From positions 1-64,000 of the IMG/VR virus record IMGVR_UViG_3300043409_002246: 64,000 nt of DNA. One strand, given 5' to 3'. Every line of letters begins with the position of its first letter. Position 1 is the stretch's first letter. Shown here piece after piece: positions 1-64,000 of the stretch. A model generated the notes under the pieces. That model ran no database searches. It was given only the letters and a program-made list of their open reading frames with translations, and was not told the DNA's origin. This stretch comes from a virus. The position numbers were made by a program, and so were the translations under genes.

Positions 1-173
1 ACGGCCACGAAGGGCTCGACAAGGTGCCCGGCCTTCTGTGCGTCGCTGGCCGGAACAATCGCGATCTGCGCGTTCGTGCCGTCGAGCTTCTCGGTGATGA
101 CGCAACCGCGCGACAGGCGCGCGATCTTCGAGAAGGGTTGAAAAACCGTCAGGGTAGTTTCGGGGGTGTTCAT
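1..173 (-). CDS. RNA ligase, N-terminal fragment (cut by window edge)
   Basis: The first 57 residues are visible; the gene runs off the left edge. The segment FQPFSKIARLSRGCVITEKLDG ends in a KLDGTN signature. In the covalent nucleotidyltransferase superfamily KxDG is motif I, and its lysine accepts AMP. The spacing and the preceding hydrophobic 'VITE' resemble phage RNA ligases of the Rnl2-like family, which seal nicks in RNA, for example tRNA cut by host defences. The ATG overlaps the stop of the upstream 33-residue membrane gene (ATGA), so it is the last visible gene of a minus-strand operon. A DNA ligase is less likely from the surrounding residues, but the catalytic C-terminal motifs lie outside the window. 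Confidence 0.72.
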   Translation of the reverse strand, partial: MNTPETTLTVFQPFSKIARLSRGCVITEKLDGTNAQIAIVPASDAQKAGHLVEPFVA

Positions 174-271
174 TTGAGTAGTGCAGTCAGGAGCCAGAGG
201 GTGAAAATTGCCCACACCGTCGCCCGGTTCCAAGCGGCGACGGCGTAGGTGTGGTGTTTGGTGAAGATCAT
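170..271 (-). CDS. Small single-pass membrane protein (33 aa)
   Basis: A 33-residue ORF that opens with ATG overlapping the upstream stop (ATGA) and closes overlapping the RNA ligase start (ATGA). The second half (WAIFTLWLLTALL) is one hydrophobic segment ending in lysine, and the N-terminus is hydrophilic (MIFTKHHTYAVAAWNRA). This tight coupling on both sides is the main argument that it is a real gene. Function is not recognisable. Confidence 0.55.
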   Translation of the reverse strand: MIFTKHHTYAVAAWNRATVWAIFTLWLLTALLK

Positions 272-444
272 GGGTTGATCTCGGTAATCCGCCCGGACTT
301 GGTTCGCGGTGCGGTCGCGCGCTTCGCAGCGTGCTTTGCCGCCGCGCGTTCGCCGGCGAGGTTGCGCCGGATGCGGGCGTTGTTGGCGGCGTGCGCCTTG
401 TCGGCGAGCCGGTTGGCTAGGATGATCTGGTCGAGTCCGTTCAT
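268..444 (-). CDS. Small basic hypothetical protein (58 aa)
   Basis: A 58-residue, Ala/Arg/Lys-rich protein beginning MNGLDQIILANRLADKA, predicted helical with a basic C-terminal half. It is the first gene after the promoter at 479-507 and is coupled by ATGA overlap to the membrane gene downstream. The promoter-to-start leader is about 34 bases, longer than for most genes in this arm. No family recognised; the basic helix may bind nucleic acid (inference). Confidence 0.55.
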   Translation of the reverse strand: MNGLDQIILANRLADKAHAANNARIRRNLAGERAAAKHAAKRATAPRTKSGRITEINP

Positions 445-478
445 GGTGTTTTGCCTTTGTGTTAACTGTTACGTGTTT

Positions 479-507
479 AAGGTGCCCGGGTCGCGGTCGT
501 TTGTCAA
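479..507 (-). promoter_or_regulatory. Minus-strand promoter, TTGACA-N17-CACCTT
   Basis: On the minus strand TTGACA (502-507) is followed after 17 bases by CACCTT (479-484). The TGA inside TTGACA is also the stop codon of the upstream gene at 504-995. It would drive the basic gene, the membrane gene and the RNA ligase. Confidence 0.6.
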
Positions 508-995
508 CCGGATATTTTCGTGAAATTTGCGCGCGGGATGTTGACCAATACTTCTTGGTCGCAGGCGTCGCCCCGGTCGGTGCGTCCTCCGAAGGTTTCG
601 TGCGTGTCGCCGAACGATTCCATGTCGCAGATAAAGAGTCCGTCGTCCCACTCGAAGAGTAGAAAGAATTGAACGGAGTAGATGTCTGCCAGATGTCCAC
701 ACTCCTTCAGCTTGCCTTTCGAGATATGCCAGTGCGCGTATCGCTCCGAGGGTCCCTTCCGGCGCTTGTATTCAACGATGGCAACCCTCTGCCCGTTGAG
801 TCCGACGAAGAAGTCGAAGGCAGCGCCAGCCGTCGCCAACAGGCCCGTGTAAACGTCCCCGGAGGGCGCTTTTGCGTTTAGGTAATCAATGGTCGAGCGA
901 AGCGCGTTTGCTTCGTTGACCCGGTCCTGTTCGGTTGCGTATCTTGGTCGCACGTGTGCCCTTTCGTTTGTTGTAGGTTTACCGTCGTTTGTCAC
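504..995 (-). CDS. PD-(D/E)XK nuclease-like protein
   Basis: A 163-residue protein starting at GTG. Residues around 60-80 read as a hydrophobic strand, then D-FFVG, then GQRVAIVEYKRRK. An aspartate followed 13-15 residues later by a hydrophobic strand ending ExK is the core pattern of PD-(D/E)XK nucleases (VRR and Holliday-junction-type families). The N-terminal part is helical and charged; the C-terminus is acidic with ICDMESFGDTHETFG. The start overlaps the 3' end of the upstream membrane gene by 17 bases. The nuclease assignment rests only on this motif. A fold prediction placing D, E and K on one sheet edge would support it. Confidence 0.5.
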   Translation of the reverse strand: MTNDGKPTTNERAHVRPRYATEQDRVNEANALRSTIDYLNAKAPSGDVYTGLLATAGAAFDFFVGLNGQRVAIVEYKRRKGPSERYAHWHISKGKLKECGHLADIYSVQFFLLFEWDDGLFICDMESFGDTHETFGGRTDRGDACDQEVLVNIPRANFTKISG

Positions 996-1242
996 CCGAA
1001 ATTATCGGCGGGCTGTTCCGCAAGTAGGCTTCGTGCCGCAGGCGGTGGCACTCGTTTACGGTTTTCTCAACCCACACCGGCGGAGCCGGCGGCGGCGTCG
1101 GCGGGGGCGGGTTCACCAGCGCCTTGAGCATCATCCAGAACAGCTTGCAAAAGCTCGGCTCTGCCGAGGGCTTCTCACCCCTTCTATAAAAGACGGAAAT
1201 GAAACAGACGGCGAGCACGACAGTCCAAAAGAATGTAATCAT
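979..1242 (-). CDS. Small membrane-anchored protein with proline-rich stalk
   Basis: An 87-residue protein. Residues 1-18 (MITFFWTVVLAVCFISVF) form one membrane segment or uncleaved signal anchor followed by RR. A second hydrophobic patch comes next, then a proline run (NPPPPTPPPAPP at about 44-55) and a charged tail. A single N-terminal anchor plus Pro-rich stalk is seen in phage envelope-facing proteins, including some spanins, but there is no further evidence for lysis. Unrecognised family. Confidence 0.5.
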   Translation of the reverse strand: MITFFWTVVLAVCFISVFYRRGEKPSAEPSFCKLFWMMLKALVNPPPPTPPPAPPVWVEKTVNECHRLRHEAYLRNSPPIISGDKRR

Positions 1243-1253
1243 GTTTTGGTCGT

Positions 1254-1856
1254 TCAGGAAAGGGTTTTCAAAAACTCGATCAGCTTCAGCGTATTCGCCA
1301 GCGTCAGGTGAAGCTGCGCGTTGATATTGTCCGCCGAATCTACGATGAAATGGCCCTCCGGGACGGCGACGGTGCAGCCGTAGGCGGTCGCCGGGGTGTT
1401 CCCGATCTTCGCGGCGCGCTTCACGGTTTCAATCGCGGACGCCTTGTTCGTGGTGTAAGCGTCGTTCGCGTTGCGTTGGGCGATGCACTTGGACAACACC
1501 GGGAGGTAGCCGGGCAGGTATCGCCGCATGATCTCGGCGACGATGACCTTCGGGGACTTGGTCGCGGCCATGTAGATGCTCTCGCACTCGCTCCCGTCGC
1601 GCAGGTCGCGCGGCGTGACCATCGTGGAGTAGTTGTGTTTGTTCTCCGGCAGCTTGCTCATGGGCCAGACCGCGTGAACCCCTACGCGCTCGCCGTCGTA
1701 GCTGATGCGGATGGTCGCTTCGCCGAGGCACTGGTCGGGAAAACGGATGCCGCAGGGGTTGCCGTTTTTGTCGCACTCCAACACGCCGACAGGCGCGAAG
1801 GCAGTGGCAACGTCGAGGATCAGGTGTTGTTTGATTTTCTCAGAAACATTTTTCAT
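1254..1856 (-). CDS. Hypothetical protein (200 aa)
   Basis: A 200-residue soluble protein. I start it at the ATG (MKNVSEKIKQHL) that lies 7 bases after the -10 of the promoter at 1864-1891; an in-frame TTG 9 bases upstream is possible. Sequence is a mix of beta-like strands (ATIRISYDGERVGVHAVWPM) and helices, with no catalytic motif I recognise. It is the first gene of a transcript that continues to the membrane-stalk gene and the PD-(D/E)XK-like gene. Confidence 0.65.
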   Translation of the reverse strand: MKNVSEKIKQHLILDVATAFAPVGVLECDKNGNPCGIRFPDQCLGEATIRISYDGERVGVHAVWPMSKLPENKHNYSTMVTPRDLRDGSECESIYMAATKSPKVIVAEIMRRYLPGYLPVLSKCIAQRNANDAYTTNKASAIETVKRAAKIGNTPATAYGCTVAVPEGHFIVDSADNINAQLHLTLANTLKLIEFLKTLS

Positions 1857-1863
1857 ATACCTC

Positions 1864-1891
1864 AAGATGGACGGGTTTCGCCGATTGTCAA
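1864..1891 (-). promoter_or_regulatory. Minus-strand promoter, TTGACA-N16-CATCTT
   Basis: TTGACA at 1886-1891, 16-base spacer, CATCTT at 1864-1869, then 7 bases to the ATG at 1856. The TGA of the -35 box is the stop codon of the upstream 72-residue gene. Confidence 0.75.
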
Positions 1892-2106
1892 ATTTTTCTT
1901 TTCAGCCGGCGGTTCTTGCTCCCGGCGGCGCGGAAACTCCCGGGGTTGTTACGGCGGAAGCCGTGCCCGTCGCGGCAGCGGCCCGCCACGTCGCTTGGAG
2001 CGTCCGCCGGCAGTTGCGGACAGTTCACGCCTTGGAACGAGCCTAGGGCCAGCGTGAGCGCGGCAAGCTTCAGGCGGGAGGCGAAAAATGGCAGGGGCAG
2101 GCTCAT
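1888..2106 (-). CDS. Small protein with N-terminal signal-like segment (72 aa)
   Basis: A 72-residue protein. Residues 1-27 contain a basic start and a hydrophobic core (LKLAALTLALGSF) followed by GVNC, so it may be exported. The cysteine is not in a convincing lipobox. The rest is basic and Gly/Arg-rich, ending KNRRLKRKI. The ATG overlaps the stop of the 27-residue membrane gene (ATGA), and its own stop lies inside the next promoter's -35 box. No family recognised. Confidence 0.5.
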   Translation of the reverse strand: MSLPLPFFASRLKLAALTLALGSFQGVNCPQLPADAPSDVAGRCRDGHGFRRNNPGSFRAAGSKNRRLKRKI

Positions 2107-2186
2107 AGGTATTGGCAGAGAAGGTTGAGAAGCGCCGCAATCCCCCCGAGGAGGATTGCGGTCGCTAGGATGAAGAACAGTTTCAT
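2103..2186 (-). CDS. Very small membrane protein (27 aa)
   Basis: A 27-residue peptide, MKLFFILATAILLGGIAALL and seven more residues, which is a single hydrophobic helix. Its start overlaps the stop of the coiled-coil gene upstream and its stop overlaps the start of the next gene, both as ATGA. This coupling, rather than length, supports it. Confidence 0.5.
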   Translation of the reverse strand: MKLFFILATAILLGGIAALLNLLCQYL

Positions 2187-3268
2187 CGCGGGGGATGGTT
2201 CGCGAGGAATTTCCACCAGCCGGGGCAGTGGCGAAAAGCGTTCTGAACTTCCTGTGACCAGCGCCAAACGTCAGACCAGACACCGTCCCGGCGTTGGATC
2301 ATGCAGGTCCCGTCCGCCCAAAGGGCGTATGTCTCGCCGGCGACAAACCGGATCGTGGCCGTGTCGAGGGTAATCCCGGGGCGTCCCGGTGCCGGCGGCG
2401 TGGCGATGTTCTGCATATCGCTGGCCACGGTCGGAGCCGGTATTTGCCCGCGCGCGTCGGCCAGCAGGTTCGTGAGCGTCGTGATTCGCGCCTTCTGGCT
2501 CTCGATTATGTAGTGGGCCTCGGCTCGTCCGAACGTTCGGCTGGCTTGCAGGTCCGCGACCTGTTTGCGGAGAAATTCCTCGGCAGCGAAAGCCTCGGTG
2601 CTTTTCTCGCGGATGGTGCGAGCCTGATTGTCGTTGCGCTCCTGAAGCTCCTTGATCCTCGCTTCGTGTTGCGTCCGCTGGTTCACCAGATCGCAAATTC
2701 GCACCCGCAAATCCGAGTTCTCCGCCATCTCCTTGTCCTTGGCCCCGGAAAGGGCGGCGCGCAGCTTGGCGGTGTATTTGAAAAGGTTCTCCGCTTCGTA
2801 GGAGTAAACCAAGGTCGGGTCCATGTCCTCGCCCGCCGAGGCCCGGCGCATGATGTTTTGGAGGTTGACCCGGTTGGTGCGCTCGTTACGATACCATCGC
2901 TCGAAATCAGCGGCCTTCTGTTTCTCCGATTGCAAATCGCGCTCGCACGCAATGTTGTTCAGCACGGCGGGGGAATACGGCGGGAGGTTGTTGCAGAACG
3001 CGTGAACTTTCGCCCGGTTCGATTCGCGGCGAGTCTCGTCTTGGTTGAGGGCGCGCAAGTTTTCGCGCAGTTTCATTTGAAATTGAATGCGAACGATTTT
3101 CAGGTCGCGGCAAGCTGAAGATTCGAGCTTGCTTCCCTCGTCGCGAATCCACTCCTCGATGAACCGCAGCGGGTCCGGGCTCATTTCGCAAACCTCCCGG
3201 ATGGCGCAGCGGCGGCGGCGTCGCATTTGAAGTTGTTCCGTGTCGTGGACGTGGCAGGACGTGTTCAT
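2183..3268 (-). CDS. Coiled-coil protein with NTSCHVHDTE N-terminus
   Basis: A 361-residue protein starting at MNTSCHVHDTE; an AAGGAA-type ribosome site lies about 9 bases before this ATG. A second in-frame ATG at 3286 is less well placed. Residues about 90-260 are heptad-rich and charged (ENLFKYTAKLRAAL, KEMAENSDLRVRI, KQVADLQ), predicting long coiled coil. The C-terminal 60 residues are Trp-rich (YALWADGTCM, VWSDVWRW, CPGWWKF) and probably form a separate small domain. The first ten residues are encoded by a 31-bp sequence duplicated exactly at 5966-5996 in an unrelated gene. Function unknown. Confidence 0.7.
   Translation of the reverse strand: MNTSCHVHDTEQLQMRRRRRCAIREVCEMSPDPLRFIEEWIRDEGSKLESSACRDLKIVRIQFQMKLRENLRALNQDETRRESNRAKVHAFCNNLPPYSPAVLNNIACERDLQSEKQKAADFERWYRNERTNRVNLQNIMRRASAGEDMDPTLVYSYEAENLFKYTAKLRAALSGAKDKEMAENSDLRVRICDLVNQRTQHEARIKELQERNDNQARTIREKSTEAFAAEEFLRKQVADLQASRTFGRAEAHYIIESQKARITTLTNLLADARGQIPAPTVASDMQNIATPPAPGRPGITLDTATIRFVAGETYALWADGTCMIQRRDGVWSDVWRWSQEVQNAFRHCPGWWKFLANHPPR
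3236..3266. repeat. 31-bp perfect duplicate, copy 1 of 2
   Basis: This 31-bp segment is identical to 5966-5996. In both places it is read on the minus strand in the same frame, giving NTSCHVHDTE. Here it encodes the protein's N-terminus. Confidence 0.85.
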
Positions 3269-3303
3269 GGTCTGTTTTCCTTTCATGGTTGGTGGTCTGA
3301 ATA

Positions 3304-3370
3304 GATGACAAGTGGTAGTTTCACAGTGACGAGTCGGGGGTGATAAGTGAACCGTGACCGTCCGTGATAA
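3304..3370. repeat. Degenerate heptamer tandem array A
   Basis: Period-7 array with units such as GATGACA, AGTGGTA, AGTGACG, GGTGATA, AGTGAAC and CGTGACC on the plus strand. It spans the intergenic gap and the 3' end of the gene at 3321-3695, where it shapes the C-terminus (LITDGHGSLITPDSSL). Confidence 0.6.
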
Positions 3371-3695
3371 GGTTTGGGTCAAGTCGGGTGTTTCCGTAAA
3401 ACAAAGTTGACCCGGATTCAGAAGTCCCCACGGAGAAGGGTTGCCCCGGAACCGGGTAAATCCTCCCCGGGGGAAGTGTAGGGAAAGGACAGGGCTTGCC
3501 GCCTGCCGTGCCATAATAAACGTCCGCCTTGTAGTTCAGGACGGCGCACAATGCGAGCAGTTCCCGGCGGTGCGCGACTTCCAAATCCTTTTCGAGCTTT
3601 TCGATCCGTAGGAGGGCCTCGGCGACGTTGTCTTCGAGCATCAGGTCTGCATTGAGCCGGTGAATGCGGTATCGGATAAGTGCGGAGGATTGCAT
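3321..3695 (-). CDS. Hypothetical protein with N-terminal coiled coil (124 aa)
   Basis: A 124-residue protein. Residues 15-50 are helical and heptad-like (DNVAEALLRIEKLEKDLEVAHRRELLALCAVL); the rest is Gly/Pro/Ser-rich and probably disordered (FPTLPPGRIYPVPGQPF). The last 15 residues are encoded by heptamer array A, so the C-terminus may have been extended by repeat growth. It starts 2 bases after the upstream stop. No family recognised. Confidence 0.6.
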   Translation of the reverse strand: MQSSALIRYRIHRLNADLMLEDNVAEALLRIEKLEKDLEVAHRRELLALCAVLNYKADVYYGTAGGKPCPFPTLPPGRIYPVPGQPFSVGTSESGSTLFYGNTRLDPNLITDGHGSLITPDSSL

Positions 3696-3697
3696 AT

Positions 3698-4069
3698 TCA
3701 GTAATCAGGTGAGGCGCCGATGTCGTCGCGGTTGTAGCCGTCCACGCGATCCGCCTGCCGGAAACTGCGCGGTTTGCGTTCTGCCGGCGTGCGGTGCTTC
3801 ACGTAATTGCGCTCGTCGCACCTGCCGGGGGTGCCAAAACGGCCTCCGCAGTTGCAAACTACGTGGTCCGCGAACACGAGCGTCGCGCGCCCGGACTTCT
3901 CCGTCCACTCTTGGCCGTTGCGCCCGATGCCGTTCGGCACCAAAAACGTAACGCGGTCGCCGGGGCGGATGCCTTTGAAGGTGGACGCGCGGCGTTCGAC
4001 TTCCGGCGCGCTGGCGCGATAGCGGGCGGTTGCCTCGGCGAGGACTTGGACTGATTCAATTTCATTCAT
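3698..4069 (-). CDS. Hypothetical protein with SH3-like strand region (123 aa)
   Basis: A 123-residue protein, start chosen at MNEIESV because it lies 6 bases after the -10 of the promoter at 4076-4104. Residues 33-60 (GIRPGDRVTFLVPNGIGRNGQEWTEKSGRATLVF) look like a small beta barrel of the kind found in DNA- or RNA-associated proteins. It is followed by VCNCGGRFGTPGRCDERNYV, three cysteines that could bind a metal. The C-terminus is basic. No family recognised; nucleic-acid binding is inference. Confidence 0.65.
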   Translation of the reverse strand: MNEIESVQVLAEATARYRASAPEVERRASTFKGIRPGDRVTFLVPNGIGRNGQEWTEKSGRATLVFADHVVCNCGGRFGTPGRCDERNYVKHRTPAERKPRSFRQADRVDGYNRDDIGASPDY

Positions 4070-4075
4070 AGCTTC

Positions 4076-4104
4076 AATATGGACGGGTGCCGGCGGTCTG
4101 TCAA
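4076..4104 (-). promoter_or_regulatory. Minus-strand promoter, TTGACA-N17-CATATT
   Basis: TTGACA (4099-4104), 17 bases, CATATT (4076-4081), then 6 bases to the ATG at 4069. The -10 is flanked by the GTCCATATTGAA context shared with promoters at 5870, 7318 and 9244. Confidence 0.75.
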
Positions 4105-4119
4105 ATTTTAATTTGCCGA

Positions 4120-4155
4120 GGGTTGCGCCAGCGGGAGTCCCCGGGAGCGCAACCC
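4120..4155 (-). terminator. Inverted repeat after the gene at 4170-4496, possible terminator
   Basis: Perfect 9-bp arms GGGTTGCGC / GCGCAACCC enclose about 18 bases. It begins 15 bases beyond the stop of the gene at 4170-4496 and just before the next promoter. Downstream on the minus strand the sequence is A/T-rich but has no clean T-run, so termination is probable rather than certain. Confidence 0.5.
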
Positions 4156-4169
4156 GTCGGCGTCGTCGG

Positions 4170-4496
4170 TCAAAGGCATTTCGCGGCGGCAACCACGTTA
4201 GCGTCTTCCATCGCGGCGAGCCGGCGGCGGGCGTTCTCCGCTATTTCGGCGGCGAGCTTGGCGCGAGCCTTCTGGCGCGCAACCCGGGAGGCATTGCGGC
4301 GCTCCTGCTTGGCCTGCAAGCGCGTCAGGTGAACCGCCTGCTTCTCGGTGTTGGCGAGCGCGCGAGCGTGCCGCCTTGCCCGGCTTGCTGCCCTTCGGGC
4401 TTTGTTGGTGGTGGTGCGGATGGCTTGCCGCGCGTAGTCGAAGTGGCCCCGGGGCGCCTTCGGTGTTTTCGGTGCTTTCTCGATGTTCGGTTTCAT
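4170..4496 (-). CDS. Arg/Lys/Ala-rich helical basic protein (108 aa)
   Basis: A 108-residue highly basic protein: RARRHARALANTEKQ, RLQAKQERRNASR, RQKARAKLAAEIAENARRRL. It should form one or two long amphipathic helices with strong positive charge, as expected for a nucleic-acid-binding or chromatin-like phage protein. No specific family recognised. It is followed by the inverted repeat at 4120-4155, so it seems to end its transcript. Confidence 0.6.
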   Translation of the reverse strand: MKPNIEKAPKTPKAPRGHFDYARQAIRTTTNKARRAASRARRHARALANTEKQAVHLTRLQAKQERRNASRVARQKARAKLAAEIAENARRRLAAMEDANVVAAAKCL

Positions 4497-4511
4497 GGTG
4501 TTTTGGTGTGT

Positions 4512-4703
4512 TTACGGTTTGGTGATTTCGGTGCTGGTGGTGACGGAGGTTTCCTCGCGCCGGCTGACTTTGAACCCGGCGTGACCCGGGAAGGCCCGGA
4601 CAAGCTCAGACTCGGTCCACTCCGCGCGGTAGGTGTCTTGCTCCGGGTCAGTGCGGAACATAAAAGCGTTGTTGCACGACACGTTGAACCAAATTTTCTT
4701 CAC
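4512..4703 (-). CDS. Small hypothetical protein (63 aa)
   Basis: A 63-residue protein starting at GTG (MKKIWFNVSCNNAFMFRTDP) that overlaps the upstream stop as GTGA. A longer frame upstream exists but would run through the preceding gene. Composition is that of a small globular alpha/beta domain (ESELVRAFPGHAGFKVSRREE). Unrecognised. Confidence 0.6.
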   Translation of the reverse strand: MKKIWFNVSCNNAFMFRTDPEQDTYRAEWTESELVRAFPGHAGFKVSRREETSVTTSTEITKP

Positions 4704-5308
4704 GGATAAACCTCCTTCAAAACGTTCGCCGGGCACGTAGGCAACTGGCGGGGAATTTCGCAGGCGGGAAAGTAGGGGTTGCCCTTGCCGTCCACGGTCA
4801 GGCGGATGTCGTCGCCGACATTCCACTGCGGAAGGTGCGAGCCCGTCGAACGAGCGACTTCCCACGCCTCGCCGTCCTTGGCAATCAGGACGTGGCCGGA
4901 AAGCCCGAACGAGTTGGCATTGCGGCTGATGGCCGCGACCCGGAACATCTTCGCGATAACGCGCTCCGTCGTCGGTTGTTTGCGCGACTCCCATTTGTCA
5001 TAGTGCGCCGTGGTGACTGCGTCGAGGACGTCTGAACAGACGTAATCCGCGACCAGTTCCCCGGGAGAGTTGCCGAGCACGAGATACAACGTCCGGGCTT
5101 TCCCGTCGGGGCAGTGGACGGTCAACTGCGACTCGTCGCAAGCGATCAACTCGCTCACGAAATTCTCCCGCGACGTGTCTTCGAGGTTGATCCGGTCTTC
5201 GCCGTTGTTGGCGGTGAGCAGCGTGCAGCCGGCGGCTTCAAGCGCGCGGAGCAGGCTGTTGACTTCGGGCTTCCAGTTGTTCTCGGTGACTGTCAGTGAA
5301 TTATTCAT
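4700..5308 (-). CDS. Hypothetical protein (202 aa)
   Basis: A 202-residue soluble protein. The N-terminal half (NSLLRALEAAGCTLLTANNGEDRINL) reads as an alpha/beta unit. The C-terminal half has FRVAAISRNANSFGLSGHVLIAKDGEAWEV, a beta-rich stretch. The ATG sits 5 bases after the -10 of the promoter at 5314-5341, so the transcript is expected to be leaderless. No catalytic motif recognised. Confidence 0.7.
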   Translation of the reverse strand: MNNSLTVTENNWKPEVNSLLRALEAAGCTLLTANNGEDRINLEDTSRENFVSELIACDESQLTVHCPDGKARTLYLVLGNSPGELVADYVCSDVLDAVTTAHYDKWESRKQPTTERVIAKMFRVAAISRNANSFGLSGHVLIAKDGEAWEVARSTGSHLPQWNVGDDIRLTVDGKGNPYFPACEIPRQLPTCPANVLKEVYP

Positions 5309-5311
5309 GGT

Positions 5312-5863
5312 TCAAGATAGCAGGGTTGCGGCAGTTGTCAAATCAGTCGGCGCGGCGGCGTTCTGCGCGGCAACCTTGGCGAGCATCGCGTCAACGATGG
5401 CGCGGGCTTCCACACACGACTTGCCCCTCTTGCAGACGAGCGTCGCGATCATGCTGCTGGCAGCGGCGCTGTAATTGTCCGCGCGTGCGGCTTCGTAGGT
5501 GCGTTTGAGCAGCAGCCACTCGTTCGCCTTCGCAGCCGCCGGCTCGTCGAGGAAAGGCCCGAAGGTGTCGAGCCATGCGGACGCCTCGGCGGCGCCGGAA
5601 TAGATGTTGAGCGTGGACCACGTAACGTGGCCAACATCATCCAAGAACATGCAGCCGGCCACGTCCGCGTAGGTCGAAGCTTTCGGCTTGTTCCAGACGT
5701 TGCCGCGCTTCGGGTTCGTCGTCTGACTCCAAAGCCGGGTTCCGCGCTTCGGATGGTGTTCGAGCCAGTAGCGGATTTGGCAGCGCAGGCGGAAGCCGTA
5801 AGGGTAATCCGCAACCACATAAGCAGTTTCGGGACTGGTATGACCTGAGAGGATTTCTTTCAT
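5312..5863 (-). CDS. Hypothetical phage protein (183 aa)
   Basis: A 183-residue protein opening MKEILSGHTSPETAYVVADY then YGFRLRCQIRYWLEHHPKRG. This opening recalls small proteins I have seen in other phage genomes, with no assigned role. The middle (WSQTTNPKRGNVWNKPKASTY) is basic and aromatic, and the C-terminal 70 residues are helical and Ala-rich. The start lies 6 bases after the -10 of the promoter at 5870-5897. Function unknown. Confidence 0.7.
   Translation of the reverse strand: MKEILSGHTSPETAYVVADYPYGFRLRCQIRYWLEHHPKRGTRLWSQTTNPKRGNVWNKPKASTYADVAGCMFLDDVGHVTWSTLNIYSGAAEASAWLDTFGPFLDEPAAAKANEWLLLKRTYEAARADNYSAAASSMIATLVCKRGKSCVEARAIVDAMLAKVAAQNAAAPTDLTTAATLLS
5314..5341 (-). promoter_or_regulatory. 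Minus-strand promoter, TTGACA-N16-TATCTT
   Basis: TTGACA (5336-5341), 16 bases, TATCTT (5314-5319), 5 bases to the ATG at 5308. The whole promoter lies inside the 3' end of the upstream gene; its stop TGA (5312-5314) directly follows the -10 box. Confidence 0.75.
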
Positions 5864-5869
5864 GGATTC

Positions 5870-5897
5870 AATATGGACGGAGTTTGTGCTTTGTCAA
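5870..5897 (-). promoter_or_regulatory. Minus-strand promoter, TTGACA-N16-CATATT
   Basis: TTGACA (5892-5897), 16 bases, CATATT (5870-5875), 6 bases to the ATG at 5863. Confidence 0.75.
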
Positions 5898-5899
5898 AT

Positions 5900-6226
5900 T
5901 TAAGATTGTGAGAGTGCGAGCCGTTCGGAGTTCCACTTGTCGAGCGCCGCCGCGCGCTCCGGGATTTCCGTGTCGTGGACGTGGCAGGACGTGTTCTTCT
6001 TCAGGTTGCCATTCGGCGTAACGGCAAAACTGGTGTGAAAAAGCCAAGCCTCGTCGGAGATGGAGGCGAACGTCCCGCGAGCGCGGATGACGGGCCCGGG
6101 GTTCAGCACGTAGTTTTCGTGCGTGTTGCGGTAGATGAACCCGGCAAGCGCGGCAGCGCGAGCCGAGGGCTTCAGTGCGTCGCCGCGCAGGGTGTGCGGA
6201 GCGTCGGTTTCAGTGTTTCGTTTCAT
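5900..6226 (-). CDS. Hypothetical protein carrying the second NTSCHVHDTE segment (108 aa)
   Basis: A 108-residue protein. Residues 20-75 look like a compact domain (AAALAGFIYRNTHENYVLNPG, SDEAWLFHTSFAV). Then comes NTSCHVHDTE followed by a helical tail. The NTSCHVHDTE coding sequence is a 31-bp exact duplicate of the N-terminus of the coiled-coil gene at 2183-3268, so the tail looks grafted. The start is 7 bases after the -10 of the promoter at 6234-6261. Function unknown. Confidence 0.65.
   Translation of the reverse strand: MKRNTETDAPHTLRGDALKPSARAAALAGFIYRNTHENYVLNPGPVIRARGTFASISDEAWLFHTSFAVTPNGNLKKNTSCHVHDTEIPERAAALDKWNSERLALSQS
5966..5996. repeat. 31-bp perfect duplicate, copy 2 of 2
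   Basis: Identical to 3236-3266 and read in the same frame (NTSCHVHDTE), but here internal to the protein, about 30 residues from the C-terminus. Confidence 0.85.
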
Positions 6227-6233
6227 GGTGTTC

Positions 6234-6261
6234 AGTATAGCAAGGTTTCGCGCGTTGTCAA
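6234..6261 (-). promoter_or_regulatory. Minus-strand promoter, TTGACA-N16-TATACT
   Basis: TTGACA (6256-6261), 16 bases, TATACT (6234-6239), 7 bases to the ATG at 6226. It is the closest to a host sigma-70 consensus in the window. The TGA of the -35 box is the stop codon of the upstream gene. Confidence 0.8.
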
Positions 6262-6593
6262 ATCGCGGGGCTGATCGAGAGCGCCCAAACCCAGCCGTTT
6301 TTCACAACGGCGCCGTTGTGCCACGATACATTCGTTCGGGCGACGTTGGCCGACTTCACGTTCGGTTGCGGGTCGAAGGCGATGAACTTGCAGTGATCCG
6401 GCTTGCCGGGCAGCGCGTAGGCGTGGCGGTCGCCGAAGACGTAGCCCGCCAGCCGGTCGAGGGAGATTGCGCGCAAGTAGCCGGGAGTCGGCAGCAGCGC
6501 GCCGCCGCAAAGCTCCTTGGCTTGGCGCACGGTGAGGCGAAAATACGAGTTGTCAATGTGGAGCAGTTCGTTGGACTTGAGCTTGATTTTCAT
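6258..6593 (-). CDS. Hypothetical protein (111 aa)
   Basis: A 111-residue soluble protein beginning MKIKLKSNELLHIDNSYFRL. It alternates short strands and helices and has a Trp-containing C-terminus (WHNGAVVKNGWVWAL). The start is 6 bases after a weak promoter (6600-6627), and its stop is inside the next -35 box. No family recognised. Confidence 0.65.
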   Translation of the reverse strand: MKIKLKSNELLHIDNSYFRLTVRQAKELCGGALLPTPGYLRAISLDRLAGYVFGDRHAYALPGKPDHCKFIAFDPQPNVKSANVARTNVSWHNGAVVKNGWVWALSISPAI

Positions 6594-6599
6594 TGGTTC

Positions 6600-6627
6600 A
6601 ATGTGGACGGGTTTCGGGAATAGTCAA
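6600..6627 (-). promoter_or_regulatory. Minus-strand promoter, TTGACT-N16-CACATT
   Basis: TTGACT (6622-6627), 16 bases, CACATT (6600-6605), 6 bases to the ATG at 6593. Weaker boxes than its neighbours but identical geometry and the same GTCCA context before the -10. Confidence 0.6.
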
Positions 6628-6630
6628 GTT

Positions 6631-6927
6631 TCATTTGAACGAGCTCGGACAATCGTCGCTGGCGAGATGGTAGCGGCCACAGTTCGTGCAATGGCACAGC
6701 GCGGCCTCTTCGGCGCCCCGTGGCGCGCTCCCGCAGTCCCAATGGACAAGAACACCCTTGGCGCGCAATCGGTCGCTCTCGGAGCGCACAGCGGCGAAGC
6801 TGGTGCATTGAAAGCGGCTCACGGCGCGAACCTTGCCGGTGCGCGTGACCTGCCAGAGGTTGTAAACGTTCCAAGAGGTTAGCGGGCTCCCGTAATTGCC
6901 CACGCGATAGGAGGTTGCAGCGTTCAT
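6631..6927 (-). CDS. Small protein with C-terminal zinc-finger-like motif (98 aa)
   Basis: A 98-residue protein starting at the ATG that overlaps the upstream stop (ATGA). The C-terminus reads DCGSAPRGAEEAALCHCTNCGRY then HLASDDC, giving CxCxxC plus further Cys/His, a plausible zinc ribbon. The N-terminal part (YRVGNYGSPLTSWNVYNLWQV) is aromatic. No enzyme family recognised. Confidence 0.6.
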   Translation of the reverse strand: MNAATSYRVGNYGSPLTSWNVYNLWQVTRTGKVRAVSRFQCTSFAAVRSESDRLRAKGVLVHWDCGSAPRGAEEAALCHCTNCGRYHLASDDCPSSFK

Positions 6928-7310
6928 AGGACGTAGGAGAAAACCGGGCCGAACGCAATCGCCGTATAATTGTCGCAAGCCATAGCCGCCGGGCCGAAGA
7001 GGACGGACTTGACGGGCAGCATCGGATCGCCGTTGCAGAATTCGAGCCCCCGGTGGGTAATGACGGATTCTTGGTGGAAGATGCGTCCGATGGCGCGAGC
7101 GTCGCGCGGCTGAATGTTGTGGACGAAGAAACTCCGTCCTTGGTCAATCCCCTTGTAGTAGCCGACGCAGGCGTCGAAGGCGTAGCCAGCTTTGCGGAGG
7201 TAATCTGCGAGCGCGGTGGTAAGCGACACGTTAGCGGCGCCGTTGTGTGGGCCCCGGGCTTCAACAGTGCCGGTGATTACGGCGAAGGAGCGTTTGAAAA
7301 TGTTTTTCAT
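6924..7310 (-). CDS. DUF3293-like hypothetical protein (128 aa)
   Basis: A 128-residue protein, start at MKNIFKRSFAVITG, 7 bases after the -10 of the promoter at 7318-7345. The order of features is an N-terminal ITG strand, an Asn in a loop, LTTALADYLRKAGYAFDACVG, then an ESVIT-type strand and helix. This resembles DUF3293 proteins by my recollection of that family, whose function is not established. A profile search would settle this. It is coupled to the zinc-finger-like gene by ATGA. Confidence 0.6.
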   Translation of the reverse strand: MKNIFKRSFAVITGTVEARGPHNGAANVSLTTALADYLRKAGYAFDACVGYYKGIDQGRSFFVHNIQPRDARAIGRIFHQESVITHRGLEFCNGDPMLPVKSVLFGPAAMACDNYTAIAFGPVFSYVL

Positions 7311-7317
7311 GGTTTTC

Positions 7318-7345
7318 AATATGGACGTGAAAGCGGCAAGTTCAA
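7318..7345 (-). promoter_or_regulatory. Minus-strand promoter, TTGAAC-N16-CATATT
   Basis: TTGAAC (7340-7345), 16 bases, CATATT (7318-7323), 7 bases to the ATG at 7310. It has the GTCCATATTGAA context. Confidence 0.65.
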
Positions 7346-7665
7346 ACGAAAGCTGCAAGTAGTTTCATGCCAAGTAGTGGCGTAACGAGACGATAGGCGC
7401 CAACAATTTTCGTGCCAACTTCGGACGCTCTAGGATGCGATATAGGAGGCGATCCACCCTCGCTGCGCTCGGGTCCTCATTCGCTATAAGTGACTGGTGA
7501 ACAGTGGTATGTGAACAGTGACAGGTGACAGGCGCTACGGTCATGGCCGGCGGATTTAATCGTCGCGCCACGGGGCAGCTAGGGGCCGCAGCGCAATTTT
7601 GCGTTAACGTTACCGATTGGCGATTTTTATACACGTGGCCGGCGGCGACGGCGGATGCGTGATTC
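7346..7665. other. Non-coding stretch between early genes
   Basis: About 320 bases without a convincing gene. The open frame here (7365-7634 minus) has no promoter, ribosome site or plausible composition. The segment holds heptamer array B at 7486-7534 and otherwise unremarkable sequence. Confidence 0.5.
7486..7534. repeat. Heptamer tandem array B
   Basis: Six to seven consecutive period-7 units on the plus strand, such as AGTGACT, GGTGAAC, AGTGGTA, TGTGAAC, AGTGACA and GGTGACA. This is the clearest intergenic array of the family seen also at 3304, 9398, 11803, 12604, 55221 and 58927. Confidence 0.75.
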
Positions 7666-8121
7666 TCACGCTTTGTAAACGGCTTTGACGCGCGAGCGCA
7701 GCTTGGGCGAAAAGGTGTCGCACACGTAGCCGTCAGTGTAGGCGAAGACGTGGCCGGCGGTCGCGACGATGAACCGCCCGGAGCGAGGCAGGTTGCGGAG
7801 CGTCACCGCGACGGTCGCCTCGGGGCACGTCGGGACGGACAGAGGCACAAGGCCCGCCGGGAGCGCGACGTGGCTGAAGTAGGCGCCTCCGCCCGGCTTG
7901 CGGTCGGCGTGCTTGGCGAGGGCAGCGTGCGCCTCGGAGTAGGAAATCGCCTTGGCGATGGCCAGCGCGCGGACGGTGCAGTCCCGGCGCTCGCCGAAGA
8001 AGTGAATGCTGCGCCCGGCATCAGTGTTGAAAAACTTTGCCGTTGCTGGCTTGCGGCGTGTGCGCGCGGGGATGCGGCGCGCGGCGATGCGGTCGAGGAA
8101 GTAGCGTGCGTCGAATGTCAT
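7666..8121 (-). CDS. Peptidase C39-like / papain-fold protein
   Basis: A 151-residue protein starting at MTFDARYF. Its core has GERRDCTVRALAIAKAISY (Cys48 at a helix start), then AALAKH, then GRFIVATAGHVFAYTDGYVCD with a His (about 128) on a strand and an Asp/Asn-containing turn. Cys at the head of a helix and His on a later strand (DCxVRA...GHxxA) is typical of a papain-fold family common in phages and related to C39-type peptidases. Many members have no proven activity. It lies 2 bases after the stop of the 62-residue gene, so it is co-transcribed with it. Confidence 0.6.
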   Translation of the reverse strand: MTFDARYFLDRIAARRIPARTRRKPATAKFFNTDAGRSIHFFGERRDCTVRALAIAKAISYSEAHAALAKHADRKPGGGAYFSHVALPAGLVPLSVPTCPEATVAVTLRNLPRSGRFIVATAGHVFAYTDGYVCDTFSPKLRSRVKAVYKA

Positions 8122-8123
8122 AA

Positions 8124-8312
8124 TCACCATCCGTTCGTCCAAGCGTCGCGCAGTTCGGCCAGCGTGAACACGATTTCGGTTTTGCCGTCGGCGCGCGGCA
8201 TGTTCGGGACGAAACGATGCCACGGGCGGTTGTAGCCGATGTAGCGCCAGCCGGCGCGTTCGATGTTCGGGATGCAGTCGGCGACTTTGGGGACGATGCG
8301 GGAGTGTGCCAT
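8124..8312 (-). CDS. Small hypothetical protein (62 aa)
   Basis: A 62-residue protein (MAHSRIVPKVADCIPNIE...) with Trp/Tyr-rich centre (GWRYIGYNRPWHRF) and a helical end. It lies between the Ala-rich gene and the C39-like gene with gaps of only 6 and 2 bases. Unrecognised. Confidence 0.6.
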   Translation of the reverse strand: MAHSRIVPKVADCIPNIERAGWRYIGYNRPWHRFVPNMPRADGKTEIVFTLAELRDAWTNGW

Positions 8313-8318
8313 AAAAAT

Positions 8319-8720
8319 TCAGGGCATACCGAGTTTCGCGGCGGCGAGTGCGGCAGTGAGCGCCACAGACTTGAACGCACGGTCGGCGCGTTCGGCTTTC
8401 GTCAGCTTGCGCGCCGCCGGATGGTTCAGGATGGACTCGCGGAAGGCGGTGGAGGAAAGCTGGCATTCGCCGTCGCAGTTCGGCTTGACGGTCGGAACGA
8501 CGAAGGTGCGCGCGACGATGGTGTGATTGCCGCGATCCTTGACCCGGTGGCCCAAATTAGCCTCGGTCGTCGCCAGCGAGCGTTCGGCGGCGCGGGTGAG
8601 TTCGCGCAGGTCGCGCAGGGAGAGCACCAGATACATTTTTTGGGGAGTGGCGGCGGCGGCGATGGCGGCGGCGGCGATGGCGGCGGCGGCGGCAGTGGCG
8701 GCGATTGAATTTTTCTTCAT
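8319..8720 (-). CDS. Hypothetical protein with poly-alanine leader (133 aa)
   Basis: A 133-residue protein whose first 27 residues (MKKNSIAATAAAAAIAAAAI...) are encoded by a GCC/GCN trinucleotide run. Two lysines plus an Ala/Ile core ending near ATPQ could act as an export signal or may simply reflect repeat expansion. An internal ATG at residue 29 (MYLVLSLRDL) could be the ancestral start. The promoter at 8728-8755 sits 7 bases before the first ATG, which favours the long form. The remainder is helical and basic. Function unknown. Confidence 0.6.
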   Translation of the reverse strand: MKKNSIAATAAAAAIAAAAIAAAATPQKMYLVLSLRDLRELTRAAERSLATTEANLGHRVKDRGNHTIVARTFVVPTVKPNCDGECQLSSTAFRESILNHPAARKLTKAERADRAFKSVALTAALAAAKLGMP

Positions 8721-8727
8721 GGTGGTA

Positions 8728-8755
8728 ACAGTAGCAGGTTTGCGGGCGTTGTCAA
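8728..8755 (-). promoter_or_regulatory. Minus-strand promoter, TTGACA-N16-TACTGT
   Basis: TTGACA (8750-8755), 16 bases, TACTGT (8728-8733), 7 bases to the ATG at 8720. The -35 begins just after the upstream stop. Confidence 0.7.
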
Positions 8756-8756
8756 A

Positions 8757-8948
8757 TCAGGCAATCGTCCCGGTGCGTTCGCGCGGCACGCGGACGATGC
8801 GAAAGCCGGCGCGAGCGAGCTCGGCAAAAATGGAAGTGCCCCGGTCATATTGGGTGCGGTTGCCCGGGCGTGCCTCGGCAGCGGCGAAGGCTGCGCGGAT
8901 GGCTTTGCGGTCGGCTACGAATTTGGCGGCGCGTTTGGCGTTTGTCAT
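8757..8948 (-). CDS. Small basic hypothetical protein (63 aa)
   Basis: A 63-residue protein with a basic helical N-terminus (KRAAKFVADRKAIRAAFAAAEARPGNRTQYDRG, shown in full only because it is a single helix-turn unit is not implied) and a C-terminal FAELARAGFRIVRVPRE resembling an alpha/beta unit. No promoter is visible directly upstream; it may be read from the promoter at 9244. Unrecognised. Confidence 0.5.
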   Translation of the reverse strand: MTNAKRAAKFVADRKAIRAAFAAAEARPGNRTQYDRGTSIFAELARAGFRIVRVPRERTGTIA

Positions 8949-8969
8949 AGGTGCGGTGTGGTTTATGGT

Positions 8970-9107
8970 TTACGGTTTACGGGTGCAGAGTTGCGCTACT
9001 GCGCGGAGCAGACCGCGCAGATGGAAAAAGAAGTTCGCCCACTTGCCCGCGCGGATGTCCCGGCAGCAGCAGGTCGCATTAAGTTTGAATTGGAGCTTGG
9101 CAGGCAT
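8970..9107 (-). CDS. Possible small cysteine-containing protein (45 aa)
   Basis: A 45-residue frame (MPAKLQFKLNATCCCRDIRA...) with three adjacent cysteines and a basic hydrophobic tail. It fits the gap between two tightly packed genes in the same orientation. No ribosome site or overlap confirms it, so it is a tentative call. Confidence 0.35.
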   Translation of the reverse strand: MPAKLQFKLNATCCCRDIRAGKWANFFFHLRGLLRAVAQLCTRKP

Positions 9108-9125
9108 CGGAGCGTAGCGTGCGCT

Positions 9126-9236
9126 TCACGCGTAGTTGAGGATGGCAGCGAGGACGGCGAGTAAAAAGGAGCCGCCCACGAGCGCCACGAAATCGAGGCA
9201 ATCCGAGGCGCTGTCGAAGTTCAATGTTTTTCTCAT
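9126..9236 (-). CDS. Small membrane protein (36 aa)
   Basis: A 36-residue protein, MRKTLNFDSASDCLDF then VALVGGSFLLAVLAAIL, so one C-terminal membrane helix. The start is 7 bases after the -10 of the promoter at 9244-9271. It is the first gene of the leftward arm after the strand switch. Function unknown. Confidence 0.55.
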   Translation of the reverse strand: MRKTLNFDSASDCLDFVALVGGSFLLAVLAAILNYA

Positions 9237-9243
9237 GGCAGAC

Positions 9244-9271
9244 AATATGGACGGCGCGGGAGCGAATTCAA
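9244..9271 (-). promoter_or_regulatory. Minus-strand promoter, TTGAAT-N16-CATATT
   Basis: TTGAAT (9266-9271), 16 bases, CATATT (9244-9249), 7 bases to the ATG at 9236. It is the rightmost promoter of the leftward arm. Confidence 0.65.
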
Positions 9272-9849
9272 GCGCGCGGAGTGCGATTGTTGCTAAGTGG
9301 TTGATTATCAACGAAAGTTTTTCGCAATCGTCGTAAGTCATAGCAACGCAACATTGTTACGTAAGCGAAGGCGTAGCCGGCGCAGCGTTGGAAATCGCAA
9401 GTGGCTGGTGATAAGTAGCTTGTGACAGGGAATAGGTGATAAGTGACCCGGCGAATGGACACTTGGACTCGACCTTTTGCATTTCCGTTCGCTCCCAGCC
9501 GGATTTGGGGAATCTGTTCCCTACCAGTAGGCCCTCCCGTAGGCCCTCCCGGAGGGAAACGCAGTAGAGGGTATTGTATAATAATTTTACTATAAAGATT
9601 TTATCTTTAACTTTATGTGTCCATGTGTTCAATCCCCCTGCAATCATTGGGGATATTCGGGCTGGACACATGAAAAGGGTAAGTGTCCATGAGTGTCCAG
9701 AATTCAGGGCTGCGCCCTTTTTGCGGCAGGCTCGAACCTCGAACATCGAACATCCCCGGAAACATCCCCGGAAACATCCCCGGTCAGCGCCGGCCAAGCC
9801 GGACGGGATACCCGGCAAGCCGCCGGCCAAGCCACCAGAAAAGTAGCCG
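9272..9849. other. Strand-switch intergenic region, candidate origin/control region
   Basis: About 580 bases separate the leftward and rightward arms. The 172-codon minus-strand frame here is judged not to be a gene because it runs through all the repeats. Contents: heptamer array C (9398-9452); a 12-bp TAGGCCCTCCCG repeat twice in tandem (9528-9551); an AT-rich stretch (about 9566-9625) that stands out in this GC-rich DNA; five copies of GTGTCCA or its complement (9456, 9617, 9663, 9683, 9693); and CATCCCCGG three times at 12-bp spacing (9751-9783). Iteron-like repeats beside an AT-rich patch at a divergence point are typical of replication origins, but no initiator protein was recognised nearby. 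Confidence 0.5.
9398..9452. repeat. Heptamer tandem array C
   Basis: About seven period-7 units on the plus strand (AGTGGCT, GGTGATA, AGTAGCT, TGTGACA, GGGAATA, GGTGATA, AGTGACC), degenerate but in register. Confidence 0.7.
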
Positions 9850-9878
9850 TTGACAAACAGGTCGCATCTTCGCATCTT
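9850..9878 (+). promoter_or_regulatory. Late promoter P1, TTGACA-N17-CATCTT
   Basis: TTGACA (9850-9855), 17 bases, CATCTT (9873-9878), then 5 bases to the ATG at 9884. It opens the rightward block. No room exists for a Shine-Dalgarno sequence in the mRNA. Confidence 0.85.
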
Positions 9879-9883
9879 AGGTT

Positions 9884-10042
9884 ATGGGAAACGACAAACG
9901 CAAGCGGGAGCATCCGCTATTCGACAAAATGCCGGCGCATGTTCGCAAGCTCCGCGAGAGCGCCGCGAAGAACAAGCGCAACCAAGACCGCCGTGACTTC
10001 GTCGCGCGGCTCAACGAGGGATCAAACAAAAATGTTCACTGA
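9884..10042 (+). CDS. Small basic protein, first gene of the rightward block (52 aa)
   Basis: A 52-residue, highly charged protein beginning MGNDKRKREHPLFDKMPAHV and then a basic helix (RKLRESAAKNKRNQDRRDF). It starts 5 bases after the P1 -10 box and its end overlaps the next gene by 11 bases. It may bind nucleic acid (inference from charge). No family recognised. Confidence 0.65.
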   Translation: MGNDKRKREHPLFDKMPAHVRKLRESAAKNKRNQDRRDFVARLNEGSNKNVH

Positions 10043-10235
10043 CAACTGCATCCCCCTAGGCCGGAGCGCGTGCCTCTATTGGGGCGCGATCAAACCCTTG
10101 CCTGAAGCCGTGACAACCTCGAAGTGGATTTACCGGCGGGCGCTCTGGCGCTTTTACGTGAAGGTGATTGGCCCGGGCGTCGCTGGCATGGCGGCGTTCT
10201 TGAAGGCGTATGTTCGCCCGGAGGTCGCGCCGTGA
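10032..10235 (+). CDS. Small hypothetical protein (67 aa)
   Basis: A 67-residue protein (MFTDNCIPLGRSACLYWGAI...) whose ATG lies inside the 3' end of the preceding gene. The centre is basic and aromatic (SKWIYRRALWRFYVKVIGPG) followed by a short hydrophobic helix. Its stop overlaps the next gene's GTG (GTGA). Unrecognised. Confidence 0.55.
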   Translation: MFTDNCIPLGRSACLYWGAIKPLPEAVTTSKWIYRRALWRFYVKVIGPGVAGMAAFLKAYVRPEVAP

Positions 10236-10483
10236 ACCTTGAAAACTTAACCGATGCTGAACGCGACGAATACAACGCCCGCGAGTTGGCCGCGCACCAA
10301 TCCCGGGAGCGCCAAGCGGCGGAGCGCCGAGCCGAGCGATGCGCCAAGTATGCCGCCAAGCGTGCCAAAGCCGGATCGAATCTCCCCCGGGTAGAACGCC
10401 CCCAGCGTGAGCTTTCCCAAATGAACGCCGGGCGGGTTGCCCTCGGCTTGCGCCCCCTTCCTTCCCTACCAAACCGACCATGA
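10232..10483 (+). CDS. Basic coiled-coil-like small protein (83 aa)
   Basis: An 83-residue protein starting at GTG (MNLENLTDAERDEYNARELA) in GTGA overlap with the upstream gene. It has an Arg/Ala/Glu-rich helix (RERQAAERRAERCAKYAAKR) and a Pro-rich end. It is linked to the next gene by ATGA. The position just before a putative small terminase suggests a packaging or DNA-binding accessory role (inference). Confidence 0.55.
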   Translation: MNLENLTDAERDEYNARELAAHQSRERQAAERRAERCAKYAAKRAKAGSNLPRVERPQRELSQMNAGRVALGLRPLPSLPNRP

Positions 10484-10887
10484 ATGCCTCAATGCGAAGA
10501 GAGATCAAGTTTTACGCGCGCACGCCGGAAGAGAAAAACCGTTTTCTCGCCGAAGACCGCGCAGTCAACAACGCCCGCCGTGACTACCTGAAAGTGGTTG
10601 AGTGGTATGCGAAGGCGAAGCCCGGCGAGCCCGTGCCCCCGCCTGAAAAGCGCGGCTACACTGTCCCGGCGTTACTCGTGGCGGAGCGTGCCAAGCGGAA
10701 GGCGCAGAGGTTAGCCGTCTTCGCCGTCGCTCGTGAGGCTCGCGAGGTTGCCGCCGCCTCTGCGAAAGCCGTCCGTGTTCGTGCAAAGCAAATTGAATCC
10801 GCGAAAGCTTTGGTCGAGCGCCTATCGGCGGACCTTGAAGCCGCCCTCGGCGTGCTGTGCGATTTAGAAGGGAGCGCGAAGTCGTGA
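10480..10887 (+). CDS. Helical hypothetical protein (135 aa)
   Basis: A 135-residue protein, predicted almost entirely helical. Two Ala/Glu/Arg-rich segments (VAERAKRKAQRLAVFAVARE and KAVRVRAKQIESAKALVERL) suggest coiled coil. It ends overlapping the GTG of the putative terminase small subunit. No family recognised. Confidence 0.6.
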   Translation: MNASMRREIKFYARTPEEKNRFLAEDRAVNNARRDYLKVVEWYAKAKPGEPVPPPEKRGYTVPALLVAERAKRKAQRLAVFAVAREAREVAAASAKAVRVRAKQIESAKALVERLSADLEAALGVLCDLEGSAKS

Positions 10888-11465
10888 ACAAGAACAAGCT
10901 CGATGTCGTTCAGGTGTTTCAGTATTGGCTGACGTTCTCAGGTGACGCCACGCGCGTCGCCGTCGCCCTGTCCATCCCGCGCGAGGATGTCGAGGCACTG
11001 GCGAAGGCGGAAGAGTGGTCTGTCAAGCTCCGCGAGTGGAGTGAGCTAAAGGAGTCTGGCCCCGACGTTCAAATCAGCTTGAATCGCGCGGTCAACTACG
11101 TCCAGTCGTCGCGCCTGCGTGCCGTGCTCGACAAGCTTGTCACTGAGCTTGGAACGAAGACGGCGCAAGAGTTGATTGAGCTTTGTTCTGTGCGCGGGAA
11201 AGATGGCGCGTTTGGTTCGCTGAATTTTCGCGCGATCACCGATTTGACAAAGGCGTCTGAAGCCGTTCAGTTGATGACGATGCGAAGCCTCGGCGATACG
11301 CCGGCAGAGCAACCCGAAGCGAAGGAGCGCAAAGGCTCCGCCATCGCCCTCAGTGTGCAGGCGGCGCTCAATGCCGGAGAGAGCCTCGGCATCTCCTCGA
11401 TGGACGCGGTGAAGCTCGCCCTGAATGCCCCGGCCAAGCCGGCGCTTGCCCTCCCCGAATCGTGA
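10884..11465 (+). CDS. Putative terminase small subunit / HTH DNA-binding protein
   Basis: A 193-residue protein starting at GTG (MNKNKLDVVQVFQYWLTFSG). Residues 12-50 fit a helix-turn-helix of the terminase small subunit type: FQYWLTFSGDATRVAVAL then PREDVEALAKAEEW, where a 'number of genes x recognises site' motif (DATRVAVALSIP) resembles the N4/P22-like small subunits. The middle is helical (oligomerisation) and the C-terminus Ala-rich. Context supports it, since the large subunit lies about 5 kb downstream in the same block with glycosyltransferase genes between. It could also be a transcription factor. Confidence 0.5.
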   Translation: MNKNKLDVVQVFQYWLTFSGDATRVAVALSIPREDVEALAKAEEWSVKLREWSELKESGPDVQISLNRAVNYVQSSRLRAVLDKLVTELGTKTAQELIELCSVRGKDGAFGSLNFRAITDLTKASEAVQLMTMRSLGDTPAEQPEAKERKGSAIALSVQAALNAGESLGISSMDAVKLALNAPAKPALALPES

Positions 11466-12232
11466 GACGCACCTACACCCTCGGCCAGCGTGCCGTTGAC
11501 CTCAGTCTGTTTTTCCACGGTCACTACGGGAAGCACTGGCGCAGGCGTCTGGTTGCCCTCGGCTTGCTCGCGAACGATCATCCCACCTTCCTGCCTACTT
11601 GGCGGCGCCCGGGCGATCCTAGGCCCGCCCTTGGCCCGTTGGCGCTTGTGTCACTGATAAGGCTAGACGAGCACGCCAAGAGCCTCGGATTTGCTGGCGT
11701 TATGAGCCATTGTGGCACACGAGCGAAAGTGGCTAGAATTGCTCAGGGTGGTCAAAAAGCTACACCTTCCGATACTCAGGTAACTCGATTGGATCACTTT
11801 AGATTCGTCACTTGTCATCCATCTCTGGTCACTGGTCGCTGTGCCTCGTTGACAGGCAACACGTTAGGAGGGATAGGGATACTGCATCCCCATCCCGGAC
11901 CTGCGGGAGGGCCTCCGGTGACGCAGGAATCGTGCCAAAAACGGGGTGGGGGACGGGGGGGCGATCCGGGGGGCCGTATTTCGCTCAAGGCTCGCCGCGC
12001 GGCCATAACCCTCTATCGTGACCTCACTTGTGAAGAACGGAGGATCAGGCGGGAAGAGTTGTGGCCGGCTGTCAACTACCTGAAGCTGACCGAGACGTGT
12101 GCCAAAATGGCTCAGTTGCGCCAAACTGTCACAGTGACTAAGATCGTCCCGGACGTGAGATTCATCACCCTCGTCGTGCCGCCGCCTGAGCTTTGGGCGA
12201 CGTGGGCGCAGTTGCACCTGACCGAAAAGTGA
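11462..12232 (+). CDS. Hypothetical protein interrupted by in-frame repeat DNA (256 aa)
   Basis: A 256-residue frame starting at GTG overlapping the upstream stop. The ends look like protein: residues 1-75 are basic and Trp-containing (FFHGHYGKHWRRRLVALGLL) and 180-256 are helical (YRDLTCEERRIRREELWPAV). The middle (about 85-175) is low-complexity and Gly/Pro-rich. It is encoded by DNA that looks intergenic, including heptamer array D and a purine-rich tract. I infer that repeat DNA entered or expanded within an older gene while keeping the frame. Alternatively two genes were fused. Function unknown. Confidence 0.5.
   Translation: MRRTYTLGQRAVDLSLFFHGHYGKHWRRRLVALGLLANDHPTFLPTWRRPGDPRPALGPLALVSLIRLDEHAKSLGFAGVMSHCGTRAKVARIAQGGQKATPSDTQVTRLDHFRFVTCHPSLVTGRCASLTGNTLGGIGILHPHPGPAGGPPVTQESCQKRGGGRGGDPGGRISLKARRAAITLYRDLTCEERRIRREELWPAVNYLKLTETCAKMAQLRQTVTVTKIVPDVRFITLVVPPPELWATWAQLHLTEK
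11803..11848. repeat. Heptamer tandem array D (within a gene)
   Basis: Period-7 units on the minus strand (AGCGACC, AGTGACC, AGAGATG, GATGACA, AGTGACG), lying in the centre of the gene at 11462-12232. Confidence 0.65.
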
Positions 12233-12242
12233 GCCCGAATTT

Positions 12243-13007
12243 ATGACCGAATCATCTACCGTTAAGTATGCTGACCTCCGCAAGGAAGGCGGCGAAATGG
12301 AGACTCTGAAACTGCCGGCATACGTGGCCTGCACCCGGCGGCGCCCGGCGCTCGTGGAGCCCTTTTTGGCCGGCATCCATCCGCACGTTCTCTACTACGG
12401 GCCGGACGATACCTACCCTCCGGAGGACTTCAAACTGTCGCCTCAGTGGGCCGAACTGCAACGCTGTTTGGTGGGGCAGTTCCGGGCTTGGAACAACCAT
12501 GTCGAGATGGCCAAGCTGTTCCTCAAGACCGACGCCCCCGTCGGGCTGTTCATGGAAGACGACGCGGTCCCCATCGTAGATAACTGGTCAAATATCGTAA
12601 ACGCTTGTCTCTCGTTACTTACCACTTACGACGTGTTCGGCCTCTTCGCCGACCCGATGAAGCTCGATGGCGCCAAGACTCCGTTCACCTACGAAACGCA
12701 GTCGGTCTTTTGTCGCCGGCGGATTGTCACGGTTCGCCCGTGCTGGGGCAGACCGATCATGGTGTGGGGCTGTCAGGCTTACCTGATGACGAGGCGCGTC
12801 GCGGAGAAGCTGGTGCGGCGCGAATACGACGGCCAGCCGATTGACGCGTATCTCCCGAACTTTGGCAGTTTTGCTTTTCTCGATCCGAGTCCGTTTGTTC
12901 ACGACCGATCACAGGGCAGCATGATTGATCCGCACGTCGGGAATTTCGCGCAGAAAGAAAACGCAAAAAAGCCGTTGACAAACATATCGCGGATGGGCAT
13001 CTTGTAG
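12243..13007 (+). CDS. GT25-like glycosyltransferase, paralogue 1
   Basis: A 254-residue protein, start chosen at MTESSTVKYADL; METLKL at 12297 is an alternative. It has LFMEDDAVP with the acidic triad EDD at 105-107, a central GCQAYLMTRRVAEKL segment and a C-terminal HDRSQGSMID. This order (EDD nucleotide-sugar site, then xAYLxxxxxAxxL helix, then a conserved tail) matches LPS-type family 25 glycosyltransferases. It is one of three tandem relatives (also 13512 and 14275). It would transfer a sugar to envelope glycan, virion or modified DNA; the acceptor is unknown. Codons around residues 121-130 are made of heptamer array E, and the last 11 codons contain late promoter P2. Confidence 0.7.
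   Translation: MTESSTVKYADLRKEGGEMETLKLPAYVACTRRRPALVEPFLAGIHPHVLYYGPDDTYPPEDFKLSPQWAELQRCLVGQFRAWNNHVEMAKLFLKTDAPVGLFMEDDAVPIVDNWSNIVNACLSLLTTYDVFGLFADPMKLDGAKTPFTYETQSVFCRRRIVTVRPCWGRPIMVWGCQAYLMTRRVAEKLVRREYDGQPIDAYLPNFGSFAFLDPSPFVHDRSQGSMIDPHVGNFAQKENAKKPLTNISRMGIL
12604..12631. repeat. Short heptamer array E inside a glycosyltransferase gene
   Basis: Three to four period-7 units on the minus strand (AAGTGGT, AAGTAAC, GAGAGAC). They encode part of VNACLSLLTTYDVFG on the plus strand. Confidence 0.5.
12975..13003 (+). promoter_or_regulatory. Late promoter P2, TTGACA-N17-CATCTT
   Basis: TTGACA (12975-12980), 17 bases, CATCTT (12998-13003). It lies inside the last codons of the upstream glycosyltransferase gene (…KKPLTNISRMGIL). 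Unlike most, the next start codon is far (13138), leaving a leader of about 128 bases. Confidence 0.8.
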
Positions 13008-13009
13008 TT

Positions 13010-13137
13010 GTAAGCGTCGTGTGCGGTAGATAAAAAATTCGCACCCCGAGAGTCTGGCTGAAACCGGACTTAACCGAATAGTTTGCGGAGCACCCGCACC
13101 GGGACGAACACACGACGCGCTTTGGTTGCCGCCCCTT
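13010..13137 (+). promoter_or_regulatory. Structured 5' leader before the deoxyribosyltransferase-like gene
   Basis: The RNA started by P2 should begin near 13010. Perfect 10-bp arms GCGTCGTGTG (13014-13023) and CACACGACGC (13109-13118) close a domain. It contains hairpins GTCTGG/CCGGAC (13052-13069, one G-U pair) and GCGG/CCGC (13085-13097). The closing stem plus two inner hairpins forms a three-way-junction-like shape. It sits directly before a nucleoside-metabolism gene, so a riboswitch or other RNA control element is possible. No known class was matched. Confidence 0.5.
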
Positions 13138-13512
13138 ATGAAACTATACATCGCCGCACAGGATCAGCACGCCGCTCGCGAAGCGTCACAGTCCCTCCGC
13201 ATTGAGGGGCACGTAATCACCGCGCGCTGGCTCCACGCTGAGTTCATGTCAACGGAGTTTTACTCCGAGGCCGAGCGCATTCAAATCGCCTTCGATGACG
13301 TGCGCGACGTGGTGCGCGCCGATGCGCTGGTGCTTTTGGAGCCGAGTCCGTTGGAGAAGGTGCCCGGCGGGAAGTTTGTGGAAGTCGGCGTCGCCCTCGG
13401 GTTGAACAAACGCGTTTACGTGGTCGGGCCGCGCGCGAACATGCTGATGTGGCACCCGCTCGTAACCTGCGTGGCGAACCTCTCCGAACTCTGCAACGAA
13501 CTGCGCGACTGA
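13138..13512 (+). CDS. Nucleoside 2-deoxyribosyltransferase-like protein
   Basis: A 124-residue protein, start MKLYIAAQDQHAAREA. It matches the family pattern: an N-terminal strand with a small loop (IYxAA), GHVITARWL, a helix with AFDDVRDVVRADALVLL, then GGKFVEVGVALGLNKRVYVVG with the candidate nucleophile Glu82 and Asn101 further on. Family members move 2-deoxyribose between bases or hydrolyse deoxynucleotide glycosidic bonds, so it may salvage or destroy nucleotides, or feed DNA-base modification. It has its own promoter (P2) and a structured leader. It overlaps the next gene by one base (TGATG). Confidence 0.7.
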   Translation: MKLYIAAQDQHAAREASQSLRIEGHVITARWLHAEFMSTEFYSEAERIQIAFDDVRDVVRADALVLLEPSPLEKVPGGKFVEVGVALGLNKRVYVVGPRANMLMWHPLVTCVANLSELCNELRD

Positions 13513-14282
13513 TGAACTGGTGCCTTACACATGGACGGGAAGCGACCGGGGACAACCGCTGCGATCCGTCCCTCGGCGGCATTATGATGCCGTGCCAGAC
13601 GGTGATGGTCCCCCCGATCTACGTTTTTGGATGCGTTCGCCGGCCTCCGTTGGCGATGCCGCCGCTGGTTGCCGCCGGCCTCAACCCCACGCTGCACGTC
13701 GGCACCGACTACAACCCGCCGCGCGGCACCACGTTTAAGCCGCCATACAACCGGGCGCTCGATCACAAGCTGACGGCGCATTACCGGGTGTTCCTCGGAC
13801 ACCGCGACATGGCGTATCGTTTTTTATGCGAGCATCCGGAGGCGCCGTATGCGCTGATGATGGAAGACGACGGAGTTCCGAACTGCGCGGACTTTGTTTC
13901 CGTCATCGCTGACTCTCTCAACTACGCGATTCGGAACAATCTTCCGACGCTCTGTTTACACGCGCGCTCCATCCGCCCTCAGCTATTCACCCCGTCCGGC
14001 CATCTCCCCAACCGCATCGTGTTCAAGCTCAGGCCGCAAACGCGCCGCACTCCGAACGCAATGGGCGGCACTCACCATCTTTACGGGTTCACGCTGGCCT
14101 ACCTGATCTCGCGCGCCGTCGCGAACTCATTTACCGAGGGGCCGGCATGGACTGGAATACCGGTTGACTGCCACCTGCCGGACACTTATGGAACCGAGCT
14201 TTTACAGCCAAGTCCGTTCAACCACGACCGCTCGCAAGGTTCACTGGTTGACGGCAAATACCGCAAGCCGAAACATGTCTGA
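13512..14282 (+). CDS. GT25-like glycosyltransferase, paralogue 2
   Basis: A 256-residue protein starting at MNWCLTHGREATG; MMPCQTVMVPP at residue 25 is a possible later start. It has ALMMEDDGVPNC (EDD), HHLYGFTLAYLISRAVANSF and FNHDRSQGSLVDG in the same order as its neighbours, so same fold and chemistry. The N-terminal 25 residues are absent from the other two copies. It overlaps the third copy by 8 bases, indicating one transcript from P2. Confidence 0.7.
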   Translation: MNWCLTHGREATGDNRCDPSLGGIMMPCQTVMVPPIYVFGCVRRPPLAMPPLVAAGLNPTLHVGTDYNPPRGTTFKPPYNRALDHKLTAHYRVFLGHRDMAYRFLCEHPEAPYALMMEDDGVPNCADFVSVIADSLNYAIRNNLPTLCLHARSIRPQLFTPSGHLPNRIVFKLRPQTRRTPNAMGGTHHLYGFTLAYLISRAVANSFTEGPAWTGIPVDCHLPDTYGTELLQPSPFNHDRSQGSLVDGKYRKPKHV

Positions 14283-14976
14283 GAACCACAACGTTAAATA
14301 TCCGCGCCGCGCGCCGGTTGTCCCCTTGGTGCCGCCGGTGTATGTGCTCGGCCACGCCAGCCGCTCGGGCCGGGTGTTGCCGCACCTGAGCCGGCTCAGT
14401 CATACTCTGGTCATCAACCCCGACTGGCCGCTGGGGAACATCACCATGCACCCGACCTACGCGGGCCGGTGTCCGTTGAATCACTACCGGGTGTTCCGGG
14501 GCTGGCAGACGATGGCGGATAAATTCCTCGTGGCCAACGCAAACCCCGTGGGATTGTTTTTTGAAGACGACGCGGTTCCGAATTGCCCCGACTGGACGCG
14601 CCGGATCAACTTGCTCGCTCACTGGATGGAGGGAAAATACGACCTGATGTATCTCTGCGGCAGGTGTTTTAATCCGAAGCGTTTCGACTTGGTTGCCACG
14701 GTGCTGCAAACCCCGGTGTATTCCCTCAAGGTTGATGCGGCTGGAAGCACCGACGATTTTGGTGGGATGAATCATGTCTTCGGCTGCTGTGCGGCGCTCA
14801 TGTCGCGCGACGGGGCCTGCAAAATGGCGACGGCTCGCTGGACCGGCGTCCCGGGCGACGTTTACTTCCCGGACCACTCTCGGTTCTGCTTCGTCGGCGC
14901 GACCGACTCCATGTTCATCCACGACCACTCGCAAGGATCGCTCATTGACCCGAGCGTGTCAGCGACCTATCTATGA
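14275..14976 (+). CDS. GT25-like glycosyltransferase, paralogue 3
   Basis: A 233-residue protein starting MSENHNVKYPRR, an N-terminus similar to copy 1 (both have NVKY/TVKY). Motifs: LFFEDDAVPNCPDW, NHVFGCCAALMSRDGACKM, FIHDHSQGSLIDPS. Divergence between the copies is large outside these motifs, so they may use different donors or acceptors. It overlaps the endonuclease gene start (ATGA-type). Confidence 0.7.
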   Translation: MSENHNVKYPRRAPVVPLVPPVYVLGHASRSGRVLPHLSRLSHTLVINPDWPLGNITMHPTYAGRCPLNHYRVFRGWQTMADKFLVANANPVGLFFEDDAVPNCPDWTRRINLLAHWMEGKYDLMYLCGRCFNPKRFDLVATVLQTPVYSLKVDAAGSTDDFGGMNHVFGCCAALMSRDGACKMATARWTGVPGDVYFPDHSRFCFVGATDSMFIHDHSQGSLIDPSVSATYL

Positions 14977-15419
14977 AGAATTGCTCAAAGTGCAGGGAGC
15001 CTAAACCGTCTGAGGATTTCGCGGGGCACGTTAGCGGTAAGGACGGGAAACGGGCTGCCTGCAAGGAATGTGTTAAGCTCATGCAGCAGGACTGGAACCG
15101 GAGAAATCCCGGGAGGAACTCGGCTAGAGCCGTGGCGTGGAATAAGGCTAACCCTACAAAATTCAAAAGTGCTCAACTCAAATATACCTACGGGATTACC
15201 TTGGATGATTTTTTGAGGTTGGAGATTGCTCAGGAAGGTAAGTGTAGGGTTTGTGGGGGGTTGCCTCACCCCGGTAAGGCCCTCTGTGTGGATCACGACC
15301 ACGTGAGCGGTAGGATGAGGGCGCTGTTGTGTCATTCGTGCAACGTCTCGTTGGGATTGATGCGGGATAGTCCGGTTCTGCTGCGTAGGGCGGCTGACTA
15401 CTTGGAGGATTTTCAATGA
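14973..15419 (+). CDS. Recombination endonuclease VII-like HNH protein
   Basis: A 148-residue protein. The N-terminus has a CxxC…CxxC zinc pair (NCSKCREPKPSEDF, CKECVKLM). The C-terminal half has GKCRVCGG, LCVDHDHVSGRMRALLC and HSCNVSLGLMRDSP, the classic endonuclease VII/HNH core with His in DHDH as catalytic candidate and a Cys4 zinc site. T4 Endo VII resolves branched DNA during packaging, but many relatives are free-standing homing-type nucleases. It sits between glycosyltransferase genes and its base use is visibly more AT-rich and Lys/Asn-rich, hinting at separate acquisition. Confidence 0.8.
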   Translation: MKNCSKCREPKPSEDFAGHVSGKDGKRAACKECVKLMQQDWNRRNPGRNSARAVAWNKANPTKFKSAQLKYTYGITLDDFLRLEIAQEGKCRVCGGLPHPGKALCVDHDHVSGRMRALLCHSCNVSLGLMRDSPVLLRRAADYLEDFQ

Positions 15420-16111
15420 GGGTCTATACCTTTTATGAACCGATCAATGCGGAGACTCCCGGCACCATGCAGGTGTGGAAGGAGAGTTGGGCGCATCATG
15501 GCTGGGAGCCGGTAGTTCTCGGCGTGGAAGATTTCAAGCAGCACCCTGCGTGGGAGTTTTACGACGCGGCCACGGACAAGCTGCCGACCTTCAACAACCG
15601 GATTTACGAGCGCGCGTGCTACCGGCGCTGGATGGCTATGGGCCCCGTCGGCGGCGGGCTGATGACGGACTACGACGTGCTCAACCGGGGATTCATTCCA
15701 TCCGATTTGAACAACCTTGACCTCTCCGAGCTTTCGATCATGTGCGAGGACCGGGTGCCGTGTGTGGTGTTCGGCACCGGGCACCAGTATCTCCGGGCGG
15801 CGCTGGAATTCGCCCGCTACGTGCCGGATGAACGCGATGTTTATCGTGGCCACGATGCCGACCCCTACAAGGGGAACAACGGCAAGCAGTTGGTGGAAGA
15901 CATGACGATTCTCCGCCGGCATACCTCCGACATGAACATCGTCGGCAGAGCCGAGCCGCACCCGTGGTTCGTGGAGCGATACGTCTGCTGTGATTACCGG
16001 CATTACCTGAACAATCCCAAGGGCTACGCGCGGACGCCGCTGGTCCACTTCAGCGCCTACGGAACGCACGGGCTCAACCGGACTGCGGTCATGCGGAAGA
16101 TGATGAAATGA
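15416..16111 (+). CDS. Glycosyltransferase-like protein with TDYDV motif
   Basis: A 231-residue protein. It has MRVYTFYEPI, then GGLMTDYDVLNRGFIP, a DxD motif in the place expected for GT-A enzymes, and a C-terminal LVHFSAYGTHGLNR. DxD with a C-terminal HF/H segment is common in capsular or LPS glycosyltransferases. It overlaps both neighbours by ATGA, so the endonuclease gene sits within the operon without breaking it. Donor and acceptor unknown. Confidence 0.55.
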   Translation: MRVYTFYEPINAETPGTMQVWKESWAHHGWEPVVLGVEDFKQHPAWEFYDAATDKLPTFNNRIYERACYRRWMAMGPVGGGLMTDYDVLNRGFIPSDLNNLDLSELSIMCEDRVPCVVFGTGHQYLRAALEFARYVPDERDVYRGHDADPYKGNNGKQLVEDMTILRRHTSDMNIVGRAEPHPWFVERYVCCDYRHYLNNPKGYARTPLVHFSAYGTHGLNRTAVMRKMMK

Positions 16112-17985
16112 ACCGGGACGAACTCATTGAAGAGGTAGCCAAGTGCCTGCACTCCGACCAACGGTTGCAGGCGGGGAAGCTCGTCGCTACTTTTTCCGGC
16201 ATCAACCCGGACTCCGTTGACGATGACACCAAGGCTATCGAGTATTGCAACTCGCTGCTCTATTGGTGCCTGAACAATAACCGCTACCCGGACGCCGCCA
16301 AAATCCTATGGACGCCGAACTACTTCACCTTCGAGCCCCGGTCAACCAAGCTGATTTGGCAGACCATCCCCAAGTCGAACTCCCTGATGCTGATGGGGGC
16401 TGCGTCTATGTCGAAGTCCTACTCCGCCGGTGTGTGGCTGTTCCTCGACTGGCTGCGCGACCCGGAATTCACGTCTGTCAATGTGGTCGGACCTTCCGAG
16501 AATCACCTGAAAGACAATCTATTTACGCACTTGGTTACGCTGCACAACAACGCTTCGCTGCCGCTGCCGGGGTTGATTGGCGATCTGTTTATTGGCTTAG
16601 ACCCCCGCTCAAGAAAGGGCTCAATCATTGGCGTCGTGATTCCGCTCGGGAGCAGACCATCCGGGCGGTTGCAGGGCCGCAAGCGGGTGCCGCGTCGGGT
16701 GCCGCATCCGATCTTCGGCAAGCTGTCGCGGATTCGGTTCATGCTCGACGAAGTTGAGAAGATTCCGCTCGGTGTCTGGAAAGACGTGGACAACATTTTC
16801 GGTAACTTGGACGAAGACATAGACGGGTTCAAGATCATCTGCGCGTTCAACCCCGAGGACGCCGCCGGGCCCGTGGCTCAACGCTGCGAGCCGGGGAAGG
16901 GCTGGGAAAATTTCGACAAGGAGACTGATGAAGAGTGGATTTCTAAACGAAAATGGAACGTGCTCCGCCTCGACGCCGCGAAATGCGAAAATGTCCTGCA
17001 AGATAGGGTGCTCTACCCCGGGCTGCAAACGCGCGTCGGCTACGACCGGATTATTCAAAATTCTGGCGGGATGGACAGCCCGGGCGCGCAGACTATGGCG
17101 CGCGGATGTTTCCCCTCCCAAGGCGCGATCTATTCGGTGGTCCCGGCGTCGCTTGTATTGAGGATGCGCGGGGAGTTTCTGTTCGCGGAAGAGCCGATCA
17201 ACGTGGGCGCCGCCGACTTGGCGCTCGAAGGCCGCGATACCGCTGAGTTCGCCGCCGGACGGTTCGGTCGCGCGGTCGGCATCAAGTATCAACCCACCTT
17301 CGACAACCCGAACGGGCGCGAGGTCATGTTCAAGGACAAGCTCGGCGCGCGGCGCTTCCGCTGGGCGCTGCAAGTGGATCAGATTTTCTCGCTGCCCAAG
17401 GGCGACACGGTGAAAATGGCGGAGGCGGTGCGCGACGCCGCTGTCAAGCTGACGATCAAGCCGGGCAACCTGATGCTGGATCGCACGGGCAACGGCGCCG
17501 GGGTCCACGACTTTTTGAAGTCGCTTTGGTCGGAGGAAGTCCGGGGCGTCAACTACCAACAGTCGGCCACGGAGCGAAAGATTTTGGAGGAAGACACGGA
17601 GACGGCCAAGGAGCAATATGTTCGCGCGGTGTCCGAGCTTTGGTTCGCCCTCAAATCGTGGTCGGAGTTTGATTTTCTGAAGATTAAGCCAGTAGCACTA
17701 TCCGAGGAATTGGCACTTGAACTCGGCGGGCGTCGTTACGCCACCGGCAAGAACAACAAAGTCGAGAGCAAGGACGAATACGCCTCGCGCGGGAACAAGT
17801 CGCCAAACAAGGCGGACGCGCTGACGCTGCTACTCCACGGAGTTCGCATCGCCACGGGTTGCATACCATCTTCCAAAGATGACTTGGCAGGTATCACTGG
17901 GTCCTTGTCACGGGAAGCTGATGACGCGGTGCCGGTCTTTGAAAGCCGGGGAGAAGCCTTCGATTACTTGGACAACTATTTATGA
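16108..17985 (+). CDS. terL: Terminase large subunit
   Basis: A 625-residue DNA-packaging motor. ATPase domain: LMLMGAASMSKSYS (Walker A-like, about 97-104, SKS at its end) and RFMLDEVEKIP (Walker B, hydrophobic strand then DE at about 214-215). Nuclease domain: NVGAADLALEGRD, LMLDRTGNGAG and NKADALTLL supply the acidic metal ligands of the RNase H-like fold. It uses ATP to drive DNA into the procapsid and cuts concatemers. Length is in the usual range of large terminases (450-650). It overlaps the next gene by ATGA. Confidence 0.9.
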   Translation: MNRDELIEEVAKCLHSDQRLQAGKLVATFSGINPDSVDDDTKAIEYCNSLLYWCLNNNRYPDAAKILWTPNYFTFEPRSTKLIWQTIPKSNSLMLMGAASMSKSYSAGVWLFLDWLRDPEFTSVNVVGPSENHLKDNLFTHLVTLHNNASLPLPGLIGDLFIGLDPRSRKGSIIGVVIPLGSRPSGRLQGRKRVPRRVPHPIFGKLSRIRFMLDEVEKIPLGVWKDVDNIFGNLDEDIDGFKIICAFNPEDAAGPVAQRCEPGKGWENFDKETDEEWISKRKWNVLRLDAAKCENVLQDRVLYPGLQTRVGYDRIIQNSGGMDSPGAQTMARGCFPSQGAIYSVVPASLVLRMRGEFLFAEEPINVGAADLALEGRDTAEFAAGRFGRAVGIKYQPTFDNPNGREVMFKDKLGARRFRWALQVDQIFSLPKGDTVKMAEAVRDAAVKLTIKPGNLMLDRTGNGAGVHDFLKSLWSEEVRGVNYQQSATERKILEEDTETAKEQYVRAVSELWFALKSWSEFDFLKIKPVALSEELALELGGRRYATGKNNKVESKDEYASRGNKSPNKADALTLLLHGVRIATGCIPSSKDDLAGITGSLSREADDAVPVFESRGEAFDYLDNYL

Positions 17986-18557
17986 AAGAACAAACCAAAC
18001 TGAAAATCAAACCCGACTTGTATCCCCTGAGCGGATACAGTTACTCCGACCCGGACGGCGTGAAGCATCTGGCGAAAGATTTGCGCGGACTCGTCAAGTC
18101 GGTATCTGCCTACCGGGTCCGCGTGGGCCGACCGCTCGGCGATCCGGAGCAGGACATTCTGAAACAGCTATGCGCGCGTCAGCCGAAGCTCTGCACCGAA
18201 TACGTGCCGGCGCACGACTCGGGCGCGCTCACCCGCGTCGTCGCCTCGAACGCAGCGTTCGTTTTCAGCCAGAAGACTTTTGAGAAGGTGACGGCGGCGG
18301 AGGCGAGCCTGCGCGCGGAGACTTGTTTGCGGTGCCGGTCGAACGTAAGCTGGGGCGCCGATTGTCCGCCCTGCCTGAAGAACGCCGACGACATGATCTC
18401 GAAGATGCTGGAAAAGCTGCCCAAGAACAAGGCGCTGAAGAACCGGGCCTGCCTGCACGCGCTCGACGATTTGCAACTCGCGGTCTGGAAGACGGAGGGC
18501 AAGCCGGTGTTGAACCCGCCCCCGGGCTCGAACTGCTGGCGGGAAATGCTGCCATGA
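17982..18557 (+). CDS. Hypothetical protein with zinc-finger-like motif (191 aa)
   Basis: A 191-residue protein. Near residue 110-125 it has ETCLRCRSNVSWGADCPPC, a CxxC…CxxC pair likely to bind zinc. The N-terminal part is basic and helical. The C-terminus has further cysteines (NRACLHALDDL, SNCWREML). Position between terminase and Stealth-like genes, coupled by ATGA to both, suggests co-expression but no clear function. Confidence 0.6.
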   Translation: MKEQTKLKIKPDLYPLSGYSYSDPDGVKHLAKDLRGLVKSVSAYRVRVGRPLGDPEQDILKQLCARQPKLCTEYVPAHDSGALTRVVASNAAFVFSQKTFEKVTAAEASLRAETCLRCRSNVSWGADCPPCLKNADDMISKMLEKLPKNKALKNRACLHALDDLQLAVWKTEGKPVLNPPPGSNCWREMLP

Positions 18558-19261
18558 TTGATGTCGTATATGTCCTCGGCACGGGGAGCGCGCACGCCGA
18601 CGTGGAGCTTCTTCACTCCATGCGGAGTGTGAAGAAACACCTGCACAACGTCCGCGCCATCGTGGTCGTCGGCTCGATCCCGAGATGCGGTGATCTGCCC
18701 GGGCACGAGTTCATTCACTTGGAAGACCCGAGCAAGTGCAGCCAGTTCAACTCGATGCACAAGACGCTGACGGCGGCGCAGACGCCCGGCATCACGGATG
18801 AATTTCTGCTGATGAACGACGATTTTTTCTTCACTGCCGATACCGATGCGGAAACCTTTCCGCATTACTCGATGGGCGGCTTGGAGCCGCATATCAAGTG
18901 GCGCGAGGACCATCCCTCGGCCTACGGGCGCAGTCTGAAGGAAACTTTTCGCCAACTGAAGGAGCGCGGACAAACGCTGATTGACTTCGAGATTCATGCG
19001 CCGATTCGCTACACCAAGCGCGGTCTGCTGCGGACGGTGAGTGAATTTGATTGGAGCCCTGAGATAAAGCCGCTGCTGCGGTCCCTCTACGGCAACCTGC
19101 TGAAGGTGACTGAAGTCCGCAAGGGTGATTGCAAGATGGCGGAGCCGAACACGCGGGAGAACATCGAGCGCCGGCTGATTGGCCGCAACTATTTTTCAAT
19201 CGGCGATGGTGCGCTGGCCGGCGGCGATGTGCTGGCCTTCCTGAAGGAGAAATTTCCATGA
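18554..19261 (+). CDS. Stealth-like glycan phosphotransferase, copy 1
   Basis: A 235-residue protein, start MIDVVYVLGTGSAHAD chosen because its ATG overlaps the preceding stop. It has the two hallmark blocks of Stealth/capsule hexose-1-phosphate transferases: an N-terminal VVYVLGTGS with acidic residues, and DEFLLMNDDFFF. Further on, HYSMGGLEPHIKW, THxPIRY-like FEIHAPIRY and a C-terminal FSIGD. Stealth enzymes transfer sugar-1-phosphate to make capsule. Here the length is shorter than the bacterial enzymes, as in other phage copies. Probably modifies an envelope glycan or the virion. Confidence 0.65.
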   Translation: MIDVVYVLGTGSAHADVELLHSMRSVKKHLHNVRAIVVVGSIPRCGDLPGHEFIHLEDPSKCSQFNSMHKTLTAAQTPGITDEFLLMNDDFFFTADTDAETFPHYSMGGLEPHIKWREDHPSAYGRSLKETFRQLKERGQTLIDFEIHAPIRYTKRGLLRTVSEFDWSPEIKPLLRSLYGNLLKVTEVRKGDCKMAEPNTRENIERRLIGRNYFSIGDGALAGGDVLAFLKEKFP

Positions 19262-19977
19262 TTGACGCCGTCTATGTTCTTGGACCGAGCAGCGTGCGCG
19301 GCGATTTGGAACTGGCCGCGTCCATGTGGAGTCTGGTGAAGCACGTCCGCAACGTCCGCAACATCGTAGTGTTCGGCGAAACGCCGCGCCCGCAGAAGTA
19401 TCCGAAATTCAAACTCCGCCCGGTGGAACCCTTCGGGCGCGACAAGCAACACCGGGTGCAGACGAACCTGCGCGCGGCGATGGCTTCCGACGAACTCACG
19501 GAGGAAATCCTGCTGATGAACGATGACCATTTCTTCGTCCGTGACGTGGACGCGACGAGCTATCCGTTCTACTCCGCCGGCCCGCTCGAACCACATGTCC
19601 GCTGGCGGATGGAGAACGACCGCTCGAACTATTCCTGCGCGCTCGAAGGCTCCTACCGGCAGTTGCTCAAGGCGGGGCTTCCGACCTTCGACTACGAGAC
19701 GCACTCGCCAATCCGCTACGAGCGGCAGAAGATGCGCGCGACCTTCGAGAAATTCAAATTCGATCTCCGGGTGCCGCCGGTCTTCAAGTCGCTCTACTCA
19801 AATCACCACGGGGTCACGCCGACGATCCAGCCCGGGTGCAAAATCAGCACAAACGTTTCCCCGGGCGAACTCGCGGCCATGCTGGGTGATCGCGACTGCT
19901 TTTCTATCGGTGACGACGCCCTGAACTACAACTGCACGACGATGCTGAATCTGCTGAAAGGTTACATACCATGTTGA
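19258..19977 (+). CDS. Stealth-like glycan phosphotransferase, copy 2
   Basis: A 239-residue tandem paralogue of the preceding gene with the same order of motifs: IDAVYVLGPSSVRGD, EEILLMNDDHFFVRD, FYSAGPLEPHVRW, ETHSPIRYER and FSIGDDALN. The two genes overlap by ATGA. Duplicates with diverged middles suggest different acceptors. Same functional caution as for copy 1. Confidence 0.65.
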   Translation: MIDAVYVLGPSSVRGDLELAASMWSLVKHVRNVRNIVVFGETPRPQKYPKFKLRPVEPFGRDKQHRVQTNLRAAMASDELTEEILLMNDDHFFVRDVDATSYPFYSAGPLEPHVRWRMENDRSNYSCALEGSYRQLLKAGLPTFDYETHSPIRYERQKMRATFEKFKFDLRVPPVFKSLYSNHHGVTPTIQPGCKISTNVSPGELAAMLGDRDCFSIGDDALNYNCTTMLNLLKGYIPC

Positions 19978-20231
19978 TCCCGAAATTCCATACCGTATTC
20001 CATGCCGTCCGCCGGATGGTGAAGGCCGTGCTGACTGGCAAGCGTTTGTTCGTAACTTGGGAAACCGGCCAGCGCCGGGCGCACACCTGTCGCACCCGCT
20101 GCGGCTACTACGACGGGCACAGCGATCAATGCAGCCGGTGCGCCTGTTTCGTGGGGGTGAAAGCGCAGTTTGCCACGGAGCGTTGCCCCTTCGGGCGATG
20201 GCACCGGGATTGGGTGAACACCCGGGAGTAG
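19971..20231 (+). CDS. Small zinc-binding protein with CPFGRW motif (86 aa)
   Basis: An 86-residue protein. After a basic N-terminus it has TCRTRCGYYDGHSDQC, SRCACFVGVKAQ and ERCPFGRWH. The order of Cys pairs ending in CPxGxW is typical of a small phage zinc-ribbon family with no known function, often near structural genes. It overlaps the Stealth copy 2 end and ends 7 bases before promoter P3. Confidence 0.65.
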   Translation: MLIPKFHTVFHAVRRMVKAVLTGKRLFVTWETGQRRAHTCRTRCGYYDGHSDQCSRCACFVGVKAQFATERCPFGRWHRDWVNTRE

Positions 20232-20238
20232 ATTCCAG

Positions 20239-20267
20239 TTGACAAAGCCGGTAAAAATACGCATTTA
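20239..20267 (+). promoter_or_regulatory. Late promoter P3, TTGACA-N17-CATTTA
   Basis: TTGACA (20239-20244), 17 bases, CATTTA (20262-20267), 5 bases to the GTG start of the portal gene. Same spacing as P1, so a leaderless portal mRNA starting with GTG is predicted. Confidence 0.8.
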
Positions 20268-20272
20268 AGTGT

Positions 20273-22705
20273 GTGGACACAACTTTGATAAATTCTGAGA
20301 ATGAGCTTCAGGCGGACGCGCCGAACTCCCCCAATCTTGATACTTCCGGCAAGCAGCACACCCCCGCGTTGCTGAACATCGGGCAGGCGGTCGGTCTGGT
20401 GCGCTCCCTCGTGGCCGAGAACCGGGATCGCAGTTTGAAGAACGCGCGGATTCAGGAGAAGTATAACTCCGAGCGCCCGCAGGACCCGAACCGGCTGACT
20501 GCCGACGGCCTCGCGTGGAAGACCAATTTTTCTACCAAGCCCCTTGCTACCCTCATTGACAAGGTCGTCCCCCGCTTCACCACGGCTCTCCGGCAGATGC
20601 GCTATCTCACGGCGTCCAAGCTGCCGGATACAGAGCCGGGGGCCGCTGACAAGACGGAAGCCTTCCGGCGCACGATTACGGAAGCCTGCCGGGGTCACGA
20701 GGGCTGGGAGGAATTGATGTCGGAGATCGCGCAGGAAAACGCGTTGTTCGGCTACGTCGGCCTCGGCTGGCTCGATTCCTTCAGTTGGTTCCCCACTTTC
20801 TACCGTCAGGACATGTTCCTCGTGCCCAACGGCACCAAGCACACCGCAAACACGGCGCAAGTCGTGTGCCTGAAAAACTCGTATCTCCTGCATGAGATGT
20901 TTGAGTGGATCGCGAACCCCGAGGCGGCTAAGTCTGCCGGCGTTACGGTCGGCAACGTGATTCTTTCCCTGAACGACGCAACCCCGGAGGACCGCCGGAG
21001 CACGAGTCAGGACCCCGAGCGCATTTACGCGGACTTGGCCCGGGAGGGTTCAGTGATTACCTCCTTCCACGGCGCGAAAACCGTCGAGGTCTGGCACGTT
21101 CTGGTTGCCGAGGTTGACGGGCGGATCACGCACGTCGCTTTCGACGCCAAGAGCGACCTCCAACTCTTGTGGGTCCCCAAACAATTTGAGTCCATGTCGG
21201 ACGCGGTGACGTTTTTCTCCTTCCAACACGGCAACGGCAAGCTCCAAGGTAGCAAGGGCATTGGCCGGGAGCTTTACAACATGGCCACGGTGCTTGACCG
21301 GGCACGCAATGAGGCGGTTGACCGGCTGCAACTCAGCGGCAAGCTGGTGTTGACCTGCCCGGAGAACCAAATCAAACGCTTCCGCATGTCGGTCGTGGGC
21401 AACGCGATCCTGATTGCCGAGGGTTACACGGTCCAGCAGCAGCGGATTGACGGCGCCATTGAGCCGTTCGTTGCACTTGACCGATTCTTGACCGATTTGC
21501 TTGACCAAGTGGCCGGTTCGACGAGTCCGAAAGCCTTTGAGGGCGAGCGCGTTACGCGCGCGGCGGTCGAAGTGCAGACGAGCCGCGAGGAAGAGCGCCG
21601 GGACGCGATTATCGAACGCTTTTTGGGCCAGTTTTCGCGAATGATGAGCACTATTCAGCGCCGATTGTGCAATCCCGAGACGATTGACCGCACGGCGCTT
21701 GAAGTCCAGAAGAAATTGCTGTCAATTATGACTCCCGAGGAACTGGACTACCTCGCGAAGTCGCCCGCCGTCTCCACGGTGCGCGATTACACCGAAGGCG
21801 AGCGCGAACGGGTCATCATGGTGTCTGCGGAAGCGCGCGGGAACCCACTTTACAACCAACACGAGCTTGAAAAGCGCGCGTTGATCGCAAAAGTTGACGT
21901 GGCCTTCGCCGAAGCGGTTTTGCTCCCGGTAAACGACCCCACGGAGCAGGCCGAAAACGTGCGCCAACAGAAATTGGAGCTAATCATCATCAAAACCGGT
22001 GACGTGATTGACGTTTCGCCGCGCGACAGCCACATTGTCCATCTGCAAGTGCTCAAAGAAGCTGCCGGGCCGTATATTCAAGCCGCAGTTGACGATCCGG
22101 TCAACGTTCACGTCCTCGATGCCATCGCGCAACACGCAGCGGAGCACGTCAAGGCCGCTCAGACGTTGGGCCTCGGCAAACAGGTCGCAGAATTCGAGAA
22201 TTGGGTGAACCAACTCGTTCAAGGCATCCAAAAGCTCAACGAGCATGAAGCTCAGGTCCAGCAAGACATCGCCGCACAGGGCGGGCCGCAGGCGCAGGTT
22301 GACGAACAGGGTCAGCCGGTCGCTCCGCAGGCGCCGAAGCCTTCCAACAACGACAACGTGACGCTGAACTACAAGGACATGCCCCCGAGCATTCAACGCC
22401 AGATGGAAGCCGCCGCCGGATTCCAGCCCGCGACTGAAACGCCCGAGGAACTCGCGCGGATCAAACTTTTGTCGGTCCCGCCGGAAATTCCCGCGCCGGC
22501 ACCGCTGCCGCCTCCGCCGGAAGAGCCTGACTTGGTCGGCATGATGAAAGTCATCCCGTATCTGGACTCGCCCCCGAGCATTCAGCGCCAGATCGAAACT
22601 CGGCTGGGCTTCGTCCCGGCCACGAATGAAGAAGCCCTCGCCTCGGCCCGCGCGATGACGAAAGCGACGGCCCTGCCCAAACCGAAGACCCCCACACCAA
22701 AATGA
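20273..22705 (+). CDS. Portal protein
   Basis: An 810-residue protein starting at GTG. It resembles large podovirus portals: an N-terminal helical region with LADGLAWKTNFSTKPLATL-type segment, a clip/wing region with FFSFQHGNGKLQGSKGIGR, and a long helical stem (DRARNEAVDRLQLSGKLVL). A C-terminal coiled-coil and Pro-rich tail (LPPPPEEP) follow. The tail carries a duplicated segment, PPSIQRQMEAAAGFQPATETPEE and SPPSIQRQIETRLGFVPATNEE, 50-60 residues apart. Portals form the 12-mer ring at the capsid vertex through which DNA enters. Position after terminase and before scaffold and capsid supports it. Overlaps next gene by ATGA. Confidence 0.85.
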   Translation: MDTTLINSENELQADAPNSPNLDTSGKQHTPALLNIGQAVGLVRSLVAENRDRSLKNARIQEKYNSERPQDPNRLTADGLAWKTNFSTKPLATLIDKVVPRFTTALRQMRYLTASKLPDTEPGAADKTEAFRRTITEACRGHEGWEELMSEIAQENALFGYVGLGWLDSFSWFPTFYRQDMFLVPNGTKHTANTAQVVCLKNSYLLHEMFEWIANPEAAKSAGVTVGNVILSLNDATPEDRRSTSQDPERIYADLAREGSVITSFHGAKTVEVWHVLVAEVDGRITHVAFDAKSDLQLLWVPKQFESMSDAVTFFSFQHGNGKLQGSKGIGRELYNMATVLDRARNEAVDRLQLSGKLVLTCPENQIKRFRMSVVGNAILIAEGYTVQQQRIDGAIEPFVALDRFLTDLLDQVAGSTSPKAFEGERVTRAAVEVQTSREEERRDAIIERFLGQFSRMMSTIQRRLCNPETIDRTALEVQKKLLSIMTPEELDYLAKSPAVSTVRDYTEGERERVIMVSAEARGNPLYNQHELEKRALIAKVDVAFAEAVLLPVNDPTEQAENVRQQKLELIIIKTGDVIDVSPRDSHIVHLQVLKEAAGPYIQAAVDDPVNVHVLDAIAQHAAEHVKAAQTLGLGKQVAEFENWVNQLVQGIQKLNEHEAQVQQDIAAQGGPQAQVDEQGQPVAPQAPKPSNNDNVTLNYKDMPPSIQRQMEAAAGFQPATETPEELARIKLLSVPPEIPAPAPLPPPPEEPDLVGMMKVIPYLDSPPSIQRQIETRLGFVPATNEEALASARAMTKATALPKPKTPTPK

Positions 22706-23022
22706 CAAACACGCCCCCTGTTTGGAATAGCGCCGCCGCCGGCTTGCTGAAGCAATTCATCGAGTCCGGGTGCGGCCAGTCCTTTTTGACCAACATGGTT
22801 GCGGCGCGTCCGGCGCTGCATACCCAAACGAACGACCTCAACAGCGTTGCCTTGCGCGCACAGCTTGTTGCCGGATATGAGCAAGCGTTGAGCCAGATCA
22901 TTTCACTCACGGAGCCCGTCGAGAAATTCGCTGAAGCTCCTGAACTGGAAAATTACCCGCCCTTGGATTTGCCGGATGGCGATCCTCGATGGGCGGGCGC
23001 CCCCAAACCCCCGACCCCCTGA
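22702..23022 (+). CDS. Hypothetical protein between portal and scaffold (106 aa)
   Basis: A 106-residue protein: helical N-terminal 80 residues (WNSAAAGLLKQFIESGCGQS, LRAQLVAGYEQALSQIISL) and a Pro-rich end (YPPLDLPDGDPRWAGAPKPPTP). It is coupled to the portal by ATGA and lies 6 bases before the scaffold gene. Probably an accessory morphogenesis factor (inference from position). Confidence 0.6.
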   Translation: MTNTPPVWNSAAAGLLKQFIESGCGQSFLTNMVAARPALHTQTNDLNSVALRAQLVAGYEQALSQIISLTEPVEKFAEAPELENYPPLDLPDGDPRWAGAPKPPTP

Positions 23023-23028
23023 AGAACT

Positions 23029-24378
23029 ATGGCAGACAACTCCGAATTCCACGCCAAAGGCGATGACGCAACCCTGAAGCCCGACGAAGCTAATGGAGCC
23101 GGCGCCGCGCTCGACTCCCTCTTTTCCGAAATTACGGAAACTCCGCCGGATGCGGCTGCTGCCGCTGCGAAGAAAAAGGCGGAGGACGAAGCTGCCGCCG
23201 CTGCCGCCGCGACGAAGGTTGCGGATACCGCGCCGACGATTGATGAAACCGTAGCGTCTGCTAAAGCGGACGAAGAAGCTAAGTTAGCATCTGCTAAAGC
23301 GGACGCTGACGCCAAAGCTGCTGCCGCTGCTGATCCGGCTGCTGCCGCCGCTGCCGCCGCTGCCGTTGACCCGCTCGACGCGGTTGAACTGCCGCCGCAC
23401 ACGAAGCCGAAGAGCGCCGAAGCTTTTGGCCGGCTGAAGCAACTCGCCAAGGAGAACGCCAAAATCCTCAAGGACAAGATCGCGGAGAACGACACGAAAC
23501 TCGCGGCGGTGCAGGCCGAACTCGACAAGGCCAAGGCCATCGTCCCCGGGTCACTGACGCCTGAACTCCAAGCGGAGATGGAAGACCTCCGGAAGTTCCG
23601 GCTCTCGATTGACGCGACGAGCGATCCGACGTTCAAAGAATTCGACTCGAAGATCGAAGCGAACGTGGCACAGATATACAAGAAACTTGAAGCTTCGGGA
23701 TTGAGCGCCGAAAGTGTCAAGGCCATCAAGGACCTCGGCGGGCCCGAACAGGTTGATTGGGAGCCGATTATGCCGAAGCTGCCCCTGACGACCCGCCGGC
23801 TGGTCGAGTCGCTGCTGGTGAGCAACGAAGGGCTGAAGGACTCCAAAGCCGAAGCTCTGGAAAAGGCCAAGGCCGACGCGCCGAAGTATGTCGCGGAACG
23901 CAGCGCCCGGGAAGCGGAAGAATTGACCAAGGTCGCGCAGGGCTACATCAAGAACCTGCCGTGGACCTCGGAGAAGGCGATTCCTGCCGGCGCCAAGCCG
24001 GAAGAAGTTGCGGCCATTGAAGAGAGCAACACTTTCGCTCGCGAATCGCTCGGCAAGCTGAAAGATTTTTTGGCGAACCGGTCGCTTCCGCACATTGCGG
24101 AACTCGCCGTCGGAACGCTGATTGCGTATCAGCAACGCCGGGAACTGAACGCCATCAAAGCCGCGCAGGCGGCGCTCAACGAGAAGCTGGTTGCCATCAC
24201 GGCGGAGCGCGACAAACTGGCGGCGGCTACGGCTGCGCGCAAGCTCGCGGAACTCCCGCGCGGGGGCGGAGCGGCTCAGGTAATCGCTCCCGTAGCCAAG
24301 GTCGGCTCCCTCGACGTGCGGAAAGCCGGTGAGGCGCTCGACGCGCTTTACGAGGAAATGAAGACGGCTCAGGGTTGA
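23029..24378 (+). CDS. Scaffolding protein
   Basis: A 449-residue protein with the usual scaffold composition: acidic and Ala-rich N-terminal half (AAAAAKKKAEDEAAAAAAAT, KADEEAKLASAKADADAKAA) predicting extended helix, a long coiled coil in the middle, and a helical C-terminal region ending in EMKTAQG. It should template procapsid assembly and then leave or be lost. It lies directly before the capsid gene and is followed by a strong terminator (24407-24434). No protease motif was seen in it. Confidence 0.75.
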   Translation: MADNSEFHAKGDDATLKPDEANGAGAALDSLFSEITETPPDAAAAAAKKKAEDEAAAAAAATKVADTAPTIDETVASAKADEEAKLASAKADADAKAAAAADPAAAAAAAAAVDPLDAVELPPHTKPKSAEAFGRLKQLAKENAKILKDKIAENDTKLAAVQAELDKAKAIVPGSLTPELQAEMEDLRKFRLSIDATSDPTFKEFDSKIEANVAQIYKKLEASGLSAESVKAIKDLGGPEQVDWEPIMPKLPLTTRRLVESLLVSNEGLKDSKAEALEKAKADAPKYVAERSAREAEELTKVAQGYIKNLPWTSEKAIPAGAKPEEVAAIEESNTFARESLGKLKDFLANRSLPHIAELAVGTLIAYQQRRELNAIKAAQAALNEKLVAITAERDKLAAATAARKLAELPRGGGAAQVIAPVAKVGSLDVRKAGEALDALYEEMKTAQG

Positions 24379-24406
24379 TAAAACACACCCGTATTTTCAA
24401 CATCAC

Positions 24407-24434
24407 GGCCCCCAAGTCGGGGGCCTTTCTTTTT
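24407..24434 (+). terminator. Rho-independent terminator after the scaffold gene
   Basis: Perfect 7-bp arms GGCCCCC / GGGGGCC around AAGTC, followed by TTTCTTTTT. It separates the portal-scaffold transcript from the capsid transcript started by P4 five bases later. Confidence 0.9.
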
Positions 24435-24438
24435 GCCG

Positions 24439-24467
24439 TTGACAAATGAGCCAGAATGACGCATCTT
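24439..24467 (+). promoter_or_regulatory. Late promoter P4 (capsid), TTGACA-N17-CATCTT
   Basis: TTGACA (24439-24444), 17 bases, CATCTT (24462-24467). It lies in the gap after the scaffold terminator and gives the capsid gene independent, probably strong, expression. Confidence 0.85.
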
Positions 24468-24473
24468 AGTGTA

Positions 24474-24639
24474 GTAGGAACTAAAGCGACCCTGAACGTG
24501 TTCCGGTTCAGACGGGCCTTAAAGCGAACCCTCCTTGGCCGAGAGAGTTGAAGAAAAATTGGAGTTGCGCCTGTCGGCGCGATTCGTAGTTGAACAACTC
24601 GCTCGGTGGAATTACCACCAGCAACAACGGAGGATCATA
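24474..24639 (+). promoter_or_regulatory. Structured 5' leader of the major capsid mRNA
   Basis: About 165 non-coding bases follow P4. Hairpins: CTGAAC/GTTCAG (24492-24511); an outer stem GAGTTG/CAACTC (24562-24600) enclosing GCGCC-TGTC-GGCGC (24567-24580); and GGTGG/CCACC (24605-24619). TAAAGCGA occurs twice (about 24482 and 24519). The leader ends in a strong ribosome site, GGAGG, 6-7 bases before ATG. A likely role is mRNA stability or high translation. It contrasts with the leaderless transcripts elsewhere. Confidence 0.6.
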
Positions 24640-25863
24640 ATGGCCTATCAACTGGATACAACTCATATCAATGAGATTGCTGTCCGCGACTCAAACCGCC
24701 TCGTCGGCAGCGTTGCACGCTGTCTCGCGGCAAATTCACCTTACATTGGCGTTCTTAACGGGGGCGTGTTCGCTTCCGGTCAGGGCGACGTAGTTACGTC
24801 TGCTGTCGAAATGCAGGCGGCTCCGGGCGACTCGCTCGCGGTTCCCACTTTCGTCGCTTACCGCGACATTGCTGGCGACGTGGGCACTAAGGAGCGCACC
24901 GGCAAGGTGGACTTCACCTACCAGCTTCAATCCAAACGCGGCACCGGCCCCAAGGTCAGTGTCAAGGATGGCTTCGGCGCTTTCAAGTCCAGCTATGTGT
25001 CTGCGGAAGACGCGCTTCGCAAGCTGTTGACTCAATACATCAACGCGGACGTTCAGGCGCAGTTGTGGCTGAAGTCGGCGACCAAAGGGACGTGCGACTC
25101 CACCGGCACTCTGGCGGCTAACACCGTCGGCGGGTCCGAGACTGACATCAGCATTGACTGCACCAGCCTCGCTTTGCCCGACAGCCCGCTCTCGTTCAAG
25201 GCTCTCCATGCTTGGGCGCGGCATCTCAAAGAAGGTCTGTTCGGCGACATGTTCCCGGCTGAGAACAAAGTGCAACAGCACTTCCGTTTCATCGGTTCGA
25301 GCGACATCATCGAATCGTTTCGCGCTGAAGTCGGCGTTGAAAACGTTTTGCTCGCTTTGACGCAGGGTTCTTACAAGCTCGGCGAACAGGCTGTGACGGC
25401 TTACAGCTTTGAAACCAGTCCTGCGTATCGCGGCATTGGCTTCGGCATGACGCACCGCCCGTTGCGGTTCAACGTGATTGATTCGGGGACGAATCTCCCG
25501 ACTCTGTTGAACCCGGTAACGGTTGTGAACGATTCGAGCACCCTCACGGGCTACTCGATCCCGAACGCGACTTGGGTCAACGCGACCTACGAAATCGGTA
25601 TGCTTCTCGGCGAGGGCTCTTTTGAGCGCCAGACCCCGGAGCAATACACTGGCGAAGGCACCTTCAAGTATGCGCCGCAACTGCACGCGGGCGAACTCGA
25701 ATGGCACTACGTCAAGGACAGTGGCTCGAACATGTGGGGCGACTACGGCTGGCACAAATACCAGATCAGCCGCGCCTACAAGCCTCTGCGCCCGCAGCAC
25801 ATCATCCCGATTATCTACAAGCGCGCAGTTAGCGATCTTGGTCTGACTCCGGTCAGTTCATAA
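24640..25863 (+). CDS. Major capsid protein
   Basis: A 407-residue protein, start at MAYQLDTTHINEIAVRD because of the GGAGG site just before it. It is soluble, rich in beta strands with the typical capsid long helix (PLSFKALHAWARHLKEGLF) and no enzymatic motif. Its own promoter, strong ribosome site and place after portal and scaffold support the call. It resembles capsid proteins of other short-tailed environmental phages by general layout only; the HK97 fold is assumed rather than seen. Confidence 0.8.
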   Translation: MAYQLDTTHINEIAVRDSNRLVGSVARCLAANSPYIGVLNGGVFASGQGDVVTSAVEMQAAPGDSLAVPTFVAYRDIAGDVGTKERTGKVDFTYQLQSKRGTGPKVSVKDGFGAFKSSYVSAEDALRKLLTQYINADVQAQLWLKSATKGTCDSTGTLAANTVGGSETDISIDCTSLALPDSPLSFKALHAWARHLKEGLFGDMFPAENKVQQHFRFIGSSDIIESFRAEVGVENVLLALTQGSYKLGEQAVTAYSFETSPAYRGIGFGMTHRPLRFNVIDSGTNLPTLLNPVTVVNDSSTLTGYSIPNATWVNATYEIGMLLGEGSFERQTPEQYTGEGTFKYAPQLHAGELEWHYVKDSGSNMWGDYGWHKYQISRAYKPLRPQHIIPIIYKRAVSDLGLTPVSS

Positions 25864-25907
25864 TTTGGGTAGGGCCTCCAAGCCCGCCCAATAGGGGGCA
25901 GTAAACC

Positions 25908-25938
25908 GGGGCCGGTGGTTCGCAAGACTACCGGCCCC
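25908..25938 (+). terminator. Hairpin after the capsid gene, possible partial terminator
   Basis: Perfect 9-bp arms GGGGCCGGT / ACCGGCCCC, loop of 13 bases, no T-run downstream. It may stabilise the capsid mRNA 3' end or reduce read-through into the FN3 gene. Confidence 0.6.
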
Positions 25939-25954
25939 GCGTCTTGAAAACAAT

Positions 25955-27133
25955 ATGATTACCTCGATCCACGAACTCTACAAGTCCAACGCGGTAGCCG
26001 CAGGGGCAACACTCAAGTTTGGCGACGAGATTCATACGACCATGCAGCGATGGCTGGTAGCCGAGGGCGGCTCGCCGAAACTCCATGACTCGAAGAACGA
26101 TTTGGCGCGCAAGATTTCCGTCGCGCGCGGGACCGCCGTCAAGCACGGCGACTCCACGGTGGACATTTTTCGCCGGCTGGCTGGCCTGAGCTACAACAAC
26201 AGCCTGCACGAGTGTTTGCGGACGATTCTGGCTACTCCGGCGGTTCCGGCGGTGTTGCTGGCTCCCGTAATGCTGGCGGCGACCCCGGTGAACCCCGTCT
26301 CGTTCACTGTGAACTGGACCCCGGGAGTGGGAAGCATTCCCCCGGATGGATACTTGGTGGACATCGCGTTCGACGAGAACTTTCTTTTCATAGCGGCGGC
26401 TTGGGATGGTTTCGATGTAGGTCTTGTGACCTCTGCTGAGTTTATCGAGGGTGTTCCCGACACAGACTACTACGTCCGGGTCCGGGCCTACACCAATGGC
26501 CCCGGGGAAGTAAGTGGACAGTCAAACGTGGTGATCGCGGAAGAGCTACACGCTCCGCCGGAACCGGTCCCGATCTCAGTCACGGAATTCCCCACCGCAA
26601 CCAGTTTTGAACTTACGTGGACCTCCCCTCCCTCTTTCGACGGCGTCGTCATTGATGTTACCCCGGTAGTCAACGATTGGGTTTTCGACGAGACAGGGGT
26701 CCTGTATCAGTTCGACGCGGGCGCCGTGGAAGTTTTTGAAGTCACCGGGCTGGCCCCCGGGATCGAGTATGCCTTCCGAGTTTCAGGCTACAATAACGGC
26801 GGAGTTGGGCCCGGCATCCCCGGGACAGCGACTACCTTGGTAGCGGCGCCGGCGATGCCGGACACCAACTCGATAGTCGTGACGGATTCTACGATCCAAG
26901 TGGGCTGGGTTGACGACCCGGCGGCTAGCGGATGGAAGGTGGACCTTTCTATCGCCGCAGACTTCTCTTCCTTTGTCGGGCCCTACGAGAACCTCGACTT
27001 GGGTCCGTTGAACCTCGCGCTGTTCGCGGGTCTGGACCCGGAGACTCTCTACTACTACCGGATACGCGCCTATAACGATGGTGGGACCAGCCCGTCCAAG
27101 TCGGCTAACGCGACCACGGAAGCTACCCCCTGA
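25955..27133 (+). CDS. Fibronectin type III repeat virion protein
   Basis: A 392-residue protein. The first ~95 residues form a helical domain (FGDEIHTTMQRWL, DIFRRLAGLSYN). Then come three FN3-like domains, about 97-200, 205-295 and 300-392. Each has the typical signatures: an SFTVNW/SFELTW/IQVGWV strand and a YYVRVRAYTNG / YAFRVSGYNNG / YYYRIRAYNDG strand. FN3 domains on phage particles usually lie on capsids or tails and bind carbohydrates weakly. Its place after the capsid gene suggests a head decoration protein. Confidence 0.75.
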   Translation: MITSIHELYKSNAVAAGATLKFGDEIHTTMQRWLVAEGGSPKLHDSKNDLARKISVARGTAVKHGDSTVDIFRRLAGLSYNNSLHECLRTILATPAVPAVLLAPVMLAATPVNPVSFTVNWTPGVGSIPPDGYLVDIAFDENFLFIAAAWDGFDVGLVTSAEFIEGVPDTDYYVRVRAYTNGPGEVSGQSNVVIAEELHAPPEPVPISVTEFPTATSFELTWTSPPSFDGVVIDVTPVVNDWVFDETGVLYQFDAGAVEVFEVTGLAPGIEYAFRVSGYNNGGVGPGIPGTATTLVAAPAMPDTNSIVVTDSTIQVGWVDDPAASGWKVDLSIAADFSSFVGPYENLDLGPLNLALFAGLDPETLYYYRIRAYNDGGTSPSKSANATTEATP

Positions 27134-27136
27134 TAT

Positions 27137-27520
27137 ATGGCCGCACGACGCAAATTAACTGACTGTCCTGTAAAGGGCCCATGTCCCCGGGGGTTCGACG
27201 TGGACCTCGCCAACATCTCCGGGCGGGTAAACCATCTGGACTCGCTCCTACCCGGCATCGCCGCTGACGTGCGCGCCATCTCGGGGAAAATCAACGTGAT
27301 GGAGGTCCATCTTGCAACTATCCCGACGTGGGATAACGTAAAAGAGCTTCATCTGTCCGTAAAGGGAGACGTGAAGGTCGTGGCGGACAAGATCGCGGTG
27401 CTGGAAGAGTCCGGCGCACAGATGCGAGGCGGCTGGAAGGTCATCGCTTTCGCCAGTGGCATTTCCGGCTCGGTGGTAGCCGTCGTCTCTTGGGTCATCC
27501 AACACTTCCCCAAACCATGA
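27137..27520 (+). CDS. Coiled-coil protein with C-terminal membrane helix, XhlA/holin-like
   Basis: A 127-residue protein. Residues 25-95 are heptad-like (ISGRVNHLDSLLPGIAADVR, KINVMEVHLATI). A C-terminal membrane segment (VIAFASGISGSVVAVVSWVI) ends in a short basic tail. This coiled coil plus C-terminal anchor resembles haemolysin XhlA-type lysis accessory proteins. It is directly followed by a lipoprotein gene, which could complete a lysis cassette, but no endolysin was recognised nearby. Confidence 0.5.
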   Translation: MAARRKLTDCPVKGPCPRGFDVDLANISGRVNHLDSLLPGIAADVRAISGKINVMEVHLATIPTWDNVKELHLSVKGDVKVVADKIAVLEESGAQMRGGWKVIAFASGISGSVVAVVSWVIQHFPKP

Positions 27521-28269
27521 AAAAGTCCCTGCTACCCTACGTCCTAGTCGCGCTCCTGTTCACGGGCTGCTCGATCCTGATGCCGAAGCCCAAGGAATTT
27601 TTCCAAGACAAGGTTCATGCCGTCCCGGAGATGAAAGCCTCCGAGAAAGAAACCCAGCGCCAGACCGCGAAGCTCGCCGCCGACAAGGCCAAGGAGACTT
27701 GGATCGCCGCCGTCGCTGATGACGCTACCCCGCTTGTGACTTTGCCCGCCGCGCAGACCGTCGCTCTCACCGAGGCCGTCTCCGTCAGCGTAGGCCCGCC
27801 CCTTTCCCCCTCTACTCTTGACCCGATGGTGTTGGCTGAGAAGCTCAACCGCGCGGTTGCCAAACTGAGCACCCGCTTGGACGAATTCAAGGACGAAAAC
27901 AACGTCAACGCCGGCAAGAAGATAGAGGGCACGGGTCTTTTCTCGGTTCCGTATTTCGTTTGGATTGGCGGCATCCTTTTCATCTCTTTCGTCGGCTACA
28001 CGATCCTCAAGACCGTTTTGAAGGGCCTTGCGCTGACGAACCCGCCGATTGCGGTTGGAATGAACGTGGCCGGCGTGGCTGGCCGCACTGCTGCCAAAGG
28101 GTTCGCGCAGTTGCTCAAGGGCGGGGAACAGTTCAAGCAGCGAATCGAGGAAGAGATTTCTGATCCGGCGGTGAAGGCCGCAGTTCTACGCGCGTTTCGT
28201 TCGGAGCACCAGAAGGCCGCAGACGACGACGTGAAAAATGTGGTTGAGCAGTTGACAAAGACGCCGTAA
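27517..28269 (+). CDS. Lipoprotein with additional membrane segment (250 aa)
   Basis: A 250-residue protein, start at MKKSLLPYVLVALLFTGC. The signal peptide ends in the lipobox LFTGC, so it should be lipid-anchored. A coiled-coil-like central region follows, then a second hydrophobic segment (YFVWIGGILFISFVGYTIL at about 150-168) and an amphipathic C-terminus. A lipidated N-terminus plus internal membrane helix is unusual. It may span from outer to inner membrane (spanin-like) or anchor a phage-induced envelope complex. The ATG overlaps the previous gene's stop, and the stop lies inside promoter P5. Confidence 0.6.
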   Translation: MKKSLLPYVLVALLFTGCSILMPKPKEFFQDKVHAVPEMKASEKETQRQTAKLAADKAKETWIAAVADDATPLVTLPAAQTVALTEAVSVSVGPPLSPSTLDPMVLAEKLNRAVAKLSTRLDEFKDENNVNAGKKIEGTGLFSVPYFVWIGGILFISFVGYTILKTVLKGLALTNPPIAVGMNVAGVAGRTAAKGFAQLLKGGEQFKQRIEEEISDPAVKAAVLRAFRSEHQKAADDDVKNVVEQLTKTP

Positions 28270-28280
28270 ATCGGCATCTT
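28252..28280 (+). promoter_or_regulatory. Late promoter P5, TTGACA-N17-CATCTT
   Basis: TTGACA (28252-28257), 17 bases, CATCTT (28275-28280). The upstream gene's stop codon is in the spacer. The ATG at 28296 has an AGGAG ribosome site in a 15-base gap, so this one is leadered. Confidence 0.8.
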
Positions 28281-28295
28281 AACTAGGAGAATCTT

Positions 28296-29588
28296 ATGGC
28301 ATGTGAAGATACTGATGACTGTCCGGAAAATACACCCGCATCGGAGACGCTTGCGTCGCAGATGGACAACTTCGTCGCCGCGTTCTTCGGGGCGCTGACG
28401 AAGGAGGCCGGCGACAACGACACGGTAACGTGGACGCTGCCCTGCAACCTTGAGGACGGCATCTACGACGACTCCGTCCCTACCCCCGTTCTGATATACC
28501 CCCGGGAAGAGGGCGAGGGCCTTGCCTGCTTTTTCGCGCGCATCCTCGGTCAGCAAATCAACGGCCTCGCGGGCGCGGACGCCTTCGCGACGGTCAACGG
28601 AGCGTTTACACAGCCTGCGATTCTCGCCAATGTGGACGTAACTGTCACCACGATTGCGCCCTTCGCGGTCGGTCAATACGTTTGGGTTGCGTCCGGCAAC
28701 GGTAGCTTCTACACGGTTCAGGCCATCAACGGCTTGGTGTTGACGCTGAAGAATTTATATGGCAACCCGCACAACTTGTCCCCCGGCGCGGTCCTCGCGA
28801 ACGGGTCCAAGGTTGTTCCCTCGGGGGCGGCGGAAACGTCCGGCCCGCAGGGGGCGCGCGGTCTTACCGGAGCGACCGGCCCGCAGGGCGAAATCGGCCC
28901 TCAGGGCGATCAGGGCGTTCAGGGCGAAATCGGCCCGACTGGCGCGGGCGTTACCGATAAAGCTTGGAGTTTCAACACCCCCGGCGTCCATACTTTCATC
29001 CCCGATTTCGACGGGAGAATCCGGGTTCGGGGTTACGGAGCCGGCGGCGGCGGCGGCGGCGGGGCCGCAAACATCGGCGATGACGGTAGCATCCCGAACG
29101 GTTCTGGCTACGGCGGCGGCGGCGGGGAATATGCCGTAAAAGAGATTACCGTTACCTCAGGCTTGATCTATACCTGCACGGTCGGTAACGGCGGAGCCGG
29201 CGGTGAAGGCGGTGACAATACCGCAGCGGGGTCTGACGGGGAAGACTCGGAATTTGCTTTACAGGGCGGCGGGGTTTACCTCGAAGCCAAAGGCGGCGGC
29301 GGCGGCGACGCGGCGGCGGACGGCATCTTAGAGGGCGCAGGCGGCACCGGCGGTGCCGGAGTCGCTGACTTTCGATACAGCGGATGGCCGGGGCTGTCTG
29401 AGGAAGGCGGCAAGTGCGGTCGCGACGGCGCAGGAGGGCTTGAGAGCGCCGGAGCCGGCAATGCGGGTGAATTCCCGGGCGGCGGCGGCGGAGCCGGCCA
29501 TGACGGCGGAGAGGGCGGCGTGGGGGCTCCCGGCGGCGCTGGTGCCAACGGTCGCATCGCAATCGAAGTAATTTCCGAAACCCCGTGA
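28296..29588 (+). CDS. Fibre protein with collagen-like and glycine-rich regions
   Basis: A 430-residue protein. Residues 1-175 are a mixed globular domain. Residues about 176-215 are collagen-like Gly-X-Y (GPQGARGLTGATGPQGEIG...). The rest is extremely Gly-rich (GYGAGGGGGGGAANIG, GGGGDAAADG). Collagen repeats form triple helices in phage fibres, and Gly-rich domains often cap them. It is the first gene after P5 in a fibre cluster, so probably a receptor-binding or tail-fibre subunit. GGC/GGA microsatellite-like codon runs make length variation likely. Confidence 0.7.
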   Translation: MACEDTDDCPENTPASETLASQMDNFVAAFFGALTKEAGDNDTVTWTLPCNLEDGIYDDSVPTPVLIYPREEGEGLACFFARILGQQINGLAGADAFATVNGAFTQPAILANVDVTVTTIAPFAVGQYVWVASGNGSFYTVQAINGLVLTLKNLYGNPHNLSPGAVLANGSKVVPSGAAETSGPQGARGLTGATGPQGEIGPQGDQGVQGEIGPTGAGVTDKAWSFNTPGVHTFIPDFDGRIRVRGYGAGGGGGGGAANIGDDGSIPNGSGYGGGGGEYAVKEITVTSGLIYTCTVGNGGAGGEGGDNTAAGSDGEDSEFALQGGGVYLEAKGGGGGDAAADGILEGAGGTGGAGVADFRYSGWPGLSEEGGKCGRDGAGGLESAGAGNAGEFPGGGGGAGHDGGEGGVGAPGGAGANGRIAIEVISETP

Positions 29589-29589
29589 A

Positions 29590-31476
29590 ATGCCATTTTT
29601 CCCTGCGCCTGACGATGGTTGCCCCGGCACGGCGATAACGCCCGGTGCCTGCGCTCGATCCGCGCACACGATCAGGCCCGGGGCATGTCCCGACAAGGTT
29701 CTCGGCGCTGAAGGCGCTACTGGCGCTACTGGCGCTACCGGCCCGGCGGGTCCCCAAGGTATCCCCGGAGTTGACGGCGATGATGGCGCTCCCGGAACTC
29801 CCGGAACTCCCGGTGCTCCCGGACTCGATGGCGACGACGGCGCTCCCGGAACTCCCGGAACTCCCGGAAATCCCGGCGCGGACGGAACCAACGGTGTTGA
29901 CGGTGCCACGATCCGCAACGGCTCAGGCGCTCCATCGAACGGACTCGGACTCAACGGCGACTACTATCTCAACGTCACCAACGACGATCTCTATTTCAAA
30001 GCCGCCGGAACCTACTCGGTTGTCGCCACTCTCAAGGGAGCCACGGGAGCTACGGGCGCCCCCGGAACCCCCGGAGCAGACGGAACTGATGGCGACGTGT
30101 TCCACGGGACTTCTGCAAACAGTTTTGCGATTTCCGCAGTTGGTGACGTGGTCGGCATCGTAACGCAGACCGGGTTGAATTTTGCGGTCGGTCAGACGGT
30201 TGTTGTAACTGCTGACGCTGCCCCCACGAAGTATTTTGTCGCCACGATCACGGCTTACGATTCGGGGACGGGTGCGATCTCGCTTCAGAATACCAAGACG
30301 AACGCTGAAGGCGAGACATTCTCCGCGTGGACGATTACTTTATCGGGCGCTGTCGGCGCTACCGGAAGCCCCGGGGCGGACGGAGCCGACGGAGCCGATG
30401 GAACTAACGGAACTGACGGTTCAGTTTGGCGCGACGGCACGGGGGTTCCCTCTGATGCCCTCGGGGTCAACGGGGACTATTACCTCGATGACGCGACCGG
30501 GAACGTGTATCTACGCGCTGCGGGCACTTACAGTGTTGTTGCCAGCATCAAGGGTGCGGACGGAGCCGACGGAGCCGACGGCGGCAACGCCGGAAAGATT
30601 TTCTACCTCGACTCACGCAATGCCTCCGACGTGGGCGGTATGTTCACCGCTCTGGAACTTCCCTCGGCGCTGGCGGAGGAAATACTTACCCTCAACGCCA
30701 CGGGAACCGGCGATAACCTGTTGGCGGAGTTCATTACTGAGCCGGGAGTCCCGAATCAGACTTCCCTGCCCCCCGGGACTGCGTTTCGACACTTCCACGT
30801 TTACACCGGTCACGCTACTCAGGTTTGTCGTTTGAAAGTTGAGCTATACTCCGCCGACGCGAGCGGGGGAAATCAGGTGTTGCTCCGCACGGGATACTCG
30901 GCCAACTTCTCGGGGACAGCGCCTCAAGGTCTTGTGTGGGATTTCTCCGACGCAAACGGTTACAGTTTTTCCAGTTCGAGCCGGATAATTTTCAAGATTT
31001 ACGTGGCGCGAGTCAGCGGGGGAGCCCCGGGTTGCGACGGCTATGTCATCTTCAACGGGGATGAAGCTTCATATATCCAGACCACGATCACCGCCGGTTC
31101 AGTAGGGCCCGCAGGATCAACTGGTCGTTCGGTTTTGCTTTGCGCGGGCTATACTCCCTCCGCCACGGGCGCGGACGTAGTCGAGGTCGTGGTTCCTCGC
31201 GGCGCCTCCGACGCATCGGTTACGTGGAACGTCAACCGGATTACTTTACGGGTGAAGACTGCCGGCGGTGCGCCGGTTGCGGTTGTTGAAAAGTCAACTG
31301 CTGCGGGGGTGTTCTCCGCAACCACGGTCGGCACGCTGACGATGCCGAGCGGCGATTATCAGGTCACGAACGCGACCGCCCTCGGGACGGTTGCCAGCGG
31401 AGACAAGCTTCGCTTCAACGTGACGACGCTCGGAACGGCGCTCTACTGGACAATTCAAGTGGACATTGAGGAATGA
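29590..31476 (+). CDS. Collagen-like tail fibre protein (628 aa)
   Basis: A 628-residue fibre protein. Collagen-like Gly-X-Y blocks occur at about 40-105, 150-165, 255-275 and 320-330. They alternate with globular modules, two of which are related (GLNGDYYLNVTNDDLYFKAA and GVNGDYYLDDATGNVYLRAA). The C-terminal 290 residues form a beta-rich domain likely to bind the receptor. It is encoded directly after the other collagen-like gene. Repeated modules suggest growth by internal duplication. Confidence 0.75.
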   Translation: MPFFPAPDDGCPGTAITPGACARSAHTIRPGACPDKVLGAEGATGATGATGPAGPQGIPGVDGDDGAPGTPGTPGAPGLDGDDGAPGTPGTPGNPGADGTNGVDGATIRNGSGAPSNGLGLNGDYYLNVTNDDLYFKAAGTYSVVATLKGATGATGAPGTPGADGTDGDVFHGTSANSFAISAVGDVVGIVTQTGLNFAVGQTVVVTADAAPTKYFVATITAYDSGTGAISLQNTKTNAEGETFSAWTITLSGAVGATGSPGADGADGADGTNGTDGSVWRDGTGVPSDALGVNGDYYLDDATGNVYLRAAGTYSVVASIKGADGADGADGGNAGKIFYLDSRNASDVGGMFTALELPSALAEEILTLNATGTGDNLLAEFITEPGVPNQTSLPPGTAFRHFHVYTGHATQVCRLKVELYSADASGGNQVLLRTGYSANFSGTAPQGLVWDFSDANGYSFSSSSRIIFKIYVARVSGGAPGCDGYVIFNGDEASYIQTTITAGSVGPAGSTGRSVLLCAGYTPSATGADVVEVVVPRGASDASVTWNVNRITLRVKTAGGAPVAVVEKSTAAGVFSATTVGTLTMPSGDYQVTNATALGTVASGDKLRFNVTTLGTALYWTIQVDIEE

Positions 31477-32171
31477 CGCCGGAACTCCCACCAAGTCAGG
31501 ACGACGCCAGACCCGCTCGACGGCTGGGCGAGGTTAGCCGGAAGGCTGGCAGAGCTACCCCGCCGAAGACCCGGTGCGCGGGAGACGGGTGCCCGTGTCC
31601 GAAGGCGGTTAGAATGGTAAAGCGGGACCGGCTGGACCTCGACGTTACCGTTGCCTCCGGACAACTGGATGTTAAGACTGTCCGGGCTTCTGATCGCCTC
31701 TCGGTGGACAACACGATGCTCCTTGGGTGGGGGCCCCCGGTTCGACGGTATTGTCGTGATTTGCTGGGGCTTGATAACACTTTGGCGAGTGGGATGTTGA
31801 ACCCGAGGGGCAAAACCTTGAGGGACTTCCTGAACTTGAGCAACACGTTTTTGGACGGCGTTTACCTGATTACCGTCGCTCCATACGACGCCCCCCAAGA
31901 CCGTTTGAGCGTGGTGAATTTCACAGTCTCCGGCGACTACATTCAGCGGGTGTTGCCGAACGAGGCCCCGCAGGACCGCTTGGTCATCGGAAACTTCTTT
32001 GATTCCGGGGACTACATTCAGCGGGTGCTTCCGAATGAGGCCCCCACGGACAAACTTTTGATCGGGAATGAGATTGTCTCAGGAGAGTATGACCGGAAGG
32101 TGTTCCCCACGGAGGCGCCGTCGGAAAAATTGTCGTTGACAAACAGCATGGTTTCGGGCACTTATAGTTGA
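31473..32171 (+). CDS. Repeat-rich virion protein with ~25-residue repeats
   Basis: A 232-residue protein. After a basic N-terminus with CAGDGCPC it consists of repeats of about 25 residues. The last four are regular: DAPQDRLSVVNFTVSGDYIQ, EAPQDRLVIGNFFDSGDYIQ, EAPTDKLLIGNEIVSGEYDR and EAPSEKLSLTNSMVSGTYS. Earlier copies are degenerate. Repeats 2 and 3 are nearly identical at DNA level, so recent duplication or gene conversion is likely. A beta-solenoid-like fibre segment is plausible. The last repeat's codons contain promoter P6. Confidence 0.65.
   Translation: MTPELPPSQDDARPARRLGEVSRKAGRATPPKTRCAGDGCPCPKAVRMVKRDRLDLDVTVASGQLDVKTVRASDRLSVDNTMLLGWGPPVRRYCRDLLGLDNTLASGMLNPRGKTLRDFLNLSNTFLDGVYLITVAPYDAPQDRLSVVNFTVSGDYIQRVLPNEAPQDRLVIGNFFDSGDYIQRVLPNEAPTDKLLIGNEIVSGEYDRKVFPTEAPSEKLSLTNSMVSGTYS
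32136..32164 (+). promoter_or_regulatory. Late promoter P6, TTGACA-N17-CACTTA
   Basis: TTGACA (32136-32141), 17 bases, CACTTA (32159-32164). It is entirely inside the final repeat of the upstream gene. The next ATG (32177) has GAGG in the 12-base gap; an in-frame TTG at 32168 is an alternative start. Confidence 0.75.
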
Positions 32172-32176
32172 GGACT

Positions 32177-33625
32177 ATGATGAACAAAAAATGTGAGTTT
32201 CACGGATCGAGTTTGGGAATGTCGAACCATTTCAAGGCTCAGATTATCGAGCGGCGCAAAGGTCATCCCGACGAGGGCAAAGTCGTGTTCGAGACGCCGA
32301 CGGCGCCGAACTTGATCTTGCAGAACGGGATGAACCGGTTTGCGACTAATGGCATCGCCACGAATTTTACTCACTGCGCCATCGGGTCTGACGCGACCCC
32401 GGTCGAGGACGATTCTGGCGCCGTCACGGCAACCACGACGGGGACCGCCTGCAATTCCGACGGAGCTTTCTTCGTAGTGGGAGACGTTGGGAAGCTGCTT
32501 CGGTTCGACACCGGGGAGAAGTCCATCATCGCCGCGTATGTGGACGGCGATACGGTTACGCTCTCCGATACGCTCAACGTGTCCTCCGGCACCCTGTTTA
32601 CGATGTATCGCATCGCGCAGACCGGGCTGTTCGCGGAGGTCAAAAGGTCCAGCACATACCTCACGGGCTCGGGGAACTGCGGCACCACTCTTTCGGGGAG
32701 CTTGTTCACTCACCAACGGACCTTCGACTTCCCAGTTGAAACGGGTGATGTGACATATAGTGAAGTCGGATTCGGGGCCTCCGCAACCGTGGCGCAAAAC
32801 CTCTACATGCGGGGCATCTTCTCGGGCGCCCCCGTGTCGGTTTTGACAGGCCAGCAAATCCGGGTGATCTACTACTTCTTGCTTACGGTGTCTCCGACCT
32901 CCCCGCGCGATGGAGAGGTAGCCGTCTCTGGATGGCCGTCCCTCGAACACCCCGTGGCGATGGACGAGACTACGGACAAAGTAACGCTAGTAACACACGG
33001 GTTCGCGGCGGGGACCCAAATCTTTTTCGACGGAGCGGTGTGTCCTACCGGACTCACGTTCAATACGAACTATTTCGTAATCACGGTTGACGGCGATCAC
33101 TTCAAATTGGCGGAGACTTACGCCGACGCCATCGCGGGGACTCCCGTCATTGACTTTACCTCGAACGGGACCTCGGTGATCCTGTTCACCAACACCAAGG
33201 GGACTGAACAGATGATGGGCCCCTACGTGACTTCAGTCCTTTCGGCTACGGGAGGCAACACCAGCTATATTACGGGGGCGAACAGCGCGGTTCTTCAAAC
33301 GTTGGAACCTTCGGGAGGTAAGGCTATGAGACTGTCGGTTACTTCAACCGTCCACGGCACTTGGCCGACTGCGGTCGCTATCACCCTTCTCGCGGACGCG
33401 GCCTTGACGGCGGAGGCGTATGTCCAAGACAGCCACGAGAAGTTTTATGGTGGGTCTTTTGCCGTTGGAGCCGGAAATTCTGCGGTGCTCCGGAGTATTC
33501 AAGTAACCTCGACTGACGGTTCCGGGCCCGGGCTAAGATACCTGTTCGACCACAATCAGGAAAAGACGAGCCTCTACACCTTGGCCTTTCGGTTTAAGTT
33601 TACTTGGGATTGGGACTTCTCCTAA
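32177..33625 (+). CDS. Tail fibre/appendage protein (482 aa)
   Basis: A 482-residue protein, start at MMNKKCEFHGSSLGM; TTG at 32168 would add three residues. It is beta-rich. An internal block about residues 240-330 (SLEHPVAMDETTDKVTLVTHGF, YFVITVDGDHFKLAETYADA) resembles a module repeated in phage tail proteins. The C-terminus ends in a strand-rich domain. Context is the fibre cluster. No enzyme motif. Confidence 0.6.
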   Translation: MMNKKCEFHGSSLGMSNHFKAQIIERRKGHPDEGKVVFETPTAPNLILQNGMNRFATNGIATNFTHCAIGSDATPVEDDSGAVTATTTGTACNSDGAFFVVGDVGKLLRFDTGEKSIIAAYVDGDTVTLSDTLNVSSGTLFTMYRIAQTGLFAEVKRSSTYLTGSGNCGTTLSGSLFTHQRTFDFPVETGDVTYSEVGFGASATVAQNLYMRGIFSGAPVSVLTGQQIRVIYYFLLTVSPTSPRDGEVAVSGWPSLEHPVAMDETTDKVTLVTHGFAAGTQIFFDGAVCPTGLTFNTNYFVITVDGDHFKLAETYADAIAGTPVIDFTSNGTSVILFTNTKGTEQMMGPYVTSVLSATGGNTSYITGANSAVLQTLEPSGGKAMRLSVTSTVHGTWPTAVAITLLADAALTAEAYVQDSHEKFYGGSFAVGAGNSAVLRSIQVTSTDGSGPGLRYLFDHNQEKTSLYTLAFRFKFTWDWDFS

Positions 33626-33631
33626 AATTTT

Positions 33632-34606
33632 ATGGCACAATTCACTAAATACACCAGTTCCGACGTAGGCGCTCCGGCACTCACGGGACGCACGGGCACC
33701 CTTATCGGGGTTCTAAACTTTTGCTTGGTCACGGGGCAGGGGTGGACGCACCCGGTCGCTACCGCCGGCGACATTGGAACGTTCAAGCAATTCGACGCAG
33801 TCGGAACCAAGCGGACGCTGCTGATAAACGACGCCGGGCCTGACGGAACCTCAACTTTCAAGGAGGCGTGGGCAACCGGGTGGACAAATTGTGTCGGCGT
33901 AGGCTCCCCGGTAGGAACCGGATCAGGCCAGTTTCCTCTCCCGTCTCAAGAATCTACCACTGGAAAATTGTGGGTTCGTAAATCTGTAGCAGTTGACGAC
34001 GCGGCCCGGGCGTGGCAATGTTACGCCGACGGTCGCACGTTTCATCTGTTCGTGAAATCCGAGGGAACCTCGACTTACTACTCATTACACTTCGGGGAGT
34101 TTTACTCATTGGCGGGGAGTGCGGATGTTGGAAATTGTTTCATCGCGGGGAGGGTAGTCACGGCTGCGACTCTCTCTCAAGCCGCCGGAAGTCTGGACTC
34201 TCAAAGGAGTCCGCTTCAAAGCTCCGGAATTCTCGGAAGCTATTTCGCGGATACGCAGGCGGGGGGCGGGGGCTCTACTCGATTTTACAACATGGGGGAC
34301 CCGGGAAAACAATCAGGGGTTTTTGCCAGCAGTAGCGGGTTGCCGACGTTAGGTAGCATACCCGCTCCAAACCCAGCCGACGGGGCCTACTATTTATCCC
34401 CGCTGAAGTTACTCGACGAGCAATGGAACATTCGTGGGAGACAGCGCGGGCTCTACCACTTATGTCACCCGACGGCATCTTTTGCCGACGGCGCAACTTT
34501 CAACGGCGCGGGCGACTATGCTGGAAAAACTTTTGCGGTAGTTTCTCTCGGTTCCGCTTCCGGGCACTACTGTATCGAAACCAGCGACACTCTCGAAACG
34601 AACTGA
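33632..34606 (+). CDS. Virion appendage protein, tandem paralogue 1 (MAQFTKY family)
   Basis: A 324-residue protein starting MAQFTKYTSSDVGAPALTG. The N-terminal 60 residues (LIGVLNFCLVTGQGWTHPVATAG) are close to the next gene, and the same start pattern is known in other tailed phages as a small structural protein. The middle differs more between copies. Beta-rich, probably a tail-fibre tip or head fibre. Confidence 0.65.
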   Translation: MAQFTKYTSSDVGAPALTGRTGTLIGVLNFCLVTGQGWTHPVATAGDIGTFKQFDAVGTKRTLLINDAGPDGTSTFKEAWATGWTNCVGVGSPVGTGSGQFPLPSQESTTGKLWVRKSVAVDDAARAWQCYADGRTFHLFVKSEGTSTYYSLHFGEFYSLAGSADVGNCFIAGRVVTAATLSQAAGSLDSQRSPLQSSGILGSYFADTQAGGGGSTRFYNMGDPGKQSGVFASSSGLPTLGSIPAPNPADGAYYLSPLKLLDEQWNIRGRQRGLYHLCHPTASFADGATFNGAGDYAGKTFAVVSLGSASGHYCIETSDTLETN

Positions 34607-34607
34607 T

Positions 34608-35582
34608 ATGGCTCAATTCACCAAATACAGTTTCGCCGATGTCGGTGCTCCGCAGTTGTCCGGGGAAGTGGGGAAGCTGATTGGGGTGCTAGACCACTGT
34701 CTAGTTACCGGTCAGAGTTGGACGCACCCGGTAGCGACCGCCGGAAACTGCGCGAGTTACCAGCCCCCGGCGGGCGTGGCATACATTCTGCACGTAAACG
34801 ACAACGGGCCTCACGGCACGGCGCTCGCGAAGGAGGCGCGGATGACCGGGTGGGTTTCTCTCTCCGCCGTCGGTGGAGTCGGAGTCGGGACGGGCCAGTT
34901 TCCGACCCCCGCGCAATGCCTGACTACCGGGTTTGTTAACTATCGAAAGTCCATCAGTGCCGACGCCGCGATAGTCCCGTGGGTTTGCTACGCCGACGAC
35001 AGGACCTTTTACCTTTTCGTGACCTCCGGCGACGGGGTCTTAAACCTCCATTACGGGTTCGGCTTTGGTGAGTTTTACTCTTACTACCCCGGGACGACGG
35101 ACGCAAATCGAGTCGGTATTTTTGGGAGGTCCGTGGAGAATTCGGCCAGTGTTTCCGGGACTAGCGGCGGTCTAGCCAACCAAACTAAGCCGAGCATGAC
35201 CATTACTTCCTGTAAGGGGCGCTATGCCGCAGACACCGCTGCGGGAGGCGCAGGTAGCCAGCAGCTTTTCCCGAACTACAACGTAGGATTTTGTTCTGGT
35301 GTTGAAGTGACAACTCCCCTATACTTCTCCGGAGGAAGCCAGCATTGCCACGCAGACAACTCCCGATACATACAACCAATCCTCCTGCTTGACGCAGCTT
35401 GGGGGGTCCGGGCGCAGTATCGCGGGCTTCACACGATGATTGGGGCTTACTACGTGGCCGAGGGGGTGAAGATTATCGGGACGGGAGACTACGAGGGAAA
35501 AACATTTGACGTTATTTCTGCGTGCGACTACGCCAACGTGATTTTGGTTGAAACCAGCGACACCCTTCCTACGAACGCTTGA
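34608..35582 (+). CDS. Virion appendage protein, tandem paralogue 2 (MAQFTKY family)
   Basis: A 324-residue protein starting MAQFTKYSFADVGAPQLSG, same length as the preceding gene. Conserved blocks include GVLDHCLVTGQSWTHPVATA, a WVCYADDRTFYLFV strand and VILVETSDTL at the C-terminus. The shared N- and C-termini with divergent centres suggest one copy is free to change its binding surface. Confidence 0.65.
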   Translation: MAQFTKYSFADVGAPQLSGEVGKLIGVLDHCLVTGQSWTHPVATAGNCASYQPPAGVAYILHVNDNGPHGTALAKEARMTGWVSLSAVGGVGVGTGQFPTPAQCLTTGFVNYRKSISADAAIVPWVCYADDRTFYLFVTSGDGVLNLHYGFGFGEFYSYYPGTTDANRVGIFGRSVENSASVSGTSGGLANQTKPSMTITSCKGRYAADTAAGGAGSQQLFPNYNVGFCSGVEVTTPLYFSGGSQHCHADNSRYIQPILLLDAAWGVRAQYRGLHTMIGAYYVAEGVKIIGTGDYEGKTFDVISACDYANVILVETSDTLPTNA

Positions 35583-35583
35583 T

Positions 35584-36087
35584 ATGCCTGACGCTTATCC
35601 AATTCCGGAACCTCGCCCGCGTGCGGCGGCGTTTACGAGTATGCCGGTGCATGACATGGCCCCCCGGGCGGTAGCAACTAAAACGATTTACCTCGGGGAG
35701 GGGGGAGGCCCGCTCAATAACTCAGTCGGAAAGAACGCGGTGGAGGGTAGCCCGGACACCCCTAGCTTGGAAATCAGGGATGTCGGATTGTGGCGATTCA
35801 GGTGGGTGGTCGCGGCGGGAGATCGCACGCTCTCCGTTCGCGTGAAGCAGCCGGCGAACGTGACTCCCTACCCGAGTGTGGTTCTGAAGAAGAACACCGG
35901 GGTCGGGTTGAACGCCGACGCTACGTTCGCGAGCGCAGGCGGCGCCGGCTGGGTGACGATCACCGCGAGTTTTACCGCTTCCGCCGCCGGGGCGATTTGG
36001 GTGGAGTTGCACAATAACGCGCGCTCGGCATCGGTTCTAGGGGTAATCCGGACGCCGGCCTACTTCGATCATATCGTCGTTACATGA
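35584..36087 (+). CDS. Small beta-rich structural protein (167 aa)
   Basis: A 167-residue protein, start MPDAYPIPEPRPRAAAF. It has alternating beta strands with Gly/Ala turns (LWRFRWVVAAGDRTLSVRVK, GWVTITASFTASAAGAIWVEL), a jelly-roll-like carbohydrate-binding or stabilising pattern. Coupled to the small gene after it. Function unknown. Confidence 0.6.
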   Translation: MPDAYPIPEPRPRAAAFTSMPVHDMAPRAVATKTIYLGEGGGPLNNSVGKNAVEGSPDTPSLEIRDVGLWRFRWVVAAGDRTLSVRVKQPANVTPYPSVVLKKNTGVGLNADATFASAGGAGWVTITASFTASAAGAIWVELHNNARSASVLGVIRTPAYFDHIVVT

Positions 36088-36248
36088 CGGCCACGAATGA
36101 AATCGTAGTGTGGCTGAACGGTGCTCCGGTCGTCGCTTTGAACTCGAACCGGGAGTTCGACATCTGGCTCGACGGCGCCCCGGTTCTCGACATTGACGAA
36201 GGCGGACTTGGCATTGACGCCGCGCGGCGCCGGGTGGCGATATTTTGA
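36084..36248 (+). CDS. Small internal-repeat protein (54 aa)
   Basis: A 54-residue protein with two copies of a short unit (EIVVWLNGAPVVAL and EFDIWLDGAPVLDI). The start overlaps the upstream stop (ATGA). It looks like a beta-hairpin repeat, perhaps a fragment of a larger fibre module. It ends three bases before the P7 -35 box. Confidence 0.55.
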   Translation: MTATNEIVVWLNGAPVVALNSNREFDIWLDGAPVLDIDEGGLGIDAARRRVAIF

Positions 36249-36250
36249 CG

Positions 36251-36279
36251 TTGACAGATGGGTCAAAATGACCCATCTT
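36251..36279 (+). promoter_or_regulatory. Late promoter P7, TTGACA-N17-CATCTT, with palindromic spacer
   Basis: TTGACA (36251-36256), 17 bases, CATCTT (36274-36279). Half-sites GATGGGTCA (36257-36265) and TGACCCATC (36269-36277) form a perfect palindrome with a 3-base centre. It fills the spacer and overlaps the -10, the natural position for a repressor or activator. Confidence 0.75.
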
Positions 36280-36299
36280 AAGTGGTAGAGCAAAACATT

Positions 36300-36635
36300 A
36301 TGAAAACACCGATTGATCTTGGCCAGAAGTCCGAAACCGAAACCGGGCCGGTGCCCGTGAGTATGCCGGAGTCGCCCGGAAAAGAGTGTTGCCACTATCC
36401 CTGCCTCTACATTGACGGCGGGCCCGAACTGGCCGACCTGCCGGCCTCTGGCGTCATGGAGATCGCGTTCAAGCGAAACTCCTGCACCGTAACCGACCGC
36501 GACGGCAAAAAGACTACCAGCGTGTCGGTTGACGTGCTGAAGATTCTCGAAGTGGAAGCCGACGCGAGCCTCGGCGAGGAAGCTGAAGATACCGACGACG
36601 TGCTCGACAAACTGGCGGCTGAATCTGAGGATTGA
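36300..36635 (+). CDS. Hypothetical protein before the tail-tube genes (111 aa)
   Basis: A 111-residue acidic protein starting at MKTPIDLGQKSETETG; an in-frame GTG at 36282, only 2 bases after the P7 -10, is an alternative leaderless start. It has CCHYPCLYIDGGPELADL, then a strand-rich part and an acidic C-terminus (EDTDDVLDKLAAESED). It overlaps the next gene. Possibly a head-tail connector accessory (inference). Confidence 0.6.
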   Translation: MKTPIDLGQKSETETGPVPVSMPESPGKECCHYPCLYIDGGPELADLPASGVMEIAFKRNSCTVTDRDGKKTTSVSVDVLKILEVEADASLGEEAEDTDDVLDKLAAESED

Positions 36636-37591
36636 TGATGGAAACACGACTGATTGACATCCTGCCGGAGGTCCAGAAGATCGTCGGCAACAGCAACGAA
36701 AGCTTTCTCCTGCGCCGGGTGACGGACGTGGTGGAGTTGCTCGCCAACAAGGGCGACTTCGATGCGTTGCTCGGCACGCTCGACATCTGCGTGTCCAGTC
36801 GGATCGTAACCCTGCCCCCGGAGGTCGAAGTGATCCTCGGGTGCAACATGGTTGGCACGCCGGCAATGGCGCGCGACAACCTTTTTGAATTTCACCTGAA
36901 CGGCCCGGGCTCGTGCGGGGCCGCGATTCGTTACGAATGGATGGACATGGGGGACACCTGCACTTACCGCGAACTCGCCTGCCCCGGGCGGCTTTACGGT
37001 TACTGCTACGAAACTGCCGACGAGCAATGCGAGATGTGGGCGGAGGGCCTCGACACGAACGGCAACACCATCCGCACGGAAGTCTCGGAGGGAAACTGGC
37101 GCGACGGATACAAAATCCCCGTGTTCAAGACGTATCACGCCGCCGATGCTGACGCTCCAATTTTTGCACGCATCACCCGGATTCGCAAACCGCTTACCGC
37201 TGGTCCCTTGCGAGTGACGACTATCGCTGGCGAAGGGACGGACGAGATTCTTCTCGGGGTTTACCAGTCTTACGAGACGTTGCCGAAGTATCGCCGAATC
37301 AAGCTTTCGACGGAGGTTGATTGGGTCCGCATTTACTACCGGAAGCGGAACCTTGAGGTCCGCAGCCGCTACGACATCCTCCCCCTCGCGCCCGCGCAGG
37401 CTATCATCATGGGCCTCCGGGCGCTCAAAGCCTACGACAGCCCCGGCGGATTCGCGGAAGGCGAAGCGTTCGAGGCAACGGCGGTGCGCTGGATCACGGA
37501 AGACCAGATGACCCGGCGACCGAACGCGGTTCACCCGGTTCAGGTGTCCGATGCGAGCCCGCTGCTCGACTCATTCGACTCGATGGATTAA
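36635..37591 (+). CDS. Tail tubular protein A-like / head-tail adaptor
   Basis: A 318-residue protein (MMETRLIDILPEVQKIVGNS...). The N-terminal 80 residues form a helical adaptor-like domain. The rest is beta-rich and contains EGNWRDGYKIPVFKTYHAAD and YRRIKLSTEVDWVRIYYRKR. Size and position before the 656-residue nozzle gene match the T7 gp11/gp12 pair of short-tailed phages. It would ring the portal and connect the nozzle. Sequence similarity to T7 gp11 itself is not evident by eye. Confidence 0.55.
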   Translation: MMETRLIDILPEVQKIVGNSNESFLLRRVTDVVELLANKGDFDALLGTLDICVSSRIVTLPPEVEVILGCNMVGTPAMARDNLFEFHLNGPGSCGAAIRYEWMDMGDTCTYRELACPGRLYGYCYETADEQCEMWAEGLDTNGNTIRTEVSEGNWRDGYKIPVFKTYHAADADAPIFARITRIRKPLTAGPLRVTTIAGEGTDEILLGVYQSYETLPKYRRIKLSTEVDWVRIYYRKRNLEVRSRYDILPLAPAQAIIMGLRALKAYDSPGGFAEGEAFEATAVRWITEDQMTRRPNAVHPVQVSDASPLLDSFDSMD

Positions 37592-37595
37592 CGAC

Positions 37596-39566
37596 ATGGC
37601 TATCGGCAATTTGAAAGACGGCGACCTGCGCTTCACGCGAGGGATGGACTCGATTAGCGATCCCATTACCCTCGGGGCGGAGTCATACACCTTTGCCGTG
37701 AACATGCTCAATCGCGGCGGCGCGATGCAGACCCGGCCCGGGCTGGTTCCGCGTGTTCTCCTTCCTAAAGGGAAGCTTCAAGGGCTTTCTGTCTTCCAGC
37801 CGAGGCGGGGAGTTCCGACGCTCGTGTCGTTCGTGGACGGCGTGGCGCACGCGACCAATTTCCCATACCGCGACTACCGGGTTGTCGGCGGCGCGACCAT
37901 GTCGCCGGTTGCGGACAAGGTTTTCACGGCCTCAACCACGAAAGCGGTCGAGCGCAACTTCGACAACTCGATCAAGCTCGTTGCGCCTTACTCGGTCCTG
38001 ATGGTTCAGGACGGACTGAGCGCGGCGGCATATTTCGACGGTCGCATCATGGCGCGTCCGACTGGCGATTATCGGACCCCGATGGGGACGAGCATGGCTT
38101 GGGCCGGCGCCCGGCTTTGGGTTGCCCGTCGGGAGAAGCTTTTTGCCTCCGACATCGCGGACCCGCTATCGTTCTATGAGCAGGCTTTCAACACGCTCGG
38201 CGGGCTGAGTTACTTTTTGCTCCCCGGCGCCTGCACCGGCCTCTCGCCGATTCCCGGGACGAACACGGCGGTAAAGACCCCGCTGATTGCCTTCACCAAC
38301 GACACAACGACCATGTTCCTCGCGAACATTCTCAGCCGCGACTTGTGGGCGACGACTCCAGACTTCCAAAGCCCGATGTTCGACTCGCTCGGGTGTGTGG
38401 CCCCGCGTAGCATCGTGGCGCTGAACGGGATGTTGTGGTGGTTCTCCGCTTTCGGCCAGACGCGCCTCGACGCCGCCGCTGCGTCGTATGTGTCAACCAA
38501 GATTGACTATCTGGACCGGGAGATGGCGCGGAGCGCGAAGAGTTTGTCCGGCAATCTGTCCGGCATCGCGTGTGCCGGCTTCGAGAACTTCATGCTGTCA
38601 AGCGTGCCGTTCGCGAGCAAGAAAAATGTCCATACTTGGGTTTACGACGCGAACACGATCAAGACGCTCAACGAGGAATTTCCGGCGGCTTGGGCGAGCA
38701 TCTGGACGGGCATCAACCCGGTCCAGTGGGTGTCCGTCCGCACGGACGGCAACGCGCGACTGTTCTGCGTGTCCGCCGACGCCGACGGCAACAACCGAAT
38801 TTACGAAGCCTTCACCGGCGAGCGCCGCGACGGCGGCTGCGACATCCCTTGGCGCTTCGAGAGCCGGGCCTACTCTGCCGGCGGGAGCAACCGGAAGCAT
38901 TTCCGCTTCATGGAATACGCGCTCTCGGAGATCGAGGGGCAGGTTGACATCAACATCTCGTGGGCCGGCGCGAACCGGGGCCGGTGGAAGTCCATCGCGA
39001 CGCCGACGTTCAACGCCCAAGAGGGCAACATTGACGCGACCCGGACCTACGAAGCTGACGACCAGATTTACGGACTGAAGAAACAGTCGCGCCACGCGCG
39101 CACGCAGGACGTTCGCGACATGGCTGAAGACAGCTTGACCTCCGCCGGGGTGGAGGGCGACATCTACCTTGTGGAAGTCGAGAAAGAACCGGTTGACACC
39201 GCTTTTCAAGTCGCCTTCGAGGGCTCGGGCCCTTGCGCGATCCGCGCGCTGCGCCTGTTCATGGACGCGGAGAAGGACCCGGACGGCGGGATGCAGGATA
39301 ATCTGGAAAGCGATGACCATTTTGTCAGGGTTGATGGCGGGGCGGCTAAAAGCGAAGTTGACCTGCGCGTTGATCCCGAGAGCTTTACCGCAACGGCGAC
39401 GGAAACCGCGATCATCGGGAACCTGTCGGCCACGGGCACCGCGACCATCGTGAGCACGATCAGCCAGTCGGATGCGGACAAGCGGGCCAGCCAAGTCGCG
39501 CGCCAGCGCGCGGAGAATCGCGTCCGCCGGGACAGCGAGCCTTACGTCGGGGGTAGCCTAGTATGA
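37596..39566 (+). CDS. Tail tubular protein B-like / tail nozzle
   Basis: A 656-residue protein, start MAIGNLKDGDLRFTRGMDSI. It has the repeated beta-propeller-like strand pattern of nozzle proteins: NRGGAMQTRPGLVPRVLLP near the N-terminus, SYFLLPGACTGLSPIPGTNT, WWFSAFGQTRL and FCVSADADGNNRIYEAF. 'NRGG…RPG' near the start is common in tubular B proteins of podoviruses. It would form the end of the short tail. C-terminal region is helical and basic. Confidence 0.6.
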   Translation: MAIGNLKDGDLRFTRGMDSISDPITLGAESYTFAVNMLNRGGAMQTRPGLVPRVLLPKGKLQGLSVFQPRRGVPTLVSFVDGVAHATNFPYRDYRVVGGATMSPVADKVFTASTTKAVERNFDNSIKLVAPYSVLMVQDGLSAAAYFDGRIMARPTGDYRTPMGTSMAWAGARLWVARREKLFASDIADPLSFYEQAFNTLGGLSYFLLPGACTGLSPIPGTNTAVKTPLIAFTNDTTTMFLANILSRDLWATTPDFQSPMFDSLGCVAPRSIVALNGMLWWFSAFGQTRLDAAAASYVSTKIDYLDREMARSAKSLSGNLSGIACAGFENFMLSSVPFASKKNVHTWVYDANTIKTLNEEFPAAWASIWTGINPVQWVSVRTDGNARLFCVSADADGNNRIYEAFTGERRDGGCDIPWRFESRAYSAGGSNRKHFRFMEYALSEIEGQVDINISWAGANRGRWKSIATPTFNAQEGNIDATRTYEADDQIYGLKKQSRHARTQDVRDMAEDSLTSAGVEGDIYLVEVEKEPVDTAFQVAFEGSGPCAIRALRLFMDAEKDPDGGMQDNLESDDHFVRVDGGAAKSEVDLRVDPESFTATATETAIIGNLSATGTATIVSTISQSDADKRASQVARQRAENRVRRDSEPYVGGSLV

Positions 39567-40612
39567 ACCCCTTCATCCAAGTTTTTGAAGTCCGCGAGCC
39601 CTTCGGCGCACTCTACGTGTTGCCGCCGCTCGACGTGTTGAGCGACGCGGGCGATTGTGTGTTGCCGGCCACGCCGCAGTTGACGAGCGTTTACCCCGGC
39701 TCGGTCGGCTGGTTCGTGGTTCCCGGCGCAGTCAGTTACAAGGTCGAACGCAACCTCGGCGGCACGGGCTACTCCGAAATCGGAACGGTTGAGCAACCGA
39801 CCGATCCCGAAATTACGGAACTCGTTTTTCACTCTACCTCGGTTCAGCACTTCGCTTATTACCGGGTGATCGCGGTCAACGCGTGCGGCGACAGCGCGCC
39901 GTCGGCGCCGATGGACCTGCACATTGAAGCGCAGCAAGGCTCCGGCGACTCGTCCTGCACCTTGTGGGCGGATTCCGCGTCTTCAGCTTCGTCTTCGGCA
40001 CCAGTGGATGAATCGTCCGCTCCGCGCGTTTACGACAACGACATTCTATATTTGATCGCCGGGGCTACTGAGGAACTTTGGCCCGGGCCAGTCACGGAAG
40101 GGCACAGCGAGGGCATCTGGCTCGAAGCGCGCTGCTACAACTCGCCGACCTTTGACACTTTCACTTGCAGCCCCGGGCTACTCACGCTGATTGACTTCTC
40201 CGGCAACACAGTGCTCGGCGGGCTCTCGGCGGAGAACAACTTTTTGACGAGCTTGGACTTGACGGGCAACACGGCGCTTACGGTCGTCGGGCTCGACGGA
40301 AATGATTTGACCTCCCTCGACATCTCGGGGTTGACCATCCTCAGTTCGTTGTCCGTGACTGACAATGTGGGTTTGACGGACATCACCATGACCGGCGTGG
40401 AGCATGTCTCGACGTTCGCGGGCGGCGGTTGCGCGTTCACCGAGGCCGCAGTTGACAAGATTCTCGCCGCCGCCGTCGCGGGCGCGTTAATCAGCGGGAC
40501 CATCACCCTTGACGGCGGGACCAGCGCGCCTCCTTCGGCGGCGGGCCTCGCGTCCATCGCGGACCTGACGAACGGCGTCACTAAGTTCTGGACGATCTAC
40601 GTGAACTCTTGA
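39563..40612 (+). CDS. FN3 plus leucine-rich-repeat virion protein (349 aa)
   Basis: A 349-residue protein. Residues about 30-125 are an FN3-like domain (GWFVVPGAVSYKVERNLGG, AYYRVIAVNACGDSAPS). Residues about 190-280 are leucine-rich repeats with a 20-21-residue period: LTLIDFSGNTVLGGLSAENN, LTSLDLTGNTALTVVGLDGN, LTSLDISGLTILSSLSVTDN. The C-terminus is a short beta/alpha cap. LRRs in phage fibres are unusual and suggest host-protein or glycan recognition. It overlaps the nozzle gene stop. Confidence 0.7.
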   Translation: MNPFIQVFEVREPFGALYVLPPLDVLSDAGDCVLPATPQLTSVYPGSVGWFVVPGAVSYKVERNLGGTGYSEIGTVEQPTDPEITELVFHSTSVQHFAYYRVIAVNACGDSAPSAPMDLHIEAQQGSGDSSCTLWADSASSASSSAPVDESSAPRVYDNDILYLIAGATEELWPGPVTEGHSEGIWLEARCYNSPTFDTFTCSPGLLTLIDFSGNTVLGGLSAENNFLTSLDLTGNTALTVVGLDGNDLTSLDISGLTILSSLSVTDNVGLTDITMTGVEHVSTFAGGGCAFTEAAVDKILAAAVAGALISGTITLDGGTSAPPSAAGLASIADLTNGVTKFWTIYVNS

Positions 40613-40615
40613 TTT

Positions 40616-41554
40616 ATGGCATACACCGTTACCTTTGCACCGTTGCCGACCAACTTCCGGGGAACCCCGCAGGAGTTGCTTGAAGCTTTCCTTGACCGCA
40701 TGGAGATTACCTCCGACGTGGTCGGGTTTGTCACCAGCGACTCCGCGCCGACCGCGAACGACGGCGTCTGGCTGAAGAACGGCCAGCAGATTTGGGTTTG
40801 GGACGAAGAAGTCGAGGGCGGAACGTATGTCCCGCTCGACGTGTCTGCGTCAACGCGGAACGAAATCTGGATTGGCCCGGGCACCCTTGACCCGGTGACT
40901 CCGGATACCTCGCTCTACTCGATCTGGCTGAAAATCGTTGACTCAGCAGTTGAAGGACTTTTTTACTGGAACGGCACCGCGTGGGTTTCCCAGCCGGTCG
41001 TAATTGGAGCCGGCGCGATCACTACGGACATGCTCGCCGACAACAGCGTTACTACCAACAAGATCAAGAACGGCGCCGTCACGAACATCAAGCTGGCCGG
41101 CAACATCCCTATGAGCAAGTGGGAGAAGGGCCCTGCGAACTACTACGTCAGAATGAGCACGGGCGGGACGGAAGCGCAGTGGCGCGCAGCGGATGAATTG
41201 GACGCGTTCATCGAAGAGTCGGAGTTGATTGACATAACCCCCTACACCGGGGGGGTGGTTGGAGACTACTATCCCGCGCTGTCGGTAGCTCATACCTTGG
41301 GCGTTACCCCCAAGTATGTTCAGTTTGTCATCCGCTGTAAGACGGCGGAAAAGGGCTATCTTGTCGGTGATGAAGTTTCGATTCCGCTTCAGACGTGGTC
41401 GAATGCTACTGAGCTAAAGGTGTTCATCCCCGAGAACTATACCTTTCCGATTGTCTATGACTCCAACCTCGGAGCCGGGGAGAAATGGGATGCTACCGGC
41501 ATCACCCTGTCCAAGTGGGAAGGAAAGTTTTACTACGCCAAAGGCATCGCATGA
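40616..41554 (+). CDS. Tail fibre protein, tandem paralogue 1 (312 aa)
   Basis: A 312-residue protein. The N-terminal block FRGTPQELLEAFLDRMEITS, a domain with NDGVWLKNGQQIWVWDEE and a segment ITTDMLADNSVTTNKIKNGA (a repeat known from phage fibre 'TTxKIxxGAV' units) are all shared with the next gene. The C-terminal 100 residues differ and likely form the receptor-binding tip. Confidence 0.65.
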   Translation: MAYTVTFAPLPTNFRGTPQELLEAFLDRMEITSDVVGFVTSDSAPTANDGVWLKNGQQIWVWDEEVEGGTYVPLDVSASTRNEIWIGPGTLDPVTPDTSLYSIWLKIVDSAVEGLFYWNGTAWVSQPVVIGAGAITTDMLADNSVTTNKIKNGAVTNIKLAGNIPMSKWEKGPANYYVRMSTGGTEAQWRAADELDAFIEESELIDITPYTGGVVGDYYPALSVAHTLGVTPKYVQFVIRCKTAEKGYLVGDEVSIPLQTWSNATELKVFIPENYTFPIVYDSNLGAGEKWDATGITLSKWEGKFYYAKGIA

Positions 41555-42441
41555 TTACGATTACCGCCGCACCGATTCCGACTGACTTCCGGGGCACTCC
41601 GCAGGAGTTGCTGAACGCATTTCTTGACCGGGTGGAGATTACCTCCGACACCGTTGGCTTTGTCGTCACGGACGAGCAGCCGACCGCGAACGACGGCGTC
41701 TGGCTGAAGAACGGAACGCAAATTTGGGTATGGGACGAGGACACTTCTACCTACGTCCCGCTCGACGTTTCCGCGTCAACCTCCGACGAGATTCATGTCG
41801 GCGCCACGGCGCCAGACGAAGCGGAGTTTCAAATCTGGCTGAAGGTCGTTTCGTCGGCGGTTGTTGGCCTGTTCTACTACATGGGGACCGAGCTCGGCTG
41901 GGTTGCCCAAGAAGTCGGCGTGGCCGACGGCTCGATCACGACGGCCAAGCTCGGCGACCTGAGCGTTACCACGAACAAGATCGCAAACGGCGCGGTCACG
42001 GCGGTCAAGCTCGGCGACAACATCCCTATGAGCAAGTGGGAAATCGGCGATCCACGCGCTTTCCTGCGGATGAACGCCGCCGGCACTGCCGCCGATTGGG
42101 AGACTCCTTTTTCGGTCACTACGGAACAAGTGGTCGCGATCAACTCGATTGTCGAAGTGGCTCACCTACTCGATGCAACTCCACATAGCGTGGAGTGCGT
42201 CATGGTGCTGAAGGAAGCTGACGGAAGCTCGTGGGAAGTGGGCGACGAAGTGAAGATTGAAATGTTCCGTTGGGATTCTGGCGGAGCCGATGACGAGATC
42301 ACGTATTCGTCTTTCAAGAACGAAACTACCGTGGGCTGTGTGTTTCGCGGAAACATCTTTGTTTGGGATAGGGCGACCTCGGGGAATTATCAGATTGACC
42401 CCCTGAACTGGCGGGTCAAGTTTTACATAACGAGCAGTTGA
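41551..42441 (+). CDS. Tail fibre protein, tandem paralogue 2 (296 aa)
   Basis: A 296-residue paralogue of the preceding gene, start at MITITAAPIPTDFRGTPQELL where ATG overlaps the upstream stop. It shares TANDGVWLKNGTQIWVWDED, ITTAKLGDLSVTTNKIANGA and NIPMSKWE; the C-terminal third is unrelated in sequence. The pair resembles a duplicate-and-diverge tip system. Confidence 0.65.
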   Translation: MITITAAPIPTDFRGTPQELLNAFLDRVEITSDTVGFVVTDEQPTANDGVWLKNGTQIWVWDEDTSTYVPLDVSASTSDEIHVGATAPDEAEFQIWLKVVSSAVVGLFYYMGTELGWVAQEVGVADGSITTAKLGDLSVTTNKIANGAVTAVKLGDNIPMSKWEIGDPRAFLRMNAAGTAADWETPFSVTTEQVVAINSIVEVAHLLDATPHSVECVMVLKEADGSSWEVGDEVKIEMFRWDSGGADDEITYSSFKNETTVGCVFRGNIFVWDRATSGNYQIDPLNWRVKFYITSS

Positions 42442-42466
42442 CCAAAGGGTGAAAAACAGGCATCTT
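42438..42466 (+). promoter_or_regulatory. Late promoter P8, TTGACC-N17-CATCTT
   Basis: TTGACC (42438-42443), 17 bases, CATCTT (42461-42466), ATG 9 bases later at 42476. The only late promoter with a changed -35. Confidence 0.75.
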
Positions 42467-42475
42467 AAGTGAGGG

Positions 42476-42967
42476 ATGAACGATCTTGTAATCACGACGC
42501 CAAACGGTTCCGCGTTAGCGGTGCCGGATCGCATGTCGCGGGCGGAGGTCGTGGCCTTCGGGCGGGCGAGCGAGAATTACATGGCCATCGCGAAGCTCAC
42601 GCGGCAGATGCGCGCGGAGGTTCCGCTAAAGGACCAGCCGGAGTGCCCGGTCACGCATACTTTCAATGGGAAGATGTATATTCGCGAGTGCCGGGTGCCG
42701 AAGGGCTCGCGGGTGATTTCCCGGATTCACCGGACACGGCACCTGTTCGTGCTCTCGCAGGGAGCGGCGGTCGTGTGGACGGAACACGCTGGGGTGGAGA
42801 TTCTGGTCGCGCCGCATATCGGCATAACTCCCCCGGGGACGCTTCGGGTTTTGCAGGCATTGGAAGACACGGTCTGGACGACTTTTCACAACACGGAAAA
42901 GACCAGCGTGGCGGAGGTCATGGACGAGATCGTCATTGACCCCGAGGAATTACTTTTGGAGAACTGA
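42476..42967 (+). CDS. Hypothetical protein before the internal-virion genes (163 aa)
   Basis: A 163-residue protein (MNDLVITTPNGSALAVPDRMS...). After a helical N-terminus it has a cupin-like series of strands (MYIRECRVPKGSRVISRIHRT, FVLSQGAAVVWTEHAGVEIL, GTLRVLQALEDTVWTTFHNT). His residues sit in the strands as in small double-stranded beta-helix domains. In several podoviruses a cupin-like protein lies before the ejection proteins. Role unknown. Confidence 0.6.
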   Translation: MNDLVITTPNGSALAVPDRMSRAEVVAFGRASENYMAIAKLTRQMRAEVPLKDQPECPVTHTFNGKMYIRECRVPKGSRVISRIHRTRHLFVLSQGAAVVWTEHAGVEILVAPHIGITPPGTLRVLQALEDTVWTTFHNTEKTSVAEVMDEIVIDPEELLLEN

Positions 42968-42970
42968 ACT

Positions 42971-43909
42971 ATGTCAATTATCGCCATCGCAGTCGTCGGA
43001 ACAGTCGCCGCCGTCGGAGCCGCCGCCGCTAAAGGAGCCGCCGCCAACAAAGCCGCCAAGGCCATGCAGAAGGGTTGGAACGCGACCGAGCCGCTTGATC
43101 TTGACGAGATGCAGGAAGTCGGCAAAGCCGCCGACCTGCAAAAGTATCAGGACCAGTTCGCGGCCCAGCGCAAATACGATCCAGTGCTCGGGGCGATGCG
43201 CTCACAGGGCTCGGAGAATTTTCTGGCGCAACTGCAATACGACAAAACCGGGCAGGGCGTCGGCGACAAGGCGACGCGCGAAGTGTCGAAACTGATTGAA
43301 GATGCGAAGGCCGGGCAGCAGAGCGCGATTGATACTTTGATGACGAAGGCGCAGGAAGAACTCGACGCGGGTGCAACGTTGCCCCCGGAGTTTCAAGCGG
43401 AACTCGTCAAGGCCGGCCTCGAAGGCGCCGGCACGGGCGGTCTAGGAATTGAAGGTCGCGGAGCATCTGGAACCGGAGTCCGCACCTTGCTTGGCTCGGC
43501 TGGCTTGCAGTTGAAACAGCAGCGCGAGAAGAATGCCATCGGCATGTTCGGCGCGGCGGACGACATCCGCGCGGGACGCATGAAGGCGCTCGCGGGGGTA
43601 GCGGAGCTTGACAATAACGTCCGAAGCGGCAAGTTCGCCCGGGCCGGCGGGGCAATCGGCGTCGGCAACGCGGCCATGCCGTCGGTTGGTATGAGCGGCG
43701 CGACCGCGATGGCGTTGACGAGTGCAAACAACGATTTTGAGAACACGCGCAAGCTCGGCAAGGCCGGGGTTGAAGCGGCCCGGCTGAAAGCGCAAGGCGA
43801 CATGTGGGCGAGCATCATCGGCAGCGTGGGCTCCGGCATGACCGGCGCGGTGGGCGGGAGCTACGGCGGGATTATGACCAAGGCCGCTTACGACCGCCAA
43901 GGGGCATAA
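42971..43909 (+). CDS. Internal virion protein, gp14-like position (312 aa)
   Basis: A 312-residue Ala/Gly-rich protein. It begins with a hydrophobic helix (IIAIAVVGTVAAVGAAAAKG), followed by helical repeats, and ends in a second Gly-rich, weakly hydrophobic region (WASIIGSVGSGMTGAVGGSYGGIM). Size, composition and position before two further ejection-type genes resemble T7 gp14, which is ejected and forms a channel in the outer membrane. Direct homology is not visible. Confidence 0.6.
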   Translation: MSIIAIAVVGTVAAVGAAAAKGAAANKAAKAMQKGWNATEPLDLDEMQEVGKAADLQKYQDQFAAQRKYDPVLGAMRSQGSENFLAQLQYDKTGQGVGDKATREVSKLIEDAKAGQQSAIDTLMTKAQEELDAGATLPPEFQAELVKAGLEGAGTGGLGIEGRGASGTGVRTLLGSAGLQLKQQREKNAIGMFGAADDIRAGRMKALAGVAELDNNVRSGKFARAGGAIGVGNAAMPSVGMSGATAMALTSANNDFENTRKLGKAGVEAARLKAQGDMWASIIGSVGSGMTGAVGGSYGGIMTKAAYDRQGA

Positions 43910-43924
43910 CAGACACCAGAATTT

Positions 43925-45280
43925 ATGAGCGAATCACTACCGTCCAGTCGGAGCGAGGTCCAGTTCAACGTCCCGGTCAACCGGCTGCAACAGCCGGACA
44001 TGCCGGTGCTGACGGGCATGGCTGACGCTTTTCAACGCGGCGCGCTCGACGTGCAGACTCTTTTCAAGTCGGCCTCGATGGGGAGCGACCTCAAACGGCA
44101 GAAGGCGGAAGACGAAGTGCGCGTGACGAAAGCCAAGAGCGAGCTTGAGTCTGCCCCGGCTGAACAGGCAGTCCGGATTGCTAAACTAGAGTCGGAGCTT
44201 GCCGACATAAAGAACAAGGAGTTGAATCGGCCCAAAGTAGAGGCTTTCAAGTCGGCGGAGGCGGACATCGCGATTGCAAACCAGACGGCTAGAAAGCTGG
44301 CGGCGGCTAATTTCAGTAACGGCGTAGAGCCAGATGCCCTGACGTTAGTTCAAGCTTGGGAGTCAAACTTCAAGAACGAGGCCATCCCCTACCGCGCCGA
44401 GCAGGGTCAGCGGGAATTTCTCGACTACAATAAGATGCGGGAACGTCTTGCACCGATTCAAAAACGCGACGCCGAACAGGCGGCGCAGGGGCCCGCGTCC
44501 GCGCTGAATACCGCCAGCAACATCAAACAAGCTGCGGAAAGCGGGCGACCTCTATATCACGCGGACGGGAAGGCAAAGACTACCTTTGAATTGGACTCTG
44601 ACCGGGTCAAGGATTTCGCGGCTCTGCGGGATACCGGGACGCCCTTGACGGAGCGCCAAAAGATAGACCAGAGAGATGTTCTGGATCGCAACCTTCAGCT
44701 TCTCGCGGACATGGAGCAGGCTTCTACCATCATCGCAAAGGATACCGCGACCGGCCCGTTCATAGGGACCCTACCCGGTCAGGCGGCAGCATGGGCGCTG
44801 GCCGCGACGCGGATTGACCCGACCATTCGGGACGACCAAAAGAAATTGACGATGTTCGCCAACTGGAAGGTTGCGGAAGGGACCCAGCTTTTGAAGGGCG
44901 CCCTGTCTGAGAAGGAATTGAAGTTCATTGAGCAGACGGTCCCCGAGCTTTCTTCCAGCAAATTAGTGTGGGAACAATATCTGGCTCCGAGGATCAAGAT
45001 GCTCAAAGCCGCCAATGACCGAATGGTGCGGGGCGGTAAAGTCCCGGCGCCGGGCGAGGCAGATTTGACTGACGGTTTGGAGAGCCTACCGATGGCTACT
45101 CAACCTTCCTCCAATGTGGGAGTTCCCTCTTCCCGCCCGCCTTCGCCGATTCCAGACGGACAGCCGGGGTCAACCAAAGAGAACCCGGCTAAGGCTGCTT
45201 CCGCAGATGAATACGCGAAGCTCGCGCACGGGGCGTGGTATTGGAACGCCAAGCACAAAATGTCACTCCAAAAACCTTGA
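43925..45280 (+). CDS. Internal virion protein, gp15-like position (451 aa)
   Basis: A 451-residue mostly helical protein (MSESLPSSRSEVQFNVPVNR...) with coiled-coil segments (RVTKAKSELESAPAEQAVRI, KLESELADIKNKEL). No membrane segment or enzyme motif. Position between gp14-like and the giant gene fits the second ejection protein of T7-like cores. The C-terminal 80 residues are Pro/Ser-rich and disordered. The stop directly abuts the P9 -35 box. Confidence 0.55.
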   Translation: MSESLPSSRSEVQFNVPVNRLQQPDMPVLTGMADAFQRGALDVQTLFKSASMGSDLKRQKAEDEVRVTKAKSELESAPAEQAVRIAKLESELADIKNKELNRPKVEAFKSAEADIAIANQTARKLAAANFSNGVEPDALTLVQAWESNFKNEAIPYRAEQGQREFLDYNKMRERLAPIQKRDAEQAAQGPASALNTASNIKQAAESGRPLYHADGKAKTTFELDSDRVKDFAALRDTGTPLTERQKIDQRDVLDRNLQLLADMEQASTIIAKDTATGPFIGTLPGQAAAWALAATRIDPTIRDDQKKLTMFANWKVAEGTQLLKGALSEKELKFIEQTVPELSSSKLVWEQYLAPRIKMLKAANDRMVRGGKVPAPGEADLTDGLESLPMATQPSSNVGVPSSRPPSPIPDGQPGSTKENPAKAASADEYAKLAHGAWYWNAKHKMSLQKP

Positions 45281-45309
45281 TTGACAAACGGGGTCAAACG
45301 GGGCATCTT
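45281..45309 (+). promoter_or_regulatory. Late promoter P9 (giant gene), TTGACA-N17-CATCTT
   Basis: TTGACA (45281-45286), 17 bases, CATCTT (45304-45309), 9 bases to the ATG at 45319. No Shine-Dalgarno sequence in the gap. It gives the 3301-codon gene its own transcript. Confidence 0.85.
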
Positions 45310-45318
45310 AATTCAGAC

Positions 45319-48300
45319 ATGTCTTCACTGATTGATACTAATCGGATCGCCGATCCGGCACCTGAACCTCTGTCCATGAACATCCCCGACCCGGGACTGG
45401 CGCCGCTTCCGGCTCCGCCTGCCGGCGGATTCCAGATGTTGCCCCTGCCGGTTGCGCCCGTGGCGCCGGTTGCGCCCGCCGAGCCGTGGAGTCCGCCTGA
45501 CGAAATTTCGGGACTTCCCGGGACGGAGTCGTGGAGTCCGCCTGACGAAATCTCGGGGATAGAGTCCGCCGAGCAGTGGAGCCCTCCCGAGGCAGATGTT
45601 GCTCTCGAAAAGATTCGTTCTTATTCCCCGGAGAAACTCGCGGAGATGGCAGAGCCGGAGCGACAGGCACTTTGGGCGGAGGTTCGGGATTTCGCGCCGC
45701 CGGACGATCTGAAGAAACTGGCAGACGCTTCTGCGAAACACCGCGCCATCGGGCTAACCCCCAAGATCGTCGCTGAAGGCGTCGCCGGGACGCTCGGCAC
45801 TTTGTGGAAAATGGGAACCAGTCTGGTGCAGGCCGGTTGGTCGGCTACCCACCTTCCCGGTCCTTCCGACATCAAGAAGATTCTCAAAGCTACCTCGAAA
45901 GATGAAGCCTTGAAAATCTTGGCCGACGTTAGCACCCGCTCTGACGCGGAACTCGTGTCGGGGTTGTCCACTGCCAGCGCCAACGCGGTTATCCTCGCCC
46001 GGGATGCGATTCGCGAGATTGTGAATTTTGAGCCCCCGGTAGGTAAGGCCCTCGGCATCCCCGGGACCCGGGACATCCTGAGCGCCGTGACGGGAACCGA
46101 CCTTACAAAGCGCCTCGGAGCCGACGTTTCCGACCCTGAGAATTTTCTCGAACCGGAGGACAACGTAAAGCGTTTTCTGAACGATTTCGACGCCGCTGAC
46201 GCGGTGAATAAAACCGCCGAGGGCCAGTCGGTGTTCTCCGAGTGGCTCGGGATGGATGCCGCAGAACTGAAGAAGCAGGACATCGAGATCAACCCCGAGG
46301 CCATCGAAGGCTTCGGAGTCGCGCTCGACATTACGAATTTGGTCCCGGCCTTGGGAGCGTTAAAGTCGCTCAAGGTCGTAAAGCTGGCGGGGGTTGGAAA
46401 CGCCGCCGCGCGGTCGGCGCTGGTTGACGAAGCCGGAAAAGTCTATCTCACCACGGCGAAAGAAGGAACCGCGCTTTTCATGGCGCAAAGGCTCGCGCAA
46501 AAGGCAGCAGCGGGAGTTGCCGCTGTCGGTGACGCGGCTGCTAAGTTCGGTAAGCGAGCCTTCCAAAGCAAGACCGTCGGGGCAGGCGCCTTTGGAGCGT
46601 TAGCGGCAGGTCATGCCGCCACGGCGGGTAAAGCGGCGGCGCTTGCCGGCGGAACCATGTTGTCGGGCAAGGCCGTCGCGGGCATCGCCCGGATGGCCGG
46701 CAGTCAAACCGCCATAAATTTTGCAACCGACGTGGGAGTCTCCGCGCTCAAGGGAGCCAAAGGCGGGTTACTGTTCGGCTTGCCGCTGGCGGCGCTGACG
46801 GATGACCCGGAGAAGCAAGTTGCAATGGCGACTATCGCGCCGGCAATCGGCGGAGTAATCGGCGGAGCGATGGGCGGAGCTACCGGCATCAAACGCGCGG
46901 CGCTGGCCAAGACGGAGGCCATCAACCGGACGATTCTCAAGAACGCGGAGCAACTCGGAGACGTTGATCCGGCACAGCCGCACGATCTCGCGGTCGAAGG
47001 CCATGAAGCGGTCGAGGCCATGCACCGGGAGAATCAGTCCAAGATCGCGGACGACAACAGTCGCAACCGGGTGAACATCGTCCGGCGGCTTGCTGAAAAA
47101 TTGGGACGGCCAATGTATGTCGTCACTCCCGATCAGTTTGCCGCTCTTGGAGTCCGGGCAGCTTCGGGCGTGGCTGACCATCCAATCAACGGCAAGCCGG
47201 CCATGTTGGTCAAGCTCAATCCCGACGGAAGTCTCCCCGCGCTCGGTCACGAATTGGCTCACCCGGTCCTCGATTCTTTTAAGGCGGAGAATGCCCCCGA
47301 AGGCATGGCCCCGGAGATGGTTGCTCTGCGCCAACGGCTGCACGATGAATTGATGGCGTCCTTCAGGAAGCGCAAGGTTGGCGCGATGGAGGCGGACATG
47401 AACTCGACGCTTGTCAAGGCCGTCAAGGCGGCGCAAGTTGCCCTCGCTGAGAGGCCCGAGAGCGCGCGGCTTCAAATCAAGTTGGCCGAGGCGCAGGCCG
47501 CTCTCCAAAAGGAAGGCATCAACCTCGGTCAAGGTGCCGAAGAACTGGCTGCTGAAGCTCTCACCGTCGTAATGGAAGGCCGGGGGCTCACCGGCGACGT
47601 GAAGTTCACTCCGGAAAACGCCAGCGCGGCTAACCGTCTATTTTTGTCGTTGCTCGAAAGTCTCGGGTTGGTCAACGATCAGGTGCTCGCGCGCTTGCCC
47701 GAGGGAATGGATCGCAAGTCGAACGTATCGCCGGGCCAAGAGGTCGAGCACACGCAACGCTCGATTCGCGCCGCGCAGGCGCTTTGGGATAATTTTCACG
47801 ACAACCCGCTAATCAAAGAGGCGCTGGCCGACGCGGGCGGAACCCCCGAAGCACCCGCAGCGCCCGACGCTCCGGTCGCTCCCGTGGTGCCGGACAATGC
47901 GGCAGCAATCGCCGCGCGGCTCGCCGAACTGAAGAAGTCCGGCACGCACACCCTCGCGCAGAAGCTTCTCGACAAATTCAATCGCGGTGAAGTGCTGACG
48001 CCGGACGAGCAAGCCAACTTTGACACGTTTTTCGGCAAGCTCAATCTCGGCAAGCCGGCTCAACCGGTGATCGCTCCCGTGGCTCCCCAGCCGATTCCTC
48101 CGGTAATCCGGGGAGTGAAGCCTACCCCTCCGTTTAACCCGGGCAGCAAAGAACTCAACGGGCTCAACATGCCCCTCGGGACCGATGTTCCCGTAAATCC
48201 CGTGACACCCGGGGCGCCTCCGGTAATTGAAGCGCCCAGCCGGCGGGGGCAGACCTCCGCAGATTTTAACAACCCCGCGCGGGACGCGGCAGACGCGGCG

Positions 48301-51300
48301 ACGGCGGCTCAGGCGGAACGAGTGGCGAAGTCGAACCTGCCGAAGGAGGCCAAATCTGCGTTTGCGAAAATCGCGGCCTTGCCCGGCGCGCTCTGGAAGA
48401 TTCTCCACGAAGGCGCCAAGAATGAAGAGGGCGCCGCCGGCATGTTGGATCAACGTCGCCGACAGGTAATCCAAGCGGCTCGCGACAACCCGGCTCTCAG
48501 GGACGAAGCGAACAAGTATGGATGGATGAAGAAGTCCTCGGAAGTAACCTCCGGGGGCGAAGAGATTTTAGTCGGCTTCAACGGTGAGGCTCTGCTGGCG
48601 AACGCATTGCTCGCGGTGAAAGAAATCGGGTTCAAAAAAGTTCCCTACCTCAAAGACAAAGTAGTCGGCGGGGAGTTGACCGGAGAGGGGCTGAGAGCCA
48701 TCCGCGAGGACCAGCTAAAATATCTTCAGAATCAAAATGCGGGATTCGGCGGCGACGGGTCAAAGCTGGTCCGTGGAAAAGAGACGGCGCAGCATGTCCC
48801 GGCGGAGGACCCGAACTACACGCCGCAGCAACTTTCTTCGCCGGACGCACTCGACTTTATCAATCTGACGATGGGGGAGAACACCCCGATTTCCGCGAAG
48901 GTTTACACCAAGGGAACCCCGGTGCCGATTCTCGCGGCGGACTTCGCCAAAGCGAACAAGAAAGTCGGAACTCCCGCGCTCGGCAAAGACGGCCAGCCGT
49001 TGATTTACGCGAAGGAGCCTTTTGCCGGCCAGCCGATTGAGGGATTCAACAAGCTGCGCGCCGACCTCGAAGCGCAGGGAGTTAATTTCCGGGACCTGAA
49101 GCCCGCGAGCGAGCGTCTGAACGTCAAGAATCTACGGGGAGCGGAAGTGATGGAGAACGTGTCCGGGATGAAACCGAACGTGTCCGTCACTACGGCAGCG
49201 GGGTTCATGGCAGAGAAGCGCGCGATCCAGATCGAAGGCCCTGATGGGAAAATGTATGATGCGACCTTCGACGGCTGGCAGGATTTCGGCAAGCTGAAGG
49301 GCTGGGGCCAGCAGGCTCAAATTACCACGCTTGAGAAGATGCCCGGGTTCAGCGACGGCACCACGACCTACGAAGCCGCGCTCCGTGAGGCCGGCTACAA
49401 GGTTCAAGATTTCGGCAAGCCGCAGACGCTCAAAGAAGACCCGGCGGCGCACGTCCCCGGGGAAGTCAGCAAGCGCCCGGACGACACCGCGCTGAAACTT
49501 CCGACTCCTGCGGACGCGCCGGTGAAGCTCGCCGGGGATGACATCGGACTCACCCCGGCTCGGTTCATGGCGGAGAAAGTCTCCGGCAGCGAGCATACCG
49601 AACAGAGTCCATCCTACCCGGATGCCATCGAGAAAGCGAAAGCGCGCGGCGGCAATGCGTGGGTGCGGCAGACCGATTCCCCGACGAACGCCGACCGCGT
49701 ATTGCTCGTGCAGTTCGCGCCGGAGTTGATGTATCCGAACGGCCCGGACCCGATCTCGACTCCGTATTACGAGAAGCTTTACTCCGGGGTCCGCAAGGGC
49801 TTCGACAAGGCTCCGACGTTTTGGGAAATCCCGCAATGGGCCGCAGTCGCGAAGAACAATCTGGCCAAGTCTGATTTTTACGCGGTTCACAACGTCGCGG
49901 AAGCGAAGGCATTTTTGGAAAAAGCGGACTACGGTCGCGTGGCCTTCTCCGTGATGGACGTGAGCAAGGCGCTGACCGAAGAACTCGTGCCGCATATCAA
50001 GGGCGAGGTTGACCTCGGCGGCTACACCGACCGCACCGCCGCCGCCGCACTCAGCCCGAAGTCGCACATTTGGAACTCGATGAATGAGTTCGTGGAAGCG
50101 CAGGGCGTGAAATACCAGAAGGGCTTCGACTACGCGCACTTTCGGGGCACGCCGATCATCCCGCGCATGGAACTGTCGGCAGGTTGCCGGCACAAATGCA
50201 CGTTCTGCACTATTGACCGCAAGGTGACGAACAGCCCCGTCTCTGAAGTCAACGCACAGGTGGACTCCTTCTCCGACCTGAACGCGAAGCTGGTGTATTT
50301 GAACGACAAAACCTTCGGCCAGTCCCCGAACGTCGCGGAGATGCCGCGTATCTTCAAACAGATGAAGGAAGCGAACCCCGAGTTCGAGGGCTTCGTGATC
50401 CAGACCACGGCGGCGCAGATGAAGCTGTTCAAGCCCGAGTTCCTGAAGGAAGCCGGCATCAAATACGTGGAGCTTGGCGTTGAATCTTACAACGACTCCA
50501 TTCTGAAGCCGCTGCGGAAGCCGGCGAATGAAAAGCTGATTGACGAAGCCGTCACCAAGCTGCGCGAGACGGGAGTGAACTTCATCCCGAACATCGTCAT
50601 CGGCTTCCCGGAAGAGACTGCCGCGACCTACGCGCACACGATGGATTTCCTCCGCAAGAATGAGGACATCATCAGCCACGTCAACGTGTATAACCTCGCG
50701 GTTTACGAGGGCACCGAGATTTCCGGCAAGATCAAGACGAAGACTGCCGGCGACGTGGACGAGAACACGGCGGCGAAATCCTTCCACAAGGACCCGGCGC
50801 TGCACGCCAAGTTTGCAAAAGACGTTTACGACTTCGCCACGGAGCGCCTCGGCAAGCCGGCAGCGTTCATGGCTGAGAAGGTAGCCCGGGAGCGAACTGC
50901 GGAAGCTCACCCCTCTCTCAAAGACGAGACGGGGATGCCGAAGATGTTTTATCACGGGTCGTTCAAATCGAAAGAGTTGATCGCTTCCGGAGGGTGGGAT
51001 ATTGACAAAACCAAATCTGGCGGTCTATTCGGAAAGGGGTTTTACTTTACCGACAACCCCGGGGTAGCCGGCGGAGTCCCTTGGAGAAATTCTTTGCGGA
51101 AGCTCGTTGGGAAATCCCCCGAGGGCTACGCGATGCAACCTACCTCGACGAATTCGTTCTTTGAGCAGAAGGTAAACCCGGCGGAAGGAACCCCCGGGGT
51201 GTTTCCGGCGTATCTGGATTTGCGGAACCCGTTCATCGCCGACAAAACTTATACTGGACCCGAGGCGCTGGCTTTAATCGAGAAGTTGCCTCCACTGCCC

Positions 51301-54300
51301 GAGGGCTATGGGACCGCCCGTAAGTTTTTCGAGCGGACTCTAGCTGACGCGCCCCGACCTCTTCGGGGGACTGATCTGTTCAAAGCGGTTCAGGAATACG
51401 CCATCAAGTCGCAGAAGGCCGACGAATTTCTAGGATACCAAGCGGACCCCTCGGGAGCTTCCCTGAAGGGGTTGGAGATGGCGCCGGATCGAGTAGTTCG
51501 CTGGATGCAGGAAGCGGGCTACGATGGAGTTACCTACCTAGGCGGAGTCACCCGAAAAGCGACGTTCACTTCACTCGGAGAACACGCTGTCGCCGTGGCC
51601 TTCGCGCCGGAGCAAATCATCTCCCCCTACGAGAAGCCCGGGTCCGAGCCCGGCAGGTTCATGGCTGAGAAGGGCCGGCCTCTCACCGAGGCGGGCGAGG
51701 CACTCGAACGCAAAGGTTTATTTTTCACCGGCACGCGCGATCCGAAGGACGGTCTGACGGTTCTCCGATACAGCAACAGTTCCGGGGAGCCCGTCGCGGA
51801 CATTTCCTTCCGGGCGGCGGACGGCGCCAAGTCGGCGACGGTCAACATGGTGTTCACCGACGAGACATATCGCCGGCTCGGCCTCGCGGAAGCACTCACG
51901 CGCGAAATGGGCGCACGCTTGCAGGAGGCCGGAGTCACCGACTTAAAGGGCACCGCAGTTTCTAACAAGGAAGGCGAGTTTCCCGCCATCGGCCTGCGGA
52001 AGAAAGTTTTCGGCAACGTGGAAATCCGCCCCATCAAGGGCTTGGAGGGCACCGACAAAACCGTCGGGATGCAGGACATCCGCTCGAAAGTTGACCCGAA
52101 CCAGAAGTTCATGGCGGAGAAAACTCAAGCCACGAAGGAGATTGAGTCCTCCGGTTTGGAGTTTTCGGAGAAGGGCAATACCCTGAAATTCAAGGATGGG
52201 AAAAAGACCGTGGCATACCTTCGCTACTCTGTGAACGATGGAGAGGCGTATCTGGACGAAACCAAAACCGACGCCGGCTACCGAAGGCGGGGGTTGGCGG
52301 AAGCACTTTATCGGGAGTTGGGCTCCCGGTTGCAGAAGTCTGGCATTACGGTCCTCGACGGGGACGTGATTTCGGAGGCGCCTCTTCACTTGAGGAAGAA
52401 AGTATTCGGTAACGTCCAAGAGTCGGGAAAAGAATTGACGTTGTCTGTCCCGGAACCTCTACTTAATCAGAGGGACGCGCTGCTGGAAGAGAAACGCGGG
52501 CTGGAAAAAGTTCTGTTAGACGTGGAGAACGAGATCACCCGAGCGTGGAACGCGGGAGAGCGGAAGACGAGCGCGAAGAATGAACTTGCACTGAAACAAG
52601 CCGAAACAAACCTAGCGGCGGTTCGCCAGCGTGTCGAGGACTTCAACCGGGACAACCCCGGAGTTTTGGGGTTCCAGAAAAGTCCCCCGGGTCACGACGC
52701 TACTAAGAAATTTGACGATCACGTATGGATGCAAGTGTCCTCCAAAGTTGACCCGAACCAAAAGTTCATGGCGGAGAAAACGTGGATCACCCGCGAAGGT
52801 GAAGTCGTGGACGCCAAGGGAGATCACGCACGCGACGCCGCCGAACGCCACGGCGTGAAGATCACGAACGACACGCGCGACAAGTCGGTCAACGCGGCGC
52901 TCGACAAGGGCGAGGTTCAGGCGGAGTTGATGGACAACACGCTCTACCTTTTTGCCGACGCTGCATCGTTCACCGAACTCAACCGCCGGCAGCGCGCGGC
53001 CATCGAGAAAGCAGCCCTCGAAGGCGGTCACGCAGTCGTTTACAACGGCAAGCACATTGAAGACTTCGGGCCGGCCATGAAGTTCATGGCGGACAAGGCT
53101 ACCAACTCCCGAGGGTTGCCTCCGGCAGTCGAAAAGGACGTTAGGCGGGCGGCTAGAATTCTGCGAGCTTCCGAACAGCGCCTCCGGGACCTTCCCGACG
53201 GAGCTTCCCTCGAACAACGGGACGCGGCAGTGGGAAGCCTGAGCAAGGCCGAGCAACTTCTGAATGATGTCAATCTCAACTACGATATTCTGGATTTTCC
53301 GGCGTTGGAGTGGGTGCGAAAATCACTTCGAGAACATGCCTCCGACTTGACCGACCTGCTAAACACCGAGCGCCGACCGGCGATAACCGAGGATGCGGCT
53401 TTAATCGGGCGACTCGCCGACGGCATGGATGATCTCCTAAAGCCCGCCTCCAAGTCCTTCATGGCGGACAAGTCTCCGACCGTGTGGATCACCCCGGACG
53501 GGAAGAAGGAGCCGCTGGGGGGAGTCCTGCACGAACACTACCTCGCGCAGAACTCCGATAAGCTCAACAAGAAGTTCGGCACCAAGTTCTCTGGCGAATA
53601 CGATGAAGCGCAACGGCTGAAAGCTTTGAACGCCGGATTCGTCCGGGTCCGATCCTCCGGGCAGGGCGACATGACGGTCGAACTGAACGAAAGATTTTGG
53701 GGCAAGCGCAAAGCCCAGCTTCTCGCCCATGCCCTCGACAACGTGGCCGAGATGAACTCGTTGACCGTGGACCTTCTCACCGACAAGGGCAAGCACGTCG
53801 CCGGAAACTACGCTGACGTGTATGTGTCCAAGGACCCGAGCCAAGCGATTCGGGACGTGTTTTCCGAGATGCTCCTGCCGACCGGGAAGCCGACGGTCAA
53901 GGAACCGACGGCGATCCAGCGCGCCCGCGCGATGCGCGAGCCGCAATACATGGCGGACAAGGTCAAAGCGCCCGTAGTCGAAGATCAACTCGAACTCGGA
54001 AAGCCGGCGCCGCCGATTGACCGCTACAACCGGGAGTTCGTGAAGTCGCTCACGCTCGAACAGAAGAAAGAACATTTCCCCGAGGCGGTCGTAACCGCGC
54101 GCGACGCGGACGGAACGCCGCCGTTAATCGGCTCCGACATTGTCGGCTCGCCGATGGTGAAGAAATATGGCGAGGCGGCTGCGATCAAGAAAGTCGGCGA
54201 CAAGCTCGCGGCCCGTTACGAAGAATTCAAGAACGATCCGGCAGTCGAACTCGGGAGAACGTGGTATTCCCGTTTTACCGGCCCGCTGAAAAAGCACTTC

Positions 54301-55224
54301 GGCAAAGACGCTTCGCTGTTCGCGGAATTGCTGGCCGCGACCTCCCCGCAGACGCAGCCGAAGCAGAACTTCGAGACGGCGTATCACGCTTTCGAGCTTT
54401 ACAAGGCTGGTTGGTTCGACGATCTGGTTGCCGGGTTTATCGAAGGGCTCGACAAGATTGAGTCCGGCGTGCTATATCAAGATTACGTGGACGCGGTGCC
54501 GGCGAGCAAGCGGCCCGCGAAGATTTCCGACGAGACTCTTCTCGGCTGGTGGATTGACAGCCAGAATTTGCGCCCGACGAAAGCGCCCCGGCTCAAAGGC
54601 AAAAGTCTGAGCATCGAAGACGAAGTGCTTTTCAACGCCAATAGCGTCGCGGTGCTGAAGGTCGCGGCCCGGAAGTGGATGACGGAGAACACGGGACCGA
54701 AGACGAGCCAGTTCGTCCGCAACCTGCTTGGACTTGACCACGGCGCCACGATTGACCTTTGGGCCGACCGTTCGGTTCGCGAGGCGGCTTACTCCGACTT
54801 CGAGAAACGCTGGCGGATTCTTCCGGAGAACACCAAGGGCGTGTCCGACGTGGACTTCGACTTTTCTCAGGCCGCATTCAAGCACGGCGCGGACAAACTT
54901 GGTATGAAACCAAGTGAGTTGCAAGGCGCGCTCTGGTTCTTGGAAAAACGCCGTTGGGCGGAGAAAGGCTGGTCGCAACTCAATCTCGGCGATTACCTGC
55001 CGCACTTGCAGGAACTCGTGGATGCCGGCCCGCTCTCCGAGGCGCTAAAGAACGTCCCCATCTCAAGGGCTAAAGCCTTGGCCGACGTGGTCATCGCGCG
55101 CAAGCAACTGGTGAAGGCGAAGGCGGAAGTCGCCAAGATCGAGCACGCCGAAGATTTGGCCATCCGCCGGGCGAAGTCGCGGCAGGAAACCTTTGCCCTT
55201 GACATCAAACCCAAAGCCAAGTAA
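45319..55224 (+). CDS. Giant polyvalent internal-virion protein with metallopeptidase, radical SAM, ART-like and GNAT-like modules
   Basis: 3301 residues, start fixed by promoter P9. N-terminal Pro-rich tail with three SWSPPDEISG-type repeats, helical region, then Ala/Gly-rich hydrophobic stretches (about 430-540). A zincin-like HELAH lies at 644-648. From 1296 onward, nine FMAEK/FMADK/YMADK motifs (at 1296, 1416, 1850, 2114, 2264, 2483, 2589, 2714, 2877) separate modules: unknown; radical SAM (CxxxCxxC at 1623, 1627, 1630, with GVESYND and IGFPEET); ADP-ribosyltransferase-like (FYHGSF, GLFGKGFYFTDNPGVA); two GNAT-like (YRRLGLAEAL, YRRRGLAEAL); then four uncharacterised. Position matches the largest ejection protein (T7 gp16). 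The arrangement fits the 'polyvalent protein' concept: enzymes injected with the DNA to counter host defences. No frameshift seen. The peptidase might cut at the repeated motif, which is inference. Confidence 0.8.
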   Translation: MSSLIDTNRIADPAPEPLSMNIPDPGLAPLPAPPAGGFQMLPLPVAPVAPVAPAEPWSPPDEISGLPGTESWSPPDEISGIESAEQWSPPEADVALEKIRSYSPEKLAEMAEPERQALWAEVRDFAPPDDLKKLADASAKHRAIGLTPKIVAEGVAGTLGTLWKMGTSLVQAGWSATHLPGPSDIKKILKATSKDEALKILADVSTRSDAELVSGLSTASANAVILARDAIREIVNFEPPVGKALGIPGTRDILSAVTGTDLTKRLGADVSDPENFLEPEDNVKRFLNDFDAADAVNKTAEGQSVFSEWLGMDAAELKKQDIEINPEAIEGFGVALDITNLVPALGALKSLKVVKLAGVGNAAARSALVDEAGKVYLTTAKEGTALFMAQRLAQKAAAGVAAVGDAAAKFGKRAFQSKTVGAGAFGALAAGHAATAGKAAALAGGTMLSGKAVAGIARMAGSQTAINFATDVGVSALKGAKGGLLFGLPLAALTDDPEKQVAMATIAPAIGGVIGGAMGGATGIKRAALAKTEAINRTILKNAEQLGDVDPAQPHDLAVEGHEAVEAMHRENQSKIADDNSRNRVNIVRRLAEKLGRPMYVVTPDQFAALGVRAASGVADHPINGKPAMLVKLNPDGSLPALGHELAHPVLDSFKAENAPEGMAPEMVALRQRLHDELMASFRKRKVGAMEADMNSTLVKAVKAAQVALAERPESARLQIKLAEAQAALQKEGINLGQGAEELAAEALTVVMEGRGLTGDVKFTPENASAANRLFLSLLESLGLVNDQVLARLPEGMDRKSNVSPGQEVEHTQRSIRAAQALWDNFHDNPLIKEALADAGGTPEAPAAPDAPVAPVVPDNAAAIAARLAELKKSGTHTLAQKLLDKFNRGEVLTPDEQANFDTFFGKLNLGKPAQPVIAPVAPQPIPPVIRGVKPTPPFNPGSKELNGLNMPLGTDVPVNPVTPGAPPVIEAPSRRGQTSADFNNPARDAADAATAAQAERVAKSNLPKEAKSAFAKIAALPGALWKILHEGAKNEEGAAGMLDQRRRQVIQAARDNPALRDEANKYGWMKKSSEVTSGGEEILVGFNGEALLANALLAVKEIGFKKVPYLKDKVVGGELTGEGLRAIREDQLKYLQNQNAGFGGDGSKLVRGKETAQHVPAEDPNYTPQQLSSPDALDFINLTMGENTPISAKVYTKGTPVPILAADFAKANKKVGTPALGKDGQPLIYAKEPFAGQPIEGFNKLRADLEAQGVNFRDLKPASERLNVKNLRGAEVMENVSGMKPNVSVTTAAGFMAEKRAIQIEGPDGKMYDATFDGWQDFGKLKGWGQQAQITTLEKMPGFSDGTTTYEAALREAGYKVQDFGKPQTLKEDPAAHVPGEVSKRPDDTALKLPTPADAPVKLAGDDIGLTPARFMAEKVSGSEHTEQSPSYPDAIEKAKARGGNAWVRQTDSPTNADRVLLVQFAPELMYPNGPDPISTPYYEKLYSGVRKGFDKAPTFWEIPQWAAVAKNNLAKSDFYAVHNVAEAKAFLEKADYGRVAFSVMDVSKALTEELVPHIKGEVDLGGYTDRTAAAALSPKSHIWNSMNEFVEAQGVKYQKGFDYAHFRGTPIIPRMELSAGCRHKCTFCTIDRKVTNSPVSEVNAQVDSFSDLNAKLVYLNDKTFGQSPNVAEMPRIFKQMKEANPEFEGFVIQTTAAQMKLFKPEFLKEAGIKYVELGVESYNDSILKPLRKPANEKLIDEAVTKLRETGVNFIPNIVIGFPEETAATYAHTMDFLRKNEDIISHVNVYNLAVYEGTEISGKIKTKTAGDVDENTAAKSFHKDPALHAKFAKDVYDFATERLGKPAAFMAEKVARERTAEAHPSLKDETGMPKMFYHGSFKSKELIASGGWDIDKTKSGGLFGKGFYFTDNPGVAGGVPWRNSLRKLVGKSPEGYAMQPTSTNSFFEQKVNPAEGTPGVFPAYLDLRNPFIADKTYTGPEALALIEKLPPLPEGYGTARKFFERTLADAPRPLRGTDLFKAVQEYAIKSQKADEFLGYQADPSGASLKGLEMAPDRVVRWMQEAGYDGVTYLGGVTRKATFTSLGEHAVAVAFAPEQIISPYEKPGSEPGRFMAEKGRPLTEAGEALERKGLFFTGTRDPKDGLTVLRYSNSSGEPVADISFRAADGAKSATVNMVFTDETYRRLGLAEALTREMGARLQEAGVTDLKGTAVSNKEGEFPAIGLRKKVFGNVEIRPIKGLEGTDKTVGMQDIRSKVDPNQKFMAEKTQATKEIESSGLEFSEKGNTLKFKDGKKTVAYLRYSVNDGEAYLDETKTDAGYRRRGLAEALYRELGSRLQKSGITVLDGDVISEAPLHLRKKVFGNVQESGKELTLSVPEPLLNQRDALLEEKRGLEKVLLDVENEITRAWNAGERKTSAKNELALKQAETNLAAVRQRVEDFNRDNPGVLGFQKSPPGHDATKKFDDHVWMQVSSKVDPNQKFMAEKTWITREGEVVDAKGDHARDAAERHGVKITNDTRDKSVNAALDKGEVQAELMDNTLYLFADAASFTELNRRQRAAIEKAALEGGHAVVYNGKHIEDFGPAMKFMADKATNSRGLPPAVEKDVRRAARILRASEQRLRDLPDGASLEQRDAAVGSLSKAEQLLNDVNLNYDILDFPALEWVRKSLREHASDLTDLLNTERRPAITEDAALIGRLADGMDDLLKPASKSFMADKSPTVWITPDGKKEPLGGVLHEHYLAQNSDKLNKKFGTKFSGEYDEAQRLKALNAGFVRVRSSGQGDMTVELNERFWGKRKAQLLAHALDNVAEMNSLTVDLLTDKGKHVAGNYADVYVSKDPSQAIRDVFSEMLLPTGKPTVKEPTAIQRARAMREPQYMADKVKAPVVEDQLELGKPAPPIDRYNREFVKSLTLEQKKEHFPEAVVTARDADGTPPLIGSDIVGSPMVKKYGEAAAIKKVGDKLAARYEEFKNDPAVELGRTWYSRFTGPLKKHFGKDASLFAELLAATSPQTQPKQNFETAYHAFELYKAGWFDDLVAGFIEGLDKIESGVLYQDYVDAVPASKRPAKISDETLLGWWIDSQNLRPTKAPRLKGKSLSIEDEVLFNANSVAVLKVAARKWMTENTGPKTSQFVRNLLGLDHGATIDLWADRSVREAAYSDFEKRWRILPENTKGVSDVDFDFSQAAFKHGADKLGMKPSELQGALWFLEKRRWAEKGWSQLNLGDYLPHLQELVDAGPLSEALKNVPISRAKALADVVIARKQLVKAKAEVAKIEHAEDLAIRRAKSRQETFALDIKPKAK

Positions 55225-55255
55225 CTTGTGACCTATGATAAATGATAAGCTACCA
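55221..55255. repeat. Heptamer tandem array G
   Basis: Period-7 units (TGTGACC, TATGATA, AATGATA, AGCTACC) begin at the giant gene's stop and run across the start codon of the next gene, supplying its first codons. Confidence 0.55.
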
Positions 55256-55426
55256 GAGATTTCGGAGAAAGAACTGCCGGCGCTGATTGACGGTGCGCGG
55301 CAGGCAACCAGTTCCGGCCTCGACGGATTCATCCGCCGGGTGCTTGGTCTTGGCGCCGCAGATCAAGCCACGCTTGAACAATCACCCCCAAACGACGCGG
55401 TTGATAATCAACCGTCCCGCAGTTGA
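55235..55426 (+). CDS. Small helical protein (63 aa)
   Basis: A 63-residue protein beginning MINDKLPEISEKELPALIDG, acidic and helical, with a GLDGFIRRVLGLG helix and a disordered end. Its first codons are heptamer array G, and its stop codon is the TGA in the P10 -35 box. Unrecognised. Confidence 0.5.
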   Translation: MINDKLPEISEKELPALIDGARQATSSGLDGFIRRVLGLGAADQATLEQSPPNDAVDNQPSRS

Positions 55427-55451
55427 CAATTAACCGCCGCAGAGGCATCTT
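55423..55451 (+). promoter_or_regulatory. Late promoter P10, TTGACA-N17-CATCTT
   Basis: TTGACA (55423-55428), 17 bases, CATCTT (55446-55451), 6 bases to the ATG at 55458. The -35 carries the upstream stop codon. Predicted leaderless. Confidence 0.85.
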
Positions 55452-55457
55452 AAATAT

Positions 55458-56057
55458 ATGATCGAACAACTCATGCCGGCGCCCAGCGCCGAAACCGAAG
55501 CGCCCGTCGAACCGACTCAACCCGAGGCGGAAATCCCCGCGCTTGAAGAAGGCACCGAATTCCCCAAGGGCGGGCAACTCCTATTCCGCGCCATCGCCAA
55601 CGGCCAAATCCCGGGCGCCTACGTGGCGGCGGGCTCAACCGGCGGCATTGATAACCCTCCGCCGAGAGAGGCGATCACCGGTATGGGGATCGAATTTTTC
55701 AAGCCGAAGGTGTCAACGGACGTAATGGCAGTGCTCTACAACCCGAAAGCCCTGAATGTCAAGGAGTTAACCCGCCTCGACGAGACGGGCAAGCTGACCG
55801 AGGTTTTCCCGAACGCTGCCAGCATCGTTGGGAGCCCCGCCAGTGCGTCGGAGGATCAGACCAACCCGGACGGCTCGGTCGCTCCCAGCGTGCCGGAAAT
55901 GCCCCAGCAGGTGCCAATCCAGCCACGGCAGGCCGCAGGTGGGGACCCGATGGCTGCACAGCGCCTCGCGGTGCTGAATAGTGGCGGTTCCCCCTCAAAA
56001 AGAGTCGTCCCCGGCGGCGGTGCCGTTCTGGACGGTCTAATGCGCCGCGCAGTCTGA
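55458..56057 (+). CDS. Last gene of the rightward block (199 aa)
   Basis: A 199-residue protein (MIEQLMPAPSAETEAPVEPT...) with Pro/Glu-rich N-terminus, a central domain (GMGIEFFKPKVSTDVMAVLY) and a disordered Gln/Pro-rich end. Its own promoter and the strong terminator just after it make it a single-gene unit. Possibly a small virion or DNA-end protein; no family recognised. Confidence 0.6.
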   Translation: MIEQLMPAPSAETEAPVEPTQPEAEIPALEEGTEFPKGGQLLFRAIANGQIPGAYVAAGSTGGIDNPPPREAITGMGIEFFKPKVSTDVMAVLYNPKALNVKELTRLDETGKLTEVFPNAASIVGSPASASEDQTNPDGSVAPSVPEMPQQVPIQPRQAAGGDPMAAQRLAVLNSGGSPSKRVVPGGGAVLDGLMRRAV

Positions 56058-56088
56058 TTTCTGCCCTCCCCTCTGGTTGAAAAACCAT

Positions 56089-56119
56089 ACGCCGTCAGAC
56101 GTGAGTCTGGCGGCGTTTT
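56089..56119 (+). terminator. Rho-independent terminator of the rightward block
   Basis: Arms ACGCCGTCAGAC (56089-56100) and GTCTGGCGGCGT (56105-56116), one mismatch, loop GTGA, followed by TTTTA. It ends the last late gene and faces the converging integrase transcript. Confidence 0.88.
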
Positions 56120-56229
56120 ACTGAATGTCGCCTTGTTACAAGAAGTGGGAGCTTTTTGTAACAGAGACGATTTCCCGATCCGGCAAATGTCAATTTTCAA
56201 GAAATTAGCAGTAGATTGATAGTTCAGCG

Positions 56230-56263
56230 AAAAGGCCGCTTTCACCGAGCGGTGAAAACGGCC
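56230..56263 (-). terminator. Rho-independent terminator of the leftward replication/integration block
   Basis: Inverted repeat with arms GGCCGCTTTCACC and GGTGAAAACGGCC (56234-56263), near-perfect. On the minus strand it is followed by TTTT (56230-56233). It lies beyond the integrase stop, so with 56089-56119 it insulates two converging transcripts. Confidence 0.85.
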
Positions 56264-56324
56264 AGAGTGAGGCAATCGTAGGATTTTATCTCATGGGTTC
56301 ACCCTCCTTTCGCACAGTTCCTTT

Positions 56325-57215
56325 TCAGAAATTCATCTTCGCGGCGGCGGAGCGCAGGTGCTCGTTGCTCAGGTGCCCGTAAACCTTCGACACCAGAATG
56401 CCGCCGTCGGAGTGGCCGAGCATCGCGGCCACGGTCATAAAGTCAATGCCGGCCATGACGGCGCGGCTGGCGAACGCGTGGCGCAGGTCGTGTAAACACA
56501 TCGTCCCCAACCCAGCCGCGCGGCTGACCGCGCTGAAGACTGCCGAGGGGCTGATCCAGTGGCCGGCGCTGGTCCGGTCGGGCGAGGGGAACAGCCACTC
56601 ATTCTCGTCGCGCCGCGAGGCATACATGGCTTTCAGGTGATCGAAAAGTGACTTGTTCATCACCACGACAACGTCCTTGTCGAACTTGGTGTGAAACACG
56701 ATGGTTCGCTTGCCGAAGTCAACATCCGACCAGCGGGCGGAGATTCCGGCCTGCCGCCGGCAACCGCTATAAGCGACCAGCCGCAAGTAGTCCGCCAGCA
56801 TCTTCCCGTTGCGGAACTCCGGTCGCTCCTTCCAATCCAAGCGGGTAGCCACGGTGCAGAGCCGTTCGAGCGCGTCGTCCGGTATCAACTCCCGGCGGGG
56901 CGTCTTGTGCTTTAGCGGCTTCCATTCCGCCGTCACCAAGGGCGCCTTGGAAAAGAGGCCCGTTTCCAAACCGAACTTTAGCACGTTGTGCAACGAGAGA
57001 ATGTCGAGGTTGACGGTGCGATTGCACACGTCCTCCCCCCGGTTCATCGCGAACTCGTTCAGGTCGGAGCGGGTGATCTGGTCCGCCTCGCGGTCGCCGT
57101 AGGCGGTGAGCCAGCGGTCGAGCGTGTAGCGTTCTTTCTGCACCGTCAGCGGCGACTTGGATCGCAGCCGGGTGACGGAGTCCAAGTATTTTTCAGACAG
57201 TTCTCGTAACTTCAT
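56325..57215 (-). CDS. int: Tyrosine recombinase (phage integrase)
   Basis: A 296-residue integrase, start MKLRELSEKYLDSVTRL at the ATG overlapping the upstream stop. The N-terminal 100 residues form a SAM-like core-binding domain. Catalytic residues visible: Arg153 (YSGCRRQ), HDLRH with His242 and Arg245, GHSD His268, and the nucleophile Tyr279 (SKVYGHL). It catalyses site-specific integration between attP and attB. The non-coding gap 56058-56324 next to it is a candidate attP area, but no att core could be identified. Confidence 0.9.
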   Translation of the reverse strand: MKLRELSEKYLDSVTRLRSKSPLTVQKERYTLDRWLTAYGDREADQITRSDLNEFAMNRGEDVCNRTVNLDILSLHNVLKFGLETGLFSKAPLVTAEWKPLKHKTPRRELIPDDALERLCTVATRLDWKERPEFRNGKMLADYLRLVAYSGCRRQAGISARWSDVDFGKRTIVFHTKFDKDVVVVMNKSLFDHLKAMYASRRDENEWLFPSPDRTSAGHWISPSAVFSAVSRAAGLGTMCLHDLRHAFASRAVMAGIDFMTVAAMLGHSDGGILVSKVYGHLSNEHLRSAAAKMNF

Positions 57216-57415
57216 GCGCGTGCGAGGGTAGTGGTCTGGCCCCAGCGCGGGAAAAACCATCCCCGGACGGCCCATTCGTGGCGGGTGAAGGTTTTGCCGG
57301 TGGGACGCCGGTCGGTGATTACGCCCGTCTTGGGACAGACGCGGTAACTTTCCTCCGGGATGGAGCGTTGACGCGGAGCCGGCCTTGCCGGTCCTTTGCA
57401 GTGTTCAAGTTTCAT
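57212..57415 (-). CDS. Small basic protein upstream of integrase (67 aa)
   Basis: A 67-residue protein (MKLEHCKGPARPAPRQRSIP...) with Arg/Lys and aromatic residues (YRVCPKTGVITDRRPTG, EWAVRGWFFPRWG). It is coupled to the integrase by ATGA. An excisionase or recombination directionality factor is the positional guess, though no helix-turn-helix is evident. Own promoter at 57422-57450, 6 bases before the ATG. Confidence 0.55.
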   Translation of the reverse strand: MKLEHCKGPARPAPRQRSIPEESYRVCPKTGVITDRRPTGKTFTRHEWAVRGWFFPRWGQTTTLARA

Positions 57416-57421
57416 GCAGTC

Positions 57422-57450
57422 AATTTACACGGGTCCCCGGCCACTGTCAA
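57422..57450 (-). promoter_or_regulatory. Minus-strand promoter for integrase operon, TTGACA-N17-TAAATT
   Basis: TTGACA (57445-57450), 17 bases, TAAATT (57422-57427), then 6 bases to the ATG at 57415. It is a host-like -10 with leaderless spacing. Confidence 0.75.
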
Positions 57451-57457
57451 GCGCCAA

Positions 57458-57868
57458 TTAGCTCAACCCCGAGGGCGCGGTTTCGAGCGCGTCGTGCGGC
57501 TTCATTTTCACCTTGTTCACGGAGAGGAACATCATAACGTTGCGGACGATGTTCTCCGTAATCATGGCGATCAATTCCTCGCCGAGGCCGTTCGTCGCCG
57601 CCAACCGCAGCCGGCGGGTAACAGCGAGCGTGGCGTGCGTCGCTTCGTGCGCGACGAGCGGGACGTTGACGAAGTTCCGGCAAAAATTGAGCGTGGCAAC
57701 CCGCTTGCGTTTTCGAGCATATCCGACGGTGCAGAATGCCCAAGTATCGTGGCCCCCGGGCCCGAAGGCTTTCTCGAAAGATTTCACCGACTCGTGCAGC
57801 ACGCACGCGACGGTGAAGTTCGAGCAGTTGATGGCCCGGAAGGAGGTTCTTACTTTGGTAATCCTCAT
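57458..57868 (-). CDS. Small HExxH zinc-metalloprotease-like protein
   Basis: A 136-residue protein starting MRITKVRTSFRAINC at the ATG overlapping the upstream stop. It has VPLVAHEATHATLAV with HEATH at 74-78, and GLGEELIAMITENIV 20 residues later, supplying a third-ligand Glu. HExxH plus downstream ExxA is the minimal zincin pattern common in small phage and Rz-like proteins of unknown target. It is last in the metallophosphoesterase operon. Confidence 0.65.
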   Translation of the reverse strand: MRITKVRTSFRAINCSNFTVACVLHESVKSFEKAFGPGGHDTWAFCTVGYARKRKRVATLNFCRNFVNVPLVAHEATHATLAVTRRLRLAATNGLGEELIAMITENIVRNVMMFLSVNKVKMKPHDALETAPSGLS

Positions 57869-59121
57869 TCCATTGGAAAGTTGCCCGGGATGGTGTAAGG
57901 GCGCTCGGCGTAGGTCTTGGCCCATTTCAGGCTCAGGTCATACTCGGCGGTTTTCCCGTATTTCGGGTGCATGAAGAAAAGCCGTTGGCTTGGGTCCACG
58001 GGATTGAAGTTCTCAGCCAGTCCGTAATTGTCGAGGCCCGGGAACCCACCGTTAATTGTGACATCCCCGAGTGCGTGCGGTAGAACAATTCCCCGGTGCA
58101 AATGACCGGTGACGTAATAGTGCGGAGCCTGCCTTCCGTGCTTCCCGAACAGTTGAGTCTTGGTCGAAATCTCCCGCGCGATAGCGTGGTTTGGAATTCC
58201 CATCGCCTTATCGCCGCCGCGTAGGTGGTCCCCGTGTGCGGCGTGAAAGGTGAAGCCTTGAACCTCGAAGATGCTGAAGGGCTGGCAGTCGAGATCAAAG
58301 TTAATGTTAGGAATGTCGTGGACCAAAGATTGAACCATCGCATAAAAGAACTGGTCGAGGTTGCTGAAACGGTTTTCGGTCGGCATCTTGCGCTGATTCA
58401 TCCAGCGGGTGTGGTTGCCGACCACGGTTTTGATGCGGAGCTTCGGGAAGTGCGGCGCGAGATTGCGGAGGAACTGCGCGACCGCGTGGCTGGCGCCGTA
58501 GAACTGGCTGAACAACGTAACGCGCTGGCCGGCTTCAACGCCGTGGTTCAGCGCGCCGTCGAGCATGTCGCCGAGCATCGCGATCACAAGCTCGCTGATC
58601 TCGGTCGTGGTGTGGTTCTCGCGGATGGAAATGACCGACTCTTCCAGATACTTCAGGCGCGCGAGGAACACGTCGAAATTGTAGTTGCCGAACCCGAGGG
58701 TCTGGTCCGGGCGAATGTCCTTGCCGACGTGCGTGTCGGAAAACAGCAGCATCGCGCTCTGCGGCGTGCCGTGGTTGCGCGGGCGCAGCTTCGTGATGGC
58801 CGGCGCCGACTTATATGACTTCGGCGCTATGTCCTTGATCTCGCCCACCAGTTGCTCGACTACGGATTGCTCCTTGAGCGCCTTCTGGTATTTGGCGGAG
58901 AGTTCGTTGAACTTCACCCGCCACAAATCACCGGTCGCTCGTTCCTTGTCACCTTCGTAAGTGACCGGTGGCAAGCCATCAGTGACAAGCGATCCGAGCA
59001 GGCCGAGCCGCTTGCGGGCCTGCCATACCGTGCTCCGCGAGCGCCCAAGGGAGCGCGCCAACTCGGCGGTGTTCGCCCCCGAGCCAAGGGCATCAACTTC
59101 AGCATCAGTCCAGTTTTTCAT
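57865..59121 (-). CDS. Metallophosphoesterase with N-terminal helix-turn-helix
   Basis: A 418-residue protein. Residues 3-41 form an HTH (AELARSLGRSRSTVWQARKRLGL). The calcineurin-like domain has all the motifs: FSDTHVGK (Asp129, His131), LGDMLDG, VVGNHTRW, HAAHGDHLRGG and TGHLHRG. The linker, about 43-68 (GSLVTDGLPPVTYEGDKERA), is encoded by heptamer array F. It would hydrolyse phosphoesters, perhaps on DNA (Mre11/SbcD-like) with the HTH recognising DNA, but the substrate is unknown. Part of the operon with the RuvC-like resolvase. Confidence 0.8.
   Translation of the reverse strand: MKNWTDAEVDALGSGANTAELARSLGRSRSTVWQARKRLGLLGSLVTDGLPPVTYEGDKERATGDLWRVKFNELSAKYQKALKEQSVVEQLVGEIKDIAPKSYKSAPAITKLRPRNHGTPQSAMLLFSDTHVGKDIRPDQTLGFGNYNFDVFLARLKYLEESVISIRENHTTTEISELVIAMLGDMLDGALNHGVEAGQRVTLFSQFYGASHAVAQFLRNLAPHFPKLRIKTVVGNHTRWMNQRKMPTENRFSNLDQFFYAMVQSLVHDIPNINFDLDCQPFSIFEVQGFTFHAAHGDHLRGGDKAMGIPNHAIAREISTKTQLFGKHGRQAPHYYVTGHLHRGIVLPHALGDVTINGGFPGLDNYGLAENFNPVDPSQRLFFMHPKYGKTAEYDLSLKWAKTYAERPYTIPGNFPME
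58927..58992. repeat. Heptamer tandem array F (within the metallophosphoesterase gene)
   Basis: Period-7 units on both strands meet at about 58957: AGTGACC, GGTGGCA, AGCCATC, AGTGACA on the plus strand and GGTGACA, AGGAACG, AGCGACC on the minus strand. It encodes the HTH-to-phosphoesterase linker. Confidence 0.6.
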
Positions 59122-59537
59122 TTCGATTTTCTCTTTCGTTTGGTGGTTGGTGGTTGTGCCATCATGGAAATAAGGTGAGCGACGTGGCGGTTCGCGTCCT
59201 CCTTGATTGCTACTGCGTTCTGCGCCTCAATGTCGAGGCGCTGATTCACGATCCGGGTGCCGGTCGCGACCTGCCGGTATTGCTCGCCGCAGAGCGCGGC
59301 GGCGTAGGAGTGGCCGTCAACTGGCTGGACTCCCCAGCGGGTGTCATCGTCGAGGATTTTTTCCAGCCGGTCGCACGCCTTGGTCAACGTGACTTCCAGC
59401 GTGGTCCGATGGTCGCCGTTCGCCGACGTGTCTTTGAAGTCGCCGGAATGAGTCAAAAACTGACTCGTCGTAGCGACTACGTGCAGGCAGTCCGCAATTT
59501 GATGCGAGGTAATCTCGCGATTGGTTCTCACGCTCAT
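59118..59537 (-). CDS. Hypothetical helical protein (139 aa)
   Basis: A 139-residue protein, start MSVRTNREITSHQIADCLHV. Almost entirely helical with a Lys/Arg tail (TTKRKRKSK). The ATG is 6 bases before the upstream gene's stop region; the end overlaps the metallophosphoesterase start (ATGA). A DNA-binding accessory in the recombination operon is possible (inference). Confidence 0.55.
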   Translation of the reverse strand: MSVRTNREITSHQIADCLHVVATTSQFLTHSGDFKDTSANGDHRTTLEVTLTKACDRLEKILDDDTRWGVQPVDGHSYAAALCGEQYRQVATGTRIVNQRLDIEAQNAVAIKEDANRHVAHLISMMAQPPTTKRKRKSK

Positions 59538-59542
59538 AATGT

Positions 59543-60037
59543 TCAAATCCCGAGTTCCTTCCGGGCGAGGGCCAGCAGATGCCTCGCGTCAACTTCGTTG
59601 TCGTCCATCGCGCGGAAGCCGTCGCCGGCCTCGTTCGCTACCATGATTCCGCCGGGCAGCGCCTTCGCCATGTCTTCCTTTTTGGCGTTGCCGAAGCCCG
59701 TGGCGAATTTCTTCAACGTGCCGACGGGCACCGCGACAAGGCGGACTTCCGGGTGAAGCAACGTCACAACGCAGCGCAGGCTCGCCCAAAGCTGTGCCTG
59801 ATACTGCGTGCTCAAAAATTGAACGTCCTCGAAATAGACCACGTCCACGGGCAGGACCCCCCGGATGAAGGCTATGAGCCGGGCGGGTCGCATGTCACAA
59901 CACCGATGAAGGTTCATCGCCTTTTGCGTGGCGATCTCCTTCGGCTTGGCCAGCGTCCACGTCCCGCCGGTGACAATGCCCTCGTCGAGCATGGCCCAAC
60001 CTGTCTTCGTCCCGAGATCGAGCGCGAGGACTCTCAT
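59543..60037 (-). CDS. RuvC-like Holliday junction resolvase
   Basis: A 164-residue protein, start MRVLALDLGTKTGWAM at the ATG overlapping the upstream stop. RNase H-fold acidic residues: Asp7 in ALDLGTKTG, Glu70 in VVYFEDV, and Asp145-150 region in DDNEVDARHL. VAVPVGTLKKFATGFGNAKKEDM is the typical substrate-contacting segment. It would cut branched DNA arising from replication or packaging. Length fits phage RuvC-like enzymes. Confidence 0.85.
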   Translation of the reverse strand: MRVLALDLGTKTGWAMLDEGIVTGGTWTLAKPKEIATQKAMNLHRCCDMRPARLIAFIRGVLPVDVVYFEDVQFLSTQYQAQLWASLRCVVTLLHPEVRLVAVPVGTLKKFATGFGNAKKEDMAKALPGGIMVANEAGDGFRAMDDNEVDARHLLALARKELGI

Positions 60038-60309
60038 GCCACGTCCATGTAGCGGTGAATCGCTTCCTCGCGGACGCGGCACGCAAGCAGTTGTTGGTTT
60101 ATGGTTCGCTGATTCGTCTCGTCGCCGACCTTTGTGCGCCGCAGCAGGCCGCGCAGGACGCGCGCTTGGCGGAGGGTTGCGTGCAGGCGCGACTTCACCT
60201 TCTTCAGGCTCAGGCGCGGCCAGAACATAAACACTTTCTTCTCGCCCTTGTTCACGCGAACCTTGGGCCAGTCGGAGTGTCGTTTCATTTTGATGTTTTT
60301 CGCATTCAT
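60034..60309 (-). CDS. Basic DNA/RNA-binding-like protein (91 aa)
   Basis: A 91-residue, strongly basic protein (MNAKNIKMKRHSDWPKVRVN...) with Lys/Arg-rich helices (RLSLKKVKSRLHATLRQARV, LRGLLRRTKVGDE). An internal ATG at residue 8 (MKRHSDW) is possible. The gap before it is a tetranucleotide repeat (60311-60350). It overlaps the resolvase start (ATGA), so it probably assists recombination. Confidence 0.6.
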   Translation of the reverse strand: MNAKNIKMKRHSDWPKVRVNKGEKKVFMFWPRLSLKKVKSRLHATLRQARVLRGLLRRTKVGDETNQRTINQQLLACRVREEAIHRYMDVA

Positions 60310-60310
60310 G

Positions 60311-60350
60311 GTTTTTTGTTTGTTTGTTTGTTTGTTTGTTTGTTTGTTTG
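60311..60350. repeat. Tetranucleotide repeat: eight perfect GTTT units as 5' leader of a basic gene
   Basis: Plus-strand (GTTT)8 plus a partial unit, read on the minus strand as AAAC repeats. It fills the whole 41-base gap between the sigma factor stop and the ATG of the basic protein gene. Confidence 0.9.
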
Positions 60351-61049
60351 TCAGAGCAAATCGTGTTTCTGTGCCGCGAGCGCGCCGCGAAGTTTCCGCA
60401 GCGCCCGCATCCGCAGGTTGCCGACGGCCTGCCGCTTCACTTTCATCGCCTTCGCCGTCTCGGTCTGCGTTTTGCCGTCCAGTTCATGCCGGATGATCCG
60501 GCGTTCTGCCGTCGTCAGCATCCGCGCGGCGTGTAAAATGGACTCTCGTCTCACTGAGTTAAGTTGCCTGTTTTCATAGCCTTCGTCAACCTCTAATTTC
60601 ATGTCCGCGTAATCCCGGTTCCACGTCGAACCGGTCAGGTGGGCGCGGCCCGTAACGACTGCGCCTTCCCCGTATTCGTCGTGATACGAAAATGCACTTT
60701 TTCCGAGGCGCTGGCCCTTCTTCAACGACTCGAAGACCTGCCCCCGGATGAACTTCCGCAGATACCCCGAGAAGCGCGGCCCGCGCGCCGGGTTGAAGCG
60801 CCGCGTCTTCAATGCCTGCATCAGTCCGAAGTTGCCGGCGCTGATGGCGTCGTCTTCGTCCAAGGCTCCCTTCGCGCAGGCGATGGCCGTCTTGGCGGTG
60901 AACTTCAGGTAGTGCCGTATGATCCGATTGCGCGCCCGCAGCGAGTTGCTGGTGCGGGAGTGGTAAACTTTGAACAGCGCCGCCTCGTCGTCACGGGAAA
61001 GCGGAGTGAAGGAGAGGTCGGTGGCTTCGGAGTAGTATGGCATAAACAT
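60351..61049 (-). CDS. Phage sigma-70-family factor
   Basis: A 232-residue sigma factor. Region 2 is about residues 40-110: ARNRIIRHYLKFTAKTAI, DEDDAISAGNFGLMQAL (core-binding DDxxxxGxxGL) and RFSGYLRKFIRGQVF (the -10-melting/recognition helix). Region 4 is about 175-226: LTTAERRIIRHELDGKTQTETAKAMKVKRQAVGNLRMRALRKL, an HTH that reads -35. It is short, lacking region 1 and most of region 3, like ECF or phage sigma factors. Own promoter at 61056-61084. It is a candidate for reading the late TTGACA-N17-CATCTT promoters. Confidence 0.85.
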   Translation of the reverse strand: MFMPYYSEATDLSFTPLSRDDEAALFKVYHSRTSNSLRARNRIIRHYLKFTAKTAIACAKGALDEDDAISAGNFGLMQALKTRRFNPARGPRFSGYLRKFIRGQVFESLKKGQRLGKSAFSYHDEYGEGAVVTGRAHLTGSTWNRDYADMKLEVDEGYENRQLNSVRRESILHAARMLTTAERRIIRHELDGKTQTETAKAMKVKRQAVGNLRMRALRKLRGALAAQKHDLL

Positions 61050-61055
61050 TGATTC

Positions 61056-61084
61056 AGATTACACGGAGTCGGTGGTGGTGTCAA
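61056..61084 (-). promoter_or_regulatory. Promoter of the sigma factor gene, TTGACA-N17-TAATCT
   Basis: TTGACA (61079-61084), 17 bases, TAATCT (61056-61061), 6 bases to the ATG at 61049. It is embedded in the 3' end of the primase-helicase gene, whose TAA stop is the first half of the -10 box. Confidence 0.8.
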
Positions 61085-63254
61085 CAATTACTTTGTTCAA
61101 GTCCCGGTGAATTTTCCAGTAGCGGCCCCGTCCTCTGTTCGGCGCAATGCCGCGCTCAATGCCCGGCGTCCCCTTGTGCATCAGGGTCGCCATCGCGCGG
61201 CCTACGGCGTCGCCGGTCTTCGCCTGCATCGCGCCCCGGCGGTTCGGGTCCATCGCAATCGCGATTTGAAGCTCGGTCGCGGAACCATGCCAGAACTCCG
61301 CTGTCGGGTTGTCGCGGAACCACTCCGCGTGCCAGATGGTCATAACCTCACGGAAGCCGGCGGACGAACTCGATTGCTCCGCGATCTCGAACAGGCTTTC
61401 GTCGGCGAAAGGCTTGATGCCGAACCTGCCGCCGGAAAGAAGGTGCGCGGGGATTTCAGTGTCAAGCAGCCAGCGACAGTAGAACGGAAGCTCGCGCTCG
61501 ATGATCTCAGACAAGTTACCCGGGAACTCCCAGCACTTCTTTCCGACTGTCCGCAGGATGATCGTCTTGTCGAGGTTCGACAGGTCGAGGTCGGGCAGCA
61601 TCCGCGCGCTCTCTTCGTCGGCGTTCATCGTCACCACGGCGCGGCCCAGCCAGACGGCCTTGCCGGCGGAGCGAAACTTCTCGTTGAAGTAGAACTCCCG
61701 GCTGGCGGCGATCTGTTTCAGGGCGGCGGAGAATTTTCGGCGCCCGGCGATGTCGGTTATGGCGTTGCTATCGTCGAGGACCCACAGCCCGGCGTTGAAC
61801 AGTTCGGAGTTGAAGGACGTTTCGCCCATGAGCCACGGCGCCGCGTTGGCGGAGCCGCCGAAGACTTTGGCCATGACGGCAGTCACGAGAAAAGTTTTGC
61901 CAATCTCCACCGGCCCGGCGATGAACATTACCTGCCCGCTCTTCGGCGCCTGAATGAACGCGTTCTTGTAGGCCCACTTCATCCACGCTTGGAAAACGTC
62001 GCCTTGCTCCGGCGTGTAAATGTGCTCCAAGAAGAACGACAGCCACGGGAAATTTCCGTTCGGACCCCAAATCCCCGGGTCGGCGGAGGGCGCCATGACC
62101 CGCATCGTTGACGTGTTCAGCGTGCGCCGGCCTTCGATGATGTTGAACCCGGTGGGGAAGAAGATCGCGGGGACGGCCACGTCAACCCGGTTCGTGTTGC
62201 AGATGAAATCGAGCGTGCTGTTCAGGGATGAAATGGGCATGTCCTTGGAGGTCTTCGCCGAGACTCCCCGGTTGACGATCAGGTGCCGGGAGATTGTCCC
62301 CTCCGCTTCCGGTCGCCAAGCGCCATCGGTAAACCGACGGAAATAGTTTTTGCCGTCGTAGTATATGTCAGCCGCCGCCGCGCCGGCAGACTCCGCCTGA
62401 TGCTTCTTGACGAAGTCCATCCCGAGCAGGTCAGCCCACGAGAAAAAGGTCTTGTGCGCGTTCTCGGAAAAGGTCCGCAGACCGTTCTCGTAAACCGTCG
62501 CCGACATTGGCGACTTCGAGAGCGGGACCCAAAAGGTCGGGCCGTGAGCGCCCACCACGAACTCCCCCGGCCACTCTGCGAAGGTCGGATATTTTTCCGT
62601 CAGCGCCGGGATGACTGACTCAATCGGGATTGACGCGCCGAACTCGCGCTGTGAAAACTCGAACTTGGCCATCGCCGCCGCCAGCCAGCCCTCCGTTACG
62701 TTGGCCGGGATGAACTCCGATTTCAGTATCCGCCAGTCGCATCCGTTCGTCCAATAGCGTTCCGGGGCCTCCCACGCGGGTTGGTCGAAGCCGATGCCGC
62801 CGAGCGCCGGGTCGAAGCCGAACTCGGTGAACGTTTTCAAAAAGTGCGTCGCGAAGGAGAATGACGGCAGGCGGATGGCTTTCTCGAAGACCCACACAAA
62901 GCGCCAGTTGCCGGACAGGGTGCGCTCGATCCAGTTTGGCGGCGTGCTGAGTTGACTGGCTGATTCCAGCATGGCAGGCTCCTTCGTCGCGTGATCGAAG
63001 TCGGCCACGAGGCCGTGCAGGAACAGTGGCGGGTTGCCTTCGCCTTCGGCCTTCGGCTTGGTGATGCGGAGGTTTACGTTGACCCCCTCGAACATGGAAT
63101 AAACGTGGTGGTTCGTGCTCGGTCGGTTGATCCAAAGGTGTCGCTCCTTTTTGTCGAAGCGAACCTCTTCAGGAATGGGCGTGGCCGGCTTGAAATCCCA
63201 AGGCGCGATACCGGTTTTGATGGCGTGGTCGGAGAGTCGTTCGAGATAGATCAT
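61059..63254 (-). CDS. Primase / superfamily 3 helicase
   Basis: A 731-residue replication protein. The N-terminal ~250 residues have LFLHGLVADFDHATKEP, an acidic DxD on a strand typical of archaeo-eukaryotic-type primases. The helicase part has the Walker A FIAGPVEIGKTFLVTAVMAK (about 446-453) followed by LWVLDDSNAI (Walker B). It matches the DUF5906/D5-type P-loop helicases common in phages. It would unwind the origin and prime synthesis for the family A polymerase next to it. Its 3' end carries the sigma promoter. Confidence 0.8.
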   Translation of the reverse strand: MIYLERLSDHAIKTGIAPWDFKPATPIPEEVRFDKKERHLWINRPSTNHHVYSMFEGVNVNLRITKPKAEGEGNPPLFLHGLVADFDHATKEPAMLESASQLSTPPNWIERTLSGNWRFVWVFEKAIRLPSFSFATHFLKTFTEFGFDPALGGIGFDQPAWEAPERYWTNGCDWRILKSEFIPANVTEGWLAAAMAKFEFSQREFGASIPIESVIPALTEKYPTFAEWPGEFVVGAHGPTFWVPLSKSPMSATVYENGLRTFSENAHKTFFSWADLLGMDFVKKHQAESAGAAAADIYYDGKNYFRRFTDGAWRPEAEGTISRHLIVNRGVSAKTSKDMPISSLNSTLDFICNTNRVDVAVPAIFFPTGFNIIEGRRTLNTSTMRVMAPSADPGIWGPNGNFPWLSFFLEHIYTPEQGDVFQAWMKWAYKNAFIQAPKSGQVMFIAGPVEIGKTFLVTAVMAKVFGGSANAAPWLMGETSFNSELFNAGLWVLDDSNAITDIAGRRKFSAALKQIAASREFYFNEKFRSAGKAVWLGRAVVTMNADEESARMLPDLDLSNLDKTIILRTVGKKCWEFPGNLSEIIERELPFYCRWLLDTEIPAHLLSGGRFGIKPFADESLFEIAEQSSSSAGFREVMTIWHAEWFRDNPTAEFWHGSATELQIAIAMDPNRRGAMQAKTGDAVGRAMATLMHKGTPGIERGIAPNRGRGRYWKIHRDLNKVIVDTTTDSV

Positions 63255-63277
63255 AGGGGGAGCTTGTTCACGTAGTC

Positions 63278-63306
63278 AAGATGCGTAGTTTAGACAGGTT
63301 TGTCAA
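63278..63306 (-). promoter_or_regulatory. Minus-strand promoter with late-type -10, TTGACA-N17-CATCTT
   Basis: TTGACA (63301-63306), 17 bases, CATCTT (63278-63283). It lies between the polymerase stop and the primase-helicase start, with a 23-base leader. It shares the late class -10, so replication genes may also be boosted late. Confidence 0.75.
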
Positions 63307-63309
63307 CCA

Positions 63310-64000
63310 TCATTCTCCGTAGCACGTTCCTTCTTTCCCCTCGGCTTCCACCGGAAGATCATTCCACCAGTCCGGCGACTTGGCCATTACGTGCTCCACA
63401 TCAGCGACTTTCACGTCGAGGTCTGTTTCCACAATCGCTTCGTCGTGAACGTGAAAAATAACATCGCCAATTTGCTTCTCAAGTTCCAACAAATGCGTTC
63501 CGAACACGTCGCGGGAGATCGCCTGCGTGATATTTTCCGAGAGCTTTCCGCCGTAGGACTCCTCGCGGTCAAGGCCGATTCCGCAAACATAGACCGTGCG
63601 CTTCTCGAATTTTCCGGTCTTGCTGTTCTTCTTGCTCCGCGTTTCGCAGCGGATGTCCCGGAAGTTCAGCGAGCGCCCCGAGGGCAGGTCCATCGAGAAG
63701 TTGCCGCCCACGGAGCGCCGGAAGGCCGCGTCGAGGGTCGCCCAAAACTCGGGGATGCCGGGAGTTCCGGAGCGGAATTTGTCCACAAGTTCCCGGCTGG
63801 TTTCCTCCGTCAACGATATTCCGTAGCCGGCGGCAATCGAGATGAACTTCTCCCAGCCGCAGCCGTAGCCGAGGCCGAGCACTTGAATTTTGCTCAGTTT
63901 ATACATGTCCGGGTTCTCCTTCTTGAGAACTCCGCCAGTCCAGCCGGAAGACGTTCGCGCAAAAGCTTCGTAGATGTTCATCCCCGACTTAATCAGGTCG
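63310..64000 (-). CDS. DNA polymerase, family A (C-terminal part; cut by window edge)
   Basis: At least 230 residues are visible, continuing rightward out of the window (reading …DLIKSGMNIYEAFAR). Motifs of the palm/fingers domain: LSKIQVLGLGYGCGWEKF (motif B-like K…YG), SENITQAISRDVFG and VIFHVHDEAIVE (motif C, catalytic HDE). It is a Pol I-type enzyme that should copy the phage genome. The 3'-5' exonuclease part is outside the window. First visible gene of the replication block. Confidence 0.88.
   Translation of the reverse strand, partial: DLIKSGMNIYEAFARTSSGWTGGVLKKENPDMYKLSKIQVLGLGYGCGWEKFISIAAGYGISLTEETSRELVDKFRSGTPGIPEFWATLDAAFRRSVGGNFSMDLPSGRSLNFRDIRCETRSKKNSKTGKFEKRTVYVCGIGLDREESYGGKLSENITQAISRDVFGTHLLELEKQIGDVIFHVHDEAIVETDLDVKVADVEHVMAKSPDWWNDLPVEAEGKEGTCYGE

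What the first reader, a model, noticed from the sequence alone, without database searches (positions are those of the whole stretch)
49204..53961. Nine FMAEK/FMADK junction motifs divide a 3301-residue phage protein into modules
FMAEK (six times), FMADK (twice) and YMADK (once) occur at residues 1296, 1416, 1850, 2114, 2264, 2483, 2589, 2714 and 2877. They are absent from the first 1295 residues. They fall exactly between recognisable modules, not inside them. Two junctions also share KVDPNQK before the motif. The same protein has a zincin-like HELAH at 644-648. I infer a polyprotein whose modules are released by cutting at these motifs, or a recombination joint used to swap cargo modules.
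Basis: partly seen in the sequence, partly recalled or inferred. Interest (0 to 1): 0.92.

Follow-up and report, generated by a model that had tools for sequence, protein, structure and literature searches.

The report
Protein-specific junction words in phage giants
A family of uncultured phages makes a giant protein from interchangeable enzyme modules, and each phage marks almost every junction with its own repeated three-to-five-letter word, which looks like a set of cutting or docking sites that all change together.

Summary
Nine [FY]MA[ED]K motifs sit in frame at the stated residues (expected by chance: 0.005). The protein is a polyvalent protein: zincin, radical SAM, ART, two GNATs, DUF7178. 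I found about 57 relatives in IMG/VR. Most carry the same kind of junction motif, consensus [AR]-[QGK]-F-X-P, but each protein has its own word: FLP, FQP, FSP/FSV, FMP, FEP, FRP, or FMAEK here. Two F-x-P copies in one protein share x far more often than chance (0.27 against 0.10, z about 22). The N-terminal half and control tripeptides show nothing of the kind, apart from F-x-V, which is the FSV word. Homology breakpoints pile up at the motif. Module order is shuffled, and the same module carries a different word in different proteins. At one homologous junction (AGF...) the word matches the downstream words in 19 of 25 proteins (5.4 expected). Codons vary, so selection acts on the protein. 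Best explanation: a co-evolving recognition site, most likely for proteolytic release of the modules. Cutting is not shown. The zincin as cutter is weakened: seven worded relatives have HDxxH and one has lost the first histidine. A docking signal is the main rival. The recombination-joint reading is mostly rejected.

The parts
45319..55224 (+). Giant polyvalent protein, 3301 aa from ATG (open frame 3329 aa from GTG 45235)
   Evidence: Pfam/NCBIfam/PHROGs hits
45481..45600 (+). N-terminal triple repeat WSPPDEIS, a second protein-specific repeated word
46990..47574 (+). Zincin-like domain (MPTase of polyvalent proteins); HELAH at 47248-47262; second His and a downstream Glu invariant in 36 relatives
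   Evidence: AF2 model well ordered here; fold not confirmed by Foldseek
48274..49164 (+). Conserved domain of unknown function just before junction 1 (NQxxGFxGDG; invariant N, Q, G residues)
   Evidence: no Pfam hit
49204..49218 (+). Junction word 1, FMAEK (homologous position in the relatives: AGFMAEK / AGFLPRE / AGFMPNA / AGFQPPS / AGFSVKN)
49564..49578 (+). Junction word 2, FMAEK
50170..50652 (+). Radical SAM module
   Evidence: PF04055 1.2e-13
50866..50880 (+). Junction word 3, FMAEK
   Evidence: low pLDDT linker
50923..51624 (+). ART-PolyVal (ADP-ribosyltransferase) module; the same module in L256 is preceded by FLP
   Evidence: PF18760 1.5e-6 (29.5 bits against cut-off 31.2); family m10
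51658..51672 (+). Junction word 4, FMAEK
51784..51939 (+). GNAT module 1
   Evidence: PF13508
52108..52122 (+). Junction word 5, FMAEK (KVDPNQK linker)
52174..52350 (+). GNAT module 2
   Evidence: PF14542/PF00583
52765..52779 (+). Junction word 6, FMAEK (KVDPNQK linker, copy of the one at word 5)
53083..53097 (+). Junction word 7, FMADK
53458..53472 (+). Junction word 8, FMADK
53947..53961 (+). Junction word 9, YMADK, before the conserved C-terminal module
54319..55014 (+). Conserved C-terminal domain (DUF7178 / phrog_3842), module m1, preceded by the protein's own word in all 23 worded giants analysed

Best explanation
The giant is a virion-associated (inferred) polyvalent protein made of a fixed N-terminal half (short tandem repeats, zincin, conserved NQ/GDG domain) followed by 4-12 exchangeable effector modules and a conserved C-terminal module. 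At almost every junction sits a short linear motif, consensus [AR]-[QGK]-F-X-P, whose X and flanks are fixed within one protein and differ between lineages. Shown: the motifs mark module boundaries; the copies in one protein change together; the module takes the word of its host protein; selection is on the peptide, not the DNA; the word is not enriched in the phages' other proteins. Inferred: one dedicated recogniser reads every junction. The recogniser most likely is a protease that separates the modules, in the head or after injection, so that each effector acts on its own. The zincin in the same chain is the first candidate, not proven. When the recogniser's preference drifts, all sites must follow, which gives the concerted words.
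For: Nine words against 0.005 expected. Within-protein identity of X in F-x-P in 48 non-redundant giants: 0.272 against 0.101 shuffled, z 22; in 57 giants the N-terminal half shows no excess, and neither do Y.P, I.P, V.P, F.D, F.E, F.G, F.K, P.F, G.P or D.P (L.P, F.A and A.P z 1.7-2.1; F.V z 5.6 is the FSV word). With at most two proteins per word, z is still 11-13. Junction 1 is homologous in the relatives and its X equals the dominant downstream X in 19 of 25, 5.4 expected. At least 6 changes of word on the N-terminal tree. HSP starts 568 against 157 and ends 993 against 187 in the 15 aa from the motif. Module families m1, m2, m4, m6 occur with 3-8 different words in shuffled order; modules up to 65% identical carry different words. 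Codon identity among copies 0.408 against 0.386 expected. Mostly one motif per junction. Motifs in low-confidence linkers in the AF2 models. The word is not enriched in other ORFs, and the only HExxH of the window phage is in the giant.
Against: No cleavage has been observed. Seven worded relatives have HDxxH (L220, L256, L260, L265, L267, L299, L224) and L237 lost the first histidine but keeps 7 FQP-type motifs, so the cis-zincin cannot be the cutter in all, unless Asp suffices. N4 vRNAP, a relative in kind with an HExxH domain, is packaged unprocessed (PMC5512222). Foldseek did not confirm a zincin fold. Some giants (L212/L235, L245, L230) keep F-x-P but with mixed X, so the code is not strict everywhere. 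The permutation tests do not model phylogeny.
Confidence: 0.58

Rival explanations
1. The word is a docking or loading signal: a repeated short linear motif bound by one phage partner (scaffold, portal, ejection protein or chaperone) that packs or threads the chain module by module; it co-evolves with that partner and nothing is cut.
For: Explains concerted words and peptide-level selection equally well. The N-terminus of the same proteins carries another protein-specific repeated word, 2-4 tandem copies, as expected of loading motifs. Degenerate zincins are no problem.
Against: A docking motif need not sit at every module boundary, mostly once each, and be absent from the first 1100-1300 residues.
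Confidence: 0.25
2. Recombination or copying of linkers: the word is a relic of how modules are inserted, spread within a gene by copying an existing linker.
For: One 42-nt linker copy in the window; codon identity above expectation in the window protein (44/64 against 27.6) and in L238 (43/57 against 27.3); modules are clearly exchanged.
Against: Over 23 giants codons at the copies are close to random (0.408 against 0.386). Homologous junctions switch word together across lineages, which linker copying at new insertions does not explain. Lineages that share modules have different words.
Confidence: 0.08
3. Internal translation starts: the ATG inside TTC-ATG-GCN-GAR-AAR begins separate module proteins.
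For: Every FMAEK/FMADK copy in the window has an in-frame ATG followed by GCN.
Against: Most relatives have words without Met at that place (FLP, FQP, FSP, FRP, FEP). No consistent ribosome-binding site before the copies.
Confidence: 0.02
4. Neutral proline-type linker with within-protein compositional bias.
For: F-x-P lies in linkers.
Against: Control tripeptides in the same region do not show it, and the X residue covers L, Q, S, M, E, R rather than one common linker residue.
Confidence: 0.03

Closest known systems
Polyvalent proteins of phages and conjugative elements (Iyer et al. 2017, PMC5512222)
   Same: Multi-domain giant with zincin MPTase, ART-PolyVal, GNAT and other effector domains; MPTase proposed there to release domains by autoproteolysis.
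   Different: No junction motif was reported in the passages I searched. Other polyvalent giants in isolates with a shared module (Mel-JY33 4012 aa, Pra-JY27/Pag-Yong1 2803 aa, ctQRb9 3209 aa) show no such words.
Prohead-protease processing of giant-phage head and ejection proteins (SPN3US gp245, PMC10052503)
   Same: Phage head proteins cut at repeated short linear motifs by one phage protease.
   Different: Those cuts remove mainly N-terminal propeptides and, from my own knowledge of the phiKZ/T4 type, fall after Glu; here the words are F-x-P, lack Glu in most lineages, lie between modules, and no Pfam protease was seen among the virion-region genes scanned.
Phage N4 virion RNA polymerase (gp50) and relatives (PMC12633501)
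   Same: About 3500-residue ejected protein with an HExxH domain.
   Different: Reported as packaged unprocessed (PMC5512222); no junction word known to me.
Viral polyproteins with protease sites at domain borders (general knowledge)
   Same: One short recognition sequence repeated at every border, evolving in concert with the protease.
   Different: Here the cargo is a variable set of shufflable effector modules in a DNA phage, and the word changes between lineages.

Membership tests
Polyvalent proteins (Iyer 2017) | Several (2-15) distinct conflict-type domains in one chain | tested here: met
   Radical SAM, GNAT, DUF7178 above Pfam cut-offs, ART-PolyVal at 29.5 bits (cut-off 31.2), plus HELAH region
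Polyvalent proteins (Iyer 2017) | Encoded by a mobile element, near virion genes | tested here: met
   IMG/VR contig of 75,414 bp; gene follows tail genes and precedes an integrase
Polyvalent proteins (Iyer 2017) | Zincin MPTase: HExxH plus downstream Glu | tested here: met
   HELAH; second His and a downstream Glu invariant in 36 rows; sequence motif only, no Pfam or Foldseek confirmation
Polyvalent proteins (Iyer 2017) | Delivered with the DNA into the host | not testable with these tools
   No isolate or proteomics for this phage group
Processed polyprotein | One recognition motif at every domain border and not inside domains | tested here: met
Processed polyprotein | Active protease encoded in cis or trans | tested here: inconclusive
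   Intact HExxH in the window protein and most relatives, HDxxH in 7 worded relatives, lost in L237
Processed polyprotein | Cleavage observed | not testable with these tools
   needs proteomics
T4/phiKZ/SPN3US-type prohead-protease substrates | Cleavage motif with Glu at P1 | tested here: not met
   Words FLP, FQP, FSP/FSV, FMP, FRP have no Glu; FMAEK contains one but is the exception

The most novel reading that the evidence does not exclude
A co-evolving junction code: a protease (in the fixed N-terminal half, or phage-encoded in trans) reads one lineage-specific word at every border of a plug-in effector polyprotein. Modules acquired from another lineage must adopt the new word, so the word limits or follows cassette exchange among phages, and words can be used to find and delimit effector modules bioinformatically.
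Probability: 0.45. Interest if true: 0.88.

Novelty: new variant of a known kind. Interest (0 to 1): 0.8.

Why it matters
How polyvalent giants turn into working effectors after injection is open; autoproteolysis has been proposed but no site was named in the literature I found. A motif that marks every border names the sites, predicts fragment sizes, gives a tool to delimit unknown anti-host modules, and offers a natural series (FLP, FQP, FSP, FMP, FEP, FRP, FMA) for mapping how a recogniser changes specificity while all its sites follow.

Tried and rejected
tblastn of the whole giant against INPHARED and a direct protein scan of IMG/VR found nothing; relatives were reached through the terminase and then through conserved regions of the giant. 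A DNA pattern scan for the exact FMAEK codons in IMG/VR gave single-copy, probably chance hits only; the exact pattern is absent from 15 relatives, which led to the finding that the word differs between phages. Internal start codons, a DNA-level repeat and a prohead-protease Glu motif were considered and set aside. The idea that L220 is a chimera whose words follow its N-terminal half was not upheld: the C-terminal placement was not significant (AU p 0.36). Foldseek on the zincin plus NQ-domain model gave nothing significant; the PDB sequence search gave one weak, probably spurious match. Isolated phages that share the m6 module lack the words. I could not test whether other polyvalent families (for example Firmicutes prophages) have their own words.

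Full report
Check of the observation. Nine copies of [FY]MA[ED]K lie in one frame of the window at 49204-53961 and nowhere else in six frames. They are in the 3301-residue protein that starts at ATG 45319. Composition predicts 0.005 copies; 2000 shuffles of the protein gave at most one.

What the protein is. The window is part of a 75,414-bp IMG/VR virus record. The giant follows tail genes and is followed by an integrase on the other strand. Its domains are radical SAM, ART-PolyVal (just under Pfam's cut-off), two GNATs and a C-terminal DUF7178/phrog_3842, with a zincin-like region. This is the make-up of a polyvalent protein (PMC5512222).

Relatives. Direct searches with the giant failed. 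The terminase led to relatives, and conserved parts of their giants led to about 57 distinct giants of 1600 aa or more. None of the 15 first relatives has the FMAEK DNA pattern, but at the homologous first junction, right after a conserved NQxxGFxGDG domain, the invariant AGF is followed by FMAEK here and by FLPRE, FMPNA, FQPPS or FSVKN in others. The same residue then recurs at the later junctions of the same protein.

Statistics. For every F-x-P in the module region of 48 non-redundant giants, the chance that two in one protein share x is 0.272, against 0.101 when x is shuffled among proteins (z 22, none of 2000 shuffles). In the full set of 57 the N-terminal half and nearly all control tripeptides show no such effect; F-x-V (z 5.6) is the FSV word, and L.P, F.A and A.P reach only z 1.7-2.1. 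With at most two proteins per word the result holds (z 11-13). The first-junction residue equals the dominant later residue in 19 of 25 giants (5.4 expected, maximum of 20,000 shuffles 15). A tree of the N-terminal half needs at least six changes of word, so the concerted change happened several times. These tests do not model phylogeny fully, which is why the small-subset result and the tree count stand next to them.

Borders. Ends of local alignments between different giants pile up at the motif (starts 568 against 157, ends 993 against 187 in the 15 aa from the motif, compared with other Phe). Cutting the chains at the words gives 150 segments with 17 shared families in shuffled order; the same family carries different words in different proteins (m2 six words, m4 five, m6 at least three; the C-terminal m1 always has the host's own word). 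Modules up to 65% identical differ in word. In the AF2 models the first junction lies directly after a well-predicted domain with pLDDT under 50 at the motif, and the four motifs around the ART and GNAT modules lie in low-confidence stretches, with the GNAT domains between them at pLDDT about 70-89; that second model is poor overall, so this is weak support.

Level of selection. Codons of the copies agree little more than codon usage predicts (0.408 against 0.386), so the peptide is what is kept. The window protein and L238 show an excess, and one 42-nt linker in the window is a recent copy, so linker copying does happen. The word is not enriched in other proteins of five phages.

Mechanism. 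A set of sites that sit about once per border, in linkers, and switch together needs one reader. Proteolytic release of modules fits best: polyvalent proteins were already proposed to be cut by their MPTase (PMC5512222), and the only HExxH in this phage is in the giant. Against the zincin: HDxxH in seven worded relatives, and loss of the first zinc histidine in L237, which keeps its words. The second histidine and a downstream Glu are invariant in 36 rows, so Asp variants may still work, or the cutter is another enzyme. The main rival is a docking or loading signal, which explains the concerted change as well but not the placement at the borders. The proteins also carry a second, N-terminal, protein-specific repeated word that would suit a loading signal better.

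Known or new. Polyvalent proteins and the idea of their autoproteolysis are known. I found no report of junction words. Well-studied phage processing at short motifs (SPN3US gp245) differs in motif and layout. I therefore rate this a new variant of a known kind, with an open, testable mechanism.

Noticed in passing
window 45481-45600; L200, L203, L205, L199, L201, L214 N-termini: Each giant has 2-4 tandem copies of another protein-specific short word near its N-terminus (WSPPDEIS here; DEFAGFE, DPWxSFPKA, DPFAGA, FDPxQPFT elsewhere), possibly a head-loading motif.
   Followed up: partly
L220, L256, L260, L265, L267, L299, L224; L237: Zincin variants HDAGH/HDALH, mostly within one clade, and one giant without the first zinc histidine.
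   Followed up: partly
window 52083-52124 and 52740-52781: 42-nt linker duplicated at 95% identity at junctions 5 and 6: recent intragenic copying of a junction.
   Followed up: yes
L299 (JABFSS010000103.1): The same kind of giant, with seven FLP words, on a contig binned with a Candidatus Peribacteraceae MAG; possible host link or mis-binning.
   Followed up: no
L215, L216, L217, L218 and Mycobacterium phages: Module m6 (VHDxFGHxxEGxxFGPRGExNAW) is widespread in isolated phages, without junction words where checked.
   Followed up: partly
window 12243-14976: Three adjacent paralogous genes with similar C-termini (DRSQGS-like motif), plus other glycosyltransferase-like genes up to 20 kb, around the terminase.
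   Followed up: no
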